From a virus, in IMG/VR virus record IMGVR_UViG_3300035661_000011, positions 90,506 to 154,505 of that record: a DNA stretch of 64,000 nucleotides. One strand, 5' to 3'. Below, one piece after another: positions 1 to 64,000 of the stretch. The position numbers and the translations under genes were made by a program. The notes under the pieces are model-generated. The model worked only from the letters and a program-made list of their open reading frames with translations. It was not told the origin of the DNA and ran no database searches. Position 1 is the first letter of the stretch. Each line of letters opens with the position of its first letter.

Positions 1-1
1 A

Positions 2-796
2 CGTGGTGCTAATTTTATTAAAACGTATTTAAGATGTGGTGGTAAATTCTATAATGAGTTGAAAGCGGTACGTGATAGTGCTAAATGTCAACTTACTATG
101 GAAGAAATAATTGAAAGTGTTACACTGATTCTTCCTAAAGCAGATTATGCTCAACATAAAGCACAAGCCACAGCGTTTACCGATTACACTACATTCATAA
201 CCGATGTGATGGATTCGGTGGTTAGTGATTCTGAATTAGGTAGTTTGTTAAAAGGTGAAAATGTATCTTCTGATATAGCTGGAGTTAAAACCATTCTAAT
301 TAATGAGTTGAGACGTAGATATTTAAAATCACGAAACATATTACCAGAGTTGTTTGAATTGGTGAGTGACCCAGAGAAAACGTTAAAGGGTATTCTTGAA
401 GAACACGTTAAAACTAATGTCTCTATAGTTGGAGATTTAGCAAACATGGTAGCAAAAGAAGAGAAGAAAGTAGATGATAAAATTCAAGAGGCGGCAGATA
501 AACTAAACCCACCAGCACCAGAAGATGATGCTGGAACCGATGGTGCTATAGATGGTGATGCTGGTGACGAGGGTGGTTCTGATGATGGTGATGTTAATGA
601 CATGGCAACAGATGATGCAGATTTAGATGTAGATGGCGGAGATGACGATACATCATTGGATGACACTGCTGTGGATGACGGTACTAGTGCTGACGATACT
701 TCTGATGATACAGAAGATGATTCGGATACCGAAGATGACGATACTGCTAGTAGTGACGATGATACAACTGAAGATAAGGATACAAAAGACAAGTAA
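2..796 (+). CDS. Unidentified protein with long acidic tail (5-prime end missing)
   Basis: The frame is open from the left edge of the window, so the true start lies upstream; a TTG at 59 is only the first internal start-like codon. The visible N-terminal part is mixed alpha-helical with many charged residues. From about nucleotide 490 the protein becomes a low-complexity tail made almost only of Asp, Glu, Ser, Thr, Gly and Ala, ending in DKDTKDK. Such acidic tails occur in scaffold, decoration and DNA-mimic proteins, but nothing here decides between these. A stop at 796 is followed by an early-promoter-like motif. No function is assigned. Confidence 0.75.
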   Translation, partial: RGANFIKTYLRCGGKFYNELKAVRDSAKCQLTMEEIIESVTLILPKADYAQHKAQATAFTDYTTFITDVMDSVVSDSELGSLLKGENVSSDIAGVKTILINELRRRYLKSRNILPELFELVSDPEKTLKGILEEHVKTNVSIVGDLANMVAKEEKKVDDKIQEAADKLNPPAPEDDAGTDGAIDGDAGDEGGSDDGDVNDMATDDADLDVDGGDDDTSLDDTAVDDGTSADDTSDDTEDDSDTEDDDTASSDDDTTEDKDTKDK

Positions 797-812
797 CCGA
801 ATACAAACTTAA

Positions 813-825
813 ACATATATTATCT
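813..825 (+). promoter_or_regulatory. Early-promoter-like motif
   Basis: The sequence acatatattatct lies between the stop at 796 and the gene at 885. It matches the AT-rich element found at eight other sites in this window and resembles the TATATTA-type early promoters of phiKZ and AR9. It is followed at once by a perfect hairpin (826-859). Confidence 0.6.
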
Positions 826-859
826 GATAGAGTCATGTAAGAAATTACATGACTCTATC
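826..859 (+). promoter_or_regulatory. 5-prime leader hairpin
   Basis: Two 15-base arms (826-840 and 845-859) pair perfectly around a GAAA tetraloop. The hairpin starts directly after the promoter-like motif, so it would form at the very 5-prime end of the transcript, about 25 bases before the start codon at 885. There is no T-run after it, so it is not a standard terminator. Confidence 0.6.
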
Positions 860-884
860 ATTTAAAATTACAATGGAGACACAC

Positions 885-1313
885 GTGGCAGAAAACGAAT
901 TCAAATTTAAAAAGCTAGTAGTTGGCTCAGATATAACACGACAGTTAAACTTAAAAACAAATCCTACAAATGGACACAGTCTACCAATTGTTATAAACCA
1001 GTTGTCAATGTATCATAAAGACGTGGCGTATCCAACTCGTATGTTTGCATCAGAGGAAGACGTATGTGGGTTAGTATCTGGGGACATTGGTAACTACATA
1101 GTCATTTGGTCAACTGGCACTGTGAAGTGTGTAGCGCAGCGCAAACACATTTCTAGTGCACACGGCACGTATCGATACGTTCGGACTAGTCAGTTAGATA
1201 AAGAAAGCGTTATAAGACTTAATAACTATCTACAACAAGTCGAAATAATTATGACCGAACGTTTACAAGAATTAACTTCAACTGACACAATAGTTTACAC
1301 CAACGAATTATAA
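885..1313 (+). CDS. Unidentified small protein, probable early gene
   Basis: I chose the GTG at 885 (MAENEFKFKK) because GGAG at 875-878 is correctly spaced before it. In-frame ATGs at 849 and 873 have no ribosome binding site, and 849 lies inside the leader hairpin. The 142-residue product has no recognisable domain. Its middle and end (a SEEDV...DIGNYIVIW stretch, then LDKESVIRLNNYL) loosely match a repeat module seen in the genes at 27718 and 29091. Its own promoter-like motif and leader suggest expression early in infection. Function unknown. Confidence 0.7.
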   Translation: MAENEFKFKKLVVGSDITRQLNLKTNPTNGHSLPIVINQLSMYHKDVAYPTRMFASEEDVCGLVSGDIGNYIVIWSTGTVKCVAQRKHISSAHGTYRYVRTSQLDKESVIRLNNYLQQVEIIMTERLQELTSTDTIVYTNEL

Positions 1314-1333
1314 ACTTTTAAAAGGATATTTTC

Positions 1334-1933
1334 ATGAAAACTACTTTATTAATTATATTTACTATTTTGATTAATTGTGAGTGCCACATCGGTTATAGCA
1401 AATCTATTAAACCGCCTTTAACTGAAACTTACAAAGCTGTTATTACAAACACGCAATATGATATTGATTTTAAGAAACATGGAAACAATAAACATTATGC
1501 GGATGCAAAGTTGTTAAAGTCGGTATGTGGAGTGGAATCAAAATTTGATGTAAAAGCAAAATCTAAGAAGGGAGCCAGTGGTATCTGTCAGATTATGCCC
1601 AAGACATGGAAATACATAGCGAGTAAAAATAAAACTTTACCAGCACATGACACAAAAGTTCCGAGTCAATCTATTGAAGTGGCATCGTTAGTAATTGATG
1701 ATGCAGCAAATACTTGGAAAAAATTACCAAAGGGAAGAAATAAAACCGCTGTAGTTTTAGCATCCTATAACGCAGGGCCAACTAATATCAAGAAAGCATC
1801 TAAGCGATGTAATAGTACCAACTTTGCAGTGTTACAAAAGTGTTTACCTAAGATAACTTCTAAGTCACACGCAAAAGAAACAATTAACTATGTAGCTTCT
1901 GTACAAGAGCTATATAAAAAACTACCTTTATAA
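1334..1933 (+). CDS. Exported lytic transglycosylase (SLT fold)
   Basis: The 199-residue protein starts with a hydrophobic signal peptide (residues 1 to about 22, MKTTLLIIFTILINC). A soluble-lytic-transglycosylase domain follows: catalytic Glu68 in GVESKFD, then the signature GASGICQIMP (80-89) and ASYNAGP further on. Enzymes of this family cut the MurNAc-GlcNAc bond of peptidoglycan with formation of anhydro-MurNAc. The signal peptide implies Sec export to the periplasm, so it may act as an endolysin or assist lysis; a virion role is less likely with a signal peptide. AAAGGA upstream supports the start. It forms a short operon with the gene at 1947. Confidence 0.9.
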   Translation: MKTTLLIIFTILINCECHIGYSKSIKPPLTETYKAVITNTQYDIDFKKHGNNKHYADAKLLKSVCGVESKFDVKAKSKKGASGICQIMPKTWKYIASKNKTLPAHDTKVPSQSIEVASLVIDDAANTWKKLPKGRNKTAVVLASYNAGPTNIKKASKRCNSTNFAVLQKCLPKITSKSHAKETINYVASVQELYKKLPL

Positions 1934-1946
1934 TTAGGAGAACGAC

Positions 1947-2372
1947 ATGGAAAAGATAAATGGTGGTGGGCTGGATAATTTAATCGGTAGATTAGTGCGG
2001 TATAAAGATGCAGCCAATTACTGGAAATTAACCGAACCGATGTGGGTGTTAGGCTGGTACATCGACAAATGTGTAACGTTGGTGTTAGTTGATGTGGATA
2101 ACAAAACACATGAACAAGACCTATCGGTGTGTATATTCGAAGCACCACTTGTGACCGATAAACCTAGTAATAACATTGTGCACCACGCTGGGTTAAATTC
2201 GTTAATAGGTAAACGAGTTTCACACACTAGCCCAGCAGGCCCAACCGTTATTTCAGTTGTGTTTGACTGGTATAGGGATAGCAATGGTGAAGTTAGATTA
2301 ATACTCACGGATGAGCACGGGTTTTTAAAATATAATATTTGTGTTGAAAACAGTAAAGTGTTAGACGAATAG
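1947..2372 (+). CDS. Unidentified protein with internal duplication
   Basis: The 141-residue protein starts at an ATG preceded by AGGAG and lies 13 bases after the transglycosylase gene. It appears to consist of two related halves: GLDNLIGRLV near residue 8 is echoed by GLNSLIGKRV near residue 80, and each copy is followed by a beta-rich segment with W or WY and alternating hydrophobic residues. Two copies of a small beta-barrel-like domain are plausible. No known family was recognised. The gene ends at a strong terminator shared with the convergent gene at 2431. Confidence 0.75.
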   Translation: MEKINGGGLDNLIGRLVRYKDAANYWKLTEPMWVLGWYIDKCVTLVLVDVDNKTHEQDLSVCIFEAPLVTDKPSNNIVHHAGLNSLIGKRVSHTSPAGPTVISVVFDWYRDSNGEVRLILTDEHGFLKYNICVENSKVLDE

Positions 2373-2378
2373 AACCTA

Positions 2379-2408
2379 GTAATAGGGAGCATTAATGCTC
2401 CCTATTAC
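2379..2408. terminator. Bidirectional terminator
   Basis: A perfect palindrome of two 15-base arms is followed by a run of eleven T (2415-2425). It separates convergent genes ending at 2372 and 2431. Confidence 0.85.
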
Positions 2409-2430
2409 ATAAGTCTTTTTTTTTTACATT

Positions 2431-2904
2431 TTAAATTATTGGAATTGGTAAGTCAGCTAACGCAGTGATAATATCTGGATATGACAACTCTTTCTCTTTA
2501 ATTTTATAAGCGCGTATTTGACAATCAATTACCCACTTGTTTAATATAACCGCTTCATCCTGATACTCATTACTAAACAGTGCAAGTTTACTAACCTCGT
2601 CTACATCTTTAAACTTGAATGTATCATTCGTGACAGTCTTTACAATGAACGTTTCTATTTCCATAGCCAACTTTAAATGACTACGATCGTTTTCATTTGT
2701 TATAGGTTTACCGTCAGCAGAAACCCCAAGTGTTCTCCCAGCTATCAACCCGTTTCGCACAGTTAGATACTCGACTAATGTAACAGGTACTACGTCATCT
2801 GGATAAGACTTATGTATCTTTGAACTATAAAATCCAAATGTAGACTTAGAGAAGAATAACTCCTCTCCAATTTCTTTAACTAATTTAGTGTTTTCATCAG
2901 TCAT
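2431..2904 (-). CDS. Tail fibre assembly chaperone-like protein
   Basis: The start at 2904 has GGGAGGG just upstream and overlaps the stop of the fibre gene (2901) as ATGA, so the two are translationally coupled. The first 60 of 157 residues follow the pattern of phage tail fibre assembly (Tfa) proteins: FFSKSTFGFY near the N-terminus, an acidic PDDVVPV, then a Gly-rich region ending in SADGKPI. Tfa proteins help fold or trimerise the fibre encoded directly upstream. The remaining C-terminal part is helical and not recognised. A second fibre and chaperone pair sits at 6495-8387. Confidence 0.6.
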   Translation of the reverse strand: MTDENTKLVKEIGEELFFSKSTFGFYSSKIHKSYPDDVVPVTLVEYLTVRNGLIAGRTLGVSADGKPITNENDRSHLKLAMEIETFIVKTVTNDTFKFKDVDEVSKLALFSNEYQDEAVILNKWVIDCQIRAYKIKEKELSYPDIITALADLPIPII

Positions 2905-4220
2905 GACACCCTCCCTAATAAGAATACCCACCCTTCAAGGCTATGGTTACCAGTAGTGGCTATATATATACCGGAGTTTGGATATGGAAAGTATTCTTGA
3001 TCCAACCCAAGACTAGCATCTACATTGCTAATGACACCACCAGTGCACCACGCTAATGGCGGCGATATAAATGCTAAATTAAACCATATGGTCACCTGTC
3101 CATCAAGGTACGTTATGTACGGGGTTTGAATCCACTGTAAACACCATCCACCGTATAAATACTTTATTCCTCCAGCAGGGTAACCTACAGCTGCAAACGA
3201 GTTATATATCTCAGTTCTAATAGCGTTATCACGAGAAACCAAATCGTTATACAGTGTAGCGTCTCTATCAAATAACGTTTGATACAAACTGGTAGCTCTA
3301 TCGTACGTCGTATTGTAGTTATTCGTTATAGTGGTGTTTAATGTAGCTACAGCGTTATCTATTTTAGAGTTTAATGTAGCTACAGCTGTATTGATTTTAG
3401 CATCTAATACAGCTCGATTAGTTTCTATAAGTGCATTAACTGCGACTATAAGTTTGTTAAATACAGCGGTCGCATTTTGTGCTACACCTAACGATGACCA
3501 AGCCCTAGGCGTTGTGTCAGTACCAGCTTCTGCTACAGCTTGTGTAGGGATACTAGATTTTAACACATATCCGCTGAGGTCAGGTGGAACATAACTAGCA
3601 TTTAAAGAATCGACTTTACTTTGAACAAACCCTAAATCGTTAGCTACAGAATCCACTCTATCCATTAAATCATTAAATATCACTGCTGGAGAAAGTGTAG
3701 TTCGTGATATACTTCCAAGTAATCTACTCAGTAGAAATATAGTTCTTCCGTTATTAAATATATCTGGACGAACAGTATCTGCACTTACGACATAATCCCC
3801 TTCAAGCGATTTCCACGAATTAAGATCTAGTCTATCAAAACTTCCTAAGTCAACAATTTGTTGCAATAGAATAGCGTCATTTTCGCACCCTACGGCTTGA
3901 TAATTAATTGTAGCACTAGACCATAGGCTAACGTCTTTTAAAAGGATGTAGCTATATACAATCGCTCCAATGACATCAATTTGTTTACTGTAAGGTGGTG
4001 ACCATTCGAAATCTACATTTGGAACCAATGGAACAGTTACATTGTCTGATAAACGTATGGCGGTTACAGTGAATCCATTTTGATAAAATGCACCTTGTTT
4101 TGGAAAGATAGCACATTGGGTGATTGGAAACACTACTTCATTTTTTATGTTGTTACCCACTAATGTACCACTAGGGTCATAGACCACAGTAATCGCATTG
4201 GGTGTTGGTGGTGTAGGCAT
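2901..4220 (-). CDS. Tail fibre-type virion protein
   Basis: The 439-residue protein has an N-terminal domain of about 130 residues (YDPSGTLVGNNIKNEV, then GAFYQNGF, a hydrophobic strand and INYQAVG) shared with the proteins at 6933, 11451 and 22091. I read it as a common virion-attachment module. A middle heptad-like region (TAVATLNSKIDNAVATLN and similar) suggests a trimeric coiled coil. The C-terminus (YLYGGWCLQWIQ, beta-rich, ending FLLGRVS) resembles receptor-binding tips of phage fibres. Its start is preceded by AGGAG. The chaperone-like gene overlaps its end. Likely role: host-surface binding; the receptor is unknown. Confidence 0.75.
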   Translation of the reverse strand: MPTPPTPNAITVVYDPSGTLVGNNIKNEVVFPITQCAIFPKQGAFYQNGFTVTAIRLSDNVTVPLVPNVDFEWSPPYSKQIDVIGAIVYSYILLKDVSLWSSATINYQAVGCENDAILLQQIVDLGSFDRLDLNSWKSLEGDYVVSADTVRPDIFNNGRTIFLLSRLLGSISRTTLSPAVIFNDLMDRVDSVANDLGFVQSKVDSLNASYVPPDLSGYVLKSSIPTQAVAEAGTDTTPRAWSSLGVAQNATAVFNKLIVAVNALIETNRAVLDAKINTAVATLNSKIDNAVATLNTTITNNYNTTYDRATSLYQTLFDRDATLYNDLVSRDNAIRTEIYNSFAAVGYPAGGIKYLYGGWCLQWIQTPYITYLDGQVTIWFNLAFISPPLAWCTGGVISNVDASLGLDQEYFPYPNSGIYIATTGNHSLEGWVFLLGRVS

Positions 4221-4285
4221 CTAAGACTCCTAAGGTTAAGTTATGCAACACATGATAACCTTGTGATAACTCAATAAATACTTAT

Positions 4286-4300
4286 TTATATATCATCTAG
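4286..4300 (+). promoter_or_regulatory. Early-promoter-like motif (variant)
   Basis: ttatatatcatctag differs from the common motif by C for T (ATCATCTA). It lies 72 bases before the gene at 4372. The following leader (about 4300-4340) can form only a weak, interrupted stem. Confidence 0.45.
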
Positions 4301-4371
4301 TAGAGTAAACAATAATGTTTTCTTTTGTTGCTATTACAATTTAATAGTTAATTATATTTTGGAGATTTACC

Positions 4372-4626
4372 GTGAAACACTTATTTACATTAAAAGATAT
4401 GCCAACAACACCTTTAAACGATTTATACATTAAATCGTTTAAAGGGTATATTGAAATGATAAATAGCTTTCTTACATTGTATAAAGATGTTGGGTTTATT
4501 GCAACCCCAGAATACATCTCTATCGATGAGACGTTGTTGTCAAACCCCAATTATGCGCAGGTGGTTGCCGCTATGGCGTTAATGCCATATTCGTTAGTAG
4601 TTGACCACACTTTAGTTGGAGAATGA
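4372..4626 (+). CDS. Unidentified small protein, probable early gene
   Basis: A GTG start (MKHLFTLKDM) with TTGGAG upstream gives 84 residues. It is first in a three-gene run (4372-5394) driven by a promoter-like motif at 4286. The sequence is moderately hydrophobic, without a clear membrane segment or motif. The gene for the next protein starts two bases after its stop. Confidence 0.7.
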   Translation: MKHLFTLKDMPTTPLNDLYIKSFKGYIEMINSFLTLYKDVGFIATPEYISIDETLLSNPNYAQVVAAMALMPYSLVVDHTLVGE

Positions 4627-4627
4627 A

Positions 4628-4864
4628 ATGAACAAAGATCAACTGATGTTAGGCGCGTTAGAAATTGCCACTCGTGTTGACGGGTGGAACAATGAAGTGT
4701 ACTGTGCAATAAAATCAGTACAGCCAAAAACCCACACCATAGTGGTAGCTGGTGATAGTAATTTTGGATGGGACAGTAAATGGTCCGAGATTCTAAAACT
4801 CGGGTTCACGTGTTCAAGAAGCTATCCAAACCTTTATACCTTTGTTTTGGAGGAAAAGAAATGA
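4628..4864 (+). CDS. Unidentified small protein
   Basis: The ATG at 4628 (MNKDQLMLGA, 78 residues) is used because GGAG at 4619-4622 fits it; an earlier in-frame start would overlap the previous gene without a binding site. The product is mixed alpha and beta with no recognised motif. Its TGA overlaps the ATG of the metallopeptidase gene by four bases, so both are probably translated together. Confidence 0.7.
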   Translation: MNKDQLMLGALEIATRVDGWNNEVYCAIKSVQPKTHTIVVAGDSNFGWDSKWSEILKLGFTCSRSYPNLYTFVLEEKK

Positions 4865-5394
4865 ACTACTTTAAGTTATTAAAAGAGTCGTTTGTTGTAG
4901 GTTTAAACACCTACCGTTGGATGGTGGATATTCAAGTGAATAGATTTATGACTTTTAAATCATTCACTGACTGGAATGGAATTCCAGTAATTAAAAGTAC
5001 ACACCTGATGCGATTACGATTAGGTGATTACCACTCGCCTATGAACAACGCCTGTGCATCAGCAGGTGAAAATATCATAATTATCCCAGACCACTGGGAT
5101 GAATTACCAGAAGGGTTTAAACTCTTCATGTTATATCATGAGGAAGGACATATTCGAGGTAAACATTTCTTGACTACACCAACTGAAAACGCTGGTAAGG
5201 CGCGTTCAAAGTTTATTAAATGTGGGTTAGTTATGCCAGAGGAATTAGAAGCTGACAAATTCGCTTTTGATAACTTAGGTTTAGACATTAGTGTATCAGC
5301 ATTACAAGTTTGTAAAACTCTAGTAGCAAATGATGCACGTGGTAGAACCCATAGTGAAATTGATATGCGTATTGAAAAACTACGCAGCTACTAA
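4861..5394 (+). CDS. Zinc metallopeptidase-like protein (HEXXH)
   Basis: The 177-residue protein starts at the ATG overlapping the preceding stop, with GGAGG upstream. Residues 93-97 read HEEGH, a HEXXH zinc-binding motif in which the two His bind zinc and Glu activates water. About 25 residues later comes EADKFA (120-125), matching the third-ligand motif of M48/M78-type peptidases (E-A-D-x-x-A). No signal peptide is visible, so it should act in the cytoplasm. Its place in a probable early operon suggests cleavage of a host regulator or defence protein, as ImmA/IrrE-like peptidases do, but the substrate is unknown. Confidence 0.65.
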   Translation: MNYFKLLKESFVVGLNTYRWMVDIQVNRFMTFKSFTDWNGIPVIKSTHLMRLRLGDYHSPMNNACASAGENIIIIPDHWDELPEGFKLFMLYHEEGHIRGKHFLTTPTENAGKARSKFIKCGLVMPEELEADKFAFDNLGLDISVSALQVCKTLVANDARGRTHSEIDMRIEKLRSY

Positions 5395-5406
5395 AACGTT
5401 AAGTTA

Positions 5407-5436
5407 TCTAATTCCCCCGAATTCGGGGGAATTAGA
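5407..5436. terminator. Bidirectional terminator
   Basis: Perfect 15-base arms rich in C and G are followed by a T-run at 5452-5461. It lies between convergent genes ending at 5394 and 5460. Confidence 0.85.
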
Positions 5437-5459
5437 TTTCTCTTCCAATCGTTTTTTTT

Positions 5460-5669
5460 TTATTCAATTACCAGTTTACCATTTGGACATTCGACTTTAA
5501 AGTCTTCAATCTTTATTACCAGTGTTCGTTTCTCAACCACATTCATTGTATCTGTTGCTTCTTTAGGTGGTATTGTCATCCCACGAGAACAGTCAATTGT
5601 TTCGCAACCGCTCAAGATCAATATCAAGATCATAATTAGACATAGTGGATATTGTTTTATTAATCTCAT
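5460..5669 (-). CDS. Small lipoprotein, possible outer-membrane spanin
   Basis: The 69-residue product begins with a basic tip and hydrophobic stretch ending in the lipobox LSGC (Cys22), so it should be lipidated and placed in an outer membrane. The mature part is only 48 residues. Its first 77 bases overlap the end of the upstream gene in another frame, a layout typical of Rz1-type outer-membrane spanins. However, the partner gene lacks the membrane anchor expected for an inner-membrane spanin, and the lipoprotein is not Pro-rich. A lysis role is therefore only a suggestion. AAAGG lies upstream of the start. Confidence 0.65.
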   Translation of the reverse strand: MRLIKQYPLCLIMILILILSGCETIDCSRGMTIPPKEATDTMNVVEKRTLVIKIEDFKVECPNGKLVIE

Positions 5670-5886
5670 CTAGTTTACCTTTGGTTGTAAGTGTAGTGTT
5701 AATTAGCTGTACTAATTCAGCTAATGCTTCAGTGGCATCTATTATACCACCAACAGTATTACCAGAACTAACCCGACTGTAACAAGCTAACGCATGAATT
5801 GCAATTTGTTTAATTTTAGCTGTAGACGATTCAGTATCAGTAGAGCTACTATCCGTTACAGATTCTATTGTATCAATTATATTCAT
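5593..5886 (-). CDS. Unidentified 97-residue protein overlapping the lipoprotein gene
   Basis: GAGG upstream supports the ATG at 5886. The protein has a Ser/Thr/Asp-rich start and a helical remainder with Leu/Ile spacing compatible with a short coiled coil (LINTTLTTKGKLDEINKTIS). No signal peptide or membrane segment is visible. The 3-prime end overlaps the lipoprotein gene by 77 bases in another frame, so the two are probably expressed together. Confidence 0.65.
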   Translation of the reverse strand: MNIIDTIESVTDSSSTDTESSTAKIKQIAIHALACYSRVSSGNTVGGIIDATEALAELVQLINTTLTTKGKLDEINKTISTMSNYDLDIDLERLRNN

Positions 5887-5903
5887 TAGCGCCTCATTAA
5901 TAA

Positions 5904-6476
5904 TTAAAGTTTTGGAAATTTATACAAATGAAAGTTTACATTTGTATCTGGAAATAAAACATGGCTACTTGATGAAACCAATTTTATCAATTTACTAAAG
6001 CCCCACTTTGTAAAGTTTGGCGTGTCGAATAACACCAGTGTCACATCTGTTTTAAGGTCAGCTGAAATACACCCGAGGAAATCTACATCAATCGCTAATA
6101 AGCACGATACCCAGCAGCCAATCCCGCTGGAGTATGTGATTACAGCTGCAAAGTCATCTTGTCGCATTTCTTTCAGTACACTGTATAAATTTGTTTCTTT
6201 TACAGAACTGTAAATGTTATACGCATCTAAATGCGTATAAATATCACTGTCTGAAATATCTAATTTTCTAAGTGTTGAGTAGTTGTGTTTGGTTAACAAC
6301 TGAAGTTTTTCGACGTGTGGGTGTGTTTGGTCTAGATGTATAGATATGACAATTGTTTTATCAACGACATATACTTTAACTGAACACTCAGTTCGTTCTA
6401 GTGCTTCATTGCATTCGCACTGAACAACCGAGGCGTATGTATAAATTGCCGTTAAATCATTTACGGAGTCTAACAT
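5904..6476 (-). CDS. Unidentified protein, faint lipase-like pattern
   Basis: The 190-residue product starts at an ATG preceded by GGG. It lies downstream of the fibre chaperone and upstream of the lipoprotein pair on the same strand. The segment AVITYSSGIGCWVSCLL followed about 25 residues later by a beta strand, FDTPNF and W-G-F faintly recalls the order of class 3 lipases (G-x-S-x-G elbow, then a strand and F-G-x-P). The elbow is not canonical and I see no clear catalytic triad, so no enzyme activity is claimed. Confidence 0.6.
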   Translation of the reverse strand: MLDSVNDLTAIYTYASVVQCECNEALERTECSVKVYVVDKTIVISIHLDQTHPHVEKLQLLTKHNYSTLRKLDISDSDIYTHLDAYNIYSSVKETNLYSVLKEMRQDDFAAVITYSSGIGCWVSCLLAIDVDFLGCISADLKTDVTLVLFDTPNFTKWGFSKLIKLVSSSSHVLFPDTNVNFHLYKFPKL

Positions 6477-6494
6477 ACGCTAACCCATTATAAT

Positions 6495-6929
6495 TTACAT
6501 AAACATATCGTCAGACATAACTGTGTCTAAATTAAGAGTGGTATGTAACAACTCTTGTACGTTTGGATCTGAGTACGATATAGCCCCGTTACACTCCCAG
6601 GTTAAACGAAATAGGTTAGACCTTGGTAGTGTGTCGATGTAAGCAAATGCGATGTCTAGTAAGCGATATTTGTCTAGGTTTAAACAAAATTGTAATTTGG
6701 GTATACTAAGTAAATTTCGTAATTGGTCTTTAGTTAACAAGTCTGTTTTTTTTGCTAATGGGATACCGTTTTCATCAGGTTCTATAACGTGTCCAATTTT
6801 CTGTAAATCGCGTAGTTCAATAAACTCAATTTCACCAATATCTATTAAGTCGTCTGGTAAATCGCTATAGTTTTCGGTGTATGGATAAAACCCATTCTTC
6901 GAAGGACTGTATCTAGTAAACTTATTCAT
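6495..6929 (-). CDS. Tail fibre assembly chaperone-like protein
   Basis: It starts four bases after the stop of the fibre gene at 6933-8387. The N-terminal 60 of 144 residues fit the Tfa pattern well: YSPSKNGFYP, LPDDLIDI, a helix, then GHVIEPDENGIPLA. Proteins of this family fold or trimerise the neighbouring fibre. The rest (about 65-144) is helical and unlike classical Tfa C-termini. It parallels the pair at 2431-4220, although the two chaperones share little outside the N-terminal pattern. Confidence 0.7.
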   Translation of the reverse strand: MNKFTRYSPSKNGFYPYTENYSDLPDDLIDIGEIEFIELRDLQKIGHVIEPDENGIPLAKKTDLLTKDQLRNLLSIPKLQFCLNLDKYRLLDIAFAYIDTLPRSNLFRLTWECNGAISYSDPNVQELLHTTLNLDTVMSDDMFM

Positions 6930-6932
6930 TTT

Positions 6933-8387
6933 TTAATTTCCTATTGCAAATACACTATACCCAACTGCACCACCACCGTATGCGGTTGGATTACCATTGC
7001 CATTACCGGCAACTACTCTTCCTCCACTCAATGTATAATCGCCCATTGTTAATTGGCATTGTGCCATAAATGTGTTGTTTAAAAGTTGTGCCCCAATGTG
7101 TAGTATGTTGTTCGGAAAGGTTGCAGAAAACACAAACTGCCCTATGCCATTAGTGGTAGTCCCACGTACACATTGTATTAAGGTGTTTCCAATTCTAAGA
7201 CTACCGCCATTAAACACACAGCTGTAAGATTGTGAGAATTGTAGTTGCATAGATCCACCAACGATATACCACGTGTTGACACCATCACATTCCAGTATAA
7301 CGGATTCACCACCACCTAAAAACAACGTCCCAACAGTACCGCTATTACCCTTGAATACATTTAGTGCACCAGGATTTAATCTAATTAAATTGCTGTCACC
7401 CACATTAACCAATTCTACTCTTCCAATACCAAATGCACCAGCTTCTGGTAGAGTAATAGTTGAGTTGGCATATGTGTAATTAGCCATCTTAATTATTAAA
7501 CTTGCATCCTTAATACTTACTGGTAACACACCACCATCTGTAACGATAACCATTCTGAATGTAGTTGAGAAGTCCAACACAGCTTGTTTTATTAAAGCTG
7601 GACTCCACGATTTAGCTAGGGGTAATGTCCCATCGGAAACCTCCTGTGTAGTTGGAAGATCGCTTTTTAGAAGATACGGCGATAGGTCTACATTGGATAT
7701 AGAGTTTATCGTTTGTGCTATTGTGGCATTTAAAGAATCTATCTTAGATTGAAACCCGCTTACAGCGGTTGTCATCACATCAAACTCTTGTTTAATATAC
7801 TCTAACCATTCTGCTGGAGCATCTAAATTCTTACTGATTAATTCTAACTCTCTCGAGAGTATATATACGTTTGATGTCTGACTAAGTAAATCGTTAATCT
7901 TTAACTTATTAAAAGCCTGAGAGTCGCCAATCAGACTAGACCATATAGTTAAGTCGTTCTGGTCGAATGTTCCAAGACTACCTATTTCAGACATTAATAT
8001 CTGGTCAACTACTGCACCTACGGCATGGTACGATAGATGGATAGATGACCATTTAGTTTTATCTATTAAGACTACATAACTAAATGCGTCAAGTCCTAAT
8101 AGCTGTTTAATTAAATTAAACTGTGGGGAGTAAATATAATCTACCCCTAGTTGTAATGTAACTAGTGTACGGAGTGTATGTGTTTCAGTTATAAGTATAC
8201 CTTTAACCAATAGCCCGTCACTATAAAACGGACCATTCTTTGAAAACACTACAGGTGATGATACTGGGTCGGTTACTTCATTTGGAAAATAATTACCTAC
8301 TCGTAGCCCAGTGGGATCAAATGTAACTCCTGGGTCAGCACCAATTCCATCCTCATCAAAATCACCATCGAATAATTGTGTGGACAT
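6933..8387 (-). CDS. Tail fibre-type virion protein
   Basis: The 484-residue protein begins with the attachment-like domain shared with the genes at 2901, 11451 and 22091 (FDPTGLRVGNYFPNEV, GPFYSDGL, then LSYHAVG at about residue 130). A helical middle follows, then a beta-rich module from about residue 285. The C-terminus (YGGGAVGYSVFAIGN) matches the GYxxxAIG ending common in tail fibre tips. The gene directly downstream encodes the chaperone-like protein. I infer a host-binding fibre or spike. Confidence 0.75.
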   Translation of the reverse strand: MSTQLFDGDFDEDGIGADPGVTFDPTGLRVGNYFPNEVTDPVSSPVVFSKNGPFYSDGLLVKGILITETHTLRTLVTLQLGVDYIYSPQFNLIKQLLGLDAFSYVVLIDKTKWSSIHLSYHAVGAVVDQILMSEIGSLGTFDQNDLTIWSSLIGDSQAFNKLKINDLLSQTSNVYILSRELELISKNLDAPAEWLEYIKQEFDVMTTAVSGFQSKIDSLNATIAQTINSISNVDLSPYLLKSDLPTTQEVSDGTLPLAKSWSPALIKQAVLDFSTTFRMVIVTDGGVLPVSIKDASLIIKMANYTYANSTITLPEAGAFGIGRVELVNVGDSNLIRLNPGALNVFKGNSGTVGTLFLGGGESVILECDGVNTWYIVGGSMQLQFSQSYSCVFNGGSLRIGNTLIQCVRGTTTNGIGQFVFSATFPNNILHIGAQLLNNTFMAQCQLTMGDYTLSGGRVVAGNGNGNPTAYGGGAVGYSVFAIGN

Positions 8388-8428
8388 TCTATATTCCTTA
8401 GTTAGTAAAATAAACGTGTTTAATGAAT

Positions 8429-8460
8429 GTGGTAGTCAGTGGATATCCACTGACTACCAC
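8429..8460. terminator. Palindromic hairpin, intergenic
   Basis: A perfect 16-base-arm palindrome sits between minus-strand genes starting at 9200 and 8387, without a T-run. It may be a terminator for the upstream gene or an mRNA-processing or stabilising hairpin. Confidence 0.55.
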
Positions 8461-8486
8461 ACCATATACGGTACTAATGTAAAACG

Positions 8487-9200
8487 TTAAACCGTTTGTG
8501 CATCTGCAGCCAAAAATGCTGAAGAGATCGCAAATCTTGGGTTGGTAGCAAGGTTAGTACCAGAAACATTACGGTTTACCGCCTGCGAACTATTAGTGTC
8601 AACTGGGTACAACCAGTAGTGGTCAGTTGGATGCCATCTTGCACCACCTAACGCCAACGCATTTGATACACCGGTGAATTGAATTTGGTCAAACGCTACT
8701 GTTTTACCGTATTCAATTACGATAACGTCATATGTGTCACCTAATACGCCGTCGCTAGGGTTTCCAGCTCTAGATTCCTGAACTACGAATGGTACCGTGG
8801 CTTGAACTACACCGTTTAGAAGTAGGTCTACAGTATTTGTAGTTAGACCGTATTCAACGCTGTATGGGTTGTAGTTGCCATCGTAATAATTGGCAGTTCC
8901 AGATAAAGTACCATTACCTATCCAAATACCAGACTGCCACTTAGCCGCACTAACTGTAGAAATTGCATCTTGTGCTTCAGAGATAGCGATTTCAAGTATA
9001 CCTGAGTTTGCAGTTAATGTTTCTACTGCCGACACTAGACTGTCGGTTACAGGAGTTGTAGTGAATATAGCGTTAACCGTATCTAACACGGTGTATGGGA
9101 ACGATGTTGCTGCGACTTTATTTACCACGGCACCAGCGCCGGATAGACCTACTGCTAACGCATCAGCGCGAGATTTAATTTGAGGATTTGTAGAAGACAT
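8487..9200 (-). CDS. Virion-type protein with repeated MSSTNPQIK N-terminus
   Basis: The first 15 residues (MSSTNPQIKSRADAL) are identical to those of the 82-residue protein at 9323. The helical N-terminal part of about 90 residues ends EIAISEAQDAIST in both, a shared module probably forming a coiled coil. In this gene a beta-rich domain of about 145 residues follows (KWQSGIWIGNGTLSG, then LALGGARWHP), with the look of a carbohydrate-binding or fibre-tip domain. It lies in the minus-strand fibre cluster and is probably a virion decoration or fibre component. Confidence 0.65.
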   Translation of the reverse strand: MSSTNPQIKSRADALAVGLSGAGAVVNKVAATSFPYTVLDTVNAIFTTTPVTDSLVSAVETLTANSGILEIAISEAQDAISTVSAAKWQSGIWIGNGTLSGTANYYDGNYNPYSVEYGLTTNTVDLLLNGVVQATVPFVVQESRAGNPSDGVLGDTYDVIVIEYGKTVAFDQIQFTGVSNALALGGARWHPTDHYWLYPVDTNSSQAVNRNVSGTNLATNPRFAISSAFLAADAQTV

Positions 9201-9253
9201 TTTTTATTTACCAAATGTAATGTAAAAATTGGTTTCAAAAAACATACTGTCGA

Positions 9254-9278
9254 GGTGTGCAGGGTAACCCAACACACC
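9254..9278. terminator. Weak intergenic inverted repeat
   Basis: Six-base arms (GGTGTG at 9254-9259 and CACACC at 9273-9278) enclose a smaller GGGT/ACCC repeat. It lies between the genes at 8487 and 9323, with no T-run. Confidence 0.35.
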
Positions 9279-9322
9279 CCTAGGTACATTTCTTGCGTGA
9301 GGTTTGACCGTTACACTAACAA

Positions 9323-9571
9323 TTAGATTGTAGCGATTGCGTCTTGCACTTCAGATACAGCTTGAGACAAAACACCATCAGTGGCAACTAAGTTTTCGAT
9401 AGCTGAAACCAAACCATTAGTCACTGTAACTTCTGTAAAGGTACCATGCATGAAGTTTGAAACACCACCAACTGAACGACCAGCAACCGATGTTACAGCG
9501 GCACTATGTGAATCCATATCTGCAATTAACGCATCAGCGCGAGATTTAATTTGAGGATTTGTAGAAGACAT
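9323..9571 (-). CDS. Short paralogue of the 8487 protein (N-terminal module only)
   Basis: This 82-residue protein has the same first 15 residues as the gene at 8487 and the same overall plan through TLTANSGIL/NLVATDGVL and the ending S-E-x-Q-D-A-I, then stops where the longer paralogue enters its beta-rich domain. The upstream bases (a T-rich stretch before ATG) are also alike, so a local duplication is likely. It could be a free-standing capping or chaperone copy of the module, or the remains of a gene that lost its second domain. Confidence 0.65.
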   Translation of the reverse strand: MSSTNPQIKSRADALIADMDSHSAAVTSVAGRSVGGVSNFMHGTFTEVTVTNGLVSAIENLVATDGVLSQAVSEVQDAIATI

Positions 9572-9651
9572 TTTTTATCCTTTGAATAAAAGTATTTAAA
9601 ATAAGTTTATAGATGGCACTAAAGTGTGCCACCGTTTAAATCCGAGTGATA

Positions 9652-10911
9652 TTAGATACCGGCCAACGCGTCTTGTAGTGCGCTTACTTGTGTAACAAGT
9701 GTCAAGATAATGGCGTTTTGTGCTTCTAATGCAGCCATCATACTGTCAGCAGTCGCTAATGTTGCATAGTTAGCTGTACCGAAGTCAACAATAGCTTTGT
9801 TAGATGGGAATACAGTTTCTGATGCAATGTTAGTGCCGTCGATAACTGAAGTGCGGTCAGCAATGCTAACAGGAACATATGACAGCGGAGTATTTAAACC
9901 ATCCCAATCTGCATCAGTTTGACCAGGAGCATCAGTAAGTGCAAACATGATGTCGCCGACGGTGTACAGTTTACCGTTAACAGTAATGTCTTCACCAACG
10001 AACCAGAAATCAGATTCTTTAACTGCACCAGCTGCACCAGAACCACCCATACCAGAAGTATCAGTTGGGTAGTTAGTACCTTCAGAAACAGGTAAGAACA
10101 CACCACGATTTTTCAACAAGCCAGCAACGCGAGTGTTAGCATACGCTTCGGCAGCAGCGATTGCAGCAGCAACGCCAGTGTTAGTGTAAGCTTCAGAAGC
10201 AGCTAATACAGAAGTAGCAGAAGTAGCAACTGCATCAGTAGCAAATGCTTGAGCAGCAGCTTGAGCAGCGAGTGCATTAGAAGCAGAAGTGCTGTTAGCA
10301 GAAGTTAAAGTCAGAGCATCTTTCGCGTCAGCATATGTTTGTGCAGCAGTTTGTGCAGCAGAAGCCGCGCTATCAGCGTATGTATTTGCGGCACTTGTAG
10401 CGTTAGCTACAGCTGAATTTGTGTTGTTGTTAGCAGCAGTTAATGTAGCTGCATCGCCAGCAGCCAACTGTGTGTCAGCGTAAGATTTTGCAACGACAAC
10501 ACCGGCAGCAACAGCGTCGTTCGCATAAGTTTGTAATGCAGTTGTTGCATTTTGTACGGTCAGGTTTGTATACGCCTCAGCGTCTAGCAGCACTTGTGCA
10601 CCACCGTCACCGACCAATGCAGTCAGTAAAGTGATTTTGCCATCAGTGTAACTGTTAGCAGAACCTAAAGTGGTGGTATCGTTTGCATCTGAGTGTGAAT
10701 TAGCAGAAGCTAAAGCGGCAGCGATTGCAGCAGCTTGTGGAGTAGAAACAATCTTCACTGCATCAGCAGTGTTATCAACGTCAGTCAAACCAACAGTTTG
10801 TTTGACGATATGTGCTGGGTGTTTACCGCCTACTGTTGAAACCAAAGCTGCTTGTGCTGCTAATGTAGCTAAAATTGCTGTTGCACGGGTTTGTGAATCT
10901 ACGTTTGACAT
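9652..10911 (-). CDS. Ala-rich coiled-coil fibre protein
   Basis: Of 419 residues, about 60 to 265 are a low-complexity array of Ala, Thr, Ser, Asn and Asp with recurrent AYTN/SYAD/TYAD units, as in long trimeric phage fibres. Base composition is locally higher in G and C than in neighbouring genes. Downstream comes a globular part (GVFLPVSEGTNYPTDTSG) and a C-terminus (LNTPLSYVPVSIADRT...VSALQDALAGI) that is shared with the 141-residue protein at 11014. The N-terminus resembles those of 8487 and 9323 in length and style. Probable structural fibre. Confidence 0.7.
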   Translation of the reverse strand: MSNVDSQTRATAILATLAAQAALVSTVGGKHPAHIVKQTVGLTDVDNTADAVKIVSTPQAAAIAAALASANSHSDANDTTTLGSANSYTDGKITLLTALVGDGGAQVLLDAEAYTNLTVQNATTALQTYANDAVAAGVVVAKSYADTQLAAGDAATLTAANNNTNSAVANATSAANTYADSAASAAQTAAQTYADAKDALTLTSANSTSASNALAAQAAAQAFATDAVATSATSVLAASEAYTNTGVAAAIAAAEAYANTRVAGLLKNRGVFLPVSEGTNYPTDTSGMGGSGAAGAVKESDFWFVGEDITVNGKLYTVGDIMFALTDAPGQTDADWDGLNTPLSYVPVSIADRTSVIDGTNIASETVFPSNKAIVDFGTANYATLATADSMMAALEAQNAIILTLVTQVSALQDALAGI

Positions 10912-11013
10912 TTGTGATACCTCTAAGGATGTAATTACAAGTTTAGGTTATATTTAACCCACATAATAGACAAATACAGAAATGTAGTTTTTTTATATTT
11001 AACTCATCTACAT

Positions 11014-11439
11014 TTACACTGGTGGCCTGCCAGTTATAGCATTTTGAATAATTAATACTTCTTGTGCTAAGATTTTAAAATCGGAACTTTGTTGCTCTAA
11101 TATAGAGAGTATTGTATCTACTACCTCACCAGAAGCGTAATGTGTATCTACAAATGACACCACAGCTTCTTCTGTTGGATACTGTACATTGGATGGTGGG
11201 GTTAATGTAGAAATTCCAGTTATTTTATTTGCTACGTTTTCGGGAGTATAAGATAACGGGTTATTTTGGTCACCCCAATTTATATCGTTTTGTGATAAAG
11301 AAAATGCATCCACCTTAGCTTGTAATATCGACATCTGTGCCAACATACCAGTTAACAAAGTAACCACATCTACGTTTAATCCACCTACCCCACACTTAGC
11401 TATAATCTCATTAAGTTTATCATTAAGTTGAGAATCCAT
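11014..11439 (-). CDS. Short virion-type protein sharing the 9652 C-terminus
   Basis: The 141-residue protein starts with a helix and a segment containing ITGMLAQMSILQAKVD-like heptads, then carries the module NNPLSYTPENVANK ... YPTEEAVVSFVDTHYA ... VLIIQNAITG. The same order (PLSY, YP/FP, AV-F, a helix and I/L-Q-A-x-x-G) ends the Ala-rich fibre at 9652. I infer a trimerising or attachment module. It starts 12 bases after the stop of the fibre gene at 11451. Confidence 0.6.
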   Translation of the reverse strand: MDSQLNDKLNEIIAKCGVGGLNVDVVTLLTGMLAQMSILQAKVDAFSLSQNDINWGDQNNPLSYTPENVANKITGISTLTPPSNVQYPTEEAVVSFVDTHYASGEVVDTILSILEQQSSDFKILAQEVLIIQNAITGRPPV

Positions 11440-11450
11440 TTATCCACCCA

Positions 11451-12428
11451 CTAATTGCCAATTGCAAAATAACTAATTCTTCTGTCACCAGTGTAGCTAT
11501 TGTCTAATGTCACACTCACTTTAATTCTATCTGTGAGTGGAGCCGATGTAACCACCTGGTCATTTGTAGGTGCAACTAGTGGGTCATCTGGTGACACCCA
11601 ACAATGCGCTAATGTGCAAGCGTTAAGAAATGGGTCTCCTACAAACTTGACTTCACTAGGTCTAAACGTAGATGTAAATACATGGAAACCAAACTTTACA
11701 GTAAATGAACCTAATGTGATAGTGTAATGGTGTAAACCAATTGGTTTAACTAATTTATTTTTATCTCTGGTTAACGCTATATACGTGTCAACAAATGCGT
11801 TATTGTTTTTGTTCATAGATATCGCTAACTCTAATAACGGCACTAGTGTAGAGTTAGCCCAAACTCCAACAAAACCATCAATTTCGTTGACACTTACGTT
11901 ATCACGTTTATGTCTAACTGCTGATGCTAGTTGCATTATAGTTTCACAAATCAAAGGGTATTGTGCTACAGCATTTGTATTTAGTGAATGTGGAGTCGGT
12001 GGAAAACTAGTTGGGGCTGTAGCCCAATCAACTGAAAGATATGTAGTGGCTAATTCCATATACCCATCGGCAATCGCATTGGCTTTATTAACCACATACT
12101 CGCCACCGATAGTGTGATAGTTAATATGGTATCTACCAACTGGGTTTCTACCTAGCATAGTAATGCTACCGTATACCGGTAAACCTATAGCCGTATCACT
12201 TGATGCCTGAGACCAATAATGGCTTAAATAGTAATCTACATTTTCAGTTAGGGTAATTCCATCGGAGTTGACTATAGAAAGTCCAGCTGAATAAAATGGG
12301 GTTGCCTCTGGAACAAATAAAAAAGCGTTAGTTGGACCGATGTTAGAAATATTGTGTTGTTCATTAGAAACAAAATTGTCTGGTAATGTACCAGTCCCAT
12401 CAAATGGGTAAATTATTGGATTAGACAT
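11451..12428 (-). CDS. Tail fibre-type virion protein
   Basis: The 325-residue protein has the shared N-terminal domain (FDGTGTLPDNFVSNEQH, TPFYSAGLSI, INYHTIGGEYV) also seen at 2901, 6933 and 22091. A helical middle follows and the C-terminus ends DRRISYFAIGN, the same AIGN ending as the fibre at 6933. It is first in the minus-strand fibre run and divergent from the gene at 12479. Probable adhesin or fibre. Confidence 0.7.
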   Translation of the reverse strand: MSNPIIYPFDGTGTLPDNFVSNEQHNISNIGPTNAFLFVPEATPFYSAGLSIVNSDGITLTENVDYYLSHYWSQASSDTAIGLPVYGSITMLGRNPVGRYHINYHTIGGEYVVNKANAIADGYMELATTYLSVDWATAPTSFPPTPHSLNTNAVAQYPLICETIMQLASAVRHKRDNVSVNEIDGFVGVWANSTLVPLLELAISMNKNNNAFVDTYIALTRDKNKLVKPIGLHHYTITLGSFTVKFGFHVFTSTFRPSEVKFVGDPFLNACTLAHCWVSPDDPLVAPTNDQVVTSAPLTDRIKVSVTLDNSYTGDRRISYFAIGN

Positions 12429-12478
12429 AATGGTTTACTTTTAATGTAGTAAAAAGATAACTCGTGAGGAATTAAGTT

Positions 12479-13690
12479 ATGTTAAGAGCAATTAGTATAG
12501 TACAAAGAGTAAAATACGACTGGGTAGAACTCCCAGTCACCACACTATTATCCAATTTAGATTGGACGTGGAGAACGCTTATAACTGTGATTGACGAGAA
12601 TACAGGTGTTGAAACACAGCATGATTTTAGTATGATACCAAACATACACAAGCTAGTGTCACACTTTCCAGCTGCAACTTTCAGTGATGTATTTGCCACG
12701 TACACTGGCCCGTTACCACCAGAAATACTACCAAAGATAGATATAACAAAAAAGAAATATTTATCGTATTACACACTTTGGGATTATCAACTAGATGCGA
12801 CTAGAGTTAATACATCCAATTCAGTTCTGTCATTTAATATAAACGATACCCCAGACTTAGAAATTACACCATCTAAATATTTTACTGATACGATAAACAG
12901 CTTAAAAGATAAAGTGTTATTTGTAATCAATGGTGTAATTGTATTTCCTGAGTACACTAATGGTAGGGTGATAATTCACAATGGTGGGTTAGAATTAGAT
13001 ACAGCCGAAGAACAAAACTTAGGTGTAATTGACTTCTCTAATTTTAATGGATTTACACCGGTTGAATTTACACAACAAAACACAATTGTATTTTTTAGAG
13101 ACACTGAAGTAACTACCTACCACGTTACATTAAAAGACCCCATTGTGAACGATTTTATGGTCGTGGTGAACGGTAAGCTACATATGTGTAACGACGTGTA
13201 CACTCTAGTTAATAAACACACCGTGGCTATTCAGGTGCGACATCAAGATGTATATAAAGAAGCAATGTATGCTGAGCCATCTACACTAAACTGGATAGAT
13301 AGAATATCACCGTATAGTAACGGGTATGATATTTCAACATTTAACCCTATGCGGTACATTACTTCTTTAGCTAATAGACTTCTATTATTATCTGTTAAAG
13401 GCGTAAGTGTTAAAACCTTGCCGTTAGTCACAACTGGATTTCCTTTAACGTTCTTTACCAATCACGATACCACAGATTTAATATTTTCATCGGATGGAAC
13501 ACTAGGATACTACATAGCTAATGAGATGTTATCTGATAAGGCGGTTGTTATATCTGTTGCAAAACCTAGAGTGTATGATGCGATTTATGACACAACAAAT
13601 GTTTTAAACGAGAGTGTAATTGGTACAGGTGCATTATCTTCAGCATACGAGAATCAAACTGCAAAGCTAAAACGGATTTATGTATTGTAA
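12479..13690 (+). CDS. Unidentified probable virion protein
   Basis: GAGGA upstream supports the ATG. The 403-residue product is rich in beta-type segments with frequent V, T, I, Y and no enzyme motif, and two parts (LFVINGVIVFPEYTNGRVI and FMVVVNGKLHMCNDVY) look like repeats of one beta-domain. It sits divergent from the fibre cluster. Structural, probably tail or baseplate, by composition and context only. Confidence 0.6.
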   Translation: MLRAISIVQRVKYDWVELPVTTLLSNLDWTWRTLITVIDENTGVETQHDFSMIPNIHKLVSHFPAATFSDVFATYTGPLPPEILPKIDITKKKYLSYYTLWDYQLDATRVNTSNSVLSFNINDTPDLEITPSKYFTDTINSLKDKVLFVINGVIVFPEYTNGRVIIHNGGLELDTAEEQNLGVIDFSNFNGFTPVEFTQQNTIVFFRDTEVTTYHVTLKDPIVNDFMVVVNGKLHMCNDVYTLVNKHTVAIQVRHQDVYKEAMYAEPSTLNWIDRISPYSNGYDISTFNPMRYITSLANRLLLLSVKGVSVKTLPLVTTGFPLTFFTNHDTTDLIFSSDGTLGYYIANEMLSDKAVVISVAKPRVYDAIYDTTNVLNESVIGTGALSSAYENQTAKLKRIYVL

Positions 13691-13744
13691 AATAAACCAC
13701 ATTAGCGATAGTGTAGGTGGTAAACTATAAAGGATAAATTGATA

Positions 13745-15526
13745 ATGTCTGTTAAAAAAATAAGTTGGTCTAAAGCAAAAGGGTATGAGTGTAGCTCTAA
13801 TGGAGATACTAGGTTTTCTGCCTTTTATGCAATTATGGAAGACGGTAGAACCTTGGAGCAACATTACCAGTGTGATGTTAAAGGTTATGATACTGGTGGA
13901 ACAAATTGGAAGTTAGGTAAAGGTAAACCGCCTTTAGATACAACACAGAAGATGTTTCCTTTATATTTGAATTTATGGAAACGGTGGTGTAACATTGGTG
14001 ATAACTACGCTTCGCTTTTAGAACTTAAAGAGCTAGCTATAAGTAATGAATTTTATTTACGAGATTCATTTGCTACATCGCCAGTTAATCAAGCTCATGC
14101 GTTATCAGTTATACTAAACGATTTAGATAAAGTGTCTAAATCTAAAGTTAGCGTTGAGTTGTATACCGATGGTTCAGCGAGACCAAATCCTGGTTCTGCT
14201 GGATATGGATTTAATGGAACCGATTCACTTGGTAACTCGTACATTGGATGGGGACCTGTTGCTAGTAGGTCTACTAATAACGTAGCTGAGTTATTAGCGG
14301 TTGCATACGGCATTATTAGAATGCGAAGTGTTGTGAACAACTTAGGTAAGATTAAAATATTTGCGGATAGTGAATATGTAATCGAAAACTTAAAATCTGT
14401 ACCTAAATGGATTGGTAACGATTGGACGACTGACACTGGTCGTCCCGTAGCTAATGTGGAAGTGTGGAAGTTTTTAGATTCTACAATTATGGAAGCCAGA
14501 AATGCAGGTGTCGATATTAGCTTGCAGTGGGTCAAAGCACATAACGGCAATGCTGGTAATGAACTAGCTGATTTAAAAGCCAATGAAGGGCGCTTAATCG
14601 CGTTAGAATCACATATTGACTTACACTTTGAACTAACGGATTTACACAAGTTTGAAGTTACTAAATTGTTAAAGGTTAAAACCGTTAATAAAGCGGTTGC
14701 TCCTTTAAATAAATTGCTTTCAGCTAAACGTTGGTTTTTCTTTACAAATGTACCTGAGGAGATTGAGGGTATACCATTTTATTTTGCCTCTGTATACGAA
14801 GATAAAAAGGAGTATAATAATCGTAACTTAGGTAAACGTGCTCCAGACAGTATGTATGTGTTATTGTTAACTGATACCCGTATAACAGTTTTAGATACAA
14901 TCCGAGAATCTTTTAATAAAAAGTTTGAGGGTGAAACTTTACCAATTATAACATATCTCACGAAGATACAAAGTGCTAAAGTGTGGTCTAAGTTAGTTGA
15001 ATCAATCGATGAATATTTGGTGTATAAAGGAAGTAGTGCTATTACTGTTGGTGGCGAATTACTTGGTAAATTACATTTCCCACCAAAGCTAGCGTGTAAA
15101 GTTCCTAAGATAATAACTTTAGGATACAATTGCATTAAGGAATATAAGTCTGGAAAACAAGGTGCACACTACTACGATATAACCAATAAAGTTTATGTAA
15201 CTGACACTAAGGGTAAATTGGCCATTAGTCCAGACTTTACAATGAGCACTAAGTTTCTCGATATACCGATTGTAATACCGTACACATCAGACGATGGTTT
15301 GATTACTCCAGAAACATCAGATGTGATTCGATTAACTGTTAATATCGATATGCCGACTAGAAATACATTTTCTGCATTACTTAAACAAACAAAAAATCCA
15401 GTTAAAATTACACTGATGGTCACAGAAAGTTTAGAGCGTAGTTGTAGAGTCTATGTGATAGTTGAAGTGGATAGTGACATCTGTATTTATTATAACCCAG
15501 ATTCAAATTTTAGAATAAAAAAATGA
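13745..15526 (+). CDS. Ribonuclease HI domain protein, 593 residues
   Basis: ATG 13745 follows AAAGGA. Three parts are visible. Residues about 1-125 form a region with GGTNWKLGKGKPP and NQAHALSVIL, reminiscent of an accessory domain seen next to RNase H in other phages. Residues about 138-285 are RNase HI with the acidic active site: Asp in YTDGS (about 141), Glu in NVAELLA (about 181), Asp in FADSEY (about 206) and Asp in ELADLKA (about 275). The last 300 residues are not recognised. RNase HI cuts the RNA strand of RNA-DNA hybrids, so primer removal or R-loop clearing in phage replication fits. The last codons overlap a tiny gene by ATGA. Confidence 0.85.
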   Translation: MSVKKISWSKAKGYECSSNGDTRFSAFYAIMEDGRTLEQHYQCDVKGYDTGGTNWKLGKGKPPLDTTQKMFPLYLNLWKRWCNIGDNYASLLELKELAISNEFYLRDSFATSPVNQAHALSVILNDLDKVSKSKVSVELYTDGSARPNPGSAGYGFNGTDSLGNSYIGWGPVASRSTNNVAELLAVAYGIIRMRSVVNNLGKIKIFADSEYVIENLKSVPKWIGNDWTTDTGRPVANVEVWKFLDSTIMEARNAGVDISLQWVKAHNGNAGNELADLKANEGRLIALESHIDLHFELTDLHKFEVTKLLKVKTVNKAVAPLNKLLSAKRWFFFTNVPEEIEGIPFYFASVYEDKKEYNNRNLGKRAPDSMYVLLLTDTRITVLDTIRESFNKKFEGETLPIITYLTKIQSAKVWSKLVESIDEYLVYKGSSAITVGGELLGKLHFPPKLACKVPKIITLGYNCIKEYKSGKQGAHYYDITNKVYVTDTKGKLAISPDFTMSTKFLDIPIVIPYTSDDGLITPETSDVIRLTVNIDMPTRNTFSALLKQTKNPVKITLMVTESLERSCRVYVIVEVDSDICIYYNPDSNFRIKK

Positions 15527-15609
15527 AAGCTCAAAAGAAAGATACAAAATACCTTTACACAATTCTAATTGTATTAGCGTTGTGTAAATTATGTTTATTA
15601 ATTTTTTAA
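15523..15609 (+). CDS. Tiny membrane peptide, 28 residues
   Basis: The ATG overlaps the stop of the RNase H gene (ATGA). The peptide has a basic start (MKAQKKDTK) and then one hydrophobic segment of about 17 residues (YTILIVLALCKLCLLIF), ending with TAA. That is the plan of a single-pass membrane peptide. No separate Shine-Dalgarno is visible, so it would depend on coupled translation. Confidence 0.4.
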   Translation: MKAQKKDTKYLYTILIVLALCKLCLLIF

Positions 15610-15625
15610 CACTATAGGTTTACAG

Positions 15626-16063
15626 ATGTTTACAATGCGAGGCGATTTAATTAAGTTAACTAAAGCTGGTGAATTCGATGTAGTGCTACACGGGTGTAAC
15701 TGTTATAACACTATGGGGAAAGGAATTGCTGCTCAATTTAAACAACACTTTCCAGAGGTGTATGCGGCTGATTGCAAAACTGAAAGGGGTGACCCACGAA
15801 AGTTAGGTTCGTATAGCCGAGCAAAATTACCAAATGGCGTAATTGTGCTTAACTGCTACACACAGTTTAGATACGGACCGAATAGTGCAGATTATGCTGC
15901 TATTCGTGAAGTGTTACAAAAGGTTAGAGAAGAATTTGTTGGTAAAAAAGTAGGTATGCCTATGATTGGTGCTGGTTTAGCTGGCGGGGATTGGAAAAAG
16001 ATTTCTAATCTAATCGATAGATATTTACCAAACGCAACCGTTGTGGAGTGGGATAGTAACTAA
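15626..16063 (+). CDS. Macro-domain (ADP-ribose binding) protein
   Basis: The 145-residue protein is one macro domain: GDLIKL at residue 6, DVVLHGCNCYNTMGKGIA (18-35) for the adenine and distal ribose site, and GMPMIGAGLAGGDW (about 110-123) for the phosphate loop. Family members bind ADP-ribose or remove it from proteins, nucleic acids or ADP-ribose-1-phosphate. The Asn/Gly pattern matches the small Poa1/ALC1-like group. In a phage it could reverse host ADP-ribosylation, process its own NAD metabolites, or blunt NAD-based defence signals; these are inferences. An in-frame ATG nine bases later is an alternative start. Confidence 0.85.
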   Translation: MFTMRGDLIKLTKAGEFDVVLHGCNCYNTMGKGIAAQFKQHFPEVYAADCKTERGDPRKLGSYSRAKLPNGVIVLNCYTQFRYGPNSADYAAIREVLQKVREEFVGKKVGMPMIGAGLAGGDWKKISNLIDRYLPNATVVEWDSN

Positions 16064-16077
16064 CGATAATAACTCAC

Positions 16078-16105
16078 GGTATGGATTTAGATCTAAATCC
16101 ATACC
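16078..16105. terminator. Palindromic hairpin
   Basis: A perfect palindrome (GGTATGGATTTAGA and its complement) follows the macro-domain gene; there is no T-run directly after it. Confidence 0.6.
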
Positions 16106-16180
16106 ACTAAATTGTAACTACGTGTACAGGTTTAATGAAACCAAAGGTTACACAACTGACTGTTTCAGTGAGGAAATAAA

Positions 16181-17446
16181 ATGACAAACCCAATATACGG
16201 TTTCTTAAACATTAACCGATTCTTTAATGGACAAGCTGGAATAAACCCAGTTGGACAAATAAGCCCAAAAGGTATGACTTTTGGAACCAGCTCCGAATAT
16301 TCAGCTGATAATTCTAATTCACAATTAATTATCTTTCGTCCAAATATATTACCAGTTATCGCAACTGTGGAATGGATGACTGGTTTAGCAACACAATTGA
16401 GTAATGTTGTAAACTATACAACAACACAAGTCTCTTTGTTAAATAACATTATTACTGCATTAGGTCAACGGTTTACTAACGTCACAATTGGTGATGTGGT
16501 TATGAATCCAGTTGATGGTAAAGGTTATCCAGCATTTATACAATTCACATACACCACTACTATTGGCTCTGCTACATTTAAAATTTGGTTAACTAATACC
16601 AACTTTATGAATGAGTACCCAGATGGGGATATTACAGTAGTAACACCAATTGTAAATGTTAGTGATTTATTTAACAACTTTGCAGCGTGTAAAGCCGTAG
16701 TTGATAAACTTACACCAATGTCCATAATTAACGAGGTTGCTACATTAAGTTTACCAATTCCTGAAACTGGGATCTACACTAACGTATTCCGAGTAAACAA
16801 CAGAGCTAATGTGGCCTTATGGTTTGATTTACCAGTTGCCTTTGTTTATCATGGTGGAACAGTGCATAATAACCCAACTTCGTTTTTACAAGCGTTTGTT
16901 GATTACTTAGTTAAGAACAGCACAATCACGCTAGCACAGTGGGAAACCGTTATACCATCTCTACTACCCACTGATAAGTTTTACGTGATACCAGCGTGGA
17001 ATAACGTAGCTGTTTCCTCAGGTGTTAACATAGGTAGTCCTACCATTAAGTTGTTTGATAACCCAGGTGTGGTTATTGCCGAAACATACTTTCCAGAACT
17101 ATTACCAGAAGCTGTAAATAACTTTTTAGATTACACAATTTTACAATTTGGTTCGTATGGTGTTTATATTGTTCCTGACATCAGTAATGCAGACGGTCGT
17201 ATTCCATTCAGAGAAAAGTTTAACGATTACTTCCTAGTTCCAACAAACGATGTATTAATCAATAGACAATCTGTAGAGACTCAAAATGCAGTTGTCTTAT
17301 TAACAAACTTAGTTCGTTACGCTAGCGACCCAACAGTTAAAAGCGTTGTTCCAGTTGGATACGAGTTAGAGATTAAGAATGGTAAATCGTATTTATTGGG
17401 TACTGTAAATAGAATTACATTTGCTGTATTAGTTTCTGGAGAATAA
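16181..17446 (+). CDS. Unidentified probable virion protein
   Basis: GAGG lies upstream of the start. The 421-residue product is beta-rich with many N, T, V, Y, G and lacks enzyme motifs. A helical stretch at about 65-95 (ATQLSNVVNYTTTQVSLLNN) could be an oligomerising coil. It is followed one base later by the gene at 17448, and both probably encode tail or baseplate parts. No family recognised. Confidence 0.6.
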   Translation: MTNPIYGFLNINRFFNGQAGINPVGQISPKGMTFGTSSEYSADNSNSQLIIFRPNILPVIATVEWMTGLATQLSNVVNYTTTQVSLLNNIITALGQRFTNVTIGDVVMNPVDGKGYPAFIQFTYTTTIGSATFKIWLTNTNFMNEYPDGDITVVTPIVNVSDLFNNFAACKAVVDKLTPMSIINEVATLSLPIPETGIYTNVFRVNNRANVALWFDLPVAFVYHGGTVHNNPTSFLQAFVDYLVKNSTITLAQWETVIPSLLPTDKFYVIPAWNNVAVSSGVNIGSPTIKLFDNPGVVIAETYFPELLPEAVNNFLDYTILQFGSYGVYIVPDISNADGRIPFREKFNDYFLVPTNDVLINRQSVETQNAVVLLTNLVRYASDPTVKSVVPVGYELEIKNGKSYLLGTVNRITFAVLVSGE

Positions 17447-17447
17447 G

Positions 17448-18074
17448 ATGGCGTTATCAATTTTAATTGGTACAGTTGGGATATTTACTTTATCACCACC
17501 ATTTACGATAGGTAAGGTAAATTACACCATTACTAAACTCAATCTAATTAAGCCGTTGTTAAATTCTGGTGTGGATGTTTACAATGCGTATTATGCACCA
17601 GCTGGTATAACTTTAACTAAGTTTAATGAAGACTCATTTAATGGTCACGCTATAGTGACCTTAGAGTCTGATGACGGTCCAACGATTAATGTACCTAGTG
17701 GGTATATAGCCTTAGCTCCAATTGAGCCAGCAGTGTTATATTCTCACGTTATTTTATCTGTGGATTTAGGTGACTTACCAGATGAAATCAATTTGTCTCA
17801 AATGAAAGATGATATAAAGTCTATCACTGATGGAGCAATTGGTTCTGATACATTGGTTAACTTACACACTCTACCAGCTTCAAAGGTATATAGCCACGAA
17901 GATTATGTAGCTTCTGAAATGGAGCGTAATGCTAAAATTACAGAGTATGTGTCGTTTTACACTAGTAAAGTATCTGCCGATGAAGAACTAGCTATAGCTA
18001 AAACCACAATAAATAAATATTCTAAAATTATCATATCTTTAAAAGAACAACTCAAAGTAGCACAATCCACATAA
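17448..18074 (+). CDS. Unidentified probable virion protein with C-terminal coil
   Basis: The 208-residue protein starts directly after the previous stop. The first 110 residues are hydrophobic and beta-rich; the last 60 are a charged amphipathic helix (ELAIAKTTINKYSKIIISLKEQLK) suited to a coiled coil. Co-transcription with the gene at 16181 suggests the two proteins work together. No family recognised. Confidence 0.6.
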   Translation: MALSILIGTVGIFTLSPPFTIGKVNYTITKLNLIKPLLNSGVDVYNAYYAPAGITLTKFNEDSFNGHAIVTLESDDGPTINVPSGYIALAPIEPAVLYSHVILSVDLGDLPDEINLSQMKDDIKSITDGAIGSDTLVNLHTLPASKVYSHEDYVASEMERNAKITEYVSFYTSKVSADEELAIAKTTINKYSKIIISLKEQLKVAQST

Positions 18075-18087
18075 GCTACATTAACTT

Positions 18088-18119
18088 GATGAGTATCACA
18101 GGAATCTGTGATACTCATC
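18088..18119. terminator. Hairpin terminator
   Basis: Fourteen-base perfect arms around a GAAT loop end the 16181-18074 operon, just upstream of an early-promoter-like motif. Confidence 0.7.
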
Positions 18120-18127
18120 ATTAAAAC

Positions 18128-18143
18128 AAATATATATTATCTA
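18128..18143 (+). promoter_or_regulatory. Early-promoter-like motif with leader hairpin
   Basis: aaatatatattatcta matches the common motif. The next bases (about 18143-18171) can pair as a short hairpin (GGTAAT with ATTACT, one wobble). The gene at 18192 follows with AAAAGGAG in front of its ATG. Confidence 0.6.
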
Positions 18144-18191
18144 AGTGGTAATCTTAATAAATTACTTAACCATTTCTTAAAAGGAGTTCCC

Positions 18192-18761
18192 ATGTTTAAA
18201 TCTATTCGTACAATCGCCTTACTGTATACGTTAGTCGTACTATGTTACTGGCAATCTAGTATATTGAATGCCGGTGGTTTACAAGGAATATCACACAGTT
18301 GGTATTTCATTTTTGGTCACATAGTGGCTAGTCTGTTTATCATTTTATCATTATCAGTTTTATGGGATTTTAAAACCACAACAGCTGTTCCACTTCAATA
18401 CCACGATACACTTTATAAAAGTTTTGGTTTAATGTTTCCCTCTGTTGAAAGAGGACACTGTGTAATTAGTGAACAGTATTTCTCTTCTGATAAATGGACT
18501 GTTACATTAGAACATCAATTTTATCATATTTACAATGGTGCATTTAGTGTACGTGTTACGATTGCATACACTGGTGCAATTGATATACAGTGTGAATTAA
18601 CTGTCAATGAATGTATGTTACCCGAAGCGTCAATTAACACACTAGGTCGTAGCGTGTACATGTACGTAGTACAGTGTCCATTTCGTACACGTGAAGAGTT
18701 TGATGTATTATTGCGTGAAAAATGTATAGAGTATTCTCTACCACCAACAAAACTTAAATAA
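18192..18761 (+). CDS. Two-helix membrane protein, probable early gene
   Basis: AAAAGGAG eight bases before the ATG fixes the start at 18192 rather than the earlier in-frame codon. The 189-residue product has two transmembrane segments (about 6-26 and 40-60) near its N-terminus; the rest is a soluble domain of about 125 residues with several Cys. With an early-type promoter upstream, a role at the host inner membrane, such as superinfection exclusion or defence inhibition, is possible but not shown. Confidence 0.65.
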   Translation: MFKSIRTIALLYTLVVLCYWQSSILNAGGLQGISHSWYFIFGHIVASLFIILSLSVLWDFKTTTAVPLQYHDTLYKSFGLMFPSVERGHCVISEQYFSSDKWTVTLEHQFYHIYNGAFSVRVTIAYTGAIDIQCELTVNECMLPEASINTLGRSVYMYVVQCPFRTREEFDVLLREKCIEYSLPPTKLK

Positions 18762-18784
18762 AACATTTATAATAAGAGGTTATT

Positions 18785-20470
18785 ATGCCACAAAAAACAG
18801 TTACATTAGGGTTGAACAAAGAAAACATGATTGGCGCATTGAAAAATTCATTTACTAATAAGGAAACGTTCCTTGGTGAATTGATGCAAAATGCACGTCG
18901 TGCCGGTGCAACAAAAATCAAATTTAAGTACGACGAAGAACATAACGCACTAACTATTGAAGATGATGGTTGTGGGTTGGATAACTTTGAAACGCTTTTA
19001 ACAGTTGCAGAAAGTGGTTGGTCAAAAGAAGTAGTAGAAGCGGAAAGTCCATTTGGTATTGGGTTTCTGTCTGCTATATTTTCTTGTGAAGAGGTACAGA
19101 TTGTTTCAAAGTGTGGAGTGTTACATTGTCTTACCGAAGATTTGTTGCAATTTAAACCATGTACAGTTATCCCCGAAGGTGGTATTCGCCAACCTATAGG
19201 CACTTCAATTTTAATGGTCGGATGCACAGCACTTAAAGGCGACACTACGATTAAGAAAAGTGCTACTACGGTATTATTAAAGGCACTTCAACATCTTGCG
19301 TTGGGGTTTCCGATTCCAGTGTCGTTTAATGGGACAGAACTACCTCGTCCCAACGCAGTGGGGTCTAATTTTGTCAAAACGGAAATTGGGGATGTTCATG
19401 TCCCGTTAAATTATATTGGTGCGGAATATATGTACTACCGCCGATACCATAACTTTGTAGTTTATCTACAGGGGCTTCCTGTTGATACCCCTAATTTAGA
19501 TTACTACACGAGATCTGAATACGATAGTAAACTTAACATCGTTGTACATTTAGACTCTGCGAAGTTTATAGCTAGACTTCCGGACCGAGATAAGTTAATT
19601 AACGAACAGGAAAATATGGCGATCATACGGGCCGGTGTTCGTGAAGCTGTTCGTGAAACAGCCTTATCTTTAATAGCTGCTGGCGATTACGAAAGTGTAT
19701 GCAAAAGTTTCTCAACAATTAACCACTACGACTTACTGGAACTTTATAATGAAGTTCCAATTCTTCCATGTGGAGTATTAAGTCATTTCATTAATGGCGA
19801 GGGTGTAAATTGCGACAGTGAGAGTTTTGGCGATTGCAAAATACCAGTCTCTGAATATCTAACTCGTGAGAAAGTAAGCGGTAACACTGTTACATCTGAG
19901 TGTGACTTTGATAAGTACGGTATGGTACACTTAGTGTATGCAAAGATGAAAAAGAAGTATATCTACACTTCGTGGTATGCTAATAAATTAGATTCCAAAC
20001 ACTGGTTATTCGAAGAAGCTGTAAATTTAGATAAAGAAGAGTATTCCATTAAATTAAACGGTGAAGTGTATAACACTGAATTTACTGGTGGGTGGTTGTA
20101 TTGTGGTGTAACATTTTGTGATTCTTACGAGCTAACTATTGCAGGGGATACAATCGTTGTAAGTGACCTTGCATTATATTCTGGTGATGGGAGCAACTTA
20201 ATAGTCCCATCTGGTGTTACAACTGGTGACTGTATATCACAGGTCAGTAGTTTTAAAGATTATGACTCATTTCAAGACACTTCGTATTGTAACGATGTTG
20301 CAAAATTTGAACAGTTCATGGTCACATCACGATTACGCCATGACCCAGAGAAAGCGTTTCTGGCCAACCTGAGAGAAATCGATGCAATGGCTTGCTTAAG
20401 TAACAAAACATTTACTGTGGACATTGGTGAGACAGGTAAAGTGGTCTCAGTTGTTGAAGTAAAGAAATAA
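18785..20470 (+). CDS. GHKL-family (Hsp90-like) ATPase
   Basis: The N-terminal 110 of 561 residues carry the Bergerat ATP-binding motifs: Glu32 and Asn36 in ELMQNARRAG, DDGCGL (60-65), and SPFGIGFLSA (88-97), followed by a GTS/TSI strand near 145. All key residues are present, so it should bind ATP. The order resembles Hsp90/HtpG and MORC/paraMORC-like proteins more than histidine kinases. The remaining 400 residues are not recognised. It follows the membrane protein at 18192 and precedes a second, degenerate GHKL protein at 21392. A chaperone or DNA-related switch role is possible. Confidence 0.75.
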   Translation: MPQKTVTLGLNKENMIGALKNSFTNKETFLGELMQNARRAGATKIKFKYDEEHNALTIEDDGCGLDNFETLLTVAESGWSKEVVEAESPFGIGFLSAIFSCEEVQIVSKCGVLHCLTEDLLQFKPCTVIPEGGIRQPIGTSILMVGCTALKGDTTIKKSATTVLLKALQHLALGFPIPVSFNGTELPRPNAVGSNFVKTEIGDVHVPLNYIGAEYMYYRRYHNFVVYLQGLPVDTPNLDYYTRSEYDSKLNIVVHLDSAKFIARLPDRDKLINEQENMAIIRAGVREAVRETALSLIAAGDYESVCKSFSTINHYDLLELYNEVPILPCGVLSHFINGEGVNCDSESFGDCKIPVSEYLTREKVSGNTVTSECDFDKYGMVHLVYAKMKKKYIYTSWYANKLDSKHWLFEEAVNLDKEEYSIKLNGEVYNTEFTGGWLYCGVTFCDSYELTIAGDTIVVSDLALYSGDGSNLIVPSGVTTGDCISQVSSFKDYDSFQDTSYCNDVAKFEQFMVTSRLRHDPEKAFLANLREIDAMACLSNKTFTVDIGETGKVVSVVEVKK

Positions 20471-20478
20471 CGGTATTT

Positions 20479-20512
20479 GGTATAGTGGAGACAGCAATGT
20501 CCCCACTATACC
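20479..20512 (+). terminator. Hairpin terminator
   Basis: Fifteen-base arms with one mismatch follow the GHKL gene and run into a short T-run (about 20518-20524). Confidence 0.75.
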
Positions 20513-20536
20513 GGTGTCTTTTTTAGGAGAGTGCAA

Positions 20537-20608
20537 ATGAAAGAAGAATATATAAAACTAGTAAATCTTCTAACGGAATGGAATCAACATTACCATATCC
20601 AGGTGTAG
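20537..20608 (+). CDS. Tiny ORF, possibly a broken small gene
   Basis: AGGAGAG before the ATG suggests real translation of this 23-residue peptide (MKEEYIKLVNLLTEWNQHYH). In another frame an ORF of 34 residues from ATG 20578 to about 20682 (MESTLPYPGVDFVEMYTG) continues the same stretch, so the two may be halves of one small gene separated by a frameshift. The gap from 20470 to 20738 holds nothing else recognisable besides the terminator. Confidence 0.35.
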   Translation: MKEEYIKLVNLLTEWNQHYHIQV

Positions 20609-20737
20609 ACTTCGTAGAAATGTACACTGGTTTATGTAGTGGTGTAGTTACTTTGAAAAAAAGTAACCTACGTAAAAGATAAAGTATTACGTAAACAAAA
20701 TAACAAACTTGAATAACAACATTTAAAGAGGTAACCG

Positions 20738-21388
20738 ATGTCAAAAAATGATATAGAGCTAGTCTGTTTTGTTAAAAGAATGCGTGTAATGAAAGATAAC
20801 AAAAGTGTAGTGCATTATTCACTCGATATATCGGTGTGTTCAACAATGAACATAAGTTCCATTTATTTACCAGCTTGCCAACTAATGTTAGAGTTAGAGT
20901 CATTGGATGAAGTAAATGAATATGTAACTCGTATTACTAATTTCTATAACAAGTTTGGAAAGATTATTGAACTTGAAGAAATCGAAGACGAAGTTGGGTT
21001 TACAGTACGTGAGAAAACACGACTACTTAACAGATCCATTGCTAGTTACAAAAGTAATGTTAAAAAGCTTTTAGACGGCACTTATATTTCTGATAAAGAC
21101 TATGACTTGTTTCGTGGTTTAGTGTACACGTGGCAGATGGATGTAATTGCAGCAGCCCGTGAATCAATTGTAACACCGAATGATAAAGTCGGGATACACG
21201 TTCACATTGAAACCTCAGGGTTAATAAACTACCAGTTAGTAGCGACAGTGTATTCACTATTTGATGAAACAGAAAAAGCTATACGATCTGGAACAGAAGT
21301 GAATCCTGAAATCGTGTGGCATGATTTAAACAACTTCATTGAAAACGTGTATTCGTTTTATGAAGAAGACAACCGTAAAGTAGGTTAA
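20738..21388 (+). CDS. Unidentified 216-residue protein
   Basis: AAAGAGG upstream supports the start. The product is largely alpha-helical and acidic, with no enzyme motif, signal or membrane segment. It ends three bases before the GyrB-like gene at 21392, so the two are probably co-translated and may act together. No family recognised. Confidence 0.7.
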   Translation: MSKNDIELVCFVKRMRVMKDNKSVVHYSLDISVCSTMNISSIYLPACQLMLELESLDEVNEYVTRITNFYNKFGKIIELEEIEDEVGFTVREKTRLLNRSIASYKSNVKKLLDGTYISDKDYDLFRGLVYTWQMDVIAAARESIVTPNDKVGIHVHIETSGLINYQLVATVYSLFDETEKAIRSGTEVNPEIVWHDLNNFIENVYSFYEEDNRKVG

Positions 21389-21391
21389 TAT

Positions 21392-21997
21392 ATGTCATTA
21401 ATAAACTCTATACAAGCCAGACCAGATATGTATGTCGGTCCAACAACATCATATGAATCTGTTGGAAACGTTATCATGGGAGTAGTTGAACATTCAGTTT
21501 TAAGAAACCATGATATGGACGATCTGAAAATTACAATTACGTTAAACCATGACGGCATACACATACATGACAACGGGTGCACGTTACCTGTGAAGTTAGA
21601 TGAATCAGTTGGTTTGTCTATGGCGGAGTTAATGCTTACCACCAATAGATTCAGTAGCCCAAAAGATGAAATTTATTGTTTACAAGCAGCTGTCGCTTTG
21701 TCGAGTACGCTTTCCATTAAGGTACACATTGGAAAGTACACATACTGTCAATCGTACGCCAAAGGTTATCCAAATGCACCACTTGAATATCAAACTGGTT
21801 CTTTAGGAAGTAGCAACGTTAAAACTGCTACAGACATTACATTTGTCCCCTGTAAAAACTATTTCGGCTGTGAATGGCACTGTACCGCTTTACTTGACTA
21901 TTTAAGTTCTGAGATTGACATCTTAATTGGTCCACTTAAGAGTGTAACTGTAGATGTGTGTCTGGTAACCAAATCAACAATTAAATCTGGTCGTTAA
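21392..21997 (+). CDS. Degenerate GyrB/ParE-like ATPase domain, stand-alone
   Basis: The 201-residue protein runs in parallel with the N-terminal domain of type IIA topoisomerase B subunits: ARPDMYVGPT (9-18), VVEHSV (31-36), DNGCTLPV (60-67), then a strand and Q-S/F-x-x-G-x-P-x-x-x-L-x-x-x-x-G-S/T order to the end. However, the catalytic Glu position is Gly30, the Mg-binding Asn position is His34, and the glycine-rich ATP lid (GGLHGVG in GyrB) reads DEIYCLQ. It therefore should not hydrolyse ATP. No DNA-binding or toprim part is present. It may be a decoy or inhibitor that binds host gyrase, or an unrelated adaptor with the same fold. Confidence 0.6.
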   Translation: MSLINSIQARPDMYVGPTTSYESVGNVIMGVVEHSVLRNHDMDDLKITITLNHDGIHIHDNGCTLPVKLDESVGLSMAELMLTTNRFSSPKDEIYCLQAAVALSSTLSIKVHIGKYTYCQSYAKGYPNAPLEYQTGSLGSSNVKTATDITFVPCKNYFGCEWHCTALLDYLSSEIDILIGPLKSVTVDVCLVTKSTIKSGR

Positions 21998-22001
21998 CAA
22001 C

Positions 22002-22033
22002 TGAGTGACATACACGCCTGTGTATGTCACTCA
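22002..22033 (+). terminator. Hairpin terminator
   Basis: Fourteen-base perfect arms follow the GyrB-like gene; a T-run lies further on at about 22060. Confidence 0.8.
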
Positions 22034-22090
22034 TCGTAATCGTGTGGACTAAACACTTCTTTTTTTTTTACACACGACAAGGATACAGAT

Positions 22091-23284
22091 ATGCCTCTCC
22101 TTAAATACGACCGTACAGGAATAGCTTCTACTAATTTTGTACCAAACGAATCACATCCTGTTAATCTAACACCAGGTTTTATAATAGCCACAGAACAAGG
22201 GTTCTTCTATACACAGTCGTTAAAAGTGGTATCGATGCCAACTAACACTATGTTAATTCGTGGAAAGGATTATATTCTAATTGGATTCTCTGCTACAGTT
22301 ACAGAAACCACTGGACTCGAAGTACACGCTGGTATACAGTTAATTAATGAAACCTTGAGTGGTACAGTAGAACTTACTTATCAAGCCGTAGGTGGACTTA
22401 TAGGTGCTTCCAATTCACTAATTTACGATTTAGTAGAACAGCTAAAACATAAACCAACCGAATTGGAATATAGTCAGATTACTAATCTACCAGATATGTT
22501 TCCTCCAGCTGACCATCTACATGACATAATGGATTTAGATGGAGTCACTGCAATCGTCCATTATGCGAGAGATATAGTTGAAGCTTTGTCAGGTAGACGT
22601 GCTCCAATTCAATCTGGGTTAAATGCTTTAACTATGATTAATAATCAGAATAAAGTGATAGCTGAGTTACTAAAGCGTCTAAATGACATGGAGGTTGTCC
22701 AGTCTACACTGGTGCAAAGTGGTGGAACTGTGATTGGTGTACAAGGTCCTATTGGTCCTAAAGGAGACCCTGGTGTCGGTACGCAAGGTCCAGCTGGGCC
22801 TAAGGGTGATCCAGGGGTTGGTATACGCGGTCCAATTGGACCACCAGGAATAGTTGACAACTACCATTTAGCAGATGCACTTAATGTACAGTTAATAGAC
22901 TTAATTCCAAATGGTGGGATTACAGCTAACGACACACTGTTTACCGCTATCCAAAAGTTAGTATCACACCTTACACCTACAACAAATATATTCACTATAG
23001 TACCACCAAGCTTTGGGTTCCCAGTTAATATTGGTGACACTATGACAAACCCAAATATATTATTATCTGGTGTAACTAACACATTGAATTTACCACAAAG
23101 CGTAAATGTAACACCTGTAACAAACGTTTCGTATGGAACACTAACACTTACCGCCAGTGGCGGATTTACGTATATTAATAACCCGTCTATTAGCACACCT
23201 CATATAGACGATACATTTACATACGAAATACGAGACTCTATTGGAAATATAACACATCGCACCGTAAACATAAACCTTTTATAA
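22091..23284 (+). CDS. Collagen-containing tail fibre-type protein
   Basis: The 397-residue protein has the N-terminal domain shared with 2901, 6933 and 11451 (YDRTGIASTNFVPNES, GFFYTQSL, LTYQAVGGLIG). Residues about 215-258 are collagen-like Gly-X-Y repeats (GPIGPKGDPG type, thirteen or so triplets), which should form a trimeric rod. The C-terminal 140 residues are beta-rich (PPSFGFPVNIGDTM, TYEIRDSIGN). It is the only one of the four paralogues with a collagen rod. Probable fibre or capsid or tail decoration. Confidence 0.8.
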   Translation: MPLLKYDRTGIASTNFVPNESHPVNLTPGFIIATEQGFFYTQSLKVVSMPTNTMLIRGKDYILIGFSATVTETTGLEVHAGIQLINETLSGTVELTYQAVGGLIGASNSLIYDLVEQLKHKPTELEYSQITNLPDMFPPADHLHDIMDLDGVTAIVHYARDIVEALSGRRAPIQSGLNALTMINNQNKVIAELLKRLNDMEVVQSTLVQSGGTVIGVQGPIGPKGDPGVGTQGPAGPKGDPGVGIRGPIGPPGIVDNYHLADALNVQLIDLIPNGGITANDTLFTAIQKLVSHLTPTTNIFTIVPPSFGFPVNIGDTMTNPNILLSGVTNTLNLPQSVNVTPVTNVSYGTLTLTASGGFTYINNPSISTPHIDDTFTYEIRDSIGNITHRTVNINLL

Positions 23285-23289
23285 ATAGA

Positions 23290-23323
23290 CAATGACACTG
23301 CCAGTTAACTGGCAGTGTCATTG
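23290..23323. terminator. Hairpin terminator
   Basis: A perfect 17-base-arm palindrome followed by TAGTTTTTATTT ends the fibre gene. Confidence 0.75.
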
Positions 23324-23378
23324 TAGTTTTTATTTATAGGTGTCAACGATAGTGTATACTACAAAAATAGGAACTGAT

Positions 23379-25850
23379 ATGTCACACTCAATGGTAATTG
23401 ATTCAATCTACTTAAAAGGTTATAAACCTTTAGTGTTGAATAATGTAAACTCTATACAAATTGCTTTTAAATCAGTGTTAACTTTAATCTTAGGAACTAA
23501 CGGTTGTGGTAAATCTTTTTTACTGAAAGAGTTAACGCCTCTACCAGCAACGCCAGTTATGTTTATGGATAAAGGTGAAAAACATATACACATTAGTTAC
23601 GGCGGAAATAGTTATGTTTTATCATCATACGTTGGTAAAAGTGCTAAGCACACATTTGTAAAAAATGGAGAAGTGTTACATTCTTTAGCTACTACACGTG
23701 TACATACTCAACGGGTAATTGAAGAATTTAACTACACCAATAACATTCATAAATTGTTAATTGGAGATATGATGTTTACGCAGATGTCTCCACAGGAACG
23801 TAAAGATATATTAACGTTGATAAACCCATTATCGTTAAACTACGCCTTAGCGTTCCACGATGATTTAAAAGAACAAATTAGGGATACCAAAGTGATACTG
23901 AAACATATCACTATCAAAAACGCAAGTGCTAAAACTAAATTAAAAGAATTAGATTTACCAGATAATTTAACAGAAGTGAAATCTGATATTGAATCAGAAA
24001 TTAGCGATATGTTACCATTCTCAGTAATTGATGTTAAACGAGAAGGCGGTATGCCATTATCTGAAATGCTATATCAAGCAGACCAATATAGAAAACAGTT
24101 TGCTAAAAAATACGACAATAGAAGAGTGCCAGTTGAAAACATTAATTCAATTGAAGACTTACGTGACTATATCGATTCTTTAGATAAAGATTTAGCCGTT
24201 ACACAATCTGAAATAAACACTTTAGCGAATGAACTATATTCTTTAAATGAAGTAAGTGCTGAGTTAGCAAACAGTGAAATGTCGAAAGTTGAGTTAGAAA
24301 CTAAAGTTAAACATTTTACATTCGAATTAAAACACGACTACCAAATTGCTGCTCTACACTTCAATGACCATCTAAGGCTCATCAGTGGGTTAGAACACAT
24401 AGAAACCTCCTTAAACGAGATGTACGGATGGATACCAGATGAATATATCAGTGTGGAAGACCGTCCGACTATCCGTACGAGACACACCAATGTAATTTCT
24501 AACAATTCACATCTGTTAAAAAAACTAGATGGGTTAACTGAAAAGCTAGGACATTACAATGACCCAGACTTAATGGTAGGTTGCCCTAAATGTGATTTTG
24601 TATTTAGTAAATCAGGTGAAGATGTAGAGGTGATTAAATCTCGTCTTAAAAGACAAATACAGGAGACAGAATTTAAGTTAAAGGAATTTCCTGAATTAAT
24701 AGAAACGTACAGTGTGTTGGTTGAACGTATTTCAATTATAGAAAACGCTGAACAACTGTTACTTAAGTTAAAGCGTAGTACCCATGAATGTTTCAATTTT
24801 TGGACTATGTTTAATGACGATAGCGATATCTTATTTAAGCGTGACATTACCATTGGTAAACTACACGGCTATATCTTAGATGTAAAATACTCGTATGAAA
24901 AATCATGTATAGAGACTGAGTTAGAGCAGTGTAATAAAGTGTTGAAGTTGTACGACTTACATGGAAATAAAGCTAGTATACGTATATGTGCATTAACTAA
25001 CACACTCGAAGTAAAACGTAAACATCTTTCTAAAATACAAAATCAATTACACGAGTGTAAAAGTTTACACAAATACATTGGGTATTTTCAAAACATTTCT
25101 AAATCATACGACGAATTACAAGTCGCTATTAAAGCTAACGTATTAGACACAATAGACCGTTCTATTAAGAATAAATCATCAAGGAGATTAAGTTCGCTAT
25201 ACGGTAAACTAGGTGAGTTAAATGAATCTGCAAATATGTTAAATCATTTAACATCAGCTATTGAAGAATTGGATGTAGAACAACATCAGTTAAGTGAAAA
25301 ACTTAAAAGTTTACTCACGGCAGAAGAACTAATCTCTCCAAATAAAGGTTTTATTGCATCTCAGATGAAAGGTTTTATTACCAATTATATTTCCAGAATC
25401 AATAAAGTATCGAATCAGGTGTGGACGTATCAGTTAGAGTTATCCCCTTGTTCTTTAAATAATGGTGTTTTAAACTATGTTTTTCCATTAAGTGTTAAAG
25501 GTACTATAGTGCCAGATATTGTAGAGACTTCTAAGAGTCAGGAGGAAATGGTTAACCTATCGTTCACTATGGTAATGCGAGATTTCTTAAACCTTGGTCA
25601 GTATCCATTGTACTTTGATGAAACCGGAGCTAAATTCGATGACACCCATAGACACAACCTTATAAACTATATGAAATCACTTATTGCTTCGGGTAAGTGT
25701 AGTCAAATGTTTTTTATTAACCATTACGATAGTGTTTTCAGCGCATTCAGAAACACTAATACGGTTGTATTAGATGCTGCTAATGTAACAGTGTCACAAC
25801 CATATAACCAGAATGTAACATTTAATGAGGAGTACAACCCTCAGTATTAG
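23379..25850 (+). CDS. SbcC/Rad50-like recombination ATPase (T4 gp46-type)
   Basis: I use the ATG at 23379 because TAGGAAC precedes it; the earlier GTG at 23340 lacks a binding site. The 823-residue protein has Walker A GTNGCGKS (39-46), long central coiled coils, a zinc-hook CPKC near residue 401 at the coil apex, and a Walker B/D-loop LYFDETGAKFDD (about 745) followed by a FFINHYD switch segment. This is the plan of Rad50/SbcC and T4 gp46, which act with an Mre11/SbcD/gp47 nuclease to process DNA ends. The nuclease partner was not found in this window. Confidence 0.85.
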   Translation: MSHSMVIDSIYLKGYKPLVLNNVNSIQIAFKSVLTLILGTNGCGKSFLLKELTPLPATPVMFMDKGEKHIHISYGGNSYVLSSYVGKSAKHTFVKNGEVLHSLATTRVHTQRVIEEFNYTNNIHKLLIGDMMFTQMSPQERKDILTLINPLSLNYALAFHDDLKEQIRDTKVILKHITIKNASAKTKLKELDLPDNLTEVKSDIESEISDMLPFSVIDVKREGGMPLSEMLYQADQYRKQFAKKYDNRRVPVENINSIEDLRDYIDSLDKDLAVTQSEINTLANELYSLNEVSAELANSEMSKVELETKVKHFTFELKHDYQIAALHFNDHLRLISGLEHIETSLNEMYGWIPDEYISVEDRPTIRTRHTNVISNNSHLLKKLDGLTEKLGHYNDPDLMVGCPKCDFVFSKSGEDVEVIKSRLKRQIQETEFKLKEFPELIETYSVLVERISIIENAEQLLLKLKRSTHECFNFWTMFNDDSDILFKRDITIGKLHGYILDVKYSYEKSCIETELEQCNKVLKLYDLHGNKASIRICALTNTLEVKRKHLSKIQNQLHECKSLHKYIGYFQNISKSYDELQVAIKANVLDTIDRSIKNKSSRRLSSLYGKLGELNESANMLNHLTSAIEELDVEQHQLSEKLKSLLTAEELISPNKGFIASQMKGFITNYISRINKVSNQVWTYQLELSPCSLNNGVLNYVFPLSVKGTIVPDIVETSKSQEEMVNLSFTMVMRDFLNLGQYPLYFDETGAKFDDTHRHNLINYMKSLIASGKCSQMFFINHYDSVFSAFRNTNTVVLDAANVTVSQPYNQNVTFNEEYNPQY

Positions 25851-25860
25851 GAGAGAGTTT

Positions 25861-26112
25861 ATGTCAGATACACAAGACAAAATACCACTTAGTTCGTGGC
25901 TTAAAGTAGCAGTTAACGTAGTTATTTCTAGTGTATACATAGTGGTGTTATTAGCACTAGTGTGGATTTGTGGTGAATACTTTTACTATAAACTCACATC
26001 GTATCAGATTACACTGAGTCCAGTTACTTTAGTGCTACTCTGTGTACTGTGCTATGTGTACGGTTATTTACACCATAAAGCTAAAGTAGCAGCTTTACAG
26101 GAGGATGCATGA
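25861..26112 (+). CDS. Small two-helix membrane protein
   Basis: AGGAGAG before ATG 25861 fixes the start (83 residues). Two transmembrane helices are visible (about 15-38 and 49-68) with a short charged C-terminus. Holins have this size and plan, but location between the recombination ATPase and the spike gene gives no firm support. Its stop overlaps the next ATG. Confidence 0.65.
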   Translation: MSDTQDKIPLSSWLKVAVNVVISSVYIVVLLALVWICGEYFYYKLTSYQITLSPVTLVLLCVLCYVYGYLHHKAKVAALQEDA

Positions 26113-27005
26113 ATGTAGAAGATGAGCTAGAGATGCTAAAAAGAGCAGTTGGGAAACTGACGGAACAATTAGCATCTCACCATGATAGATTAGAAGCTCA
26201 AGAAAACCCATCTACCGCATTAAAGTTTATAGGTGTGGGTACAGTTGTAAGTGATAAAAACGATGGGTCTAAAAACCTCATGGTACATTTACAAGAAGAC
26301 TTTCCAACTGTGGAGGGGGAAATTTCTCCTCTACATCAATCTACAGAATATGTCGGTAAAGATTTACATGGAAACGAATATAAACACACTCTACAACATA
26401 ACACGTCAGTTAAGTGTATTTGGAAAGAAGTACCTAATAGATTAACTGCACCGGACATTCGTCAAGGTGAACAAGTTGAAGTTTATCAGGCTGGTGATGG
26501 CGATAAGTTTTATTGGTCTGAGATGGGTAGACAGAAAGGTTTACGTAGAGCAGAAAGAGTGTGCTATGCATTTAATGCTAGTGGTGCCGATACTAGTAAA
26601 GATGAACCTATAATCCCACATAACCAGTATACAGTTGATGTAAACCCAAAAGGTGGAAACATAACGGTTTCCACCTCAAAAGACAACGGTGAACACTGTA
26701 AGTATACTACGCAAATGGATGGTAAGGAAGGACATTGGTTAATTGAAGATGATTTAGGTAACCATTTCAGTATTGATAGTAAGTTAGCCAATATACTTTT
26801 TCAGACGGCTAAGGGCGGTTTGATATCTGCTGTTGGAAAAGACGTAGTTTTAAAAGGGGGGACTTTACATTTAGATTTTGAAAGGATTGTGTTAAATGGT
26901 GTAACTGAAGTCACAAAAGAGCTTACGACAAAAGGCGTTAAAAATAGTGGAGATATTAAAACTGATACACTTGGTAGTATACCTCTAGGTAATTATAAAC
27001 ATTAA
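26109..27005 (+). CDS. Baseplate central spike-type protein
   Basis: The 298-residue protein starts with a short helical segment, then an OB-like region containing VGTVVSDKNDGSKNLMVHL, PDIRQGEQVEVYQAGDGDKFYW (near 115-138), and a repetitive beta region (YTVDVNPKGGNITVSTS, LEDDLGNHFSID, LLHLDFERIVLNG). Such repeats wind into the triple beta-helix of contractile-tail spikes (T4 gp5, VgrG). No lysozyme domain is present, unlike T4 gp5. It supports assignment to a myovirus. It is encoded after a small membrane protein with a four-base overlap. Confidence 0.75.
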   Translation: MNVEDELEMLKRAVGKLTEQLASHHDRLEAQENPSTALKFIGVGTVVSDKNDGSKNLMVHLQEDFPTVEGEISPLHQSTEYVGKDLHGNEYKHTLQHNTSVKCIWKEVPNRLTAPDIRQGEQVEVYQAGDGDKFYWSEMGRQKGLRRAERVCYAFNASGADTSKDEPIIPHNQYTVDVNPKGGNITVSTSKDNGEHCKYTTQMDGKEGHWLIEDDLGNHFSIDSKLANILFQTAKGGLISAVGKDVVLKGGTLHLDFERIVLNGVTEVTKELTTKGVKNSGDIKTDTLGSIPLGNYKH

Positions 27006-27008
27006 CTG

Positions 27009-27044
27009 TATGTCCACTGTGTAGTTAACTACACAGTGGACATA
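27009..27044. terminator. Hairpin terminator
   Basis: A perfect palindrome with 18-base arms ends the spike operon; no T-run follows. Confidence 0.65.
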
Positions 27045-27062
27045 CTAGCCGCTATCATTTGT

Positions 27063-27082
27063 GGCAGAATTATCATTCTGCC
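27063..27082. other. Second small hairpin
   Basis: Eight-base GC-containing arms (GGCAGAAT) with a TATC loop lie between the terminator at 27009 and the gene at 27117. It may shape the 5-prime leader of that gene. Confidence 0.5.
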
Positions 27083-27116
27083 GTCTATTTACGTATAACG
27101 TCATTGGGGTAAATTC

Positions 27117-27632
27117 ATGACAACAAAAGAAGACCAAATACATCGTGTAGAAGATTTACAAAATAACCTATTGGCGGCTAATCCAGAATTAAGTAAAATT
27201 TCTAACTTTAAATACACAGCAAAATCTGCTCCACCACCTGGGTTTAATGGAACTAAAATATTTGTAGGTGGCACTGTGTCAGCTATAGATTGGCATACGC
27301 ATATCTTAGACGGTATAGCTGTACCATATTTTGATTCGTTATCATCAACTGATATCACCGAGATAACTAGACAGAAGGACATATTGTGTAATATACACCT
27401 TTACTGTATAACTTGTGAGGTAACTTGGATTAATGTATTAGATATGATATCTAGTGCATACACTAAAGGTAAAATAACAATTATTCAGGTAGTTCCAGAT
27501 GGGTTTACACCTCTGGAGTTAATTGAGATTAAAGCCGTGTTAGATAGGTTAGCGATAGTGGGCGGAATTGGTTACGTTGATAGTGATTTATCGCGTGCTG
27601 TTCAGGTGGTCAATCTGTGCTTTAAGAAATAG
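27117..27632 (+). CDS. Unidentified 171-residue protein
   Basis: TGGGG upstream supports the start. The product has mixed alpha/beta composition, with a central hydrophobic stretch and no clear motif. It lies after the baseplate spike gene and could be a small baseplate or tail component by position. It ends 85 bases before the next gene, after which an early-type promoter motif occurs. Confidence 0.65.
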   Translation: MTTKEDQIHRVEDLQNNLLAANPELSKISNFKYTAKSAPPPGFNGTKIFVGGTVSAIDWHTHILDGIAVPYFDSLSSTDITEITRQKDILCNIHLYCITCEVTWINVLDMISSAYTKGKITIIQVVPDGFTPLELIEIKAVLDRLAIVGGIGYVDSDLSRAVQVVNLCFKK

Positions 27633-27651
27633 GATATTCATTAAAATTTAA

Positions 27652-27666
27652 GACTTATATCATCTT
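27652..27666 (+). promoter_or_regulatory. Early-promoter-like motif (variant)
   Basis: gacttatatcatctt matches the variant ATCATCT form. It is followed by a hairpin at 27669-27691 and a gene at 27718. Confidence 0.5.
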
Positions 27667-27668
27667 TA

Positions 27669-27691
27669 TGGTAAAGTATTTCACTTTACTA
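27669..27691 (+). promoter_or_regulatory. 5-prime leader hairpin
   Basis: TGGTAAAGT pairs with ACTTTACTA (one G-T wobble) around ATTTC. It lies 26 bases before the start codon at 27718. Confidence 0.55.
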
Positions 27692-27717
27692 ATTTCAATA
27701 ACCCTAGAGGTAACTAT

Positions 27718-28509
27718 ATGCCAAACGTTTTCACTATCCCTAACTCAGCTGATGAAATTCAAACACTTCGTACTGAAAGCAACGTGTATGTTAAACTGGA
27801 TGTTTCCTTTCGTGAACAGGTAAAGTTGTTTAGCACTGCAAACGATATTGTTTTGACTGATGCCGATATTGGATTCAGTTTTATTCTATTAGATTGGGCT
27901 TTAACGTGTCGTGTTGTAGGTCGTCATCAGCGGGGTGTGTTCTCAGATGTAAGTGGTTACGTTACAGATTCTGGTGTAAAGGTGGCAGTGCTTCCAGAAC
28001 ATAAACTCAACGAAGATGACATACAACGACTCAGAGAGTATGCTTCTAACCTATCAGTAACATTACCCGAACCCCCTCCAGTTTCAAAATTATTAAACAC
28101 CGCTGTGTTAGACGCAACGTATAACGCTTCTAAGAAGTTTTATACTGAATGCGCCATAGTAGCTGCACAGTTGGTTGACGAACTAAATACAATGTCTGAA
28201 TTTAATGACCTGGTGTACATTAATGACGAAGGTGAAATTGTGCCCACTGGGTATTCTTGTGATTCTGAGTTCTCACCACTAGTAACAATTTCTCGCCAGT
28301 GGATGGCGGGTAACAAAGTTTTAGTGTGCGCTCAGGAGTTAGATATTGAGTTGTTTAACAACACCGTTGACTTACGCGAATGGTTAGTTGGTTTAAATGA
28401 AAACGTACAATATGCGGAATGGATTCACACTGCCATCGCAACTCGTCTTAAAAAGGTTGAGAAGCAGCGTTTAATTGATTCTGGTCTTGAACCAGATGAT
28501 TTCTTTTAG
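27718..28509 (+). CDS. Unidentified protein with the early repeat module
   Basis: AGAGG precedes the ATG. The first 110 of 263 residues (VKLFSTANDIVLTDADIGFSF ILLD..., then LNEDDIQRLREYAS) align by eye with units in the 558-residue protein at 29091 (VFETAADINLTDADNNHDF) and more loosely with the protein at 885. The rest is helical. Its own promoter-like motif and leader suggest an early gene. No function can be assigned. Confidence 0.65.
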   Translation: MPNVFTIPNSADEIQTLRTESNVYVKLDVSFREQVKLFSTANDIVLTDADIGFSFILLDWALTCRVVGRHQRGVFSDVSGYVTDSGVKVAVLPEHKLNEDDIQRLREYASNLSVTLPEPPPVSKLLNTAVLDATYNASKKFYTECAIVAAQLVDELNTMSEFNDLVYINDEGEIVPTGYSCDSEFSPLVTISRQWMAGNKVLVCAQELDIELFNNTVDLREWLVGLNENVQYAEWIHTAIATRLKKVEKQRLIDSGLEPDDFF

Positions 28510-28522
28510 GTCTATGTAATAG

Positions 28523-28556
28523 GTAGGTACGAGACACATATGTGTCTCGTACCTAC
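28523..28556 (+). terminator. Hairpin terminator
   Basis: A perfect 17-base-arm palindrome is followed by a T-run at about 28568-28577. Confidence 0.85.
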
Positions 28557-28616
28557 ATTTACTAATGTTTTTTTTTCATTGCCGTTTGCAATTTATATAT
28601 GTAACGGAGGTGTGTA

Positions 28617-29009
28617 GTGAAAGTTATAATTGCAGGCGGTAGAAACTTTACAGATTATAGGACACTTTGTATAGCCGTTAAACTAAGTGGTTTTGATAAC
28701 GACTATAACATCACCGAAGTGGTATCTGGTAAAGCAAGAGGGGCTGATACAATTGGTGAAATTTATGCCACTCTATTCGATATACACATAGAGCCATTTC
28801 CAGCAGATTGGGGTGGGCCAAATAAGAAAGCGGCTGGGTTTATTCGTAATCAGCAAATGGCAGACTATTGTGAACCAGAGGTAGATGGTTTAATAGCTAT
28901 GTGGGACGGTGAATCTCGAGGTACACTAGATATGATAACTAGAGCAAAGAAACGCAAGTTAAAAGTTTTCATATACAATTACGTAGAACGTAAACCCATA
29001 ACTCTTTAA
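28617..29009 (+). CDS. DUF2493/YspA-like SLOG-family protein
   Basis: A GTG start follows GGAGGTG. The 130-residue product matches the SLOG family often called YspA or DUF2493: IIAGGRNFTD (3-12), VVSGKARGADTIGE (about 39-52), PADWGGPNKKAAGFIRNQQM (about 62-81), and a final MWDGESRGTLDMI. SLOG proteins bind nucleotide-like ligands such as ADP-ribose derivatives or cytokinin-type molecules, and many phages carry one near early genes. Its ligand here is unknown. With the macro-domain protein at 15626, it is a second candidate for ADP-ribose-type signal handling. Confidence 0.8.
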   Translation: MKVIIAGGRNFTDYRTLCIAVKLSGFDNDYNITEVVSGKARGADTIGEIYATLFDIHIEPFPADWGGPNKKAAGFIRNQQMADYCEPEVDGLIAMWDGESRGTLDMITRAKKRKLKVFIYNYVERKPITL

Positions 29010-29018
29010 ACAAACAGA

Positions 29019-29031
29019 CGTATATTATCTA
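29019..29031 (+). promoter_or_regulatory. Early-promoter-like motif
   Basis: cgtatattatcta precedes a hairpin at 29031-29060 and the gene at 29091. Confidence 0.6.
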
Positions 29032-29060
29032 TGTGGTAAAGTGAATCACTTTGCTAACAT
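29031..29060 (+). promoter_or_regulatory. 5-prime leader hairpin
   Basis: About 13 base pairs (two wobbles, one bulge) with an AAT loop form directly after the promoter-like motif. It is the longest-paired of the imperfect leader hairpins. Confidence 0.55.
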
Positions 29061-29090
29061 TTAATAAATTAAAACAATTAGAGAATTATC

Positions 29091-30767
29091 ATGGCAAACG
29101 TTGTTAAATTACACCCTGAAGAAATAGTGTCTTTAAAGCTAAGATTTGAAGGTATAGCTGAAACCCTTAATCTTGGGGATATCGTTGTTTTTGTCAAAGA
29201 AGAAGATGTACGTGTTGAGTTAGTTGGCCCCGGTAATCCGTTTATCATTTTAGAAAATCGGAAACTCGGGTTCATTGTACCAATGTTTTTCGATCATTCA
29301 AACTGTGATACGTTTGAAACTGTAAGATTATCCAACACTTACAGCTGGATATCAGAGTGTAGAATCGATGAACAGAGCGCAGTAATGTTAACCGCCTACA
29401 TAGGTAGACGATCTACCCGGTCATTCAATGTGGAATTTTATACAGGTGACGATTTGTATGAGGATATGGTCACATTTGTAAACACGTTACGGTGGCTACA
29501 CGAAAGTGATTTTTACAAAAGTCAAAATATTCACCACTGTTACCATCGGGATGAGGCAATGCCTCTACTGGATAAAAATAAACCCATTGATATAAAAGGG
29601 GTTTTACTTAAACAAAAAGCAAAGCGGGACAAATTTAAACACGCAACTACGTTAAACGATAAAACAATTGTCATTCCAAAACACTGGGTGATGGAATTGC
29701 GATTAATGCTAGTACAGGACATTAACTTAGATGATATAGATATCCACTACATCGGTGGACCTAGTAAACAAAAACCTGTATTGGAAAACAATTTATGTAT
29801 TCCAGACTGGCATGACCTTAAAGTGTTTGAAACTGCCGCTGATATAAACTTAACTGACGCAGATAATAACCACGATTTTATTATTTTAGAAAGCGGATGT
29901 GTTGGGTTTGCATTTCTTAACGGTGCAGGTGTTATTAGCTATGTGGTTGGCGATGGGGACATAGATACCGTTCTATGTGACATTAGTGTAGGACGTCTGA
30001 AATGTTTTTTAGAGCTGTACAAATATATGAATGGTGCTAACGGTGCCGAAAACAACTCATTTCATTTAGACCCAGATTTGTTACGTAAGTTACAACTCAG
30101 AACCGTTGGGTTACCAAACTGTGATATTGGAGAACTTTATTTATACGATACATACTGCCAAGTTGATGTATTTTGGGACATAAATAGCATATCTTATACA
30201 ACTAAGTCTATTCCAGACGTATTTATCACAATGTGCGATATGGTTGTTTGGGAAAGAAAAGGTCTATTTTCTGCACACCGTACAACAACCAGTAGAATTG
30301 TCACTGTTAACACACTTGAACAAATCAAAAGTTATGCTACCACCGCAGGTAAGTCTCTGGATCCCGAATCACAAAGTAAACTGTACGGTTGTATTTATTC
30401 TATCGCGGTATGTAGCGAACCTAGACATTATGTTCTTTCAGAAGAAGTGTTAGATGAACTTAAGCTCCAAGTTTTAGATCCGCAATATATACACTCTGTA
30501 GGCGGTTCTGTTAAAGTGTATCCTAATTTAGGTGACGTAACGGAAGCCGAGTTACACAAACCGTTTATCAGCCTAGATTCATGTAGTGTTAATGTAGCGT
30601 TAACCGATGAGGAAAATTCTGAGTTAAAAGAGGTGATGGGAGATAGAGTGGTGGTGTACCCATTGGACAAAGGAAGTTTTACATCTAGTCCAGACTGGGT
30701 ATTGGATGAAGAAAGTAAATTGCGACTGAACGAATATCTGGCGCGACCAGACGTAAAGTTAGTTTAA
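29091..30767 (+). CDS. Unidentified protein made of about four repeat modules
   Basis: The 558-residue product appears to hold several copies of a module of about 110 residues: a VKVF/VFET start, D-I/V then LTDAD-like, FIIL/FISLD, a variable stretch, and a closing helix LDEESKLRLNEYL. The clearest copies are near residues 240-325 and 450-555. The same module occurs at 27718 and possibly 885. No catalytic residues stand out. Tandem modules suggest a binding scaffold, perhaps with several partners. Early promoter-like motif upstream. Confidence 0.65.
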   Translation: MANVVKLHPEEIVSLKLRFEGIAETLNLGDIVVFVKEEDVRVELVGPGNPFIILENRKLGFIVPMFFDHSNCDTFETVRLSNTYSWISECRIDEQSAVMLTAYIGRRSTRSFNVEFYTGDDLYEDMVTFVNTLRWLHESDFYKSQNIHHCYHRDEAMPLLDKNKPIDIKGVLLKQKAKRDKFKHATTLNDKTIVIPKHWVMELRLMLVQDINLDDIDIHYIGGPSKQKPVLENNLCIPDWHDLKVFETAADINLTDADNNHDFIILESGCVGFAFLNGAGVISYVVGDGDIDTVLCDISVGRLKCFLELYKYMNGANGAENNSFHLDPDLLRKLQLRTVGLPNCDIGELYLYDTYCQVDVFWDINSISYTTKSIPDVFITMCDMVVWERKGLFSAHRTTTSRIVTVNTLEQIKSYATTAGKSLDPESQSKLYGCIYSIAVCSEPRHYVLSEEVLDELKLQVLDPQYIHSVGGSVKVYPNLGDVTEAELHKPFISLDSCSVNVALTDEENSELKEVMGDRVVVYPLDKGSFTSSPDWVLDEESKLRLNEYLARPDVKLV

Positions 30768-30777
30768 TGATGTTACA

Positions 30778-30805
30778 GTGGAGTTACACCTAGGTGTAAC
30801 TCCAC
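30778..30805. terminator. Palindromic hairpin
   Basis: A perfect 14-base-arm palindrome follows the gene ending at 30767; no T-run. Confidence 0.6.
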
Positions 30806-30822
30806 TTATTAAGTGAGGTAAT

Positions 30823-31065
30823 ATGAAATCTTTAAATCATAAATGGCGAATTAGTAACAGTTTTAAAAGAAAGTTGGATAGGAGTAGAGTTTCCAAATTG
30901 TACATCCGACATCCTAAATTAGAACGGTTTAGAAACAACGACAATCCACATAAACGAATACCTTTTAGATTTGGTAAAGGCTCATACCTGAGGCTGCCAA
31001 TTTCTACAAATGTAAAGTTTGTCGGTTGGTGCCTATTAAATTTAACACTAACTCGGAAGGAATAA
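30823..31065 (+). CDS. Small basic protein, 80 residues
   Basis: GTGAGGTAAT precedes the ATG. The product is very rich in Lys and Arg through residues 1-55 (SNSFKRKLDRSRVSK, then HKRIPFRFGKG), suggesting binding to nucleic acid, and ends with a short hydrophobic stretch. It is followed four bases later by another basic small gene. Function unknown. Confidence 0.6.
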   Translation: MKSLNHKWRISNSFKRKLDRSRVSKLYIRHPKLERFRNNDNPHKRIPFRFGKGSYLRLPISTNVKFVGWCLLNLTLTRKE

Positions 31066-31069
31066 TAAC

Positions 31070-31255
31070 GTGCAATACAAAAGTATTAAACGTCGGGTTA
31101 AGAAACAATGGTTTGACATTATTAAAGGATGTGTTCCAAAGATTCAATTTAATAAACGCGCTGGATTTAAAAAGATTGTTTACACTGAATTTGCTAAAAT
31201 TTACGGCACGGCGGAAGAAATTAACGACCGATTTAAATTGGTAATATCTGGGTAA
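31070..31255 (+). CDS. Small basic protein, 61 residues
   Basis: A GTG start with AAGGA upstream gives MQYKSIKRRVKKQWFDI. The net charge is strongly positive, with aromatic residues. It lies four bases after the gene at 30823; together they look like a pair of small host-directed or nucleic-acid-binding proteins. A longer ORF from 31026 in another frame has no binding site and is treated as a shadow. Confidence 0.6.
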   Translation: MQYKSIKRRVKKQWFDIIKGCVPKIQFNKRAGFKKIVYTEFAKIYGTAEEINDRFKLVISG

Positions 31256-31294
31256 ATATAGTATAGTTTTATATAAAACTCATCATTTAGTTAA

Positions 31295-31308
31295 ACATAT
31301 ATTATCTA
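31295..31308 (+). promoter_or_regulatory. Early-promoter-like motif
   Basis: acatatattatcta is followed by a hairpin at 31312-31331 (GATGTAG with CTACATC, loop of six) and the gene at 31358. Confidence 0.65.
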
Positions 31309-31357
31309 GGGGATGTAGCGCGTTCTACATCTTTTATTTAAACAAGAGGAACTTACC

Positions 31358-31567
31358 GTGGAATTAAATTCAAAAGTAGTACCAATGAATACCGTAGTAT
31401 CTGAATTGCGTAAACTAGCAAAAGCTGGTGTACTAACCACCACAATTACATTACACCCTGAAAATATCAATGTTGTAACTTTACACACTGTATCTGATGA
31501 CACCGGCTCAGGTTCTATTTCAGACAAACCAGATAGGAGTTTAGTAGGGTTATTACACGACATGTAA
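31358..31567 (+). CDS. Unidentified small protein, probable early gene
   Basis: A GTG start (MELNSKVVPM) follows AAGAGGAA. The 69-residue product has a helix (VVSELRKLAKAGVL), two short strands and an acidic tail. Preceded by a promoter-like motif and leader hairpin. Function unknown. Confidence 0.65.
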   Translation: MELNSKVVPMNTVVSELRKLAKAGVLTTTITLHPENINVVTLHTVSDDTGSGSISDKPDRSLVGLLHDM

Positions 31568-31643
31568 TCTATAGTTTTACACTGTGTCAATTATGGCAAA
31601 GTGTCTTAATAAACAACAACTTTATTTCAATTGGAGAAACATT

Positions 31644-32513
31644 ATGCAAAATCAAAATCAAAATACCCAACCTATGAATAATGATGAGTATAAGATTGCT
31701 TCTGAGTCAGGTAAGACTATGACTAGTCGTATTCTTGGAACTAAACACTCAACTAACAGTTTGTTTGGGAGAGTTCAAAATGAACATATTCTGGCTACAC
31801 AAAGTGCACCATGTGGACCACTATCACCTAGACAAGAATTCGGTGAAAGTCTTCATAGACACGCTGTTTTAAAACACTTCTACAATCACCCATCATCAGT
31901 GCTACTTAACGGTCAATCCAAAAACTCAGTTCTGGATTGGGCACTAAATGTCGTCGGTGATTACAACGAACGTTACATACTTGATCGTGCTAACGATGTG
32001 CTATTTAATACCCTTAAATCCCCAGCACAAAAACGATATTACACCACTATGTGTACTTTGCGTGAGTCTATTTTGATTGACGAAAATTTACGCGGCAGTG
32101 TACCTGAATGGGCAGAATATGTGTACTCTATGGCAATGCAAATACGCGGGCATTATTTACCAGCCGCCCTCATAACCCACATTTGTGACCTATACCGTTT
32201 ATCGTTCGTTATTTATGCCGACGGTAGCCATTATTATAATGCTTCTCGTACTGTGGCGTTAGGCGACAAACTATCATATTCAGATCGTGTATCGTGGAGA
32301 ATGTATCGAAAGGCATTAAAACAAATTGTACACTTGTTGGGAACACGTCCCTTTTGTAGTTCATCCATTGACCAAAATAAAGTGTTCCACGTGTTACGTC
32401 ATCATCCATATAAAATTCTCAAACTACTAACTGTTCCAATTCGCAATGTAAATGAGTTAAATAAACGCACGCAAAATATTAACACCCTTTTATTAGCGTT
32501 ACAGAAAGTGTAA
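31644..32513 (+). CDS. Unidentified 289-residue protein
   Basis: TTGGAGAAAC fixes the ATG at 31644 (MQNQNQNTQP); earlier in-frame codons from 31584 have no binding site. The protein begins with a Gln/Asn-rich tip and continues as a helical, His- and Tyr-rich domain without a known motif. It ends at a strong terminator convergent with the gene at 32575. Confidence 0.65.
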   Translation: MQNQNQNTQPMNNDEYKIASESGKTMTSRILGTKHSTNSLFGRVQNEHILATQSAPCGPLSPRQEFGESLHRHAVLKHFYNHPSSVLLNGQSKNSVLDWALNVVGDYNERYILDRANDVLFNTLKSPAQKRYYTTMCTLRESILIDENLRGSVPEWAEYVYSMAMQIRGHYLPAALITHICDLYRLSFVIYADGSHYYNASRTVALGDKLSYSDRVSWRMYRKALKQIVHLLGTRPFCSSSIDQNKVFHVLRHHPYKILKLLTVPIRNVNELNKRTQNINTLLLALQKV

Positions 32514-32530
32514 ATCTTACACCATCGTTT

Positions 32531-32562
32531 GTGTACACCCAGGATTAATCCTGGGTGTACAC
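32531..32562. terminator. Bidirectional terminator
   Basis: Sixteen-base perfect arms are followed by a T-run at about 32567-32576, between convergent genes ending at 32513 and 32575. Confidence 0.85.
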
Positions 32563-32574
32563 TATTATTTTTTT

Positions 32575-33399
32575 TTACCCTAACTGTTTTTTTATTTTCT
32601 TTAACGTTTCATCTTGTGCATTCTCTGCCACTTTAACTAAATGTATAGTTGTAGCTAACAACTCAAGTTCCTTAGCAGCTTGCCAAGTTAAAGCAGAGAT
32701 TAACTCTGTCTTTTCTACAGGTAGTGAATCCATGTGATTTTCAATTCCTTTAAACTCAGTTAAGCGTTTAATGTTCTTAGCTAAGTCTGTAGATTTCTGA
32801 TACAAGTTTCCTTCTAATAGCTTGTAACACATTCCAGTTAAATCTTCTATCAGATTATTTACTTTCTTTAATGTAGTAACATCTCTAAATATATCTTCAT
32901 AACGTCTTTCTGCAAGACCTGTACCTGGTGAACTATTAAAAAATACTTTTAACGATTTGTTGTTATCCTCAACAGTTTTATTAAAAGCTGGAAGTATCCA
33001 AACTTTCTCACCATACCCAGGTGTGGTGGCCATATTTAAAGCCCATACATTTAATGGCGTAAGTAATCGAACATCTATATCTTTTAATGAAGTTAAGATA
33101 TAGTGTAGGTGCTCCAGGTACTTAACGTAATCTTTACTTATGTACTCTGGCGTATAGATTGTGAAGTGTTCTAACTCAGTGCGTTTTAAGGTCGATAATA
33201 TCTTAACCGCTACATCTGTATCGGATTTTAATAATCCAACCGGTAGCACCTTTGTGCTAAGCATACTGGCTAAGTTAGAAACATATCCACTAAGGTAATT
33301 AGACATACCCTGTATATTAAGTCCTTCCAAACCTATCTCTTCTGGAAGTTCAAATTGTTGTGGGACTGGTGGAAAAAAATTAATTGTTGGCGTGTCCAT
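32575..33399 (-). CDS. Unidentified 274-residue protein
   Basis: A single minus-strand gene between plus-strand blocks. The N-terminus is Pro-rich (INFFPPVPQQFELPEE), the rest is helical, with a central segment containing YGEKVWILPAF and a C-terminal coiled-coil tendency ending KKIKKQLG. It could be a structural or internal virion protein; no family recognised. It is divergent from the RecA/UvsX-like gene. Confidence 0.65.
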   Translation of the reverse strand: MDTPTINFFPPVPQQFELPEEIGLEGLNIQGMSNYLSGYVSNLASMLSTKVLPVGLLKSDTDVAVKILSTLKRTELEHFTIYTPEYISKDYVKYLEHLHYILTSLKDIDVRLLTPLNVWALNMATTPGYGEKVWILPAFNKTVEDNNKSLKVFFNSSPGTGLAERRYEDIFRDVTTLKKVNNLIEDLTGMCYKLLEGNLYQKSTDLAKNIKRLTEFKGIENHMDSLPVEKTELISALTWQAAKELELLATTIHLVKVAENAQDETLKKIKKQLG

Positions 33400-33456
33400 T
33401 GTGTGCTCTCATGCAAGTGGTAATGAATTTAGTAACATAATAATAAAGGCGGAAAT

Positions 33457-34962
33457 ATGAGATTTGGAGATAAAATTACACCAATCCCAACAGTAGCACC
33501 AGCATTTAATGTTGGCGGAATGTTAGATATACCAACTGGAACATATTACATTGGTAAATACGGACAAAGTGTTCTCAATGGTGGTTTCGGTGATAGCGCA
33601 TCTATAGTGGGCGTTGGTAATAGTTATAAGTCTACACTCGTGGCGGCAATTCATTTAATCGTAGTAGAGCGTATTGCTCAAGCTGAGAATATAAACTACG
33701 ATACGGAAAATGTTCACACATATATGCGCACTATGGCGTTATGTAAACGTTTACCAAATCTAAGTCAAATTGATTTTTGTAATCCAGCTGATGAAAGACG
33801 TAATCGCGTAATGACTACATCGTCTAGTACGATTGATGGAAATGGTAAGATTTTATACGGTGATAGATTCCATGAGCAAGTAGCTAAGTATGCACGAGAA
33901 GTGTATGCTCAGAAGAAACCGGTCTGGTACACCACTCCATTCAGAGAAGGACTTAAACCTATTATGATGCGTGCACCAACCACTGTGTCATACGATTCTT
34001 TTTCAAAGATGAAGTTTTCAGGAATTGAAGAGGGTAAAAAAGATGACCATAAAATCGGTGATAGTGAACGTAACACTGTGTCATTAGATGAGGGTAGATT
34101 AAAGACTCAGATGAACAATGAAATGCCAGGTTTAAGTAGACTTGGTGAACTTAGAATTACCATGACCGCACACACTGACAAAAGTGTTAACATGGAAGGG
34201 AAATACGCCACAGAGAAACCAAAATTAACACACGGTAAAAAAGATTACCAGATTAAAGGTGTTGGTACTGCATTTATGCAAATTAACGAATGGATTTTAG
34301 ATATACAAAGTTCAGTGAAGTTAGAAGATAAAGATAAGTGTCCAGAGTACCCATTAGATGATTCTGAAAGAAATGACCGTTGTAAAGATTTAAATCTAAT
34401 CACCGCTGTAATTACCCGTAACAAAAAAGGTGCTAGTGGCACTGTATTAAAATTGGTAGTATCACAAAGTGAAGGGTATTTACCACACGTCAGTATGTTT
34501 CGTTTACTTAAAGAAGATGATTATGGTCTAATTAAAAAAGGTCATCATTATTCATCTATGTTACTACCAGATGTTTCATTGCAAAGGACTACTTTACGGA
34601 AGCAAATAAATGAAAATTATGCTTTACGTAGAGCGTTAGAAATTACATCTGAAATGTTACAAATGCAGTATTTGTTTTCTCCTGCTGGAAAGCAATATTT
34701 ATGTACCCCTGAAGACCTCTACAACGATTTAATAGCTATGGGTTACGATTGGGATACACTACTTAATAAAACCAGAGGATACTGGATTTTTGAGGAAGAA
34801 GATAACAATAACTTACCGTTCCTTTCCACTATGGATTTACTCCGTATGAGAGGTGGTGTGTATACACCATACTGGTTAAAACAACCATACATTAAACAAG
34901 CTAGCGGATACTTAAAAGAAATTTTAAGTACAATTCCTGAATCCCAATTAAGAGATAAATAA
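33457..34962 (+). CDS. RecA/UvsX-like ATPase
   Basis: The 501-residue protein has a P-loop-like segment (IVGVGNSYKSTL at about 50-61) followed by a helix and YDTENVHTYM (about 79-88), which together match the RecA/UvsX core order (nucleotide loop, then the acidic D-x-E position). Further on, a helical segment and KKGASGTVLKLVVSQSEG (about 325-342) recall the C-terminal RecA-fold strand region. The protein is longer than T4 UvsX (391). Likely a recombinase or DNA-dependent ATPase of phage replication or repair. It leads the operon that contains the RNA polymerase beta C-terminus gene. Confidence 0.6.
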   Translation: MRFGDKITPIPTVAPAFNVGGMLDIPTGTYYIGKYGQSVLNGGFGDSASIVGVGNSYKSTLVAAIHLIVVERIAQAENINYDTENVHTYMRTMALCKRLPNLSQIDFCNPADERRNRVMTTSSSTIDGNGKILYGDRFHEQVAKYAREVYAQKKPVWYTTPFREGLKPIMMRAPTTVSYDSFSKMKFSGIEEGKKDDHKIGDSERNTVSLDEGRLKTQMNNEMPGLSRLGELRITMTAHTDKSVNMEGKYATEKPKLTHGKKDYQIKGVGTAFMQINEWILDIQSSVKLEDKDKCPEYPLDDSERNDRCKDLNLITAVITRNKKGASGTVLKLVVSQSEGYLPHVSMFRLLKEDDYGLIKKGHHYSSMLLPDVSLQRTTLRKQINENYALRRALEITSEMLQMQYLFSPAGKQYLCTPEDLYNDLIAMGYDWDTLLNKTRGYWIFEEEDNNNLPFLSTMDLLRMRGGVYTPYWLKQPYIKQASGYLKEILSTIPESQLRDK

Positions 34963-34963
34963 A

Positions 34964-35275
34964 ATGAAACAAGAATACATCAATAGCGTATTGTGTCTTA
35001 TTGAAAAAGACATTGAAGAAACATACGGAAGTCGCAGTGTAAATAAATTACGGGCTGTAATAAACGCTACGTCTAATGGAGAAACCCTTAGAGTGGCTAA
35101 TGGTGGAAGTCATCAAATTAGTTGGTTAAATTCTACATTAACTGACATCTTGTGTCAATTTGACAATACTACAGAAACCAGACTTTGGTTAGAGGATACA
35201 GCTGATGTCCCAGCGTATGTATCAATGTTTAAAGAAAATGTAACCCCTACACTCCGTGAATTAAAAATCATCTAA
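34964..35275 (+). CDS. Unidentified small protein
   Basis: This 103-residue gene starts one base after the previous stop. Mixed helix and strand with a Trp-rich middle (SWLNSTL, LWLEDTADVPAYVSM). It sits between a RecA-like ATPase and the RNA polymerase beta fragment. Function unknown. Confidence 0.65.
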   Translation: MKQEYINSVLCLIEKDIEETYGSRSVNKLRAVINATSNGETLRVANGGSHQISWLNSTLTDILCQFDNTTETRLWLEDTADVPAYVSMFKENVTPTLRELKII

Positions 35276-35284
35276 GGTACACTT

Positions 35285-35953
35285 ATGTCTAAAAGAAAAG
35301 AAGCCACAGCGTACTGGTTAGCTCTAATGAAAGAGTGTAAACCAGGAAATAGAAATATTGCTGTATACGATAAATACCTCAATGGGTTATCTGATAAAGA
35401 GTTCAGTAATTTAATGTTAGAAACTTGTGAAAAGGGTGGTGTAACACTACCTTATACTTGTCCTAATATTGAAGACCCGGATGTAGAGATTGAGACTTGT
35501 TTCAAGATTGCAAAACGTTTAAAGATAAACTTCTTTCAGCGTATAATTGAAACAAGCCCTGTAACTGGGGTTAAAAAGATGTCACCTGTAGCATACCCTG
35601 TATTACGTGCCCAAGTGCGTAGACAGTCACAACATGTTACTAAAGGTAAGTCTGTAGCTGAAAACACACGGTTTACGGATAACTTATCAGGTCAAGCAAT
35701 CGGCATATCTAAAACGGCTAAGATATCACAACCTGAATTAGGTGTATTAAAAGACCAAGGTCAAGTCCACGCTATATACGAATTCACAGGAGTTCGTGGT
35801 GGTAACACTAAAGGTTTACGTGAAGCTAAACGCACACTTATAAACAATGGGTCGTATAGTTTAGAAGATATTAAAAAACTAGGTACTCGTTCCGAATCAC
35901 TAGCCACAGCTAATATGATTTTTCGTGGGATGATGTATAAGTCAAATCTATAA
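35285..35953 (+). CDS. RNA polymerase beta subunit, C-terminal fragment
   Basis: The 222-residue protein lines up with the end of bacterial RpoB. GGVTLPYTCPNIED (about 51-64) parallels GIPIATPVFDGA; PVAYPVLRAQVRRQSQHVTKGKS parallels the [21 protein letters not shown] segment; LSGQAIGISKTAKISQPELGVLKDQG parallels [25 protein letters not shown]; and FTGVRGGNTKGLREA parallels the next helix. This region forms the beta clamp and contacts beta-prime. Encoding it alone is a split not found in cellular polymerases. The larger part of beta is at 57509-61474, ending just where this fragment begins in RpoB order. Confidence 0.75.
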   Translation: MSKRKEATAYWLALMKECKPGNRNIAVYDKYLNGLSDKEFSNLMLETCEKGGVTLPYTCPNIEDPDVEIETCFKIAKRLKINFFQRIIETSPVTGVKKMSPVAYPVLRAQVRRQSQHVTKGKSVAENTRFTDNLSGQAIGISKTAKISQPELGVLKDQGQVHAIYEFTGVRGGNTKGLREAKRTLINNGSYSLEDIKKLGTRSESLATANMIFRGMMYKSNL

Positions 35954-35965
35954 CAAGGTGTACAA

Positions 35966-36721
35966 ATGCGTCCATTAAAAATATTAGTTGGGTTAGATAG
36001 TCTACTCGATACACGCTTGGTTTGTGTTGGTATGATAAATCCAGACCACGTAATACCATTGTTAAAACGCGGATATAGAGAACGGATGCATAACAAGTTA
36101 TCATTGATTTTACCTGAGATTAACGATGAAGCTGTAGAAGCATTGTTTGCTGAACGCGATATGCCTATGGTGAAACTATCTCGTAGTACAAATATTGTGC
36201 ACCTGTTAGCTGAACGTATAGTCGAATCTCAAATATCTGGTGATACAAGACCCGATAGCAGAGAGATTACGATTATATTAAACACGTATCCGTACTCTAT
36301 ATCAAAACAAGAAGTGTTAGCTTTTGCAAATGGTTTATCAGAAGTGTTTAAAACAAAAAAGATAACTCGGGTACATTTACCTACCGAAGAACTAACACCG
36401 AAATATTTACGTGAAAACTATAGTCGTTATATAACACACGACTTAAACGAATGGCTAGGTGTACATCAGGTAAACTTAATAGAAGACCCAATGCCACTGT
36501 TTACAATTATCTCACCGAAGTGTATACTAGACCCCGTAAAGTTTACTGACATTATAGATGCAGATAATAAAGGTGATAAAGACCATTACAACAAATGCTT
36601 CGATGTTGTTTTTGAGTCGTTAAAAAGAAATACTTCGAAGTATGTAGAACTAGAATTCTGTCCACTAGCAGATTTCTCAATGACAATCCCACATTCAGCT
36701 GTAAGTAAAGAAAAGGAATAG
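35966..36721 (+). CDS. Unidentified 251-residue protein
   Basis: AAGGTG precedes the ATG. An N-terminal alpha/beta part (ILVGLDSLLDTRLVCVGMI) is followed by helices and a further alpha/beta part (REITIILNTYPYSISKQEVLAFANGL). It contains no recognised catalytic motif. It lies between the RNA polymerase beta fragment and thioredoxin in one operon with very short gaps; a structural or RNA polymerase-associated role is possible from position only. Confidence 0.65.
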   Translation: MRPLKILVGLDSLLDTRLVCVGMINPDHVIPLLKRGYRERMHNKLSLILPEINDEAVEALFAERDMPMVKLSRSTNIVHLLAERIVESQISGDTRPDSREITIILNTYPYSISKQEVLAFANGLSEVFKTKKITRVHLPTEELTPKYLRENYSRYITHDLNEWLGVHQVNLIEDPMPLFTIISPKCILDPVKFTDIIDADNKGDKDHYNKCFDVVFESLKRNTSKYVELEFCPLADFSMTIPHSAVSKEKE

Positions 36722-36724
36722 TTT

Positions 36725-37030
36725 ATGTTGTCCGATGAAGAGATTCAATCCTTGTTAGAAACGCATAGTGGTTTAACACTACTATACTTTATGCACGATA
36801 ACTGTGCTCCATGTAAAGTATTTAAACCAATTGTTAATAAAGTAATTGACTCGTACAATGGTCGTATTACACTTGCGGTGGTTGATGTTACACAAAGTGT
36901 GATTGCTAGAAATTACAGTGTGCGAAGTGTTCCAACTGTTATGTTATTTAAAGATGGGGTTTTAGTTGAAACTCACTCCGGTACTATGTCTGAAGTAGAA
37001 TTTAGTACGATGCTAAAAGTTAATTTGTAA
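36725..37030 (+). CDS. Thioredoxin-like protein
   Basis: The 101-residue protein is a compact thioredoxin fold: YFMHDNCAPCKVFKP with the redox motif CAPC at residues 27-30 and the cis-Pro segment VRSVPTVMLFKDG about 40 residues later. The Trp normally before the motif is replaced by Asn. It is probably a disulfide reductase or a processivity-type partner for phage enzymes; T7 uses host thioredoxin in that way, though no such polymerase is visible here. Last gene of the 33457-37030 operon. Confidence 0.85.
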   Translation: MLSDEEIQSLLETHSGLTLLYFMHDNCAPCKVFKPIVNKVIDSYNGRITLAVVDVTQSVIARNYSVRSVPTVMLFKDGVLVETHSGTMSEVEFSTMLKVNL

Positions 37031-37040
37031 ATTAAATTGT

Positions 37041-37078
37041 CATGTACAGTGCCTACGTTAACGTAGGCACTGTACATG
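37041..37078. terminator. Hairpin terminator
   Basis: A perfect 19-base-arm palindrome closes the operon; TTCATTTTCTTT follows. Confidence 0.75.
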
Positions 37079-37094
37079 TTCATTTTCTTTAAAG

Positions 37095-37108
37095 ACATAT
37101 ATTATCTA
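37095..37108 (+). promoter_or_regulatory. Early-promoter-like motif with long leader
   Basis: acatatattatcta precedes the gene at 37244 by 136 bases, the longest leader of the nine. Bases 37110-37122 pair with 37186-37197 (12 base pairs), enclosing a loop of about 63 bases in which I saw no ORF. Confidence 0.6.
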
Positions 37109-37243
37109 GTTGTATAAACAATTTACTAAAGTAACTATGTGTTATTAACGTAACATTTTATCATCTTTTTATATTTAATACAGTTATTGTTTATACAGGT
37201 AACATACATTGTATCAATATTTTTTCACCTAATGGAGTCAACT

Positions 37244-37753
37244 ATGTCACGAATTTCAAACTCTGGGTTTAATTACCTACTAAATATACTTAGCACTATC
37301 GTTAGACAAGATGTACGCTATCTAAGCTGTGCGTTCCAAATGTACCAGCTGAAACATGAAACACAATCTGTATTATTAGCCGTAAATCCTCCCAATTTCG
37401 AATACGACTTAATCACTTCGGAATCACAGTGGCAAGCGATTAAAGATAAAATGCACACTATGCCGATTGTCACACAAGTGCATCCAAGACTACTGACTGA
37501 TATACAAAAGTCCAATGTGTTTTCTGAATTAGAAAAAATAACAATGGATTTCTTTACATTGTCATGTATGACGCCAGAAATGTTTGCTCATCTATGGGAA
37601 AATGTAATTTACTCTGTCACTGGTAAAGAGGTTGACATGACTGCGGTTGGTGGTTACGTTGAAGATATCTTTTTACAAGAACGTTGGATTTTAACTGTAG
37701 TGTTACTCGAACTTCTTCCACCTGGCACATTTGGTATAGCTGAAGAACAGTAA
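37244..37753 (+). CDS. Unidentified 169-residue protein, probable early gene
   Basis: TGGAGTC before ATG 37244 decides the start; longer in-frame forms from 37187 would begin inside the leader stem. The product is helical with hydrophobic patches but no clear membrane segment. It is convergent with the gene at 37755, with only one base between their stops and no terminator hairpin, which is unusual in this genome. Confidence 0.65.
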   Translation: MSRISNSGFNYLLNILSTIVRQDVRYLSCAFQMYQLKHETQSVLLAVNPPNFEYDLITSESQWQAIKDKMHTMPIVTQVHPRLLTDIQKSNVFSELEKITMDFFTLSCMTPEMFAHLWENVIYSVTGKEVDMTAVGGYVEDIFLQERWILTVVLLELLPPGTFGIAEEQ

Positions 37754-37754
37754 C

Positions 37755-38159
37755 TCAATCAGTATACTCTCCCATAATCTCAGCGTAAGTAAATTCTTCC
37801 TGCATGGTACTTGTCTCACCAGGAAGAATTTGTATATCTGGTAATACAACTGTAAACCCTAGTGCTCTACCGTTAGTTACAGGGGCATCAATATAATCAT
37901 GATGTACACTTGGCATTTGGTTAGCAAAAGCCTGTAGTACACCTCTAGCAATTTCATTTTGTATAGTTGCATTGGAGTTATCTTGGTTAAGTCTTTTCTG
38001 TGTAAGTGCTGTTCTAGCCAAGACTGTTGTAGCTGCAATTCTATCTTTAGTCGGAGTATTATTATCGTTAGCAAATCCGCAAAGGATATTTTGTGTAAAC
38101 GATAGTACATCGTCTGGGTTACTAACGTTCGGTAAACTTAATTCTAGAGTGTCTGTCAT
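37755..38159 (-). CDS. Unidentified 134-residue protein
   Basis: AAGGA lies eight bases before the start. The N-terminal half is helical (DDVLSFTQNILCGF, DRIAATTVLARTALTQKRL), the C-terminal half is acidic and extended. Small terminase subunits can look like this, but the resemblance is too weak to name it. Its start codon overlaps that of the divergent plus-strand gene within CATG. Confidence 0.6.
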   Translation of the reverse strand: MTDTLELSLPNVSNPDDVLSFTQNILCGFANDNNTPTKDRIAATTVLARTALTQKRLNQDNSNATIQNEIARGVLQAFANQMPSVHHDYIDAPVTNGRALGFTVVLPDIQILPGETSTMQEEFTYAEIMGEYTD

Positions 38160-38697
38160 GGTAAAATTCCTTGTACTAGTTATAAATTGGTTAAACGGAT
38201 ATGGTTTTAAACTGTATCCAAAGTGTAAAAAAGAATTATATTTTTCACATTTAGATAACGATATGTTGAATTTAGATAAAGCGTTGGCTATGTCTGGTTT
38301 ATTAGTGGGGGAACTTCGCTACACATCATTAAGTTATAAGGGGTTGAGTAAGTTTAAGTACGAGTTTCATATAAGTAGTTTATCTGATTTACTAACGTCT
38401 TTAAATACTCAGTTACATTGGATGTTTGACAACGATGGAGTGTGTAACAATACAAATCGCGTTATGCAAGAGGCTACAACGTACAGGTTAGACACATGGT
38501 GTTTATCTGGTATGGAAAACCACAATTACATCAGTCTGATTGTGGCATGGAAAAGAGCATTAGTTTACATTCAAGAAATAAATAAGTTAACTAAAAGTGG
38601 GGTCCATAGAAATTACGTTAATAGAACCTTATTTTTTGAATTAGACACTTTTCTAAAACTGACTGAATTCATTTTGGAGGAAGAACTACATGAGTAA
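38158..38697 (+). CDS. Unidentified 179-residue protein
   Basis: The ATG at 38158 is the best in-frame start downstream of the divergent gene, but it has no Shine-Dalgarno of its own, and a later start is possible. The product is basic at first (KLYPKCKKELYF) with many Leu, Asn and Trp and looks structural. Its end overlaps the next gene, which has GGAGGAA inside this coding region. Confidence 0.55.
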   Translation: MVKFLVLVINWLNGYGFKLYPKCKKELYFSHLDNDMLNLDKALAMSGLLVGELRYTSLSYKGLSKFKYEFHISSLSDLLTSLNTQLHWMFDNDGVCNNTNRVMQEATTYRLDTWCLSGMENHNYISLIVAWKRALVYIQEINKLTKSGVHRNYVNRTLFFELDTFLKLTEFILEEELHE

Positions 38698-39301
38698 ATC
38701 TGTAAACCCTATGGCTAGTTTACTAGCATCTGGTAGCTATGGCATTCTAGCAGCTTCGTTATCTTTAACGAAGGCTTATAGACAATTAACATTTCAAGTA
38801 GTAAATGGTAAATCCCACGAGTTTCAAACACGAATGAACTTGTGGATAGATAGAACCTATACAAACATTACACCAAGAAAAAAATGTAGTATCAATGGAA
38901 ACGTCACTAGAGCTTTAGCTAAGGATAGGTTATCATGGGGGATGTTTATGAAAGGTATAGACATATTGGGGTATACCAAAGTTTATATAAAAATGGTGTT
39001 TCTTAAAAAGAACTCAGTGCACACAGGTGTGTATACTGTTAATAAAACATATAAAGCGTTACTCAATGGAGAAGGTTATAGTAGGGGAGAAATACTCATA
39101 TATTCTGTAACCTGTGATTTTGAAGATAATAGCGTTGTGTATGAGTTGTGGTTTAATAGAACTACTAACAAGATGATAACAAACTTATCTACACTAAACG
39201 GATTGCGTGAACTTAATGATACTCAGGAAATAGATATCCTTATTCCAGATGTAGGAATAGAGTATAGTAAAACTGACGATTTATCTGACATAGAAGAGTA
39301 A
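38690..39301 (+). CDS. Unidentified probable structural protein
   Basis: GGAGGAAG before the ATG and an eight-base overlap with the previous gene show coupling. The 203-residue product has a hydrophobic N-terminal part (ASLLASGSYGILAASLSL), a basic middle and an acidic tail (SKTDDLSDIEE). It precedes a long tail-type gene and ends at a terminator. Function unknown; baseplate or tail completion proteins would fit the position. Confidence 0.6.
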   Translation: MSKSVNPMASLLASGSYGILAASLSLTKAYRQLTFQVVNGKSHEFQTRMNLWIDRTYTNITPRKKCSINGNVTRALAKDRLSWGMFMKGIDILGYTKVYIKMVFLKKNSVHTGVYTVNKTYKALLNGEGYSRGEILIYSVTCDFEDNSVVYELWFNRTTNKMITNLSTLNGLRELNDTQEIDILIPDVGIEYSKTDDLSDIEE

Positions 39302-39306
39302 CTATA

Positions 39307-39335
39307 TACGTTGATAGCACACTGCCATCAACGTA
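39307..39335 (+). terminator. Hairpin terminator
   Basis: Thirteen-base arms with one mismatch are followed by a T-run (about 39336-39345). Confidence 0.8.
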
Positions 39336-39362
39336 TTTTTTTTTTAATTTAAAGAGGCGCTA

Positions 39363-41453
39363 ATGTTAAATAAACTAAGTCCACTTGGAGGAATAACACT
39401 CCCTAAGCCACCACAGATAGGTAATTTGTTAAGTGGTATAAAGATACCTAAAATTCCATTTCTTGGTGACATAACCAAACCGTATCCAACTCCGCCTAAA
39501 GCTAAACAACCAACTAAAACTAAATTTGATAAAACTCCATTTTCAGAAATAAATTTGATAGACCCATTTAAAACATCGGAGCTAGCTATTCTTACTGAGG
39601 ACTTATTAGCAGTTGATAAAATTGGAGATGTGTTAGGTAAGTTTTTACCACCTGAATTAGTTGAGGAGTTATCGTCGTTACAAGATTTTGCTACACATCT
39701 GTTAGACCAAGGTAAAGATATGGTAGGTACAGTTATGGAGTTGGCTGATAAAATACCAAATGGGTTAAATTTATCAGAGCTACTTCGTGATACGCCGATT
39801 ATGTCAGTCATCGAAAACATAGACTCTATTAATGACATAGCCGGTAAACTGGGTATCGATTTATCATCGTTTAGTCAAGATGGTTTAAAGTCAATATTTT
39901 CATTCTTAGATGGCTTTAAAAGTAGTGGTGATTCTACTGCTGGTAATAACGATTCAAATGCAACAACTATATTGTCTAGCTTAGGTTTTACTGTACCTAA
40001 TATAGGCGACATAGCTATGAAGACTGCGGTGGTATCAGGGGCTATTAGTTCCATTGTAGGATATAAGGTAAATATGAATAACACTTATAAAAACTTAGGT
40101 GTTAGTTCTGTGTCCTCAGTAACTGGTGTGACTAATTTACTTTCTTCTAATGGGTTTACACAGTTAGTGAATAACCTTAATGTTATTGGAAAACGTGACA
40201 TTAATAAACTTGCATATATAACTCCACGTTTAAACTTTGTAGGTAATTCCGATTACATTAGGTCTGCCCTTAAGTTACCAGTCGACACCGTAAATTTATT
40301 AACTGGGTTGAATCCAACTAAACTTGACAGTGTGCGCACGTACGCTTCACTCACGCAACAATATGGTGCCACCGCTGTATCTGTATCAACTAAGAACTTA
40401 TCGTGCTACACAGAGGCTAAATTAGCTATTATTCGTGACATATACACTTTAGACCCTACGTTTTCGTTAAACGAAACTATATCCCAATTTGCTACACACA
40501 CAACTTCTGAAATACAACAGTTTCAAACTGAAGTGGCACAAAAAGGTGTTACGCAATATGCGTTAGATAACCCAAATAAATTTACAGCAGAGATAGCGTT
40601 AGTAACGAAATATGGAAATGTAATAGTTGATATTTCATTAACAGCTATAACTAACATAAATCGGGTTGATGGTACACAAAGACTTACTGATTCAGGAATA
40701 GTAATTTTACTCGGAGTAATGGTTAGCGTTGGTGTTCCTACTGCGGTTAAACTATCCAATACATCAGACATTTCACTTAGTCTGACTTTATCTGCGATTG
40801 ACACTTACGGCCCTACACTTTTAACGACTACTCTATCTGAGTTAATTTCCATTGTTACAAATAACACTGATTTAGAAGCCACTATTACAGCCATTGTTAC
40901 AGTGGTGGGTTTAACTGGGAGTTTTTCAGGTTCTCAATTAGAACAAACGTTTACTTCGTTATTAGAAATTACACCAAAGAATCTATCCATTATACAGAAC
41001 AAGCTATCCGTTACTGAGGTTTCAACGATAATTACTATGTACGAGATAGATGGTTTGTCTCTTCAACACTTATTAAAAGAAACTACAAAACAAGCAGCTA
41101 TAGTAGGTGACAAGAAAACTATATTAAATTTAATAGGAACGTATCCAGATATTTTAACCAATGATTATTTAAGGTATCTAGTTGAAACTTTACTTGAACA
41201 TTACACTCTAACTAAAGATGACATCTGTATGGGTACAAAGTTAGCGTCAATAAACTTTGTAAACAGTATAGGTGCAATCTTACCAAATTGGTGGCTTACG
41301 ACTAGAGGATCTGAAATAGTATATAACCACAAACCTTTTATCAATGCTAGCATTGACTCTTTACTTCTATTGCAAGCGGATACGACTTTAGGTGTGGATG
41401 CAATACTCCAATCAGATAACTCTTATGTAATTCCGCCGTACTTATTACATTAA
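39363..41453 (+). CDS. Large structural protein, tail or baseplate type
   Basis: The 696-residue protein starts after AAAGAGG. The N-terminus is rich in Pro, Lys and Gly (LPKPPQIGNLLSGIKIPKIPFLG), the middle is a long region of Ile, Thr, Ser, Leu and Asn in alternating patterns, and the C-terminus has WWLTTRGSEIVYNHKPF. No enzymatic motif was seen. Composition and its place next to other tail genes suggest a virion part. No family recognised. Confidence 0.65.
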   Translation: MLNKLSPLGGITLPKPPQIGNLLSGIKIPKIPFLGDITKPYPTPPKAKQPTKTKFDKTPFSEINLIDPFKTSELAILTEDLLAVDKIGDVLGKFLPPELVEELSSLQDFATHLLDQGKDMVGTVMELADKIPNGLNLSELLRDTPIMSVIENIDSINDIAGKLGIDLSSFSQDGLKSIFSFLDGFKSSGDSTAGNNDSNATTILSSLGFTVPNIGDIAMKTAVVSGAISSIVGYKVNMNNTYKNLGVSSVSSVTGVTNLLSSNGFTQLVNNLNVIGKRDINKLAYITPRLNFVGNSDYIRSALKLPVDTVNLLTGLNPTKLDSVRTYASLTQQYGATAVSVSTKNLSCYTEAKLAIIRDIYTLDPTFSLNETISQFATHTTSEIQQFQTEVAQKGVTQYALDNPNKFTAEIALVTKYGNVIVDISLTAITNINRVDGTQRLTDSGIVILLGVMVSVGVPTAVKLSNTSDISLSLTLSAIDTYGPTLLTTTLSELISIVTNNTDLEATITAIVTVVGLTGSFSGSQLEQTFTSLLEITPKNLSIIQNKLSVTEVSTIITMYEIDGLSLQHLLKETTKQAAIVGDKKTILNLIGTYPDILTNDYLRYLVETLLEHYTLTKDDICMGTKLASINFVNSIGAILPNWWLTTRGSEIVYNHKPFINASIDSLLLLQADTTLGVDAILQSDNSYVIPPYLLH

Positions 41454-41463
41454 GGAATTATTT

Positions 41464-42057
41464 ATGTACCCAGAACTTTTTTTATTACTCTTAGCAGGGA
41501 CATTTGTTGTGAATTTATTATTTGGTGGTGGAAACAAAAAAGGTGAGTTTCACGACAACGTCGTGCAGAACTTAGTTAATTTAGTGGAATCGGTTTCACC
41601 AGAAAACAGACCTGGGTTTGTTGCAATTGGTGAGGAGATAATCAAACGCTTTCCAAACTTTACAAAGGCTGTTAACGCTACACTGGTATATCATTCGGTG
41701 TATAGTCGAATTATGACACAATCTTTAGTTGGGATTTCTGAATCTGAAGAAGCTAAGTATTTTATGGGCTTGTATCGCACAGAACCACTTGCACAAACAA
41801 AAGAATTAATATTGTCTATTTTGTATATGAAAGTTCAGATTCAGGTAGCTATGGTTTACTTCTCAATAGGTGAAGATAACTTAGCTATATTTAATGACGT
41901 TTTAGAAACGTATCCTGAAACGCTACCTTTACTACACGTGTATGAGAATGAGCTAATTGATATTTGTAAGTTTTTACATGTGGATGAAGCTACTGATAAA
42001 GTAGTCCCTAAATTAGACCATACGTTTGTACCCCGTCGGGTTGTTATTGTTGAATAG
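41464..42057 (+). CDS. Membrane-anchored protein, 197 residues
   Basis: AGGAAT precedes the ATG. One hydrophobic segment (about 4-21, LFLLLLAGTFVVNLLFGGG) is followed by a helical soluble domain. It may be a membrane-tethered protein or a virion protein with a buried helix. It follows the large structural gene by ten bases, so the two are probably one operon. Function unknown. Confidence 0.65.
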   Translation: MYPELFLLLLAGTFVVNLLFGGGNKKGEFHDNVVQNLVNLVESVSPENRPGFVAIGEEIIKRFPNFTKAVNATLVYHSVYSRIMTQSLVGISESEEAKYFMGLYRTEPLAQTKELILSILYMKVQIQVAMVYFSIGEDNLAIFNDVLETYPETLPLLHVYENELIDICKFLHVDEATDKVVPKLDHTFVPRRVVIVE

Positions 42058-42080
42058 TCAAAACTCATTAATTATTCAGG

Positions 42081-42093
42081 CATACATTATCTT
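42081..42093 (+). promoter_or_regulatory. Early-promoter-like motif (variant)
   Basis: catacattatctt is followed by a hairpin at 42094-42120 and the gene at 42146. Confidence 0.5.
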
Positions 42094-42120
42094 GATGGTA
42101 AACTTAAATACTTTACCATC
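42094..42120 (+). promoter_or_regulatory. 5-prime leader hairpin
   Basis: GATGGTAAA pairs perfectly with TTTACCATC around a nine-base loop, 26 bases before the start codon. Confidence 0.6.
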
Positions 42121-42145
42121 ATTTAATTAACTTAGGAGAATAGCT

Positions 42146-42484
42146 ATGGAAAATTTAAACCAATGTATGGCGGCACACGGTAACAAATCTTCACTGAAAA
42201 TAATCGACTCAGTAGTGTCTGGTGGCGGAACCACTACTAAACTCTTAATAGGTAACGTCCCACACGGTAGATCGTGGATAACAGAAGTTCGTAAAGTTGT
42301 CGGCTACGGAAAGTCAACCGTTATAAAAGTCACTAGCAACGGCGCATCTGAATGTATTCTACACGACTCTGTGTTGCACGATATCGGTTTGGAGTGTCGT
42401 TTAATCGATTGGGCTAAAGCTGCACTAGCAGTACAAATGAGAAACAACCCGGATATATCGGAGATTGTAGCAGTGGTTGCATAA
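42146..42484 (+). CDS. Unidentified small protein, probable early gene
   Basis: TTAGGAG precedes the ATG. The 112-residue protein has a strand-rich first half (KIIDSVVSGGGTTTKLLIG) and a helical second half with conserved-looking H and D. No family recognised. Directly after its stop lies the structured RNA at 42494. Confidence 0.65.
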   Translation: MENLNQCMAAHGNKSSLKIIDSVVSGGGTTTKLLIGNVPHGRSWITEVRKVVGYGKSTVIKVTSNGASECILHDSVLHDIGLECRLIDWAKAALAVQMRNNPDISEIVAVVA

Positions 42485-42493
42485 AAGTTTTAT

Positions 42494-42569
42494 GTGGTAA
42501 ACCTCCGAGGGCGCCTCTGCCTAACAGGGGCTAATTCCTTTAACTGGAATTAATGTACGGAGTTTACAC
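42494..42569 (+). ncRNA. Candidate structured RNA with three-way junction
   Basis: Three stems fold from this 76-base stretch: a closing stem (42494-42507 with 42558-42569, about 12 pairs with two bulges), hairpin A (42513-42519 with 42525-42531, loop CCTAA) and hairpin B (42532-42538 with 42546-42552). A and B abut without a spacer and could stack coaxially. The base composition is more GC-rich than the surroundings, and there is no ORF. It sits between a gene stop and a terminator, so it would be at the 3-prime end of the 42146 transcript or be processed from it. It is not a tRNA: it lacks a third arm and an acceptor CCA end. Confidence 0.55.
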
Positions 42570-42581
42570 AATTATTTTAGT

Positions 42582-42613
42582 GTACCATATCGAGGTTAAC
42601 CTCGATATGGTAC
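42582..42613 (+). terminator. Hairpin terminator
   Basis: A perfect 16-base-arm palindrome with a T-run (about 42620-42633) ends the transcript carrying the structured RNA. Confidence 0.85.
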
Positions 42614-42671
42614 TATATATTTTATTTTTTTTTTACACCTTGGTGCATAATAATATTCGTAGGAGATAGTC

Positions 42672-42930
42672 ATGTTAGACCAGATAGTAAACGATGATAT
42701 TTTGGAAGATGACCTTAAAGAATACCCAAGCGGATTACTTTAAACAAATACAAACTAATCTTGATTGGAATATTGGATACTCACAGTTCGTGTTAATTTG
42801 CAGTTCTATCGAAGCAGCAGAAGTATTTGTTCATCAGTTCCCTGGAGCAATGCTTTATGGTGGAACCGATAACGGTAAATCAACTCACCCTCGTAATACT
42901 TTTAAAGAACGATTTAAAAAAAGAAATTGA
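42672..42930 (+). CDS. Small protein spanning a possible +1 frameshift
   Basis: TAGGAGATAGTC gives a good binding site for ATG 42672, but that frame stops after 23 codons at TAA 42741. The stop is directly preceded by CTT, and the +1 frame then runs open to 42930 (KQIQTNLDWNIGYSQFVLIC to KERFKKRN). CTT followed by T is the same slippery arrangement as in bacterial prfB (CTT TGA). Shifting by one base at CTT-T joins both parts into about 85 residues. Alternatives are a true frameshift mutation or a separate gene starting without a binding site. The product is not recognised. Confidence 0.5.
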
Positions 42931-42936
42931 TAAGTA

Positions 42937-42970
42937 GTGTACAGGTGGAGCAAAGGCTCCACCTGTACAC
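42937..42970. terminator. Bidirectional terminator
   Basis: Fourteen-base arms, GC-containing, with a T-run at about 42974-42983, lie between convergent genes ending at 42930 and 42982. Confidence 0.85.
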
Positions 42971-42981
42971 ATTATTTTTTT

Positions 42982-45159
42982 TTATAATGAGGCGCTCTGT
43001 TTATAAAATATTGCTGAGTTTAATTGACCTAATTGACTAGAGCTAATTGTTGACAGTAGGTGATTCATTGAAAAGAACGTATTCATATTAGCTTTTGTTT
43101 TAGCTGTTCGTATACGCCATCTATTCGTAGCATAATACTGCTCACTTAAACCAACAGACGCCCACACTGCCATTAAGTCAGTGAATGCTGTATCCTCATC
43201 AAACATAGATATAGGTTTATCAATTAACGCATTTGAAAATACGTCCATTGCAGAAAAATCTGCACCTATGGGAATATGTACCATTTTTGACATATCTGTT
43301 ATGGTGACGTGTAAATCTACAGCTATAGGGTTCCCATAAGCATTCCACCCTACATTACCTGCGCCTCTAGTAATAGACAACGATGTAACCAAACCAGATG
43401 CACACTGTGCATAACCCTTTTGCCAACACTTAACGTAGTATGGACTGGTATATGAGTTTCTACCAGCTGAACGTGGTGCGGCTAATGCTAACCACATAGC
43501 CATTGGAAAATATATATTTTGCAATAGAGCAACTGGATGACCAGACCAAGAACGTAATGGAATCGTATACGACATACTGGGCAATGTTACAGATGACGAA
43601 TCCCAAAATTCAGGAATGTCTACAAATGCTTTACCACCTAACATAGCTAAGCCAGACATACCCACTGCGTTAGCTGCACCAGATATAACTATTGAAGCAA
43701 CACCAAGAAGTGTTTCCACTACACTAGGTAATATGCCGTCACCTAAGTTACCGTTAGCTGTGTTGAATAACATTTCTCTACCGGCTCTAGCTCGAGAGTT
43801 CATCTTAGCAGCTAAATCAGATTCTTTGGGTGTATTACTAAATGACTCCTGAGCATGTCTTTCGTAATCAATTGCAAAATTTACAAACTGCCCACCGTCT
43901 CTTTGTTCTGATTGCCAGAATTCTTTTTTCTCTTGCCAGTAATCAAATACACTGGTTGATAATTTATAACCGTCGCTAGTAACACCGGTGGTAGCTGCCG
44001 CTTGCGAATTTATAGATGTGGAATCTACTGTCACTGTGTCTGCTTTTTTATTTGGAGCAGATTGTGGAGACACTGCGTCCATAAGCTTATCTATCAAATG
44101 TAAATCTGCTGACTTACCACTTTCTCTATACCCATCTATAAGTGATTTTAAAGTAGGGTATGCTAACGCGACTGTTCCGACTGGACCCGCTAACCCAGTT
44201 TTAAAATACTCTACCATATCCGAAGCTACATCTTCCCACTCTGGAGCGTCACCTCTAGTCCTTTCAGTAATACCTTGTAACTTCTTTTGATGTGCTATAG
44301 CTAAACGTTCATATCTGTTTGCAACTACTCTAACATCTATCCCTCCTCCATCTGCTAAGTATATATCTGGTAAAATTCTACCTAGTTCCTTTAGTACATC
44401 GTTTTTTGTTAGTGACTCTTCTACAGTGGTTGGTCCAGTACCCTTTCTTTTTAAATCGCCCTCTGCTACACCACCCTGTAATTTTAGGTTCACCACTAAA
44501 GCATTAATAATGTTTTGAACTGTACTCCAATACATTGTCATTTGTGGACTTATATAGTAAAATTTACTAAGTGGTCTGTTTTGTAAATCCGCAAATGCTT
44601 TTCTACCTGTACTAAATCCAACTGACAATAATGAAAATATAGGGCATAACGCCCACACTGTCACTGAACCTACGGTAGAAAGTAAAGTAACAGCCATCGC
44701 ATCTATTAAAGACCCAGTGTTAGCTAAAATAGCTTGTCCAGGGTCGTAGAATGAACTCATAAAGTTTCCAATAGAGTTAAACTGTGGTATACCTACTTGG
44801 ATTGTAATGTACTGCTGATGTTGATTTATCTTTTCAGCATACCATCTACCCATACCAAATGTCTGTGCAGGGTTTAGTTTATCAGTTGAGCTTCCAGTGA
44901 CAGATAAATCAGTCTTTACGGAAGCTATTAACGATTTCACTTTAGGGTCTGAAAGCCTACACGGTTGTGGTTTTGGGTTCATGAACCTACCACCACCTAA
45001 CGCTGTATCTTCAAACATTAATTGTCCTATGCTAAATCTACCGTCATTATCTCTAGCATTTGCTTGTATATGGGTGCGATGTGGCGTAAATAAAGCTTGC
45101 CGCACCCAGTCATTATCTTTTAATTTATCTAGCGATGAGCCAGAGGTAAGTGTAGCCAT
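42982..45159 (-). CDS. Large virion structural protein, 725 residues
   Basis: The start ATG at 45159 (MATLTSGSSLDKLK) follows AGGGGAC, which is part of a hairpin (45168-45207); a much longer in-frame form would cross that hairpin. The product has several long hydrophobic stretches (ILPSVVETLLGVASIVISGAANAVGMSG, LIDAMAVTLLSTVGSVTVWALCPIFSLLSVGF) and Trp/Tyr-rich segments near the C-terminus. No known motif. It is the last gene in an operon with the large tail protein at 45218, so a tail or baseplate-associated, possibly membrane-interacting, virion role is likely. Confidence 0.65.
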   Translation of the reverse strand: MATLTSGSSLDKLKDNDWVRQALFTPHRTHIQANARDNDGRFSIGQLMFEDTALGGGRFMNPKPQPCRLSDPKVKSLIASVKTDLSVTGSSTDKLNPAQTFGMGRWYAEKINQHQQYITIQVGIPQFNSIGNFMSSFYDPGQAILANTGSLIDAMAVTLLSTVGSVTVWALCPIFSLLSVGFSTGRKAFADLQNRPLSKFYYISPQMTMYWSTVQNIINALVVNLKLQGGVAEGDLKRKGTGPTTVEESLTKNDVLKELGRILPDIYLADGGGIDVRVVANRYERLAIAHQKKLQGITERTRGDAPEWEDVASDMVEYFKTGLAGPVGTVALAYPTLKSLIDGYRESGKSADLHLIDKLMDAVSPQSAPNKKADTVTVDSTSINSQAAATTGVTSDGYKLSTSVFDYWQEKKEFWQSEQRDGGQFVNFAIDYERHAQESFSNTPKESDLAAKMNSRARAGREMLFNTANGNLGDGILPSVVETLLGVASIVISGAANAVGMSGLAMLGGKAFVDIPEFWDSSSVTLPSMSYTIPLRSWSGHPVALLQNIYFPMAMWLALAAPRSAGRNSYTSPYYVKCWQKGYAQCASGLVTSLSITRGAGNVGWNAYGNPIAVDLHVTITDMSKMVHIPIGADFSAMDVFSNALIDKPISMFDEDTAFTDLMAVWASVGLSEQYYATNRWRIRTAKTKANMNTFFSMNHLLSTISSSQLGQLNSAIFYKQSASL

Positions 45160-45167
45160 AATAGTGT

Positions 45168-45207
45168 CCCCTAGGATATAGTGAATGTACACACTATATC
45201 CTAGGGG
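45168..45207 (-). promoter_or_regulatory. Hairpin holding the ribosome binding site of the 45159 gene
   Basis: Arms 45168-45183 and 45192-45207 pair perfectly. Read on the minus strand, the AGGGG used for the start at 45159 lies in the 3-prime arm, so the stem could block or time translation. It also sits just after the stop of the 45218 gene and may partly terminate transcription. Confidence 0.5.
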
Positions 45208-45217
45208 GAGGTTGGTA

Positions 45218-48200
45218 TTACATTGACATATCCACCATTGGCGTAACTGGTTTAGTTGTCGATTGATAAGGTGATTTTGGTTGAAGTGTATTACGCGCGG
45301 CTTCCGCCATAGCTTCACCAGGGGTAGCTGAATTCTTCACCATTAACTGTAATGTGTTATTAATAGACTCCAGGGTTTGTTGTTGCATAGTACGTTGTTT
45401 CTCAGCGGTAGTTGCTGTGGATTCAACTACAGAAGCTACATCTGGTCCAGATGGTGTAGCTGGTGTCATAATAGGTTGGGTTTTAATACCTAACAAATTA
45501 TTTTCTGCACTAGTTACATCAGAACTTATCATTGGTGATGCAGTTCCACCTATTGCTCCAACGTTACTAACTGGTGTAGTTGCGGCTGTTTCTGTCTGTG
45601 TAGACGGAGTGGTGTTAGCGGTAGATGTTGCAGACATAGCTCCAATCGGCTGTGCTCCACCAGAACTAGAATCATCCATAGAAAAAGATTTCATTGGTGA
45701 CGTTTGTGTTGTAGATGTGGCGGCCTGTTGTGAACTCGATGTGTCCGTTGGAGATTGTACGCTTGTCGTAGACGTTGTATCTGAAATAGATTTTTCATTA
45801 GGGACCACAAACCCGGCTGGTGCACTAGCTCCATTTAAACTAGATAACTGAAAATGCATACCATCTGGTTTTGACCAGTTGCCACCCCAATCGAAGCCTG
45901 AGTCTGTAAAACATGCCACTAACTCATGTGACATAGTGGGAGGTGCACCAAACCCATTAGTAGCTGCATTAATATCAAGTGCAATGCCCCAACTATGTAA
46001 CGACATGGTGTTTCCACCTCTTTTCTTACGAATACATAAGCACCCATCAAATGTCTTTATTTGGTTAGTTAGATTTCTACTAATGATATTTTTAAATGCC
46101 TGAGATAACGGTCCTACTAGGTCCTTATTACACTCTAAGCTATTTGGAAACGGTTTAATACGTAAGTCACTAGGTATATTCCAGTTAATAATATTGTTTT
46201 TAGCATTGGGGTCCCCATACTTTTTATCACAATCACTAGATGTTACACCCTTGCCATTACCACCTTTAACGTAATTACCTAAAGCGCTTACAAAGTTTTT
46301 ACTTCCATTAGCACCGTTATATGAATCGAACAACCCATTAGCTAGCTTTGCCCTATTCCTAGCAGCTTCCTCGATAGCAGCTGGGCGTTCATAAAGTTTC
46401 GATACAACTGCACCAGCGTCACTAGCTGTAGTGGTTTCAGATAATTTATCACCTGCTCCTTTTTCTGTATTCTTCAGTTCCCAGTCTACAAATCGAATTT
46501 GTTCTTCTAATGTAGACCCATGTATATCTTTGCCTATAAATTTCCTAAAGTTTTCTTGTCTGTCACTATGCCATTGTCCTATGCCGTAGGCGTTTCCTCC
46601 ATCACCTTTAGAATCTGGATTAAATTGACTTTCCTCTTTTAAATTTGCAGTAATACCAGCTGCTTGTTCCTTACTCCATCCCAACTTCATAAACGATGAA
46701 ATAACAAAGTCCGACTTCTCAGTATCAGCCCCGCCTCCAAACCCATCACCTACAATGTTTTTAACAGTGTCAATAACAGAACTTCCAGCGTTAGCTACAT
46801 TTTCAATCCCACGACTTGTTTTATCACGAAGCCAATCTATACCACTTCCAACTGAACTGGCGGCGTCAGATATAATACCTTTTGCTTTATCAATGATAGA
46901 TGGGTCTTTTGCTTTATCTTCAATATCTTTTTGTTTAGCCTCCTCAGCTAATTTGGCTGCTTGACCCTGTATATCTTTAGGGTCTTTAATATCTTCAGTA
47001 TTTCCTAATATATCGTATTTGATTTTACTAGGGTCTCTTAGTTGATTAGATAGCGTATCAGCTAACCCAATGTTATCTGTTAACGGAATGTTACTAAATG
47101 GTGATGACTGAACTGAAAATGGATCTAGTCCCATCTTTCGAGCATCTCCATCAAATTGGACTAAGTTAACAAATTCAGACTGTGCTTTAAGGTTGGGTAA
47201 CTCATCCACTTTATCTAATTTGCGTTTCCACTTTCTTGCTGCTAGAGTGTGTTTAACATACACCGGTACAAACCGTTTCATAAACCAGACACTAAAACTC
47301 TTTTTAGCATTAGTGTCAGCTGGGTTGTTATTAAACACTCTCCCATAGTCATTCCAGATGTCATCTATTGACGAACCTATGTTTGGCGGTTTGTTATCTG
47401 GAATCGAGATTATGTCTAACATTTCGCTTTCAAAATAACGCAGTGTTTTAACTGCTTTTTCATTGTCGATAGGTATACCGTATTGTAAATATCGCAATTT
47501 CTCTAATGATGATAATGTCGATTTATACTTAGCATTTACATACTTATCTTTCATGTTGTCGAAAGTGGACGGCATAGCAGACTCACCGATTAACTCAGCT
47601 TCTCTACCCTCAGCTTTCATACGTCTAGCGTGAACGTCATCAAACGCTGATTTCATCAACGCTAAACCTCCACCTAATGCTAACAGTGGGGCGGCTACAG
47701 CCATAGCACCTGCCCCACCAGCGGCACCTACACCTTCCACAGCTAAACCTGTTTCAGCAGCAGTTCCCCCAAACCCTAGGTAACCAAGTGCACCTTTTAT
47801 AGCGGCTAATCCACCAGCGCCATATCCGCCCCACTTAGCCATAGTGTCCATCGTACCACCACTTTCTTTTTCTTCATCCTCAGGTTCATCGTGTCCAGGT
47901 GGCATGACACTAGGTGCACCACCTGCAATTAGACCTGCACCTGCTGCTGAAGCTCCTACTCCAGTGGCAGCAGGTTTACCCTTACTACCACGTTCAGCCG
48001 GCAATATAAGTCCACCACCAGGCTTGTGTCGCATTTGGTCCATAGCTCCACCAGGTCTATTAGCTTCTCTGGTTTCACTATCTTCCACAGGCATAGCTTC
48101 TTTTAAAAAGTCGTAGATTTTAGTAAGTAACTCTTCAACCTTATTATCTTTGTTAGCCATCGTATCAGCTAACTTATCAATTACAGCAGAAGCAATACCC

Positions 48201-51200
48201 TGCACTGGAGTTTTTAATTTAGTTAACTTCTGCCAAACTCCACTACCTGTGATTCCCTTAATGCCCTTTCCAACTAGCCCAGTGATTTTACTCATAGCTA
48301 ACTTAGATAGTCTTTTAAGTTTAATCTTCTTACCAGTAATACAATCGTATAAACCATTCTTAACATCCAGGTCACTAAGTACCTCAATCATATCAGTTCC
48401 AACAATTTCTTTAACTGAACCAATAATTTGATAAATTGAATTAATTACCTTACCTGTATGGCCATCTACATAAAGTCCAAGTTTCATAGTCTCAGCTTTA
48501 ATTATTGGGTCACCACCTACATGTGTAGTTAAGTCTTTCTGAACATGGGTTTTAGTCCACATCTTTTTTAACCTTGCGGCAGGTGAAGAATCAGTTAACC
48601 ATTTTTTAGCTTTCATTGCTCTAGCTAAGTTTTCTTTAGTAAAAACTTTTTTAAGGTTTCCTTTAGTTAAAAGTTTTTTCAGTTTCATCGCTTGGTCTTT
48701 AACACTTTCAGAAAAGGGTTTTCCCTCTTCATCAACAAGACCATCTAAAAACTCCTTAGTGGTAATTACAGTTTCACCATACTTATTAACTACGGCACCT
48801 GTGATATCTTTAGCTGAAGTAATCACCGCCCCAGTAAGCTTATCAATATACTCACCATGCAACAACCCTTCTATCCCTAACGCTGGTACACCACGTTTAC
48901 CTTTAGTGTACACAGCTTTGAGCGATCTAAATAAACCACCTTTTTTATCTTTATTCATGTAGGTGTGTATACCTAAAGCACCTAATGCTAAAGTACCCGC
49001 TCCACCAGCATGCATAGCTAATGCTCCACCAGCTGCCATTAAAGCTAAATGACCATGCTTCTTTAAGAGTTTTTTCCCTCCATCCAAAACACCATGTTCT
49101 CCTAAGTAATCTTTAGCACGAGTAAATACACTAGATACCTTTCCACCAACCCATTTCGCACCAGGTAAAGCACCTTCTATTGCAGCAAACTTACCGCCAC
49201 TTAAAGCTAATCTAACAGCTTTCATTCCGTAGATACCAGCCAACTTAGCAACGCTAAAACCTTTCTTACTAAGGATAACTATTTGCTCACCAACACTTTT
49301 AAGTTGTGGTCCATCTGGAGTATGGTTATAAAGGAATTTACCAAACTTACCAGTTACACTTAAAGCACCCTTTCCTACTGTGAGTACACCTTTAGCACCT
49401 GACAATGCTTTATCAGCACCCCATTTAATAGCACCTTTAGCACTGTCAATTTTATCACGGTGTTTATCATAGAGTGGTTGAATAGGGCCAAATGCACTAC
49501 TATCACCCACACTTTCAATACTTTCCACACCGATAGCTATACGTTCTAAATACTCTTTTACCAAAGTAGTGTTATTCGTAATAGCCTCAATGATTCTATT
49601 CGAATCATCTTTAAAATCCACTTTTATTTCTGTAGGCATACCACCCGACATTCCGAGGGATGGACTATCATCGGAAGAAGAAAGCATACCCATTAACCGT
49701 TGTGTTAGACTATCGGATTCTACAGTTTTCTTTTTCTTACCTTTCTTACCACGATTCATGTTAGCAAGAACTTCTAATATCTCAGCCTTTGTAGGAGCTA
49801 CGTTTTCGTAGTCTTTATAAAAGTCCTCTCGGTTTTTACTTCTGAGTAATTTATCGGTCATTCCCCACTTGTATTCTGAGTTAGCACCTTTATCATTAAC
49901 CACACCTAAATCAAATAGATCTTCTGTTTCACCTAGGTTGTGTTTAGACCCAAGTACAGAATCCATATTAGTAAAACTACGACCTAAATTACCAAACGCA
50001 GTTGCAGCTTTTGTATGTCTATCCGTAGATTCTGGTGAGTCTATCACTTTAAATTTACGTCTACCAAAATCATCTAAATCTTCGGTTTCCTCAATACCAA
50101 ATGCTTTTCGAATCATTGGTGCAACGCGTTCAGCTATTTCAGCAGGTAACTCCATTTCATCGGAATATTTCTTAACAGAAAATGCAGAACTTTTATCTGC
50201 TTCTTTAGCCATAAATAAACCAAGGATATGTTTTTCTTCGTCAGTCAATGTGCCATCGTCTATATGGCCAACTAACTTACTAGTTTCATCTTTAATTGAA
50301 CCTGCATTTAACGTTTGCTTTAACTGGAGCTTTGTACGTTTAATTCTTTCTTTGTGGGTAATAAATCTTTCGGCATCTACACTATAAACAATTCTATCAG
50401 CCCTATCTGGGTTTCCTGTAAGTATGTTGTAAATGCTGTCTTGTGTTTGTAATTGTCTACTCATGTAACCGGGTATGATATCAATCAACGTTCTTCTTGA
50501 TAAAGCATCCCAACTGGTTTGTTCATGTGCTTCGTTGGCTAAGTCGTGTTTAATTATATCTGTTGTACCAGATCCTTCATCATTCATAATTCGATGTCCA
50601 ACACCACGCCACCCCTGACCATTACCCTCACGTAGATAATCCATTATCATAGCCGGCCACTGCTGTTGAATTCTGGCAGCTTTATTACCGAGACTAATAA
50701 CGCCATTATTAAAACCTGGTGCGTGATGGTCAATGGCGTTACGTACTTTTGTACCCCATATATTACCGGCTAATCTACCAGCGCCACCCATTAATTCCTC
50801 GCCTAAACCAGAACTCAACATAGTAGTGGTGTCGCCCATTCCAGAACTCATGCTACCAAATGTCTCAGCTGTATTTAACGCGTTACCCACACCACCTAAA
50901 AAATCTTGTATTTCAGACATTGCACCTTTACGAAATTTGTGCAAGAACGCACTAGCTCCACCGTGAAATTTCTCCTGAACTTTACCAATTAGTAAATGTT
51001 TAGTTCTATTTTGTAAAATTTCAGAGTCAGTTACTTTTACCTCATTTGGTAAACTTGTAAACTTAGCAATGGCACGAAGTTCTTCAATTGAAGCTTTAGC
51101 AGTTTCAACTGTAACATTTAATAATGACTTTAAAGAATAATGTTGTCTATACTGGAGCTCTAATGATTTTTTATGATATGCATTTAAAACGGAGTCTTGA

Positions 51201-51826
51201 TACCCAACTAAACGAGATAACAGTTCAGATTGACTACCTTGGTGTTGAGCTGAATATTCAAATTGTTTTTTACCAATTTCCCTATCGTAATTCGTATGTG
51301 CTAACTGCTCCCTATGTTGTGAGTCGTTTTGTGCAGCCACAGCTCCAAACACCCCAGAAATTGCACTAGCTACCTCTGAGTCTTCTTGGTTATCTGAGGA
51401 ACTTTCACTTCCGTAACCAGGGTCGTATCCGTCGTCACTTAATAATTTACTAGCTAATTTTTTAGGGAGTATAAAATTTGTGATAGGACTGAATGTACCT
51501 GCGACGGACTTTAATGAACGTATAACGGGATCTGCATCTTTCTTAAGTGATGAATAAATACTATCTAATTCACTCTTAACTCTACCGACTTCAGTAAATG
51601 CGTTTTCGTAGGACTTTGGTAGTGTCGCAAATAGTAATCCTTTAGCTAAATTACCACCACCTGCTTTTGAAATTGCACCTTGCCTAAGACCATTTTGTAT
51701 TTTCCAGGTAGCCGAACGATTAGCGTTTAGATTATCATCACCTAAGTCAAAACTATCCATGTCAAAATCGTCATCGTCCCCCCAATCACCACCAGAATCC
51801 ATTAAATCATTTTTATTTTTTGCCAT
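45218..51826 (-). CDS. Giant tail protein with tail-lysozyme and M15 peptidase domains
   Basis: The 2202-residue protein starts at ATG 51826 (MAKNKNDLMD), with TTAGGTG just upstream. The acidic N-terminus, long helical regions and Ala/Gly hydrophobic stretches (about 960-1000 and 1360-1400) fit a tape-measure or tail-tube-associated protein. A phage tail lysozyme-like domain lies near 1709-1845 (LKEESQFNPDSKGDGG, then AYGIGQWHSDR), with the Glu as likely catalyst. An M15/VanY-type peptidase follows at about 1872-1992, with zinc-ligand motifs SLHSWGIALDIN and DGMHFQ. Together they can cut both the glycan and the peptide of peptidoglycan during DNA injection. The Ser/Thr/Ala-rich C-terminus is a linker or anchor. 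Confidence 0.85.
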   Translation of the reverse strand: MAKNKNDLMDSGGDWGDDDDFDMDSFDLGDDNLNANRSATWKIQNGLRQGAISKAGGGNLAKGLLFATLPKSYENAFTEVGRVKSELDSIYSSLKKDADPVIRSLKSVAGTFSPITNFILPKKLASKLLSDDGYDPGYGSESSSDNQEDSEVASAISGVFGAVAAQNDSQHREQLAHTNYDREIGKKQFEYSAQHQGSQSELLSRLVGYQDSVLNAYHKKSLELQYRQHYSLKSLLNVTVETAKASIEELRAIAKFTSLPNEVKVTDSEILQNRTKHLLIGKVQEKFHGGASAFLHKFRKGAMSEIQDFLGGVGNALNTAETFGSMSSGMGDTTTMLSSGLGEELMGGAGRLAGNIWGTKVRNAIDHHAPGFNNGVISLGNKAARIQQQWPAMIMDYLREGNGQGWRGVGHRIMNDEGSGTTDIIKHDLANEAHEQTSWDALSRRTLIDIIPGYMSRQLQTQDSIYNILTGNPDRADRIVYSVDAERFITHKERIKRTKLQLKQTLNAGSIKDETSKLVGHIDDGTLTDEEKHILGLFMAKEADKSSAFSVKKYSDEMELPAEIAERVAPMIRKAFGIEETEDLDDFGRRKFKVIDSPESTDRHTKAATAFGNLGRSFTNMDSVLGSKHNLGETEDLFDLGVVNDKGANSEYKWGMTDKLLRSKNREDFYKDYENVAPTKAEILEVLANMNRGKKGKKKKTVESDSLTQRLMGMLSSSDDSPSLGMSGGMPTEIKVDFKDDSNRIIEAITNNTTLVKEYLERIAIGVESIESVGDSSAFGPIQPLYDKHRDKIDSAKGAIKWGADKALSGAKGVLTVGKGALSVTGKFGKFLYNHTPDGPQLKSVGEQIVILSKKGFSVAKLAGIYGMKAVRLALSGGKFAAIEGALPGAKWVGGKVSSVFTRAKDYLGEHGVLDGGKKLLKKHGHLALMAAGGALAMHAGGAGTLALGALGIHTYMNKDKKGGLFRSLKAVYTKGKRGVPALGIEGLLHGEYIDKLTGAVITSAKDITGAVVNKYGETVITTKEFLDGLVDEEGKPFSESVKDQAMKLKKLLTKGNLKKVFTKENLARAMKAKKWLTDSSPAARLKKMWTKTHVQKDLTTHVGGDPIIKAETMKLGLYVDGHTGKVINSIYQIIGSVKEIVGTDMIEVLSDLDVKNGLYDCITGKKIKLKRLSKLAMSKITGLVGKGIKGITGSGVWQKLTKLKTPVQGIASAVIDKLADTMANKDNKVEELLTKIYDFLKEAMPVEDSETREANRPGGAMDQMRHKPGGGLILPAERGSKGKPAATGVGASAAGAGLIAGGAPSVMPPGHDEPEDEEKESGGTMDTMAKWGGYGAGGLAAIKGALGYLGFGGTAAETGLAVEGVGAAGGAGAMAVAAPLLALGGGLALMKSAFDDVHARRMKAEGREAELIGESAMPSTFDNMKDKYVNAKYKSTLSSLEKLRYLQYGIPIDNEKAVKTLRYFESEMLDIISIPDNKPPNIGSSIDDIWNDYGRVFNNNPADTNAKKSFSVWFMKRFVPVYVKHTLAARKWKRKLDKVDELPNLKAQSEFVNLVQFDGDARKMGLDPFSVQSSPFSNIPLTDNIGLADTLSNQLRDPSKIKYDILGNTEDIKDPKDIQGQAAKLAEEAKQKDIEDKAKDPSIIDKAKGIISDAASSVGSGIDWLRDKTSRGIENVANAGSSVIDTVKNIVGDGFGGGADTEKSDFVISSFMKLGWSKEQAAGITANLKEESQFNPDSKGDGGNAYGIGQWHSDRQENFRKFIGKDIHGSTLEEQIRFVDWELKNTEKGAGDKLSETTTASDAGAVVSKLYERPAAIEEAARNRAKLANGLFDSYNGANGSKNFVSALGNYVKGGNGKGVTSSDCDKKYGDPNAKNNIINWNIPSDLRIKPFPNSLECNKDLVGPLSQAFKNIISRNLTNQIKTFDGCLCIRKKRGGNTMSLHSWGIALDINAATNGFGAPPTMSHELVACFTDSGFDWGGNWSKPDGMHFQLSSLNGASAPAGFVVPNEKSISDTTSTTSVQSPTDTSSSQQAATSTTQTSPMKSFSMDDSSSGGAQPIGAMSATSTANTTPSTQTETAATTPVSNVGAIGGTASPMISSDVTSAENNLLGIKTQPIMTPATPSGPDVASVVESTATTAEKQRTMQQQTLESINNTLQLMVKNSATPGEAMAEAARNTLQPKSPYQSTTKPVTPMVDMSM

Positions 51827-51850
51827 TTTATTCACCTAATAGGTTAAGTT

Positions 51851-53308
51851 ATGAGTATTGATAAGTTACCATTTAATATATTTTTATTACCGAACGATAG
51901 ATCAGAAATAGCTGGTCAGTTACCAGTTCGTTCACTAGATATTTTCTCTAGCGACAATCAGTTCAATGTAGACGGATTGTATAGCTCAATTGCATTTGGT
52001 GAAGTCGGAACGTACGACCGTCAAAGTAGATGCGGCTATATAGATTTACGTACTGAAATTATGCATCCTAAAATCTTTAAGGAGTTAGTTAAACTAAAAG
52101 GTTTATATGGAGGTATTATCTCTGGTAGGACTTACGTTCTATGGGATGGTAAGTTGAAAGACTTTGTTCCATCCAATGTCATTGATGGTAAAACAGGCTA
52201 TGCGTTCTTTATGAGTCATTTCTTAGAAATGATGCACGCTACAAATGATTCTAACATTAGAGACTTACGAATCAAGCTAATGGAAAAGAGTAAAGACAAA
52301 TGTATGTATCAATTTTATCAAGTGATACCGGCCGCTTTACGTGATATTGAAATGAATTCCCAAGAACGTCCTAAAGAAGATGAAATCAACCAGATGTATA
52401 GGAAGATGATTCGCGCTAGTAATACAATATCTATACATAGTCGTAATGTAAATGACCCTATGTTAGATACAGCTAGATGGACTTTACAACAGGCTGCAAA
52501 CGATATCTACGATTACCTTGAAACTATCATGTCTGGTAAACACGGTTGGTTAATGGATAAGGTAGCATCTAGAAACGTATCTGGCGGTACGAGAAATGTA
52601 ATTACTGCTATGGATGCCGCCCCTAAGAAACTAGGTGCTAAAGATGCAATCACCGTTGACCACACTTTAGTTGGTTTACATCAATACCTTAAGGGCACTA
52701 TTGATTTAACTATCTACGACATCCGTAAAGGCCCTATGGCACCTGTTTTAGAGTTTATGCCCACTATGGCGTATGTAGTGGATGTAAAGTCCTTAAATCG
52801 CAAAACTATTACACCATCTAAATTCACAGTGGATAACTGGGGAACAGAAGAAGGAATTGAAAAATTAATAAATGGGTTTGCTAAAGATACCACTAGACAT
52901 AAACCAATTATGATAGATGGTAACTATGCTGCATTAGTGTATCGAGATGACAAACATGTTAAAGTGTTTTATGATATTTCAGATTTACCACACGGGTTTG
53001 ATAAAAGTAAAGTGTCTCCACTCACTTGGGCTGAAGCATTTTATTTATCAGTTTATAGAAGTGCTGAGGACGTTGGTAACTATGACACTCGATACCCAGT
53101 GGCTGACTTAGGTTCTATTTATGGAGCTAAGACGTATTTGGTCACTACAGTAAAAGCTGATAACTTGATTGAATTAGATGAACACTGGAAACCATTATTG
53201 GGAGATGTGCATCTATTTAGTTTCCCAATTAAATCTGAACCATTTGTTGACAGTTGTAGTATCCACCCTAATAAAGAAAATGGGGCAGGTGCTGACCACG
53301 ATGGAGAT
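51851..53308 (+). CDS. RNA polymerase beta-prime N-terminal part, exon 1
   Basis: TAGGTTAAGTT precedes the ATG, 24 bases from the divergent tail gene. The 486 residues follow bacterial beta-prime: GLYSSIAFGEVGTYD (near 42) parallels the GLFCARIFGP region, YQVIPAALRDIEM parallels LPVLPPDLRP, DEINQMYRKMIRASN parallels DLNDLYRRVINRNN, and HPNKENGAGADHDGD (472-486) parallels HPLVCAAYNADFDGD. Asp482, Asp484 and Asp486 are the three Mg-binding catalytic aspartates. Without splicing, the frame would continue FYYTLKCA and stop at 53335, destroying the loop. The second exon begins at 53975. Confidence 0.8.
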
Positions 53309-53974
53309 TTTTACTATACATTAAAATGTGCGTAATTCATAGGTTTATAAGGTTGTTGTAATAGTTTGCCCTACGGTTTTAATATAATACGGTACACAAC
53401 GCATGTGCACCTTATTATAATTAACTTTGGGGGAGCGATGTACAAACAAATACCTAAAACAGATGGGTATTAGAACTGATGGAAGAAGACAAGAATTTAA
53501 ATCTATTAGAGATGCGGAAGTAAGAACTTTTTTAAATAGAAAACTTATTTCCAAATGCCTTAAGGGTTTACCAATTTCGTCAAGCTGGAATTTTAAATAC
53601 GCATACAGTGTATAATTGAGTCCTACACACAGGTAACTGTGTGATAGATTCTTCTTGAATTGCTGGAATAACTCGTTAGACTAATCAACTACAATAGCCG
53701 TGAAAACAGGCTATGAATGTCTGAAAATGATTAGGTAGAGTCAACCGTGGGACATAAGTCCCCTTTAGCAGCGAAGCTCCTAAGTCACTATGTGATATGG
53801 AGAACGTTCAACGATCATCCCTTATCCAGGGAGTAGAGCCTCTAGTTATAAAATGAGGAAGAAGTGGGAAGCTCCCTGATATATCAGGGTGAAGATATGA
53901 TCTGCTCCTACACGAGAGTGTAGGCGGGTGTCTTAGCACACCGGGTTAGCTTAACGCACTAACCGGACAGTAGG
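53309..53974 (+). other. Group I intron in the beta-prime gene
   Basis: The 666-base insert has group I hallmarks. The conserved 3-prime core reads GTTCAACGATCATCCC (from about 53806) and later GAAGATATGATCTGCTCC, whose GATCAT and ATGATC pair as P7. An AATTGCTGGAA segment at about 53658 fits the P/Q region. Hairpins P9 (CCTACACGAGAGTGTAGG), P9.1 and P9.2 (CCGGGTTAG...CTAACCGG) follow. The last intron base is G and the base before the intron is T, as required. GTCCTA near 53620 could be the guide sequence, pairing with TGGaGAT of exon 1 with one bulge. Boundaries come from protein colinearity. An endonuclease remnant lies in the 5-prime part. Confidence 0.8.
53427..53615 (+). pseudogene. Remnant of an intron homing endonuclease
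   Basis: A 62-codon frame ends with RTDGRRQEFKSIRDAEVRTF, then LISKCLKG and WNFKYAY, which is the C-terminal helix-turn-helix module (NUMOD1/IENR1 type) of HNH and GIY-YIG homing endonucleases. In another frame, GGGGGAG precedes ATG 53438 and encodes MYKQIPKTDGY before a TAG, which looks like the usual N-terminus of HNH endonucleases. The catalytic HNH part between the two is missing. I infer an internal deletion plus frameshift, so the nuclease is dead. It probably lies in the P1 loop of the intron. Confidence 0.6.
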
Positions 53975-55750
53975 AAAATGAGTATTCAGTTTGTTTTATC
54001 TAAAGAAGCTAGAAAAGAAGTCCATGACTTTCATAATAGTAAAGAATCTTTATTAAATCAAACTGGGCAATTGCGATATGGTATTAATAATAAAATTTCT
54101 GAATTAGTAGTTGAGGCTATGACTATTGGATTTTATCCATCTAAAGCTGGCTTAGAGGATTTAAAAGACGATATAGATGAAGCTGCACATGAAGCTGCAA
54201 CGTCACACTTAAACGATTTACCAGAGCCAACGATTCCAATGTATGAAGCCGGTAACTATAAGAAAGGTCATATCGCTTTACAAGGTTTAAGAATATCTAT
54301 TGAAAACCCACAGGGGTCTACTCGAAAGGGGGTTGATAAAGACGGTAAAGAATGGTCTCGTGTAATGTCTCATCATTATGGGTATGTTAAAGGTTCGTTA
54401 GGGGCTGATGGTGACCACGTTGATGTATATGTTGGTGATACACCAGAGTCAGAGGATGTATTTGTTGTGAATCAGATATTTCCAGATACGCTTAAATTTG
54501 ATGAACATAAAGTAATGCTCGGATTTACTACTTTAGACTCTGCTGTTAAAGCGTATAAAAGTAACTTTACTAAAGACTGGAAAGGTTTAGGTTCAGTAAC
54601 TGAAATTACAATGGAGGAATTTAAAGAACATCTAAAGAAAGATAAAGTCACTAAACCTATTTTAAACGACGAAAGTGTTCATTATGGTACAGAAGATCTA
54701 AAGGTGTACAAACCACCAGTTGTACGTTCTGCTACAAAGAAAGATTTACCTAAGTTAATCGAGCTATGGAAAACCTTAGTGTCTGAAACTAACTATCTAC
54801 GAAACGACATTGTTGAATCAAATAAAGTTTCATTTGAAACTAATAAATTTAATGAAATGTCTAAAGAACCAAATAAGTATTTCGTATTGGATTTAGATGG
54901 TCTAATTGTGGGGGCTATACGGTGCACTGTTGTCAAATATAAGAGTGAAGCTAGCTTTGGGTTAGGTGTGCTTGCTAAACACCAAGGTAGAGGCTATGGG
55001 GCGTTATTAATTAACACTCTCATATCTTCATTAAAAGAGGATGGTATTAGTCTACTCTACCTATACGTAAATACAGAAAACGTTAGGGCTATTGGACTTT
55101 ATAACAAACTAGGGTTTAAACCAAATGGTAAACTATTAGAGATTGGTAAAGAAAAACTTTTAGAGATGGATATGCAATTAGGTTCAACTAAACCTAAGTC
55201 ATCTATCTATGCTAAATCACTAAAAGAAATTGATTTTCTATCATTAGTACGAGGTACTTTTAAGTTGGGGTTTGGAAATGAAAATATGATAGACCCATAT
55301 TTGAATGGTAGAAACGTTAACACTTTAGAGTTTAAACACGAACAACGACATCGCGTAGGAAATGTTTTTCAAGACACCTTTGATAACACTATGCGAGAAT
55401 TAGGTTGGTCTGAATCGAAGCCAGTTGATAAGTCTTGGGTGGGTTTTGATTTAGATGGTACATTAGCCGAATACGATGGGTGGAAAGGTATCGAGTTTAT
55501 TGGTAAACCGATTCCATCTATGGTAGATCGAGTTAAACAGTATTTAAGTGATGGTCAAAACGTAAAGATATTTACAGCCAGAGCCTGTGATGATGAAGCA
55601 ATTCCTTTTGTAAAAGAGTGGTTGACTGTTCATGGTCTTGGTGAGTTGGAGATAACCAATGTAAAAGATTTTCACATGGTTAAACTATATGACGATAGAT
55701 GTGTTCAAGTTGTAGAAAACACAGGTGAACTCGTTGGGTTAGGAAAATAA
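53975..55750 (+). CDS. RNA polymerase beta-prime exon 2 fused to InPase, GNAT and HAD domains
   Basis: Joined to exon 1 it continues DGD-KMSIQFVLSKEARKEV, parallel to DGDQMAVHVPLTLEAQLEA of E. coli. HNSKESLLNQTGQLRYG parallels MSTNNILSPANGEP. From about residue 92 of this ORF (counting from the ATG at 53978) comes an inorganic-pyrophosphatase-like phage domain (VMSHHYGYVKGSLGADGDHVDVY, FDEHKVMLGF). At 247-395 follows a GNAT acetyltransferase (KHQGRGYGALLINTL, then VNTENVRAIGLYNKLGF). At about 475-590 is a HAD phosphatase (GFDLDGTLAEYDGW, FTARA, KLYDDR). The ATG at 53978 has no Shine-Dalgarno. The bridge helix and trigger loop must be encoded elsewhere. Confidence 0.75.
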   Translation, partial: KMSIQFVLSKEARKEVHDFHNSKESLLNQTGQLRYGINNKISELVVEAMTIGFYPSKAGLEDLKDDIDEAAHEAATSHLNDLPEPTIPMYEAGNYKKGHIALQGLRISIENPQGSTRKGVDKDGKEWSRVMSHHYGYVKGSLGADGDHVDVYVGDTPESEDVFVVNQIFPDTLKFDEHKVMLGFTTLDSAVKAYKSNFTKDWKGLGSVTEITMEEFKEHLKKDKVTKPILNDESVHYGTEDLKVYKPPVVRSATKKDLPKLIELWKTLVSETNYLRNDIVESNKVSFETNKFNEMSKEPNKYFVLDLDGLIVGAIRCTVVKYKSEASFGLGVLAKHQGRGYGALLINTLISSLKEDGISLLYLYVNTENVRAIGLYNKLGFKPNGKLLEIGKEKLLEMDMQLGSTKPKSSIYAKSLKEIDFLSLVRGTFKLGFGNENMIDPYLNGRNVNTLEFKHEQRHRVGNVFQDTFDNTMRELGWSESKPVDKSWVGFDLDGTLAEYDGWKGIEFIGKPIPSMVDRVKQYLSDGQNVKIFTARACDDEAIPFVKEWLTVHGLGELEITNVKDFHMVKLYDDRCVQVVENTGELVGLGK

Positions 55751-55758
55751 TTAATTAG

Positions 55759-55792
55759 CGTTACAGCCTACACATATGTGTAGGCTGTAACG
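55759..55792. terminator. Hairpin terminator
   Basis: A perfect 17-base-arm palindrome closes the beta-prime fusion gene, just upstream of an early-promoter-like motif; no T-run. Confidence 0.65.
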
Positions 55793-55825
55793 ACATAAAG
55801 TAAACTCTAGCTCACGTTGTAAACA

Positions 55826-55840
55826 AATATATATTATCTA
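55826..55840 (+). promoter_or_regulatory. Early-promoter-like motif with leader hairpin
   Basis: aatatatattatcta is followed by a short hairpin at 55841-55860 (about seven pairs with two wobbles, loop AATTC) and the gene at 55879. Confidence 0.6.
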
Positions 55841-55878
55841 AGTGGTACAATTCGTACTATATTTTTGGAGGACTTATT

Positions 55879-56577
55879 ATGCAAATTGACATATACAAAG
55901 ATGGGAAATTGCAATTTATTTTTCATGGTACAAATGAAGAGTGGTTGAACTTTTATAAAACACAACCGTTAGATGTGCCAGTCGTAGAAGCAGAATTGCA
56001 ATGTAATATGGTTGACAACGTTACATTTCCATTTAACGAATATCATCGATTTTATAACGCTTGCGTCATGGGGTATGCCCCAGACGTAGATAGTCCTGTT
56101 TGGCAGGCGCTTATATGTGGGCACAACAATGGTAGTTTGAGTAAGTTGCGTAGCTGGTGCAGTTCAAATGAGAGATTGACATTAACTTGCGATGGCGAGT
56201 ATTTTCATGTACAGGATCATGTAAATTTAGAATCTGTAAAGTTCAAATCGAAGGTTGCAGCCAGTGCGTATATACGAACAACTTTAGCCGCCCCATACAC
56301 TCTTGCTACCCAAGAATACTTTATGGGTAATGAGTTTAATGATTTAGTATGCCATAGTGAAAATAGTGCAGGGTGGGTATCTCCATCTGGAAACATTTGG
56401 GTTTGTTACGTAACCCAGTTTGCTGTAAGATATGAATTAGATAACTGGGGAGAAAAATATACTGTGTCGTTAATTGAATTATCCAAACTATTATCTGATT
56501 TAAACTTGGATTTAGGTATTTTTAAAGCAGCATATAAACTTCAGACTGAAAGACTGAATGGTAAAATTAACAATTAA
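55879..56577 (+). CDS. Unidentified 232-residue protein, probable early gene
   Basis: TGGAGGA precedes the ATG. The product has several Trp, Tyr and Cys and alternates short strands and helices, without a known motif. It is separated from the polymerase fusion gene by a terminator and from the next gene by 17 bases, so 55879-57128 is probably one early transcript. Function unknown. Confidence 0.65.
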   Translation: MQIDIYKDGKLQFIFHGTNEEWLNFYKTQPLDVPVVEAELQCNMVDNVTFPFNEYHRFYNACVMGYAPDVDSPVWQALICGHNNGSLSKLRSWCSSNERLTLTCDGEYFHVQDHVNLESVKFKSKVAASAYIRTTLAAPYTLATQEYFMGNEFNDLVCHSENSAGWVSPSGNIWVCYVTQFAVRYELDNWGEKYTVSLIELSKLLSDLNLDLGIFKAAYKLQTERLNGKINN

Positions 56578-56594
56578 CTAAAAGGTAAAATATC

Positions 56595-57128
56595 ATGGCA
56601 CAAAATGAAAAAAGGTCAGCCGCATTAAATTTAAATAACTTGTATGTTTCTAAAAACCACCCACAGTATGACGCTACTGTAAAGCACATAACGGAAACCT
56701 TACAGGCTGTTATCAATACAAACCTACCATATAAAGAAGCTACATTTTCTACACTGAAGTCAAAGTTGACACAAGGTGATGAAAACGAAGTTAACTTTGC
56801 TGTGGTCGGCGGTGGTGTTTGTTTATTAGATTACATGAACTGCAAACATTTTACCGATAACACTCCAACTGATGACATTCCATTTGCATACGAATATCGC
56901 CTTGGCGGCAGTATCTCACCTACCATTTCAGTGTACAGTTATAGAAAAATCACTGGGGTTATGACACCTGGTATGGACGTGGTTATTTTACTATGCGAAT
57001 ACAAAGATGTTGTTGTCCCGGAGCAAGGCGTGTGTGAAGAAACAAGTGCCCAAATCGATGGCAGATCGTATAACTTTACGTCAAGAAGTGTAACTGTTGA
57101 AGAATTTAAAATCGAATGGCAGGTGTAA
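56595..57128 (+). CDS. Unidentified protein with open frame beyond its stop
   Basis: AAGG lies upstream of the ATG. The 177-residue product begins helical and becomes strand-rich (ENEVNFAVVGGGVCLLDY). After the TAA at 57126 the same frame is open for another 82 codons to TAA 57375 (DSESANDKGLVKGTLYTVHK to TPCWTFRYTS), with no good start for a separate gene. Either the gene was cut by a nonsense mutation, the stop is read through, or a small gene with a weak start lies downstream. No family recognised. Confidence 0.6.
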   Translation: MAQNEKRSAALNLNNLYVSKNHPQYDATVKHITETLQAVINTNLPYKEATFSTLKSKLTQGDENEVNFAVVGGGVCLLDYMNCKHFTDNTPTDDIPFAYEYRLGGSISPTISVYSYRKITGVMTPGMDVVILLCEYKDVVVPEQGVCEETSAQIDGRSYNFTSRSVTVEEFKIEWQV

Positions 57129-57398
57129 CGTGACAGTGAATCTGCTAACGATAAAGGTTTAGTAAAAGGAACGCTGTATACGGTTCATAAAATCGAAGTG
57201 TGTATGTATAGTTCTAACCTTTATATAGATGGATTTGATGAACACTTTATCTCAGGTGTGTTTGAGGATGTAGTGTGTTCAGAGACACATTACACCTCTG
57301 ACTTTAAAGAACGAATGTCAACTCTAATTGACACATCAAACTTAACTCCATGTTGGACATTCAGATACACAAGTTAATTTAAACATTAAAGACACATT

Positions 57399-57430
57399 TT
57401 CTAATTCTGTCGAATTCGACAGAATTAGAA
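57399..57430 (+). terminator. Hairpin terminator
   Basis: A perfect palindrome with 16-base arms is followed by a T-run (about 57448-57457). Confidence 0.8.
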
Positions 57431-57508
57431 TTCTTGTAAGCTTTATGTTTTTTTTTTATTTACAGTATTATATAAATCGTTTGTATACATTAAACCTAGG
57501 AGATTACT

Positions 57509-60500
57509 GTGAGTACCCTTATTCAACAAAAAGACTTTGACATTAGATTTGTGTCAAAACCAATTGTTAAAATTGGTAGTAGCTATAAAAAGATTATACC
57601 GAGTGTACTTTTTTTACCAGTGGATTCAGCTATACACTTTATTCCAGAAGTGAGTTCTGAGTTAGGGGTTGATAAAAGTTTCAGCTTACTACGAAACCAC
57701 TACACTGAATCAAAAATATTTCACGTTACCAAATTACACACCCACTTAGGTAACCCTAGTGCGACGACCGTTAATTTAAATACTCTAAAAATAGCCTACC
57801 ATAGAGGACACCTAGAAATAAAAGAAGTGTCTAACTTAGATAGATCATTAACATTGGAGAAATGTCCATTAGTTATAAACTATTCGATGTTAGGTAAGTT
57901 GTTTGAATATAAACAAAGCCCTTTAGCAGAATATAATAGTTGGAGTAACATACGTTCTACAATGTGGGATACAATCAATCAAATTGGAAGTAGACGTTCA
58001 CATTTTATTAAGTTTAGAATGCCAGTTCACCTCCCAACCAAAGCCGAACTAAATAAGTATTTACATGGGTTTACCACCAGTGGAATGTCTGAATTTTACA
58101 CTAAGGATGGGTTTGATTTACTTGAACTTTGGCAGATACTACATCCTTCTGTAGAAACGCCAGTGTCTAAAATAGATGAGTCTGTTCTAGAAAACACATA
58201 TTTAGTTTTCATTGAATCCGGTGTAACAATAATTTTATCACTCGGTGATTTGGTCGAATGGTCGGTTGAAGATTATGAAGCTACAATTACTACATTCCAT
58301 AAGTTCTTAGATAGTTTAATTGGTTTAAGAAATCCAGTTGACTTAAAAGAACTAGAAGAAGAAACCCACACTGATGCAACAGGGTTAGACCCAAATAGCA
58401 CAATTGTAAGATTGATAAATGAACACGGTGAAAACGGTAACTTATCGGCTAAGGAACAAACTGGTTTACTAAAGTTATCACAACGTTATAAATCTATACA
58501 AGACCCACACGGTAGTGGAAAAACACTCGACAAAATGGTGGTTACGGACGAAGATATAACTATCCGTAGAGACGTTTTAATAAACGATTCGGCTGGGTCA
58601 ATTCCAGATAGCATGAAGTATTCTTCATTAGACTCAATGGAAAAAGACTATCTTAAGAACATAATGCCAAAAGACATTGTGCAAATGGTTTTGAAATTAC
58701 AGGACGGTGGAATTATCATTAAGGATATGAAAGCCAAGAAAAAAATAGATGCTGCTTCAAAGACAATTGAATACACTGTATCCTCAGTTCCAATTGCAGG
58801 TGAATCGGCACCATTTAAGCTCACTATGCCGATTGTTGAAGAAGATGGTACATTTACCTTAGGTGGAACTAAATATCGCTTAGATAAGCAAAAAGGAGAG
58901 ATGCCTATAATTAAGACTAAACCAAACGTAGTAGCTTTAGGCACTTACTATGGTAAGCTGTTTATTACTCGCACTGAAGCATCGTCTTTAAATATCTCTA
59001 AATGGATTAATAAAGTCCTTTTGAATAATGATAACCGTAATAACCCAGATGGTAATGTTACAGATATACTACACGGTACTTCTATAATTAAAGACAAAGT
59101 TCCACGTATGTATTCTGCGATTGCAGAATTATATCGGGGGTTTACTGTCTCTAACCAATACGAGTTTACTTTTTCGTATTCAAATATAAGTAAAAGTTTT
59201 ACAGAGTTAGAAATTTCAGCTATGGGTGAATTAAAACTCATACCTTGTGGAAGGGATATTAAATCTAAACAACCATTAGGTATGGATGACATCGGTAAAG
59301 TGTATGTAGTTATTCCCAAAACTGATAAAAATATGTCAGACCACAATGTCATATATCTAGGCACAGTGCCAAATTTGATTAGTGAAGATTTAGGTAACGG
59401 TCCCATTGAATACACTGAAATCGAAATGTTCTCTAAAAGACTTCCAATCATACTTGCGTTTTTTATACAATATGGTATTGAAAAAACATTTAGACTTTTA
59501 CACGTTACTTACAGACAAGAACCAACTAACATCCGTATACCATATGACCAAAATGAATTTCTGTTTAAATGTAAAGACACAGTGTTTGTAATTGATATAA
59601 GTAACCCGTATAGAAAGCTGATAGTTGGTGGTTTGCACTCAATACGCGATATCTCTAATCGCTACAAAAGTGTAGACTATAACCACAAACAAGCATATGC
59701 GTCAATTTTCACATCGTTAGGTTTATCAATCCATCACATTCGTGAGGTTGGGTTAATGTGGGATATGTTCATAGACCCAATCTCAGAAGCTATTTTAAAG
59801 ATTGAAGGACAACCTACTGAATTTAAAGAGCTATTATTACACGCTAGTGACTTACTAATCGACGACCATATGCCAGATACCAAGTCTGTTAGATATAAGG
59901 GGTATGAGCGTATAGCTGGGATGCTTTATAGAGAGTTAGTTTTAGCTATGAGAACCCACCGTGCTAAGGGCTCTAGTTCGGGTACATCATTCACCATTAA
60001 CCCTAGAGCATTATTATTGAGTATTCAACAAGACCAAACAATAATGTTGGTTGAAGAATCTAACCCTATACATAACTTAAAGGAGAAAGAATCATTTACA
60101 CATACTGGTTCTGGTGGTCGTAGTGGTGACACTATGATGAAAGATGACCGAGGGTTTAAACGTGGGGATTTTGGTATAGACTCTATGGACACTAAAGACT
60201 CTGGAAAAGTGGGAGTGTGTGCATCCTTGACAGCAGACCCTTTGTTTGAAAACAACAGAGGTATGACTAAATATACTGAGTTTAATGATGCTAACCCAGT
60301 GAATAGTTTAAGTACATCGTTTTTGATGAGTCCAGGTGCATCACATGACGATGGAAAACGCCAATGTTTTATTTCTATACAAAATAGTCACACTGTGTCG
60401 TGTGACAATTATGAGGCGTTACCATATAGAACTGGGTATGAGGAAATTATAGGTGCTAGAGCTGATGAGTTATTTGCAGTTAGTGCATTGGATGATGGGG

Positions 60501-61474
60501 TGGTGTCTAATATTACCAAAGATGTATTAACCGTAATGTACACTGGTACTAAAAAACACAACTATGAGTTTGGTATTAAACACGGTGTTGTTAGTGGGAC
60601 AATGGTTGCACATAACCGTGTTACAGACATGGTAGTTGGTCAGAAATTTAAAAAGTCTGATATATTAATTTTTGATGCGGGGTTCTTTCAAAGAAGTGAA
60701 TTAAATCCGAACAACGTGGTCTATAAACATGGTGTACTGGCTAATGTAGCTTTAGTAGATAATAGTTTAACCAATGAAGATGGAGCTGTGTTTTCTAGTG
60801 AGTTTGCTAAGAAAATGTACACCACTCAGACTAAAGCACATTACATAGTTGTAGACTTCGATAGCGTTGTTCACAACTTAGTTCAAGTTGGTATGGAGGT
60901 GGAACCTGAAACCATCATGTGTACTCTTGAGGGGTTTGTTAGTGAAGACTTACATACGCGTGACCCTAGTTCAATAAAGGCACTTACTGCCATTGGTGCT
61001 AACAACCCTAAAGCAAAAGTCTATGGTAAAATAACGTTCATGGACGTTGTATACTACGGTAAGCTAGAGGATATGCACGAGAGTTTACAAGTCATTGCTA
61101 CAAAATACGATAACCTACGTGGTAAGAAAGTTACCACGTTAGATTCATCAGATGCAAAGACTGGTAAAATAAATGAATCTATTCGTGTAGGGGGAGTTAA
61201 GTTAGAACCTAACCAAATGGTAATACGCATTTTTATTGATTCTTTATTAGGTATGGAAGGTGGTGACAAATACGTAGTTGGCCATCAGCTTAAGGGCACA
61301 GTTAGTAGTGTAGCAACTGACCCAATGACGTGTGAAGATGGTAGAGTGATTGACCTTAAGTTTGCGCATTTATCTGTAAGTAACCGTATTGTTGAAGCTA
61401 TAAAGATATGTGGTATGATGAATGAAATTCTAAGGGTCGGTACACTTGAAATGATAAAGATTTATAAATCGTAA
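57509..61474 (+). CDS. RNA polymerase beta subunit, main part
   Basis: A GTG start follows TAGGAGA. The 1321-residue protein reads like bacterial RpoB without its last part. Near residue 852, NPIHNLKEKESFTHTGSGGR, then KRGDFGIDSMDTKDSGKVG, parallel NPLSEVTHKRRISALGPGG and the HPTHYGRVCPIETPEG segment. At the end, GGDKYVVGHQLKG (1251-1263) parallels GDKMAGRHGNKG; Lys1254 and Lys1262 match the catalytic lysines of E. coli with the same spacing of eight. The protein stops shortly after this; the remaining clamp region is the gene at 35285. phiKZ-like phages also split their polymerase subunits, but in those beta is cut near the middle. Whether it is virion-packaged cannot be told. Confidence 0.85.
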   Translation: MSTLIQQKDFDIRFVSKPIVKIGSSYKKIIPSVLFLPVDSAIHFIPEVSSELGVDKSFSLLRNHYTESKIFHVTKLHTHLGNPSATTVNLNTLKIAYHRGHLEIKEVSNLDRSLTLEKCPLVINYSMLGKLFEYKQSPLAEYNSWSNIRSTMWDTINQIGSRRSHFIKFRMPVHLPTKAELNKYLHGFTTSGMSEFYTKDGFDLLELWQILHPSVETPVSKIDESVLENTYLVFIESGVTIILSLGDLVEWSVEDYEATITTFHKFLDSLIGLRNPVDLKELEEETHTDATGLDPNSTIVRLINEHGENGNLSAKEQTGLLKLSQRYKSIQDPHGSGKTLDKMVVTDEDITIRRDVLINDSAGSIPDSMKYSSLDSMEKDYLKNIMPKDIVQMVLKLQDGGIIIKDMKAKKKIDAASKTIEYTVSSVPIAGESAPFKLTMPIVEEDGTFTLGGTKYRLDKQKGEMPIIKTKPNVVALGTYYGKLFITRTEASSLNISKWINKVLLNNDNRNNPDGNVTDILHGTSIIKDKVPRMYSAIAELYRGFTVSNQYEFTFSYSNISKSFTELEISAMGELKLIPCGRDIKSKQPLGMDDIGKVYVVIPKTDKNMSDHNVIYLGTVPNLISEDLGNGPIEYTEIEMFSKRLPIILAFFIQYGIEKTFRLLHVTYRQEPTNIRIPYDQNEFLFKCKDTVFVIDISNPYRKLIVGGLHSIRDISNRYKSVDYNHKQAYASIFTSLGLSIHHIREVGLMWDMFIDPISEAILKIEGQPTEFKELLLHASDLLIDDHMPDTKSVRYKGYERIAGMLYRELVLAMRTHRAKGSSSGTSFTINPRALLLSIQQDQTIMLVEESNPIHNLKEKESFTHTGSGGRSGDTMMKDDRGFKRGDFGIDSMDTKDSGKVGVCASLTADPLFENNRGMTKYTEFNDANPVNSLSTSFLMSPGASHDDGKRQCFISIQNSHTVSCDNYEALPYRTGYEEIIGARADELFAVSALDDGVVSNITKDVLTVMYTGTKKHNYEFGIKHGVVSGTMVAHNRVTDMVVGQKFKKSDILIFDAGFFQRSELNPNNVVYKHGVLANVALVDNSLTNEDGAVFSSEFAKKMYTTQTKAHYIVVDFDSVVHNLVQVGMEVEPETIMCTLEGFVSEDLHTRDPSSIKALTAIGANNPKAKVYGKITFMDVVYYGKLEDMHESLQVIATKYDNLRGKKVTTLDSSDAKTGKINESIRVGGVKLEPNQMVIRIFIDSLLGMEGGDKYVVGHQLKGTVSSVATDPMTCEDGRVIDLKFAHLSVSNRIVEAIKICGMMNEILRVGTLEMIKIYKS

Positions 61475-61515
61475 TTAAACTGGGAGTAACCTCCCATAAT
61501 ACAAGAGGAACTATT

Positions 61516-61722
61516 ATGTCACAATCCAATGAAACAACCGTTATATCCAACACTGAAGTTTCAAAAAAAGAGCATACCACTAAATTAGCAATGGCGGTTA
61601 CAATAAGCCTGGCTACAGAAATTATCAATGCGACTATAGGTAAAAGTATGCCTAATCGTATCGATGTTTCAGATGTACCTAAAATTGCAGCTAATGCAAT
61701 TAACTCAAACCTTTTGTCTTAA
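61516..61722 (+). CDS. Unidentified small protein
   Basis: AGAGGAAC precedes the ATG. The 68-residue product has a polar N-terminus and a hydrophobic helix (LAMAVTISLATEIINATIG), ending at TAA 61722, 10 bases before the next start. Function unknown; co-transcribed with the gene at 61733. Confidence 0.6.
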   Translation: MSQSNETTVISNTEVSKKEHTTKLAMAVTISLATEIINATIGKSMPNRIDVSDVPKIAANAINSNLLS

Positions 61723-61732
61723 GGAGACAGGT

Positions 61733-63154
61733 ATGTTAACAGAAGATATTTTAAAGTTAGCTGGAGACATTGCAGCTACAGCCTCGTATTCTAACAAGGG
61801 TTTTGCTGCTAAGCCACAAGGTCCAATAGCCACTTTGTTAGGTACGCTACCGACTGTACTAGAGGCTGGTAGTGATGAAGATATAACGCGTGCTTCACTT
61901 GAACGTTTATCCGTCATTGGTAGCCATGAACAAGTTCAGCGTGGAATTGTCACAGTGTATGCACGAGTAATCTGTAACATTGTGGATGCTGCAAGAAACA
62001 CAGTTAAACCTCTAGTTGATTCAATCTTTCGAGATATTCAAGAGGAACGCACTAGAGCCCTTATGTTCGATACTGGGTTGTATAGAGAAATTGTACAAGT
62101 GATTACTCCACGAATCCTTTACGATGCACAATTCGCCGCTATGGTATCTGAATACAAAGATGTCACGTATCCGAATGTAAATTCATTAAATGAAATACTC
62201 TCAGTTATCTATGATGAACTTGCACCCACTGAGATTATGCAATTGGCTTTAACTGGTAGTTCTGAAATCGATTCTAAGTTAAGAGAAGTTTATGGTGAAG
62301 AAATATCACGCTTAGACTTTAAATATGACACTTCATCATACGCCATACCTTTGCGGGCAGCTATCACAGTGTTTATGTTACTTAACGGCGTTATCAATTA
62401 CAGAACTGATAAACTGGGTATTTTAGTTGATAACCCAGAAGCCTTGAGTAAAGTGTTGATGATGCGTAACACTTTAGGTGCTGCAATCTATCGATTATTA
62501 ACCGTCTACACAAACGACATTGATAACGGGCATATGTTCTGTAACGATAGCCGTTTGTATTCTGAATCAGAAAACGTGCGCACTGACGACTCTAAAGTCT
62601 ATGTATACTCTGAACTATACAGAGACTGGACAGTTAACAAAGGTGGAAGTATTGAAGCCCTACTTGGTTATGTTTGTGCAGCTAAAGAAAAGCACGCAGT
62701 GTTAGACGAGAAAGTGCTATCTAATGACATTGATGGACATCTAGCTTTTTATTCCCGTAAACAACACAGTGTGGACTTATCAAAAGCTTTATCTGATATT
62801 GAAGTAGTTAAGAAAACTGCACATCGGGAACTTGAGCGTTATATCAATGACACGTATTGTAAAAGTGAAGCTGAGTTTACAATGTATCACACTCGGGCTA
62901 AATATGCAGTTGAGCATGATTACCACGGCCCTGCTGATTTAGAAGCCTATCTAATTAAGTTGGTTGCACGTACACTATATCCAGCTAGAGGTAGTGTAGC
63001 CTCTGAAATTAACAAAAGTGATGTTAAAGATATTTTGTTAGAAGTACATTCACAAACTGTAAATGTTGAGAATCCAAATTATGAAGAAGCACTACTGTTA
63101 GCTATGGTAAGGCTCATTTGTAAAACATTAACGCACGACTTAGTGTTGGTATAG
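61733..63154 (+). CDS. Unidentified 473-residue protein
   Basis: AAGGAGACAG fixes the ATG at 61733 (MLTEDILKLAG); the longer in-frame form from 61664 would overlap the previous gene. The product is mostly helical with many Glu, Leu, Tyr and Val and no enzyme motif. It ends two bases before the next ATG. Large alpha-helical proteins of this style are frequent among virion proteins, but I could not identify it, and it does not look like the missing beta-prime half. Confidence 0.65.
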   Translation: MLTEDILKLAGDIAATASYSNKGFAAKPQGPIATLLGTLPTVLEAGSDEDITRASLERLSVIGSHEQVQRGIVTVYARVICNIVDAARNTVKPLVDSIFRDIQEERTRALMFDTGLYREIVQVITPRILYDAQFAAMVSEYKDVTYPNVNSLNEILSVIYDELAPTEIMQLALTGSSEIDSKLREVYGEEISRLDFKYDTSSYAIPLRAAITVFMLLNGVINYRTDKLGILVDNPEALSKVLMMRNTLGAAIYRLLTVYTNDIDNGHMFCNDSRLYSESENVRTDDSKVYVYSELYRDWTVNKGGSIEALLGYVCAAKEKHAVLDEKVLSNDIDGHLAFYSRKQHSVDLSKALSDIEVVKKTAHRELERYINDTYCKSEAEFTMYHTRAKYAVEHDYHGPADLEAYLIKLVARTLYPARGSVASEINKSDVKDILLEVHSQTVNVENPNYEEALLLAMVRLICKTLTHDLVLV

Positions 63155-63156
63155 CT

Positions 63157-63858
63157 ATGGAATTGGGTCATCTAAAACGTGATGCTAAAGTAGTACATAG
63201 TGCACTTAAAGAAGTGGGTGATAGTCTTGTGGCAGTTAAGCCTTTAAAGATTTATGTACCTGAACACTATTTAAGTTGTGAACTGCTTAACGTATCTGAC
63301 AAAGTGTCTATGGTGGCTATATTTGGAATTGTTGTGGGTGGATATTACTCGGTTAGTATTGCTGATGCGATGTGTATCACAGAACCCACTTCAGTTACAG
63401 TTGTTACTATAGCTGGGAGTAAATATTACGAGTTGACTTATGAGGTTGGTGACAAGGTGATGGTTAATATTAACCTTGTGCAAAAGAACTCTATTTTAAT
63501 CGTTCTATACACTGACTTTTTAGGTAGAGCTAACGTACCGTGGTACTTTGATTACGATGAACTGTCAGCTGTATTTGAAACCTGTAGATTACACGCAGGT
63601 GCAAGTTTACAGACTGACCAAGCTATCATAGAGTTGTTAGTTAGTATTACAGCTAGACAACAGAAAGATAAACGGTTATTCTATAGACACGATAACAAGT
63701 TATATAGGCCAGCGTACATTGGTATTTCAAATGTAGCATTTCAAGCAAATGACACATACACTAAGTTAGCTGGTGGATATTTTAATGATGGTTTAACTAG
63801 TGCGTTAGTTACACCAACCACAACCAATGAAGAATTAGTAACTCTAATTCGACAATAA
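63157..63858 (+). CDS. Unidentified 233-residue protein
   Basis: It directly follows the gene at 61733. The N-terminal half is strand-rich with hydrophobic segments (VSMVAIFGIVVGGYYSV), the C-terminal half mixed. No motif recognised. Gene order suggests one operon from 61516 to the right edge. Confidence 0.65.
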   Translation: MELGHLKRDAKVVHSALKEVGDSLVAVKPLKIYVPEHYLSCELLNVSDKVSMVAIFGIVVGGYYSVSIADAMCITEPTSVTVVTIAGSKYYELTYEVGDKVMVNINLVQKNSILIVLYTDFLGRANVPWYFDYDELSAVFETCRLHAGASLQTDQAIIELLVSITARQQKDKRLFYRHDNKLYRPAYIGISNVAFQANDTYTKLAGGYFNDGLTSALVTPTTTNEELVTLIRQ

Positions 63859-63869
63859 TAGGAGCTATT

Positions 63870-64000
63870 ATGGTAAACCCTAAATTAGCAAGACGTCAAC
63901 GTGTGCATGTGGATACAAGAATTCCACTCCCACGAAATCAAACTGGTGCTATGGAACCAGAGTCATTACGGTGGACTAGCTCAAATGAAGGATTAGCTAC
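63870..64000 (+). CDS. Unidentified protein, 3-prime end outside the window
   Basis: TAGGAGC precedes ATG 63870. The visible 43 residues begin MVNPKLARRQRVHVDTRIPL and are basic at first. The gene runs past the right edge, so nothing more can be said. Confidence 0.6.
   Translation, partial: MVNPKLARRQRVHVDTRIPLPRNQTGAMEPESLRWTSSNEGLA

Follow-up and report, generated by a model that had tools for sequence, protein, structure and literature searches.

The stretch of DNA analysed here (the window, 64,000 nucleotides) comprises bases 90506-154505 of the 154,505-base viral record IMGVR_UViG_3300035661_000011; negative coordinates denote positions upstream of the window in the same record. This 154-kb fragment encodes subunits of a multisubunit RNA polymerase together with virion proteins of the phiKZ group, with approximately 29-33% identity to all deposited relatives. 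The low protein identity to every deposited relative points to a divergent lineage, and by its encoded proteins the phage is a divergent relative of phiKZ, of the giant phiKZ type. The phiKZ nuclear shell protein found no match in a sequence-only search of the fragment, the record being incomplete. Roughly 9% of the window is free of open reading frames (ORFs), and here, between the stop codon of a small gene and the terminator of that gene, on the same strand, lies a short RNA element with a predicted three-way junction. The transcription unit reads, in order, promoter motif, 5' hairpin, Shine-Dalgarno sequence, 112-aa ORF, element and terminator:

42083..42092, + strand: early-promoter motif TACATTATCT (family consensus TATATTATCT; PWM score 18.4), within a 22-nt site at 42078-42099
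42093..42121, + strand: 5' leader hairpin at the putative transcript start, with a 10-bp stem (60-nt leader, -11.1 kcal/mol)
42146..42484, + strand: 112-aa orphan ORF, with AGGAG (Shine-Dalgarno) upstream
42494..42569, + strand: three-way-junction RNA element of 76 nt, from folding prediction
42498..42507, + strand: 5' strand of the outer stem P1, predicted to pair with 42558-42566 (pair probabilities 0.95-1.0, bulge-adjacent pair 0.49)
42513..42531, + strand: predicted hairpin P2, GCCUCUG-CCUAA-CAGGGGC (pair probabilities >0.99)
42532..42552, + strand: predicted hairpin P3, UAAUUCC-UUUAACU-GGAAUUA (pair probabilities 0.90-1.0)
42558..42566, + strand: 3' strand of P1, from the pair-probability calculation
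42582..42635, + strand: intrinsic terminator, a 16-bp perfect hairpin followed by a T-rich tract

A first-pass annotation had placed the element correctly at 42494-42569 and described its anatomy, which folding prediction reproduces as an outer stem, P1, enclosing two abutting hairpins of seven pairs each, P2 and P3. In P1, 42498-42502 pair with 42562-42566 and 42504-42507 with 42558-42561, leaving one bulged C (42502/42503). That annotation had counted about 12 pairs in the closing stem; nine of them are well supported, while the outer three at its foot (42494-42496 with 42567-42569) are weak, with probabilities of 0.35-0.68, so that P1 totals 9-12 pairs. P2 (42513-42519 with 42525-42531) contains one G.U pair and no mismatch and closes on the loop CCUAA, P3 (42532-42538 with 42546-42552) is likewise free of mismatches and closes on UUUAACU, and the junction strands are AGGGC, none (0 nt) between P2 and P3, and AUGUA. 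The minimum free energy of the element is -27.6 kcal/mol, against -17.6 +/- 3.0 kcal/mol for shuffled sequences (two of 1000 fold equally well), and the corresponding z-score of -3.3 is that of a pre-selected segment, chosen by eye. Longer contexts, including the whole mRNA, keep the fold, with P2 and P3 at approximately 0.98 and P1 at approximately 0.8. The transcribed strand folds better than the opposite strand (-27.6 versus -23.7 kcal/mol) because the G.U pair of P2 becomes A-C on the latter. As a computed prediction, the fold is real. The AGG of the first junction strand could in addition pair with the CCU of the P2 loop, stacking P1 on P2 as an H-type pseudoknot; such a duplex would contribute approximately -3 kcal/mol, and the arrangement is sterically plausible.

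The element is richer in GC than its surroundings (0.46 versus approximately 0.36 nearby) and holds no ORF of at least 40 aa, both as originally described. All three reading frames are interrupted within or near it, and the sole frame with an ATG enters at 42553 and continues through the terminator; by the standard applied to 3'-UTR-derived phage small RNAs, the element is non-coding. The statement that it resembles no tRNA, hammerhead or other familiar ribozyme also stands. A search of the window with 4227 Rfam families gave no match at the gathering threshold and only hits with E >1 under permissive settings, and ARAGORN found neither tRNA nor tmRNA in the window or elsewhere on the fragment. 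A hammerhead ribozyme would require CUGANGA and GAAA in place of the junction strands seen here. Two further candidates were rejected on the DNA itself: the ends of the element form an imperfect inverted repeat, as a mobile repeat might, but only one copy is present, and GC skew is negative over approximately 42-52 kb, as might be seen at a replication origin, yet it tracks the leftward gene block there.

The description of the upstream ORF as a probable early gene is supported by the promoter motif that precedes it. The motif, AAACATATATTATCTAnnTGRT, was derived from word enrichment upstream of genes, and in the 154-kb fragment 25 sites on the + strand score >15 with its PWM; the only minus-strand site above this score, at 29722, lies within coding sequence. 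Sites in the window (+ strand) fall at 811, 4284, 18128, 27651, 29016, 31293, 37093, 42078 and 55825. The motif resembles the early sites TTAAACAGTATATTACT read from the phiKZ sequence, and phages of this kind are described as following the rule of a conserved, AT-rich early motif with its centre close to -10 (PMC7598289). The 5' edge of the element, ATGTGGTAAA, agrees with the early leader at 29031 over 10 nt, though without the promoter motif itself, and the resemblance was set aside. Almost every TATAT[T/C]ATCT is followed within 1-5 nt by a hairpin, whose sequence varies, and the mean folding energy of the 25 leaders, -6.28, is matched by none of 200 shuffles (-2.84, sd 0.38). Early transcripts of this phage thus seem, on predicted folding, nearly all to start with a stem-loop, whose structure is kept without its sequence and which may serve as a protective cap at the 5' end; in the phiKZ slice the leaders seem weaker.

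The terminator downstream of the element, a further feature that had been correctly recognised, differs from its counterparts in its distance from the stop codon. The comparison covers the 16 terminators on the + strand that have a stem of at least 13 pairs and directly close an ORF, leaving aside one at -76839 that lies 185 nt after its ORF and lacks a prompt T run. Of these, 14 begin 1-25 nt past the stop codon and one begins 61 nt past it, across a weakly structured gap (-6.3 kcal/mol). The terminator at 42582 follows its stop codon by 97 nt, and its gap, at -29.1 kcal/mol, is the only one with a stable fold. Since the other 15 lie 1-61 nt after their ORFs without a stable fold, the phage does not generally add such structure to its 3' UTRs, and long, structured ones are the exception in it. 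Terminators throughout the fragment (e.g., 42582, 42937, 28523 and 32531) are nearly perfect hairpins of 13-17 bp whose T run starts several bases past the stem, a design that is probably characteristic of the RNA polymerase encoded by the phage.

The nearest viral contigs, L005 and L006 (43 and 41% identity in the neighbouring 778-aa protein), retain both of the convergent genes that flank the locus. Between these genes L005 has nothing and L006 two unrelated genes, as against the 112-aa gene and the RNA in the window. The contents of the site (42058-42981) are thus wholly different in the two nearest relatives, which marks it as an accessory site. Neither the RNA nor the 112-aa gene has a homologue in 34 whole phage records or in the flanks of 80 IMG/VR relatives. 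BLAST searches of phages and plasmids with the element returned nothing beyond short chance pieces, and pattern scans found no match in viral or genome contigs. A covariance model built from the single sequence, which reaches fairly close relatives only, found just the element itself in 84 loci, the 34 whole records, two slices of phiKZ and the remainder of the fragment. The 112-aa protein is without a match in Pfam, PHROGs, PADLOC or tblastn searches, and its single-sequence AlphaFold model (pLDDT 35) is uninformative and was not used.

Because the element had been picked by eye, its anatomy was searched for directly on both strands of the 154-kb fragment, requiring an outer helix of at least nine pairs with one bulge allowed and two abutting seven-pair hairpins. 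Exactly one site, the element, was found. Among 80 block-shuffled fragments, nine hold such a structure with an equal or looser outer stem and seven hold one that is equally good (at least 10 outer pairs). By this search alone a chance origin is unlikely but not negligible, and the location on the transcribed strand between a stop codon and its terminator makes chance less likely.

Several known systems offer comparisons. The packaging RNA of phi29-type phages likewise contains a three-way junction, but it belongs to another phage group and another gene context, and the Rfam Phage_pRNA model is unmatched here both at its gathering threshold and at E up to 10. The RNAs of ToxIN-like type III toxin-antitoxin systems share the order of structured RNA, terminator and small ORF; however, the element is a single copy without tandem repeats, and the ORF downstream (78-85 aa) lacks a toxin domain and any Pfam or PADLOC match, so such a system was rejected. 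Much closer in context is an abundant RNA of approximately 100 nt that derives from the 3' UTR of PHIKZ298 in phiKZ, as found by Grad-seq and Northern blot (Gerovac et al., 2021; PMC8545117). It comes from the same phage group, lies downstream of a stop codon, is structured, probably includes an intrinsic terminator and contains no small ORF. It differs in having two stem-loops, the second terminator-like (PMC8545117), instead of a three-way junction, and in following a virion-protein gene and not a small early orphan; a covariance-model comparison with the phiKZ slices detected no shared sequence or structure. Small RNAs derived from bacterial 3' UTRs also share the 3' location and the use of the terminator of the gene (PMC9438474), but for these transcription or processing has been demonstrated, whereas the element is known from sequence alone and its transcription, processing, stability and any target are inferred.

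On the precedent of the gene 298 RNA of phiKZ, we tentatively favour the view that the element is a structured 3'-UTR module of an early mRNA that yields a stable 3'-UTR-derived RNA. Judging from the motif, transcription by the virion RNA polymerase would begin near 42093-42099, run through the 112-aa gene and end at the terminator (42582-42635), giving a monocistronic early mRNA. The three-way junction and the terminator hairpin would together form a ribonuclease-resistant 3' end of approximately 130-140 nt, which would outlive the coding part as a small RNA and might work through base pairing or protein binding. The main rival, which we consider unlikely though clearly the strongest, is a chance or neutral structure: an accessory gene, recently acquired, would have a 3' UTR that folds well without a function of its own. 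It would account for an anatomy that arises at approximately 0.1 per shuffled 154-kb fragment, for a z-score that comes from a selected segment, for a locus that varies among relatives (no gene in L005, two unrelated genes in L006) and for the failure to find a homologue. It fits less well with a structure that falls within the small ORF-free share of the window and, on the transcribed strand, precisely in the interval from a stop codon to its terminator, a spacer that is nearly nil in the other genes of the phage.

The first-pass annotation had suggested a regulatory RNA, a decoy or a 3' stability element, and these roles are not separable on sequence. The last of them is weakened, since other terminators closely follow their stop codons without such an element. 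A pure stability element or RNase barrier for the mRNA would suit the high folding energy and the adjacent 3' end; nevertheless, the 16-bp terminator hairpin already caps that end and the other genes of the phage do without extra structure, which leaves this reading improbable. We give equally little credence to an independent small RNA gene, read by the non-virion RNA polymerase from a phiKZ-like late site (T42491-A-T-G42494) and beginning with the outermost 5' base of the outer stem. Late transcripts of phiKZ begin at the G of TATG (PMC4666361), and here a TATG does end right on the 5' boundary of the element, but this argument is weak because TATG occurs approximately 5.6 times per kb. Somewhat less doubtful, but still rather unlikely, is that the 112-aa protein binds the RNA or partners with it, in autoregulation or in a phage ribonucleoprotein. 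The gene and the RNA would lie on one transcript and both are missing from all relatives examined, yet the parts of any island would be expected to be missing together, and the protein has no recognisable domain and an uninformative AlphaFold model. Least probable of all is that a new class of phage RNA and the 112-aa early orphan protein form a host-takeover ribonucleoprotein encoded in a variable island of phiKZ-like phages.

To our knowledge very few non-coding RNAs of phiKZ-like phages have been described. As a stable RNA from an early 3' UTR, the element is a reasonable candidate and no surprise. A predicted RNA with exact boundaries in a defined early unit offers a concrete probe for Northern blotting or small-RNA sequencing, should the phage or a relative be isolated.

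Two other features of the window may be recorded. Downstream of the terminator, at 42672-42930 (+ strand), a 23-aa ORF with a good Shine-Dalgarno sequence ends in CTT TAA, and a +1 shift would join it to an overlapping 78-aa frame to give an 85-aa protein, for which no homologue was found; the junction is explained either by a programmed frameshift like that of RF2 or by an indel of one base. A group I intron at 53336-53977 (+ strand; E 1.7e-9 with Rfam, where its 43.1 bits fall short of the gathering score of 50) splits the gene for a beta-type subunit of RNA polymerase directly behind the catalytic ADHDGD motif. Past the intron, at 53978, the family profile picks up with its following 49 residues, after which come pyrophosphatase, acetyltransferase and further domains.
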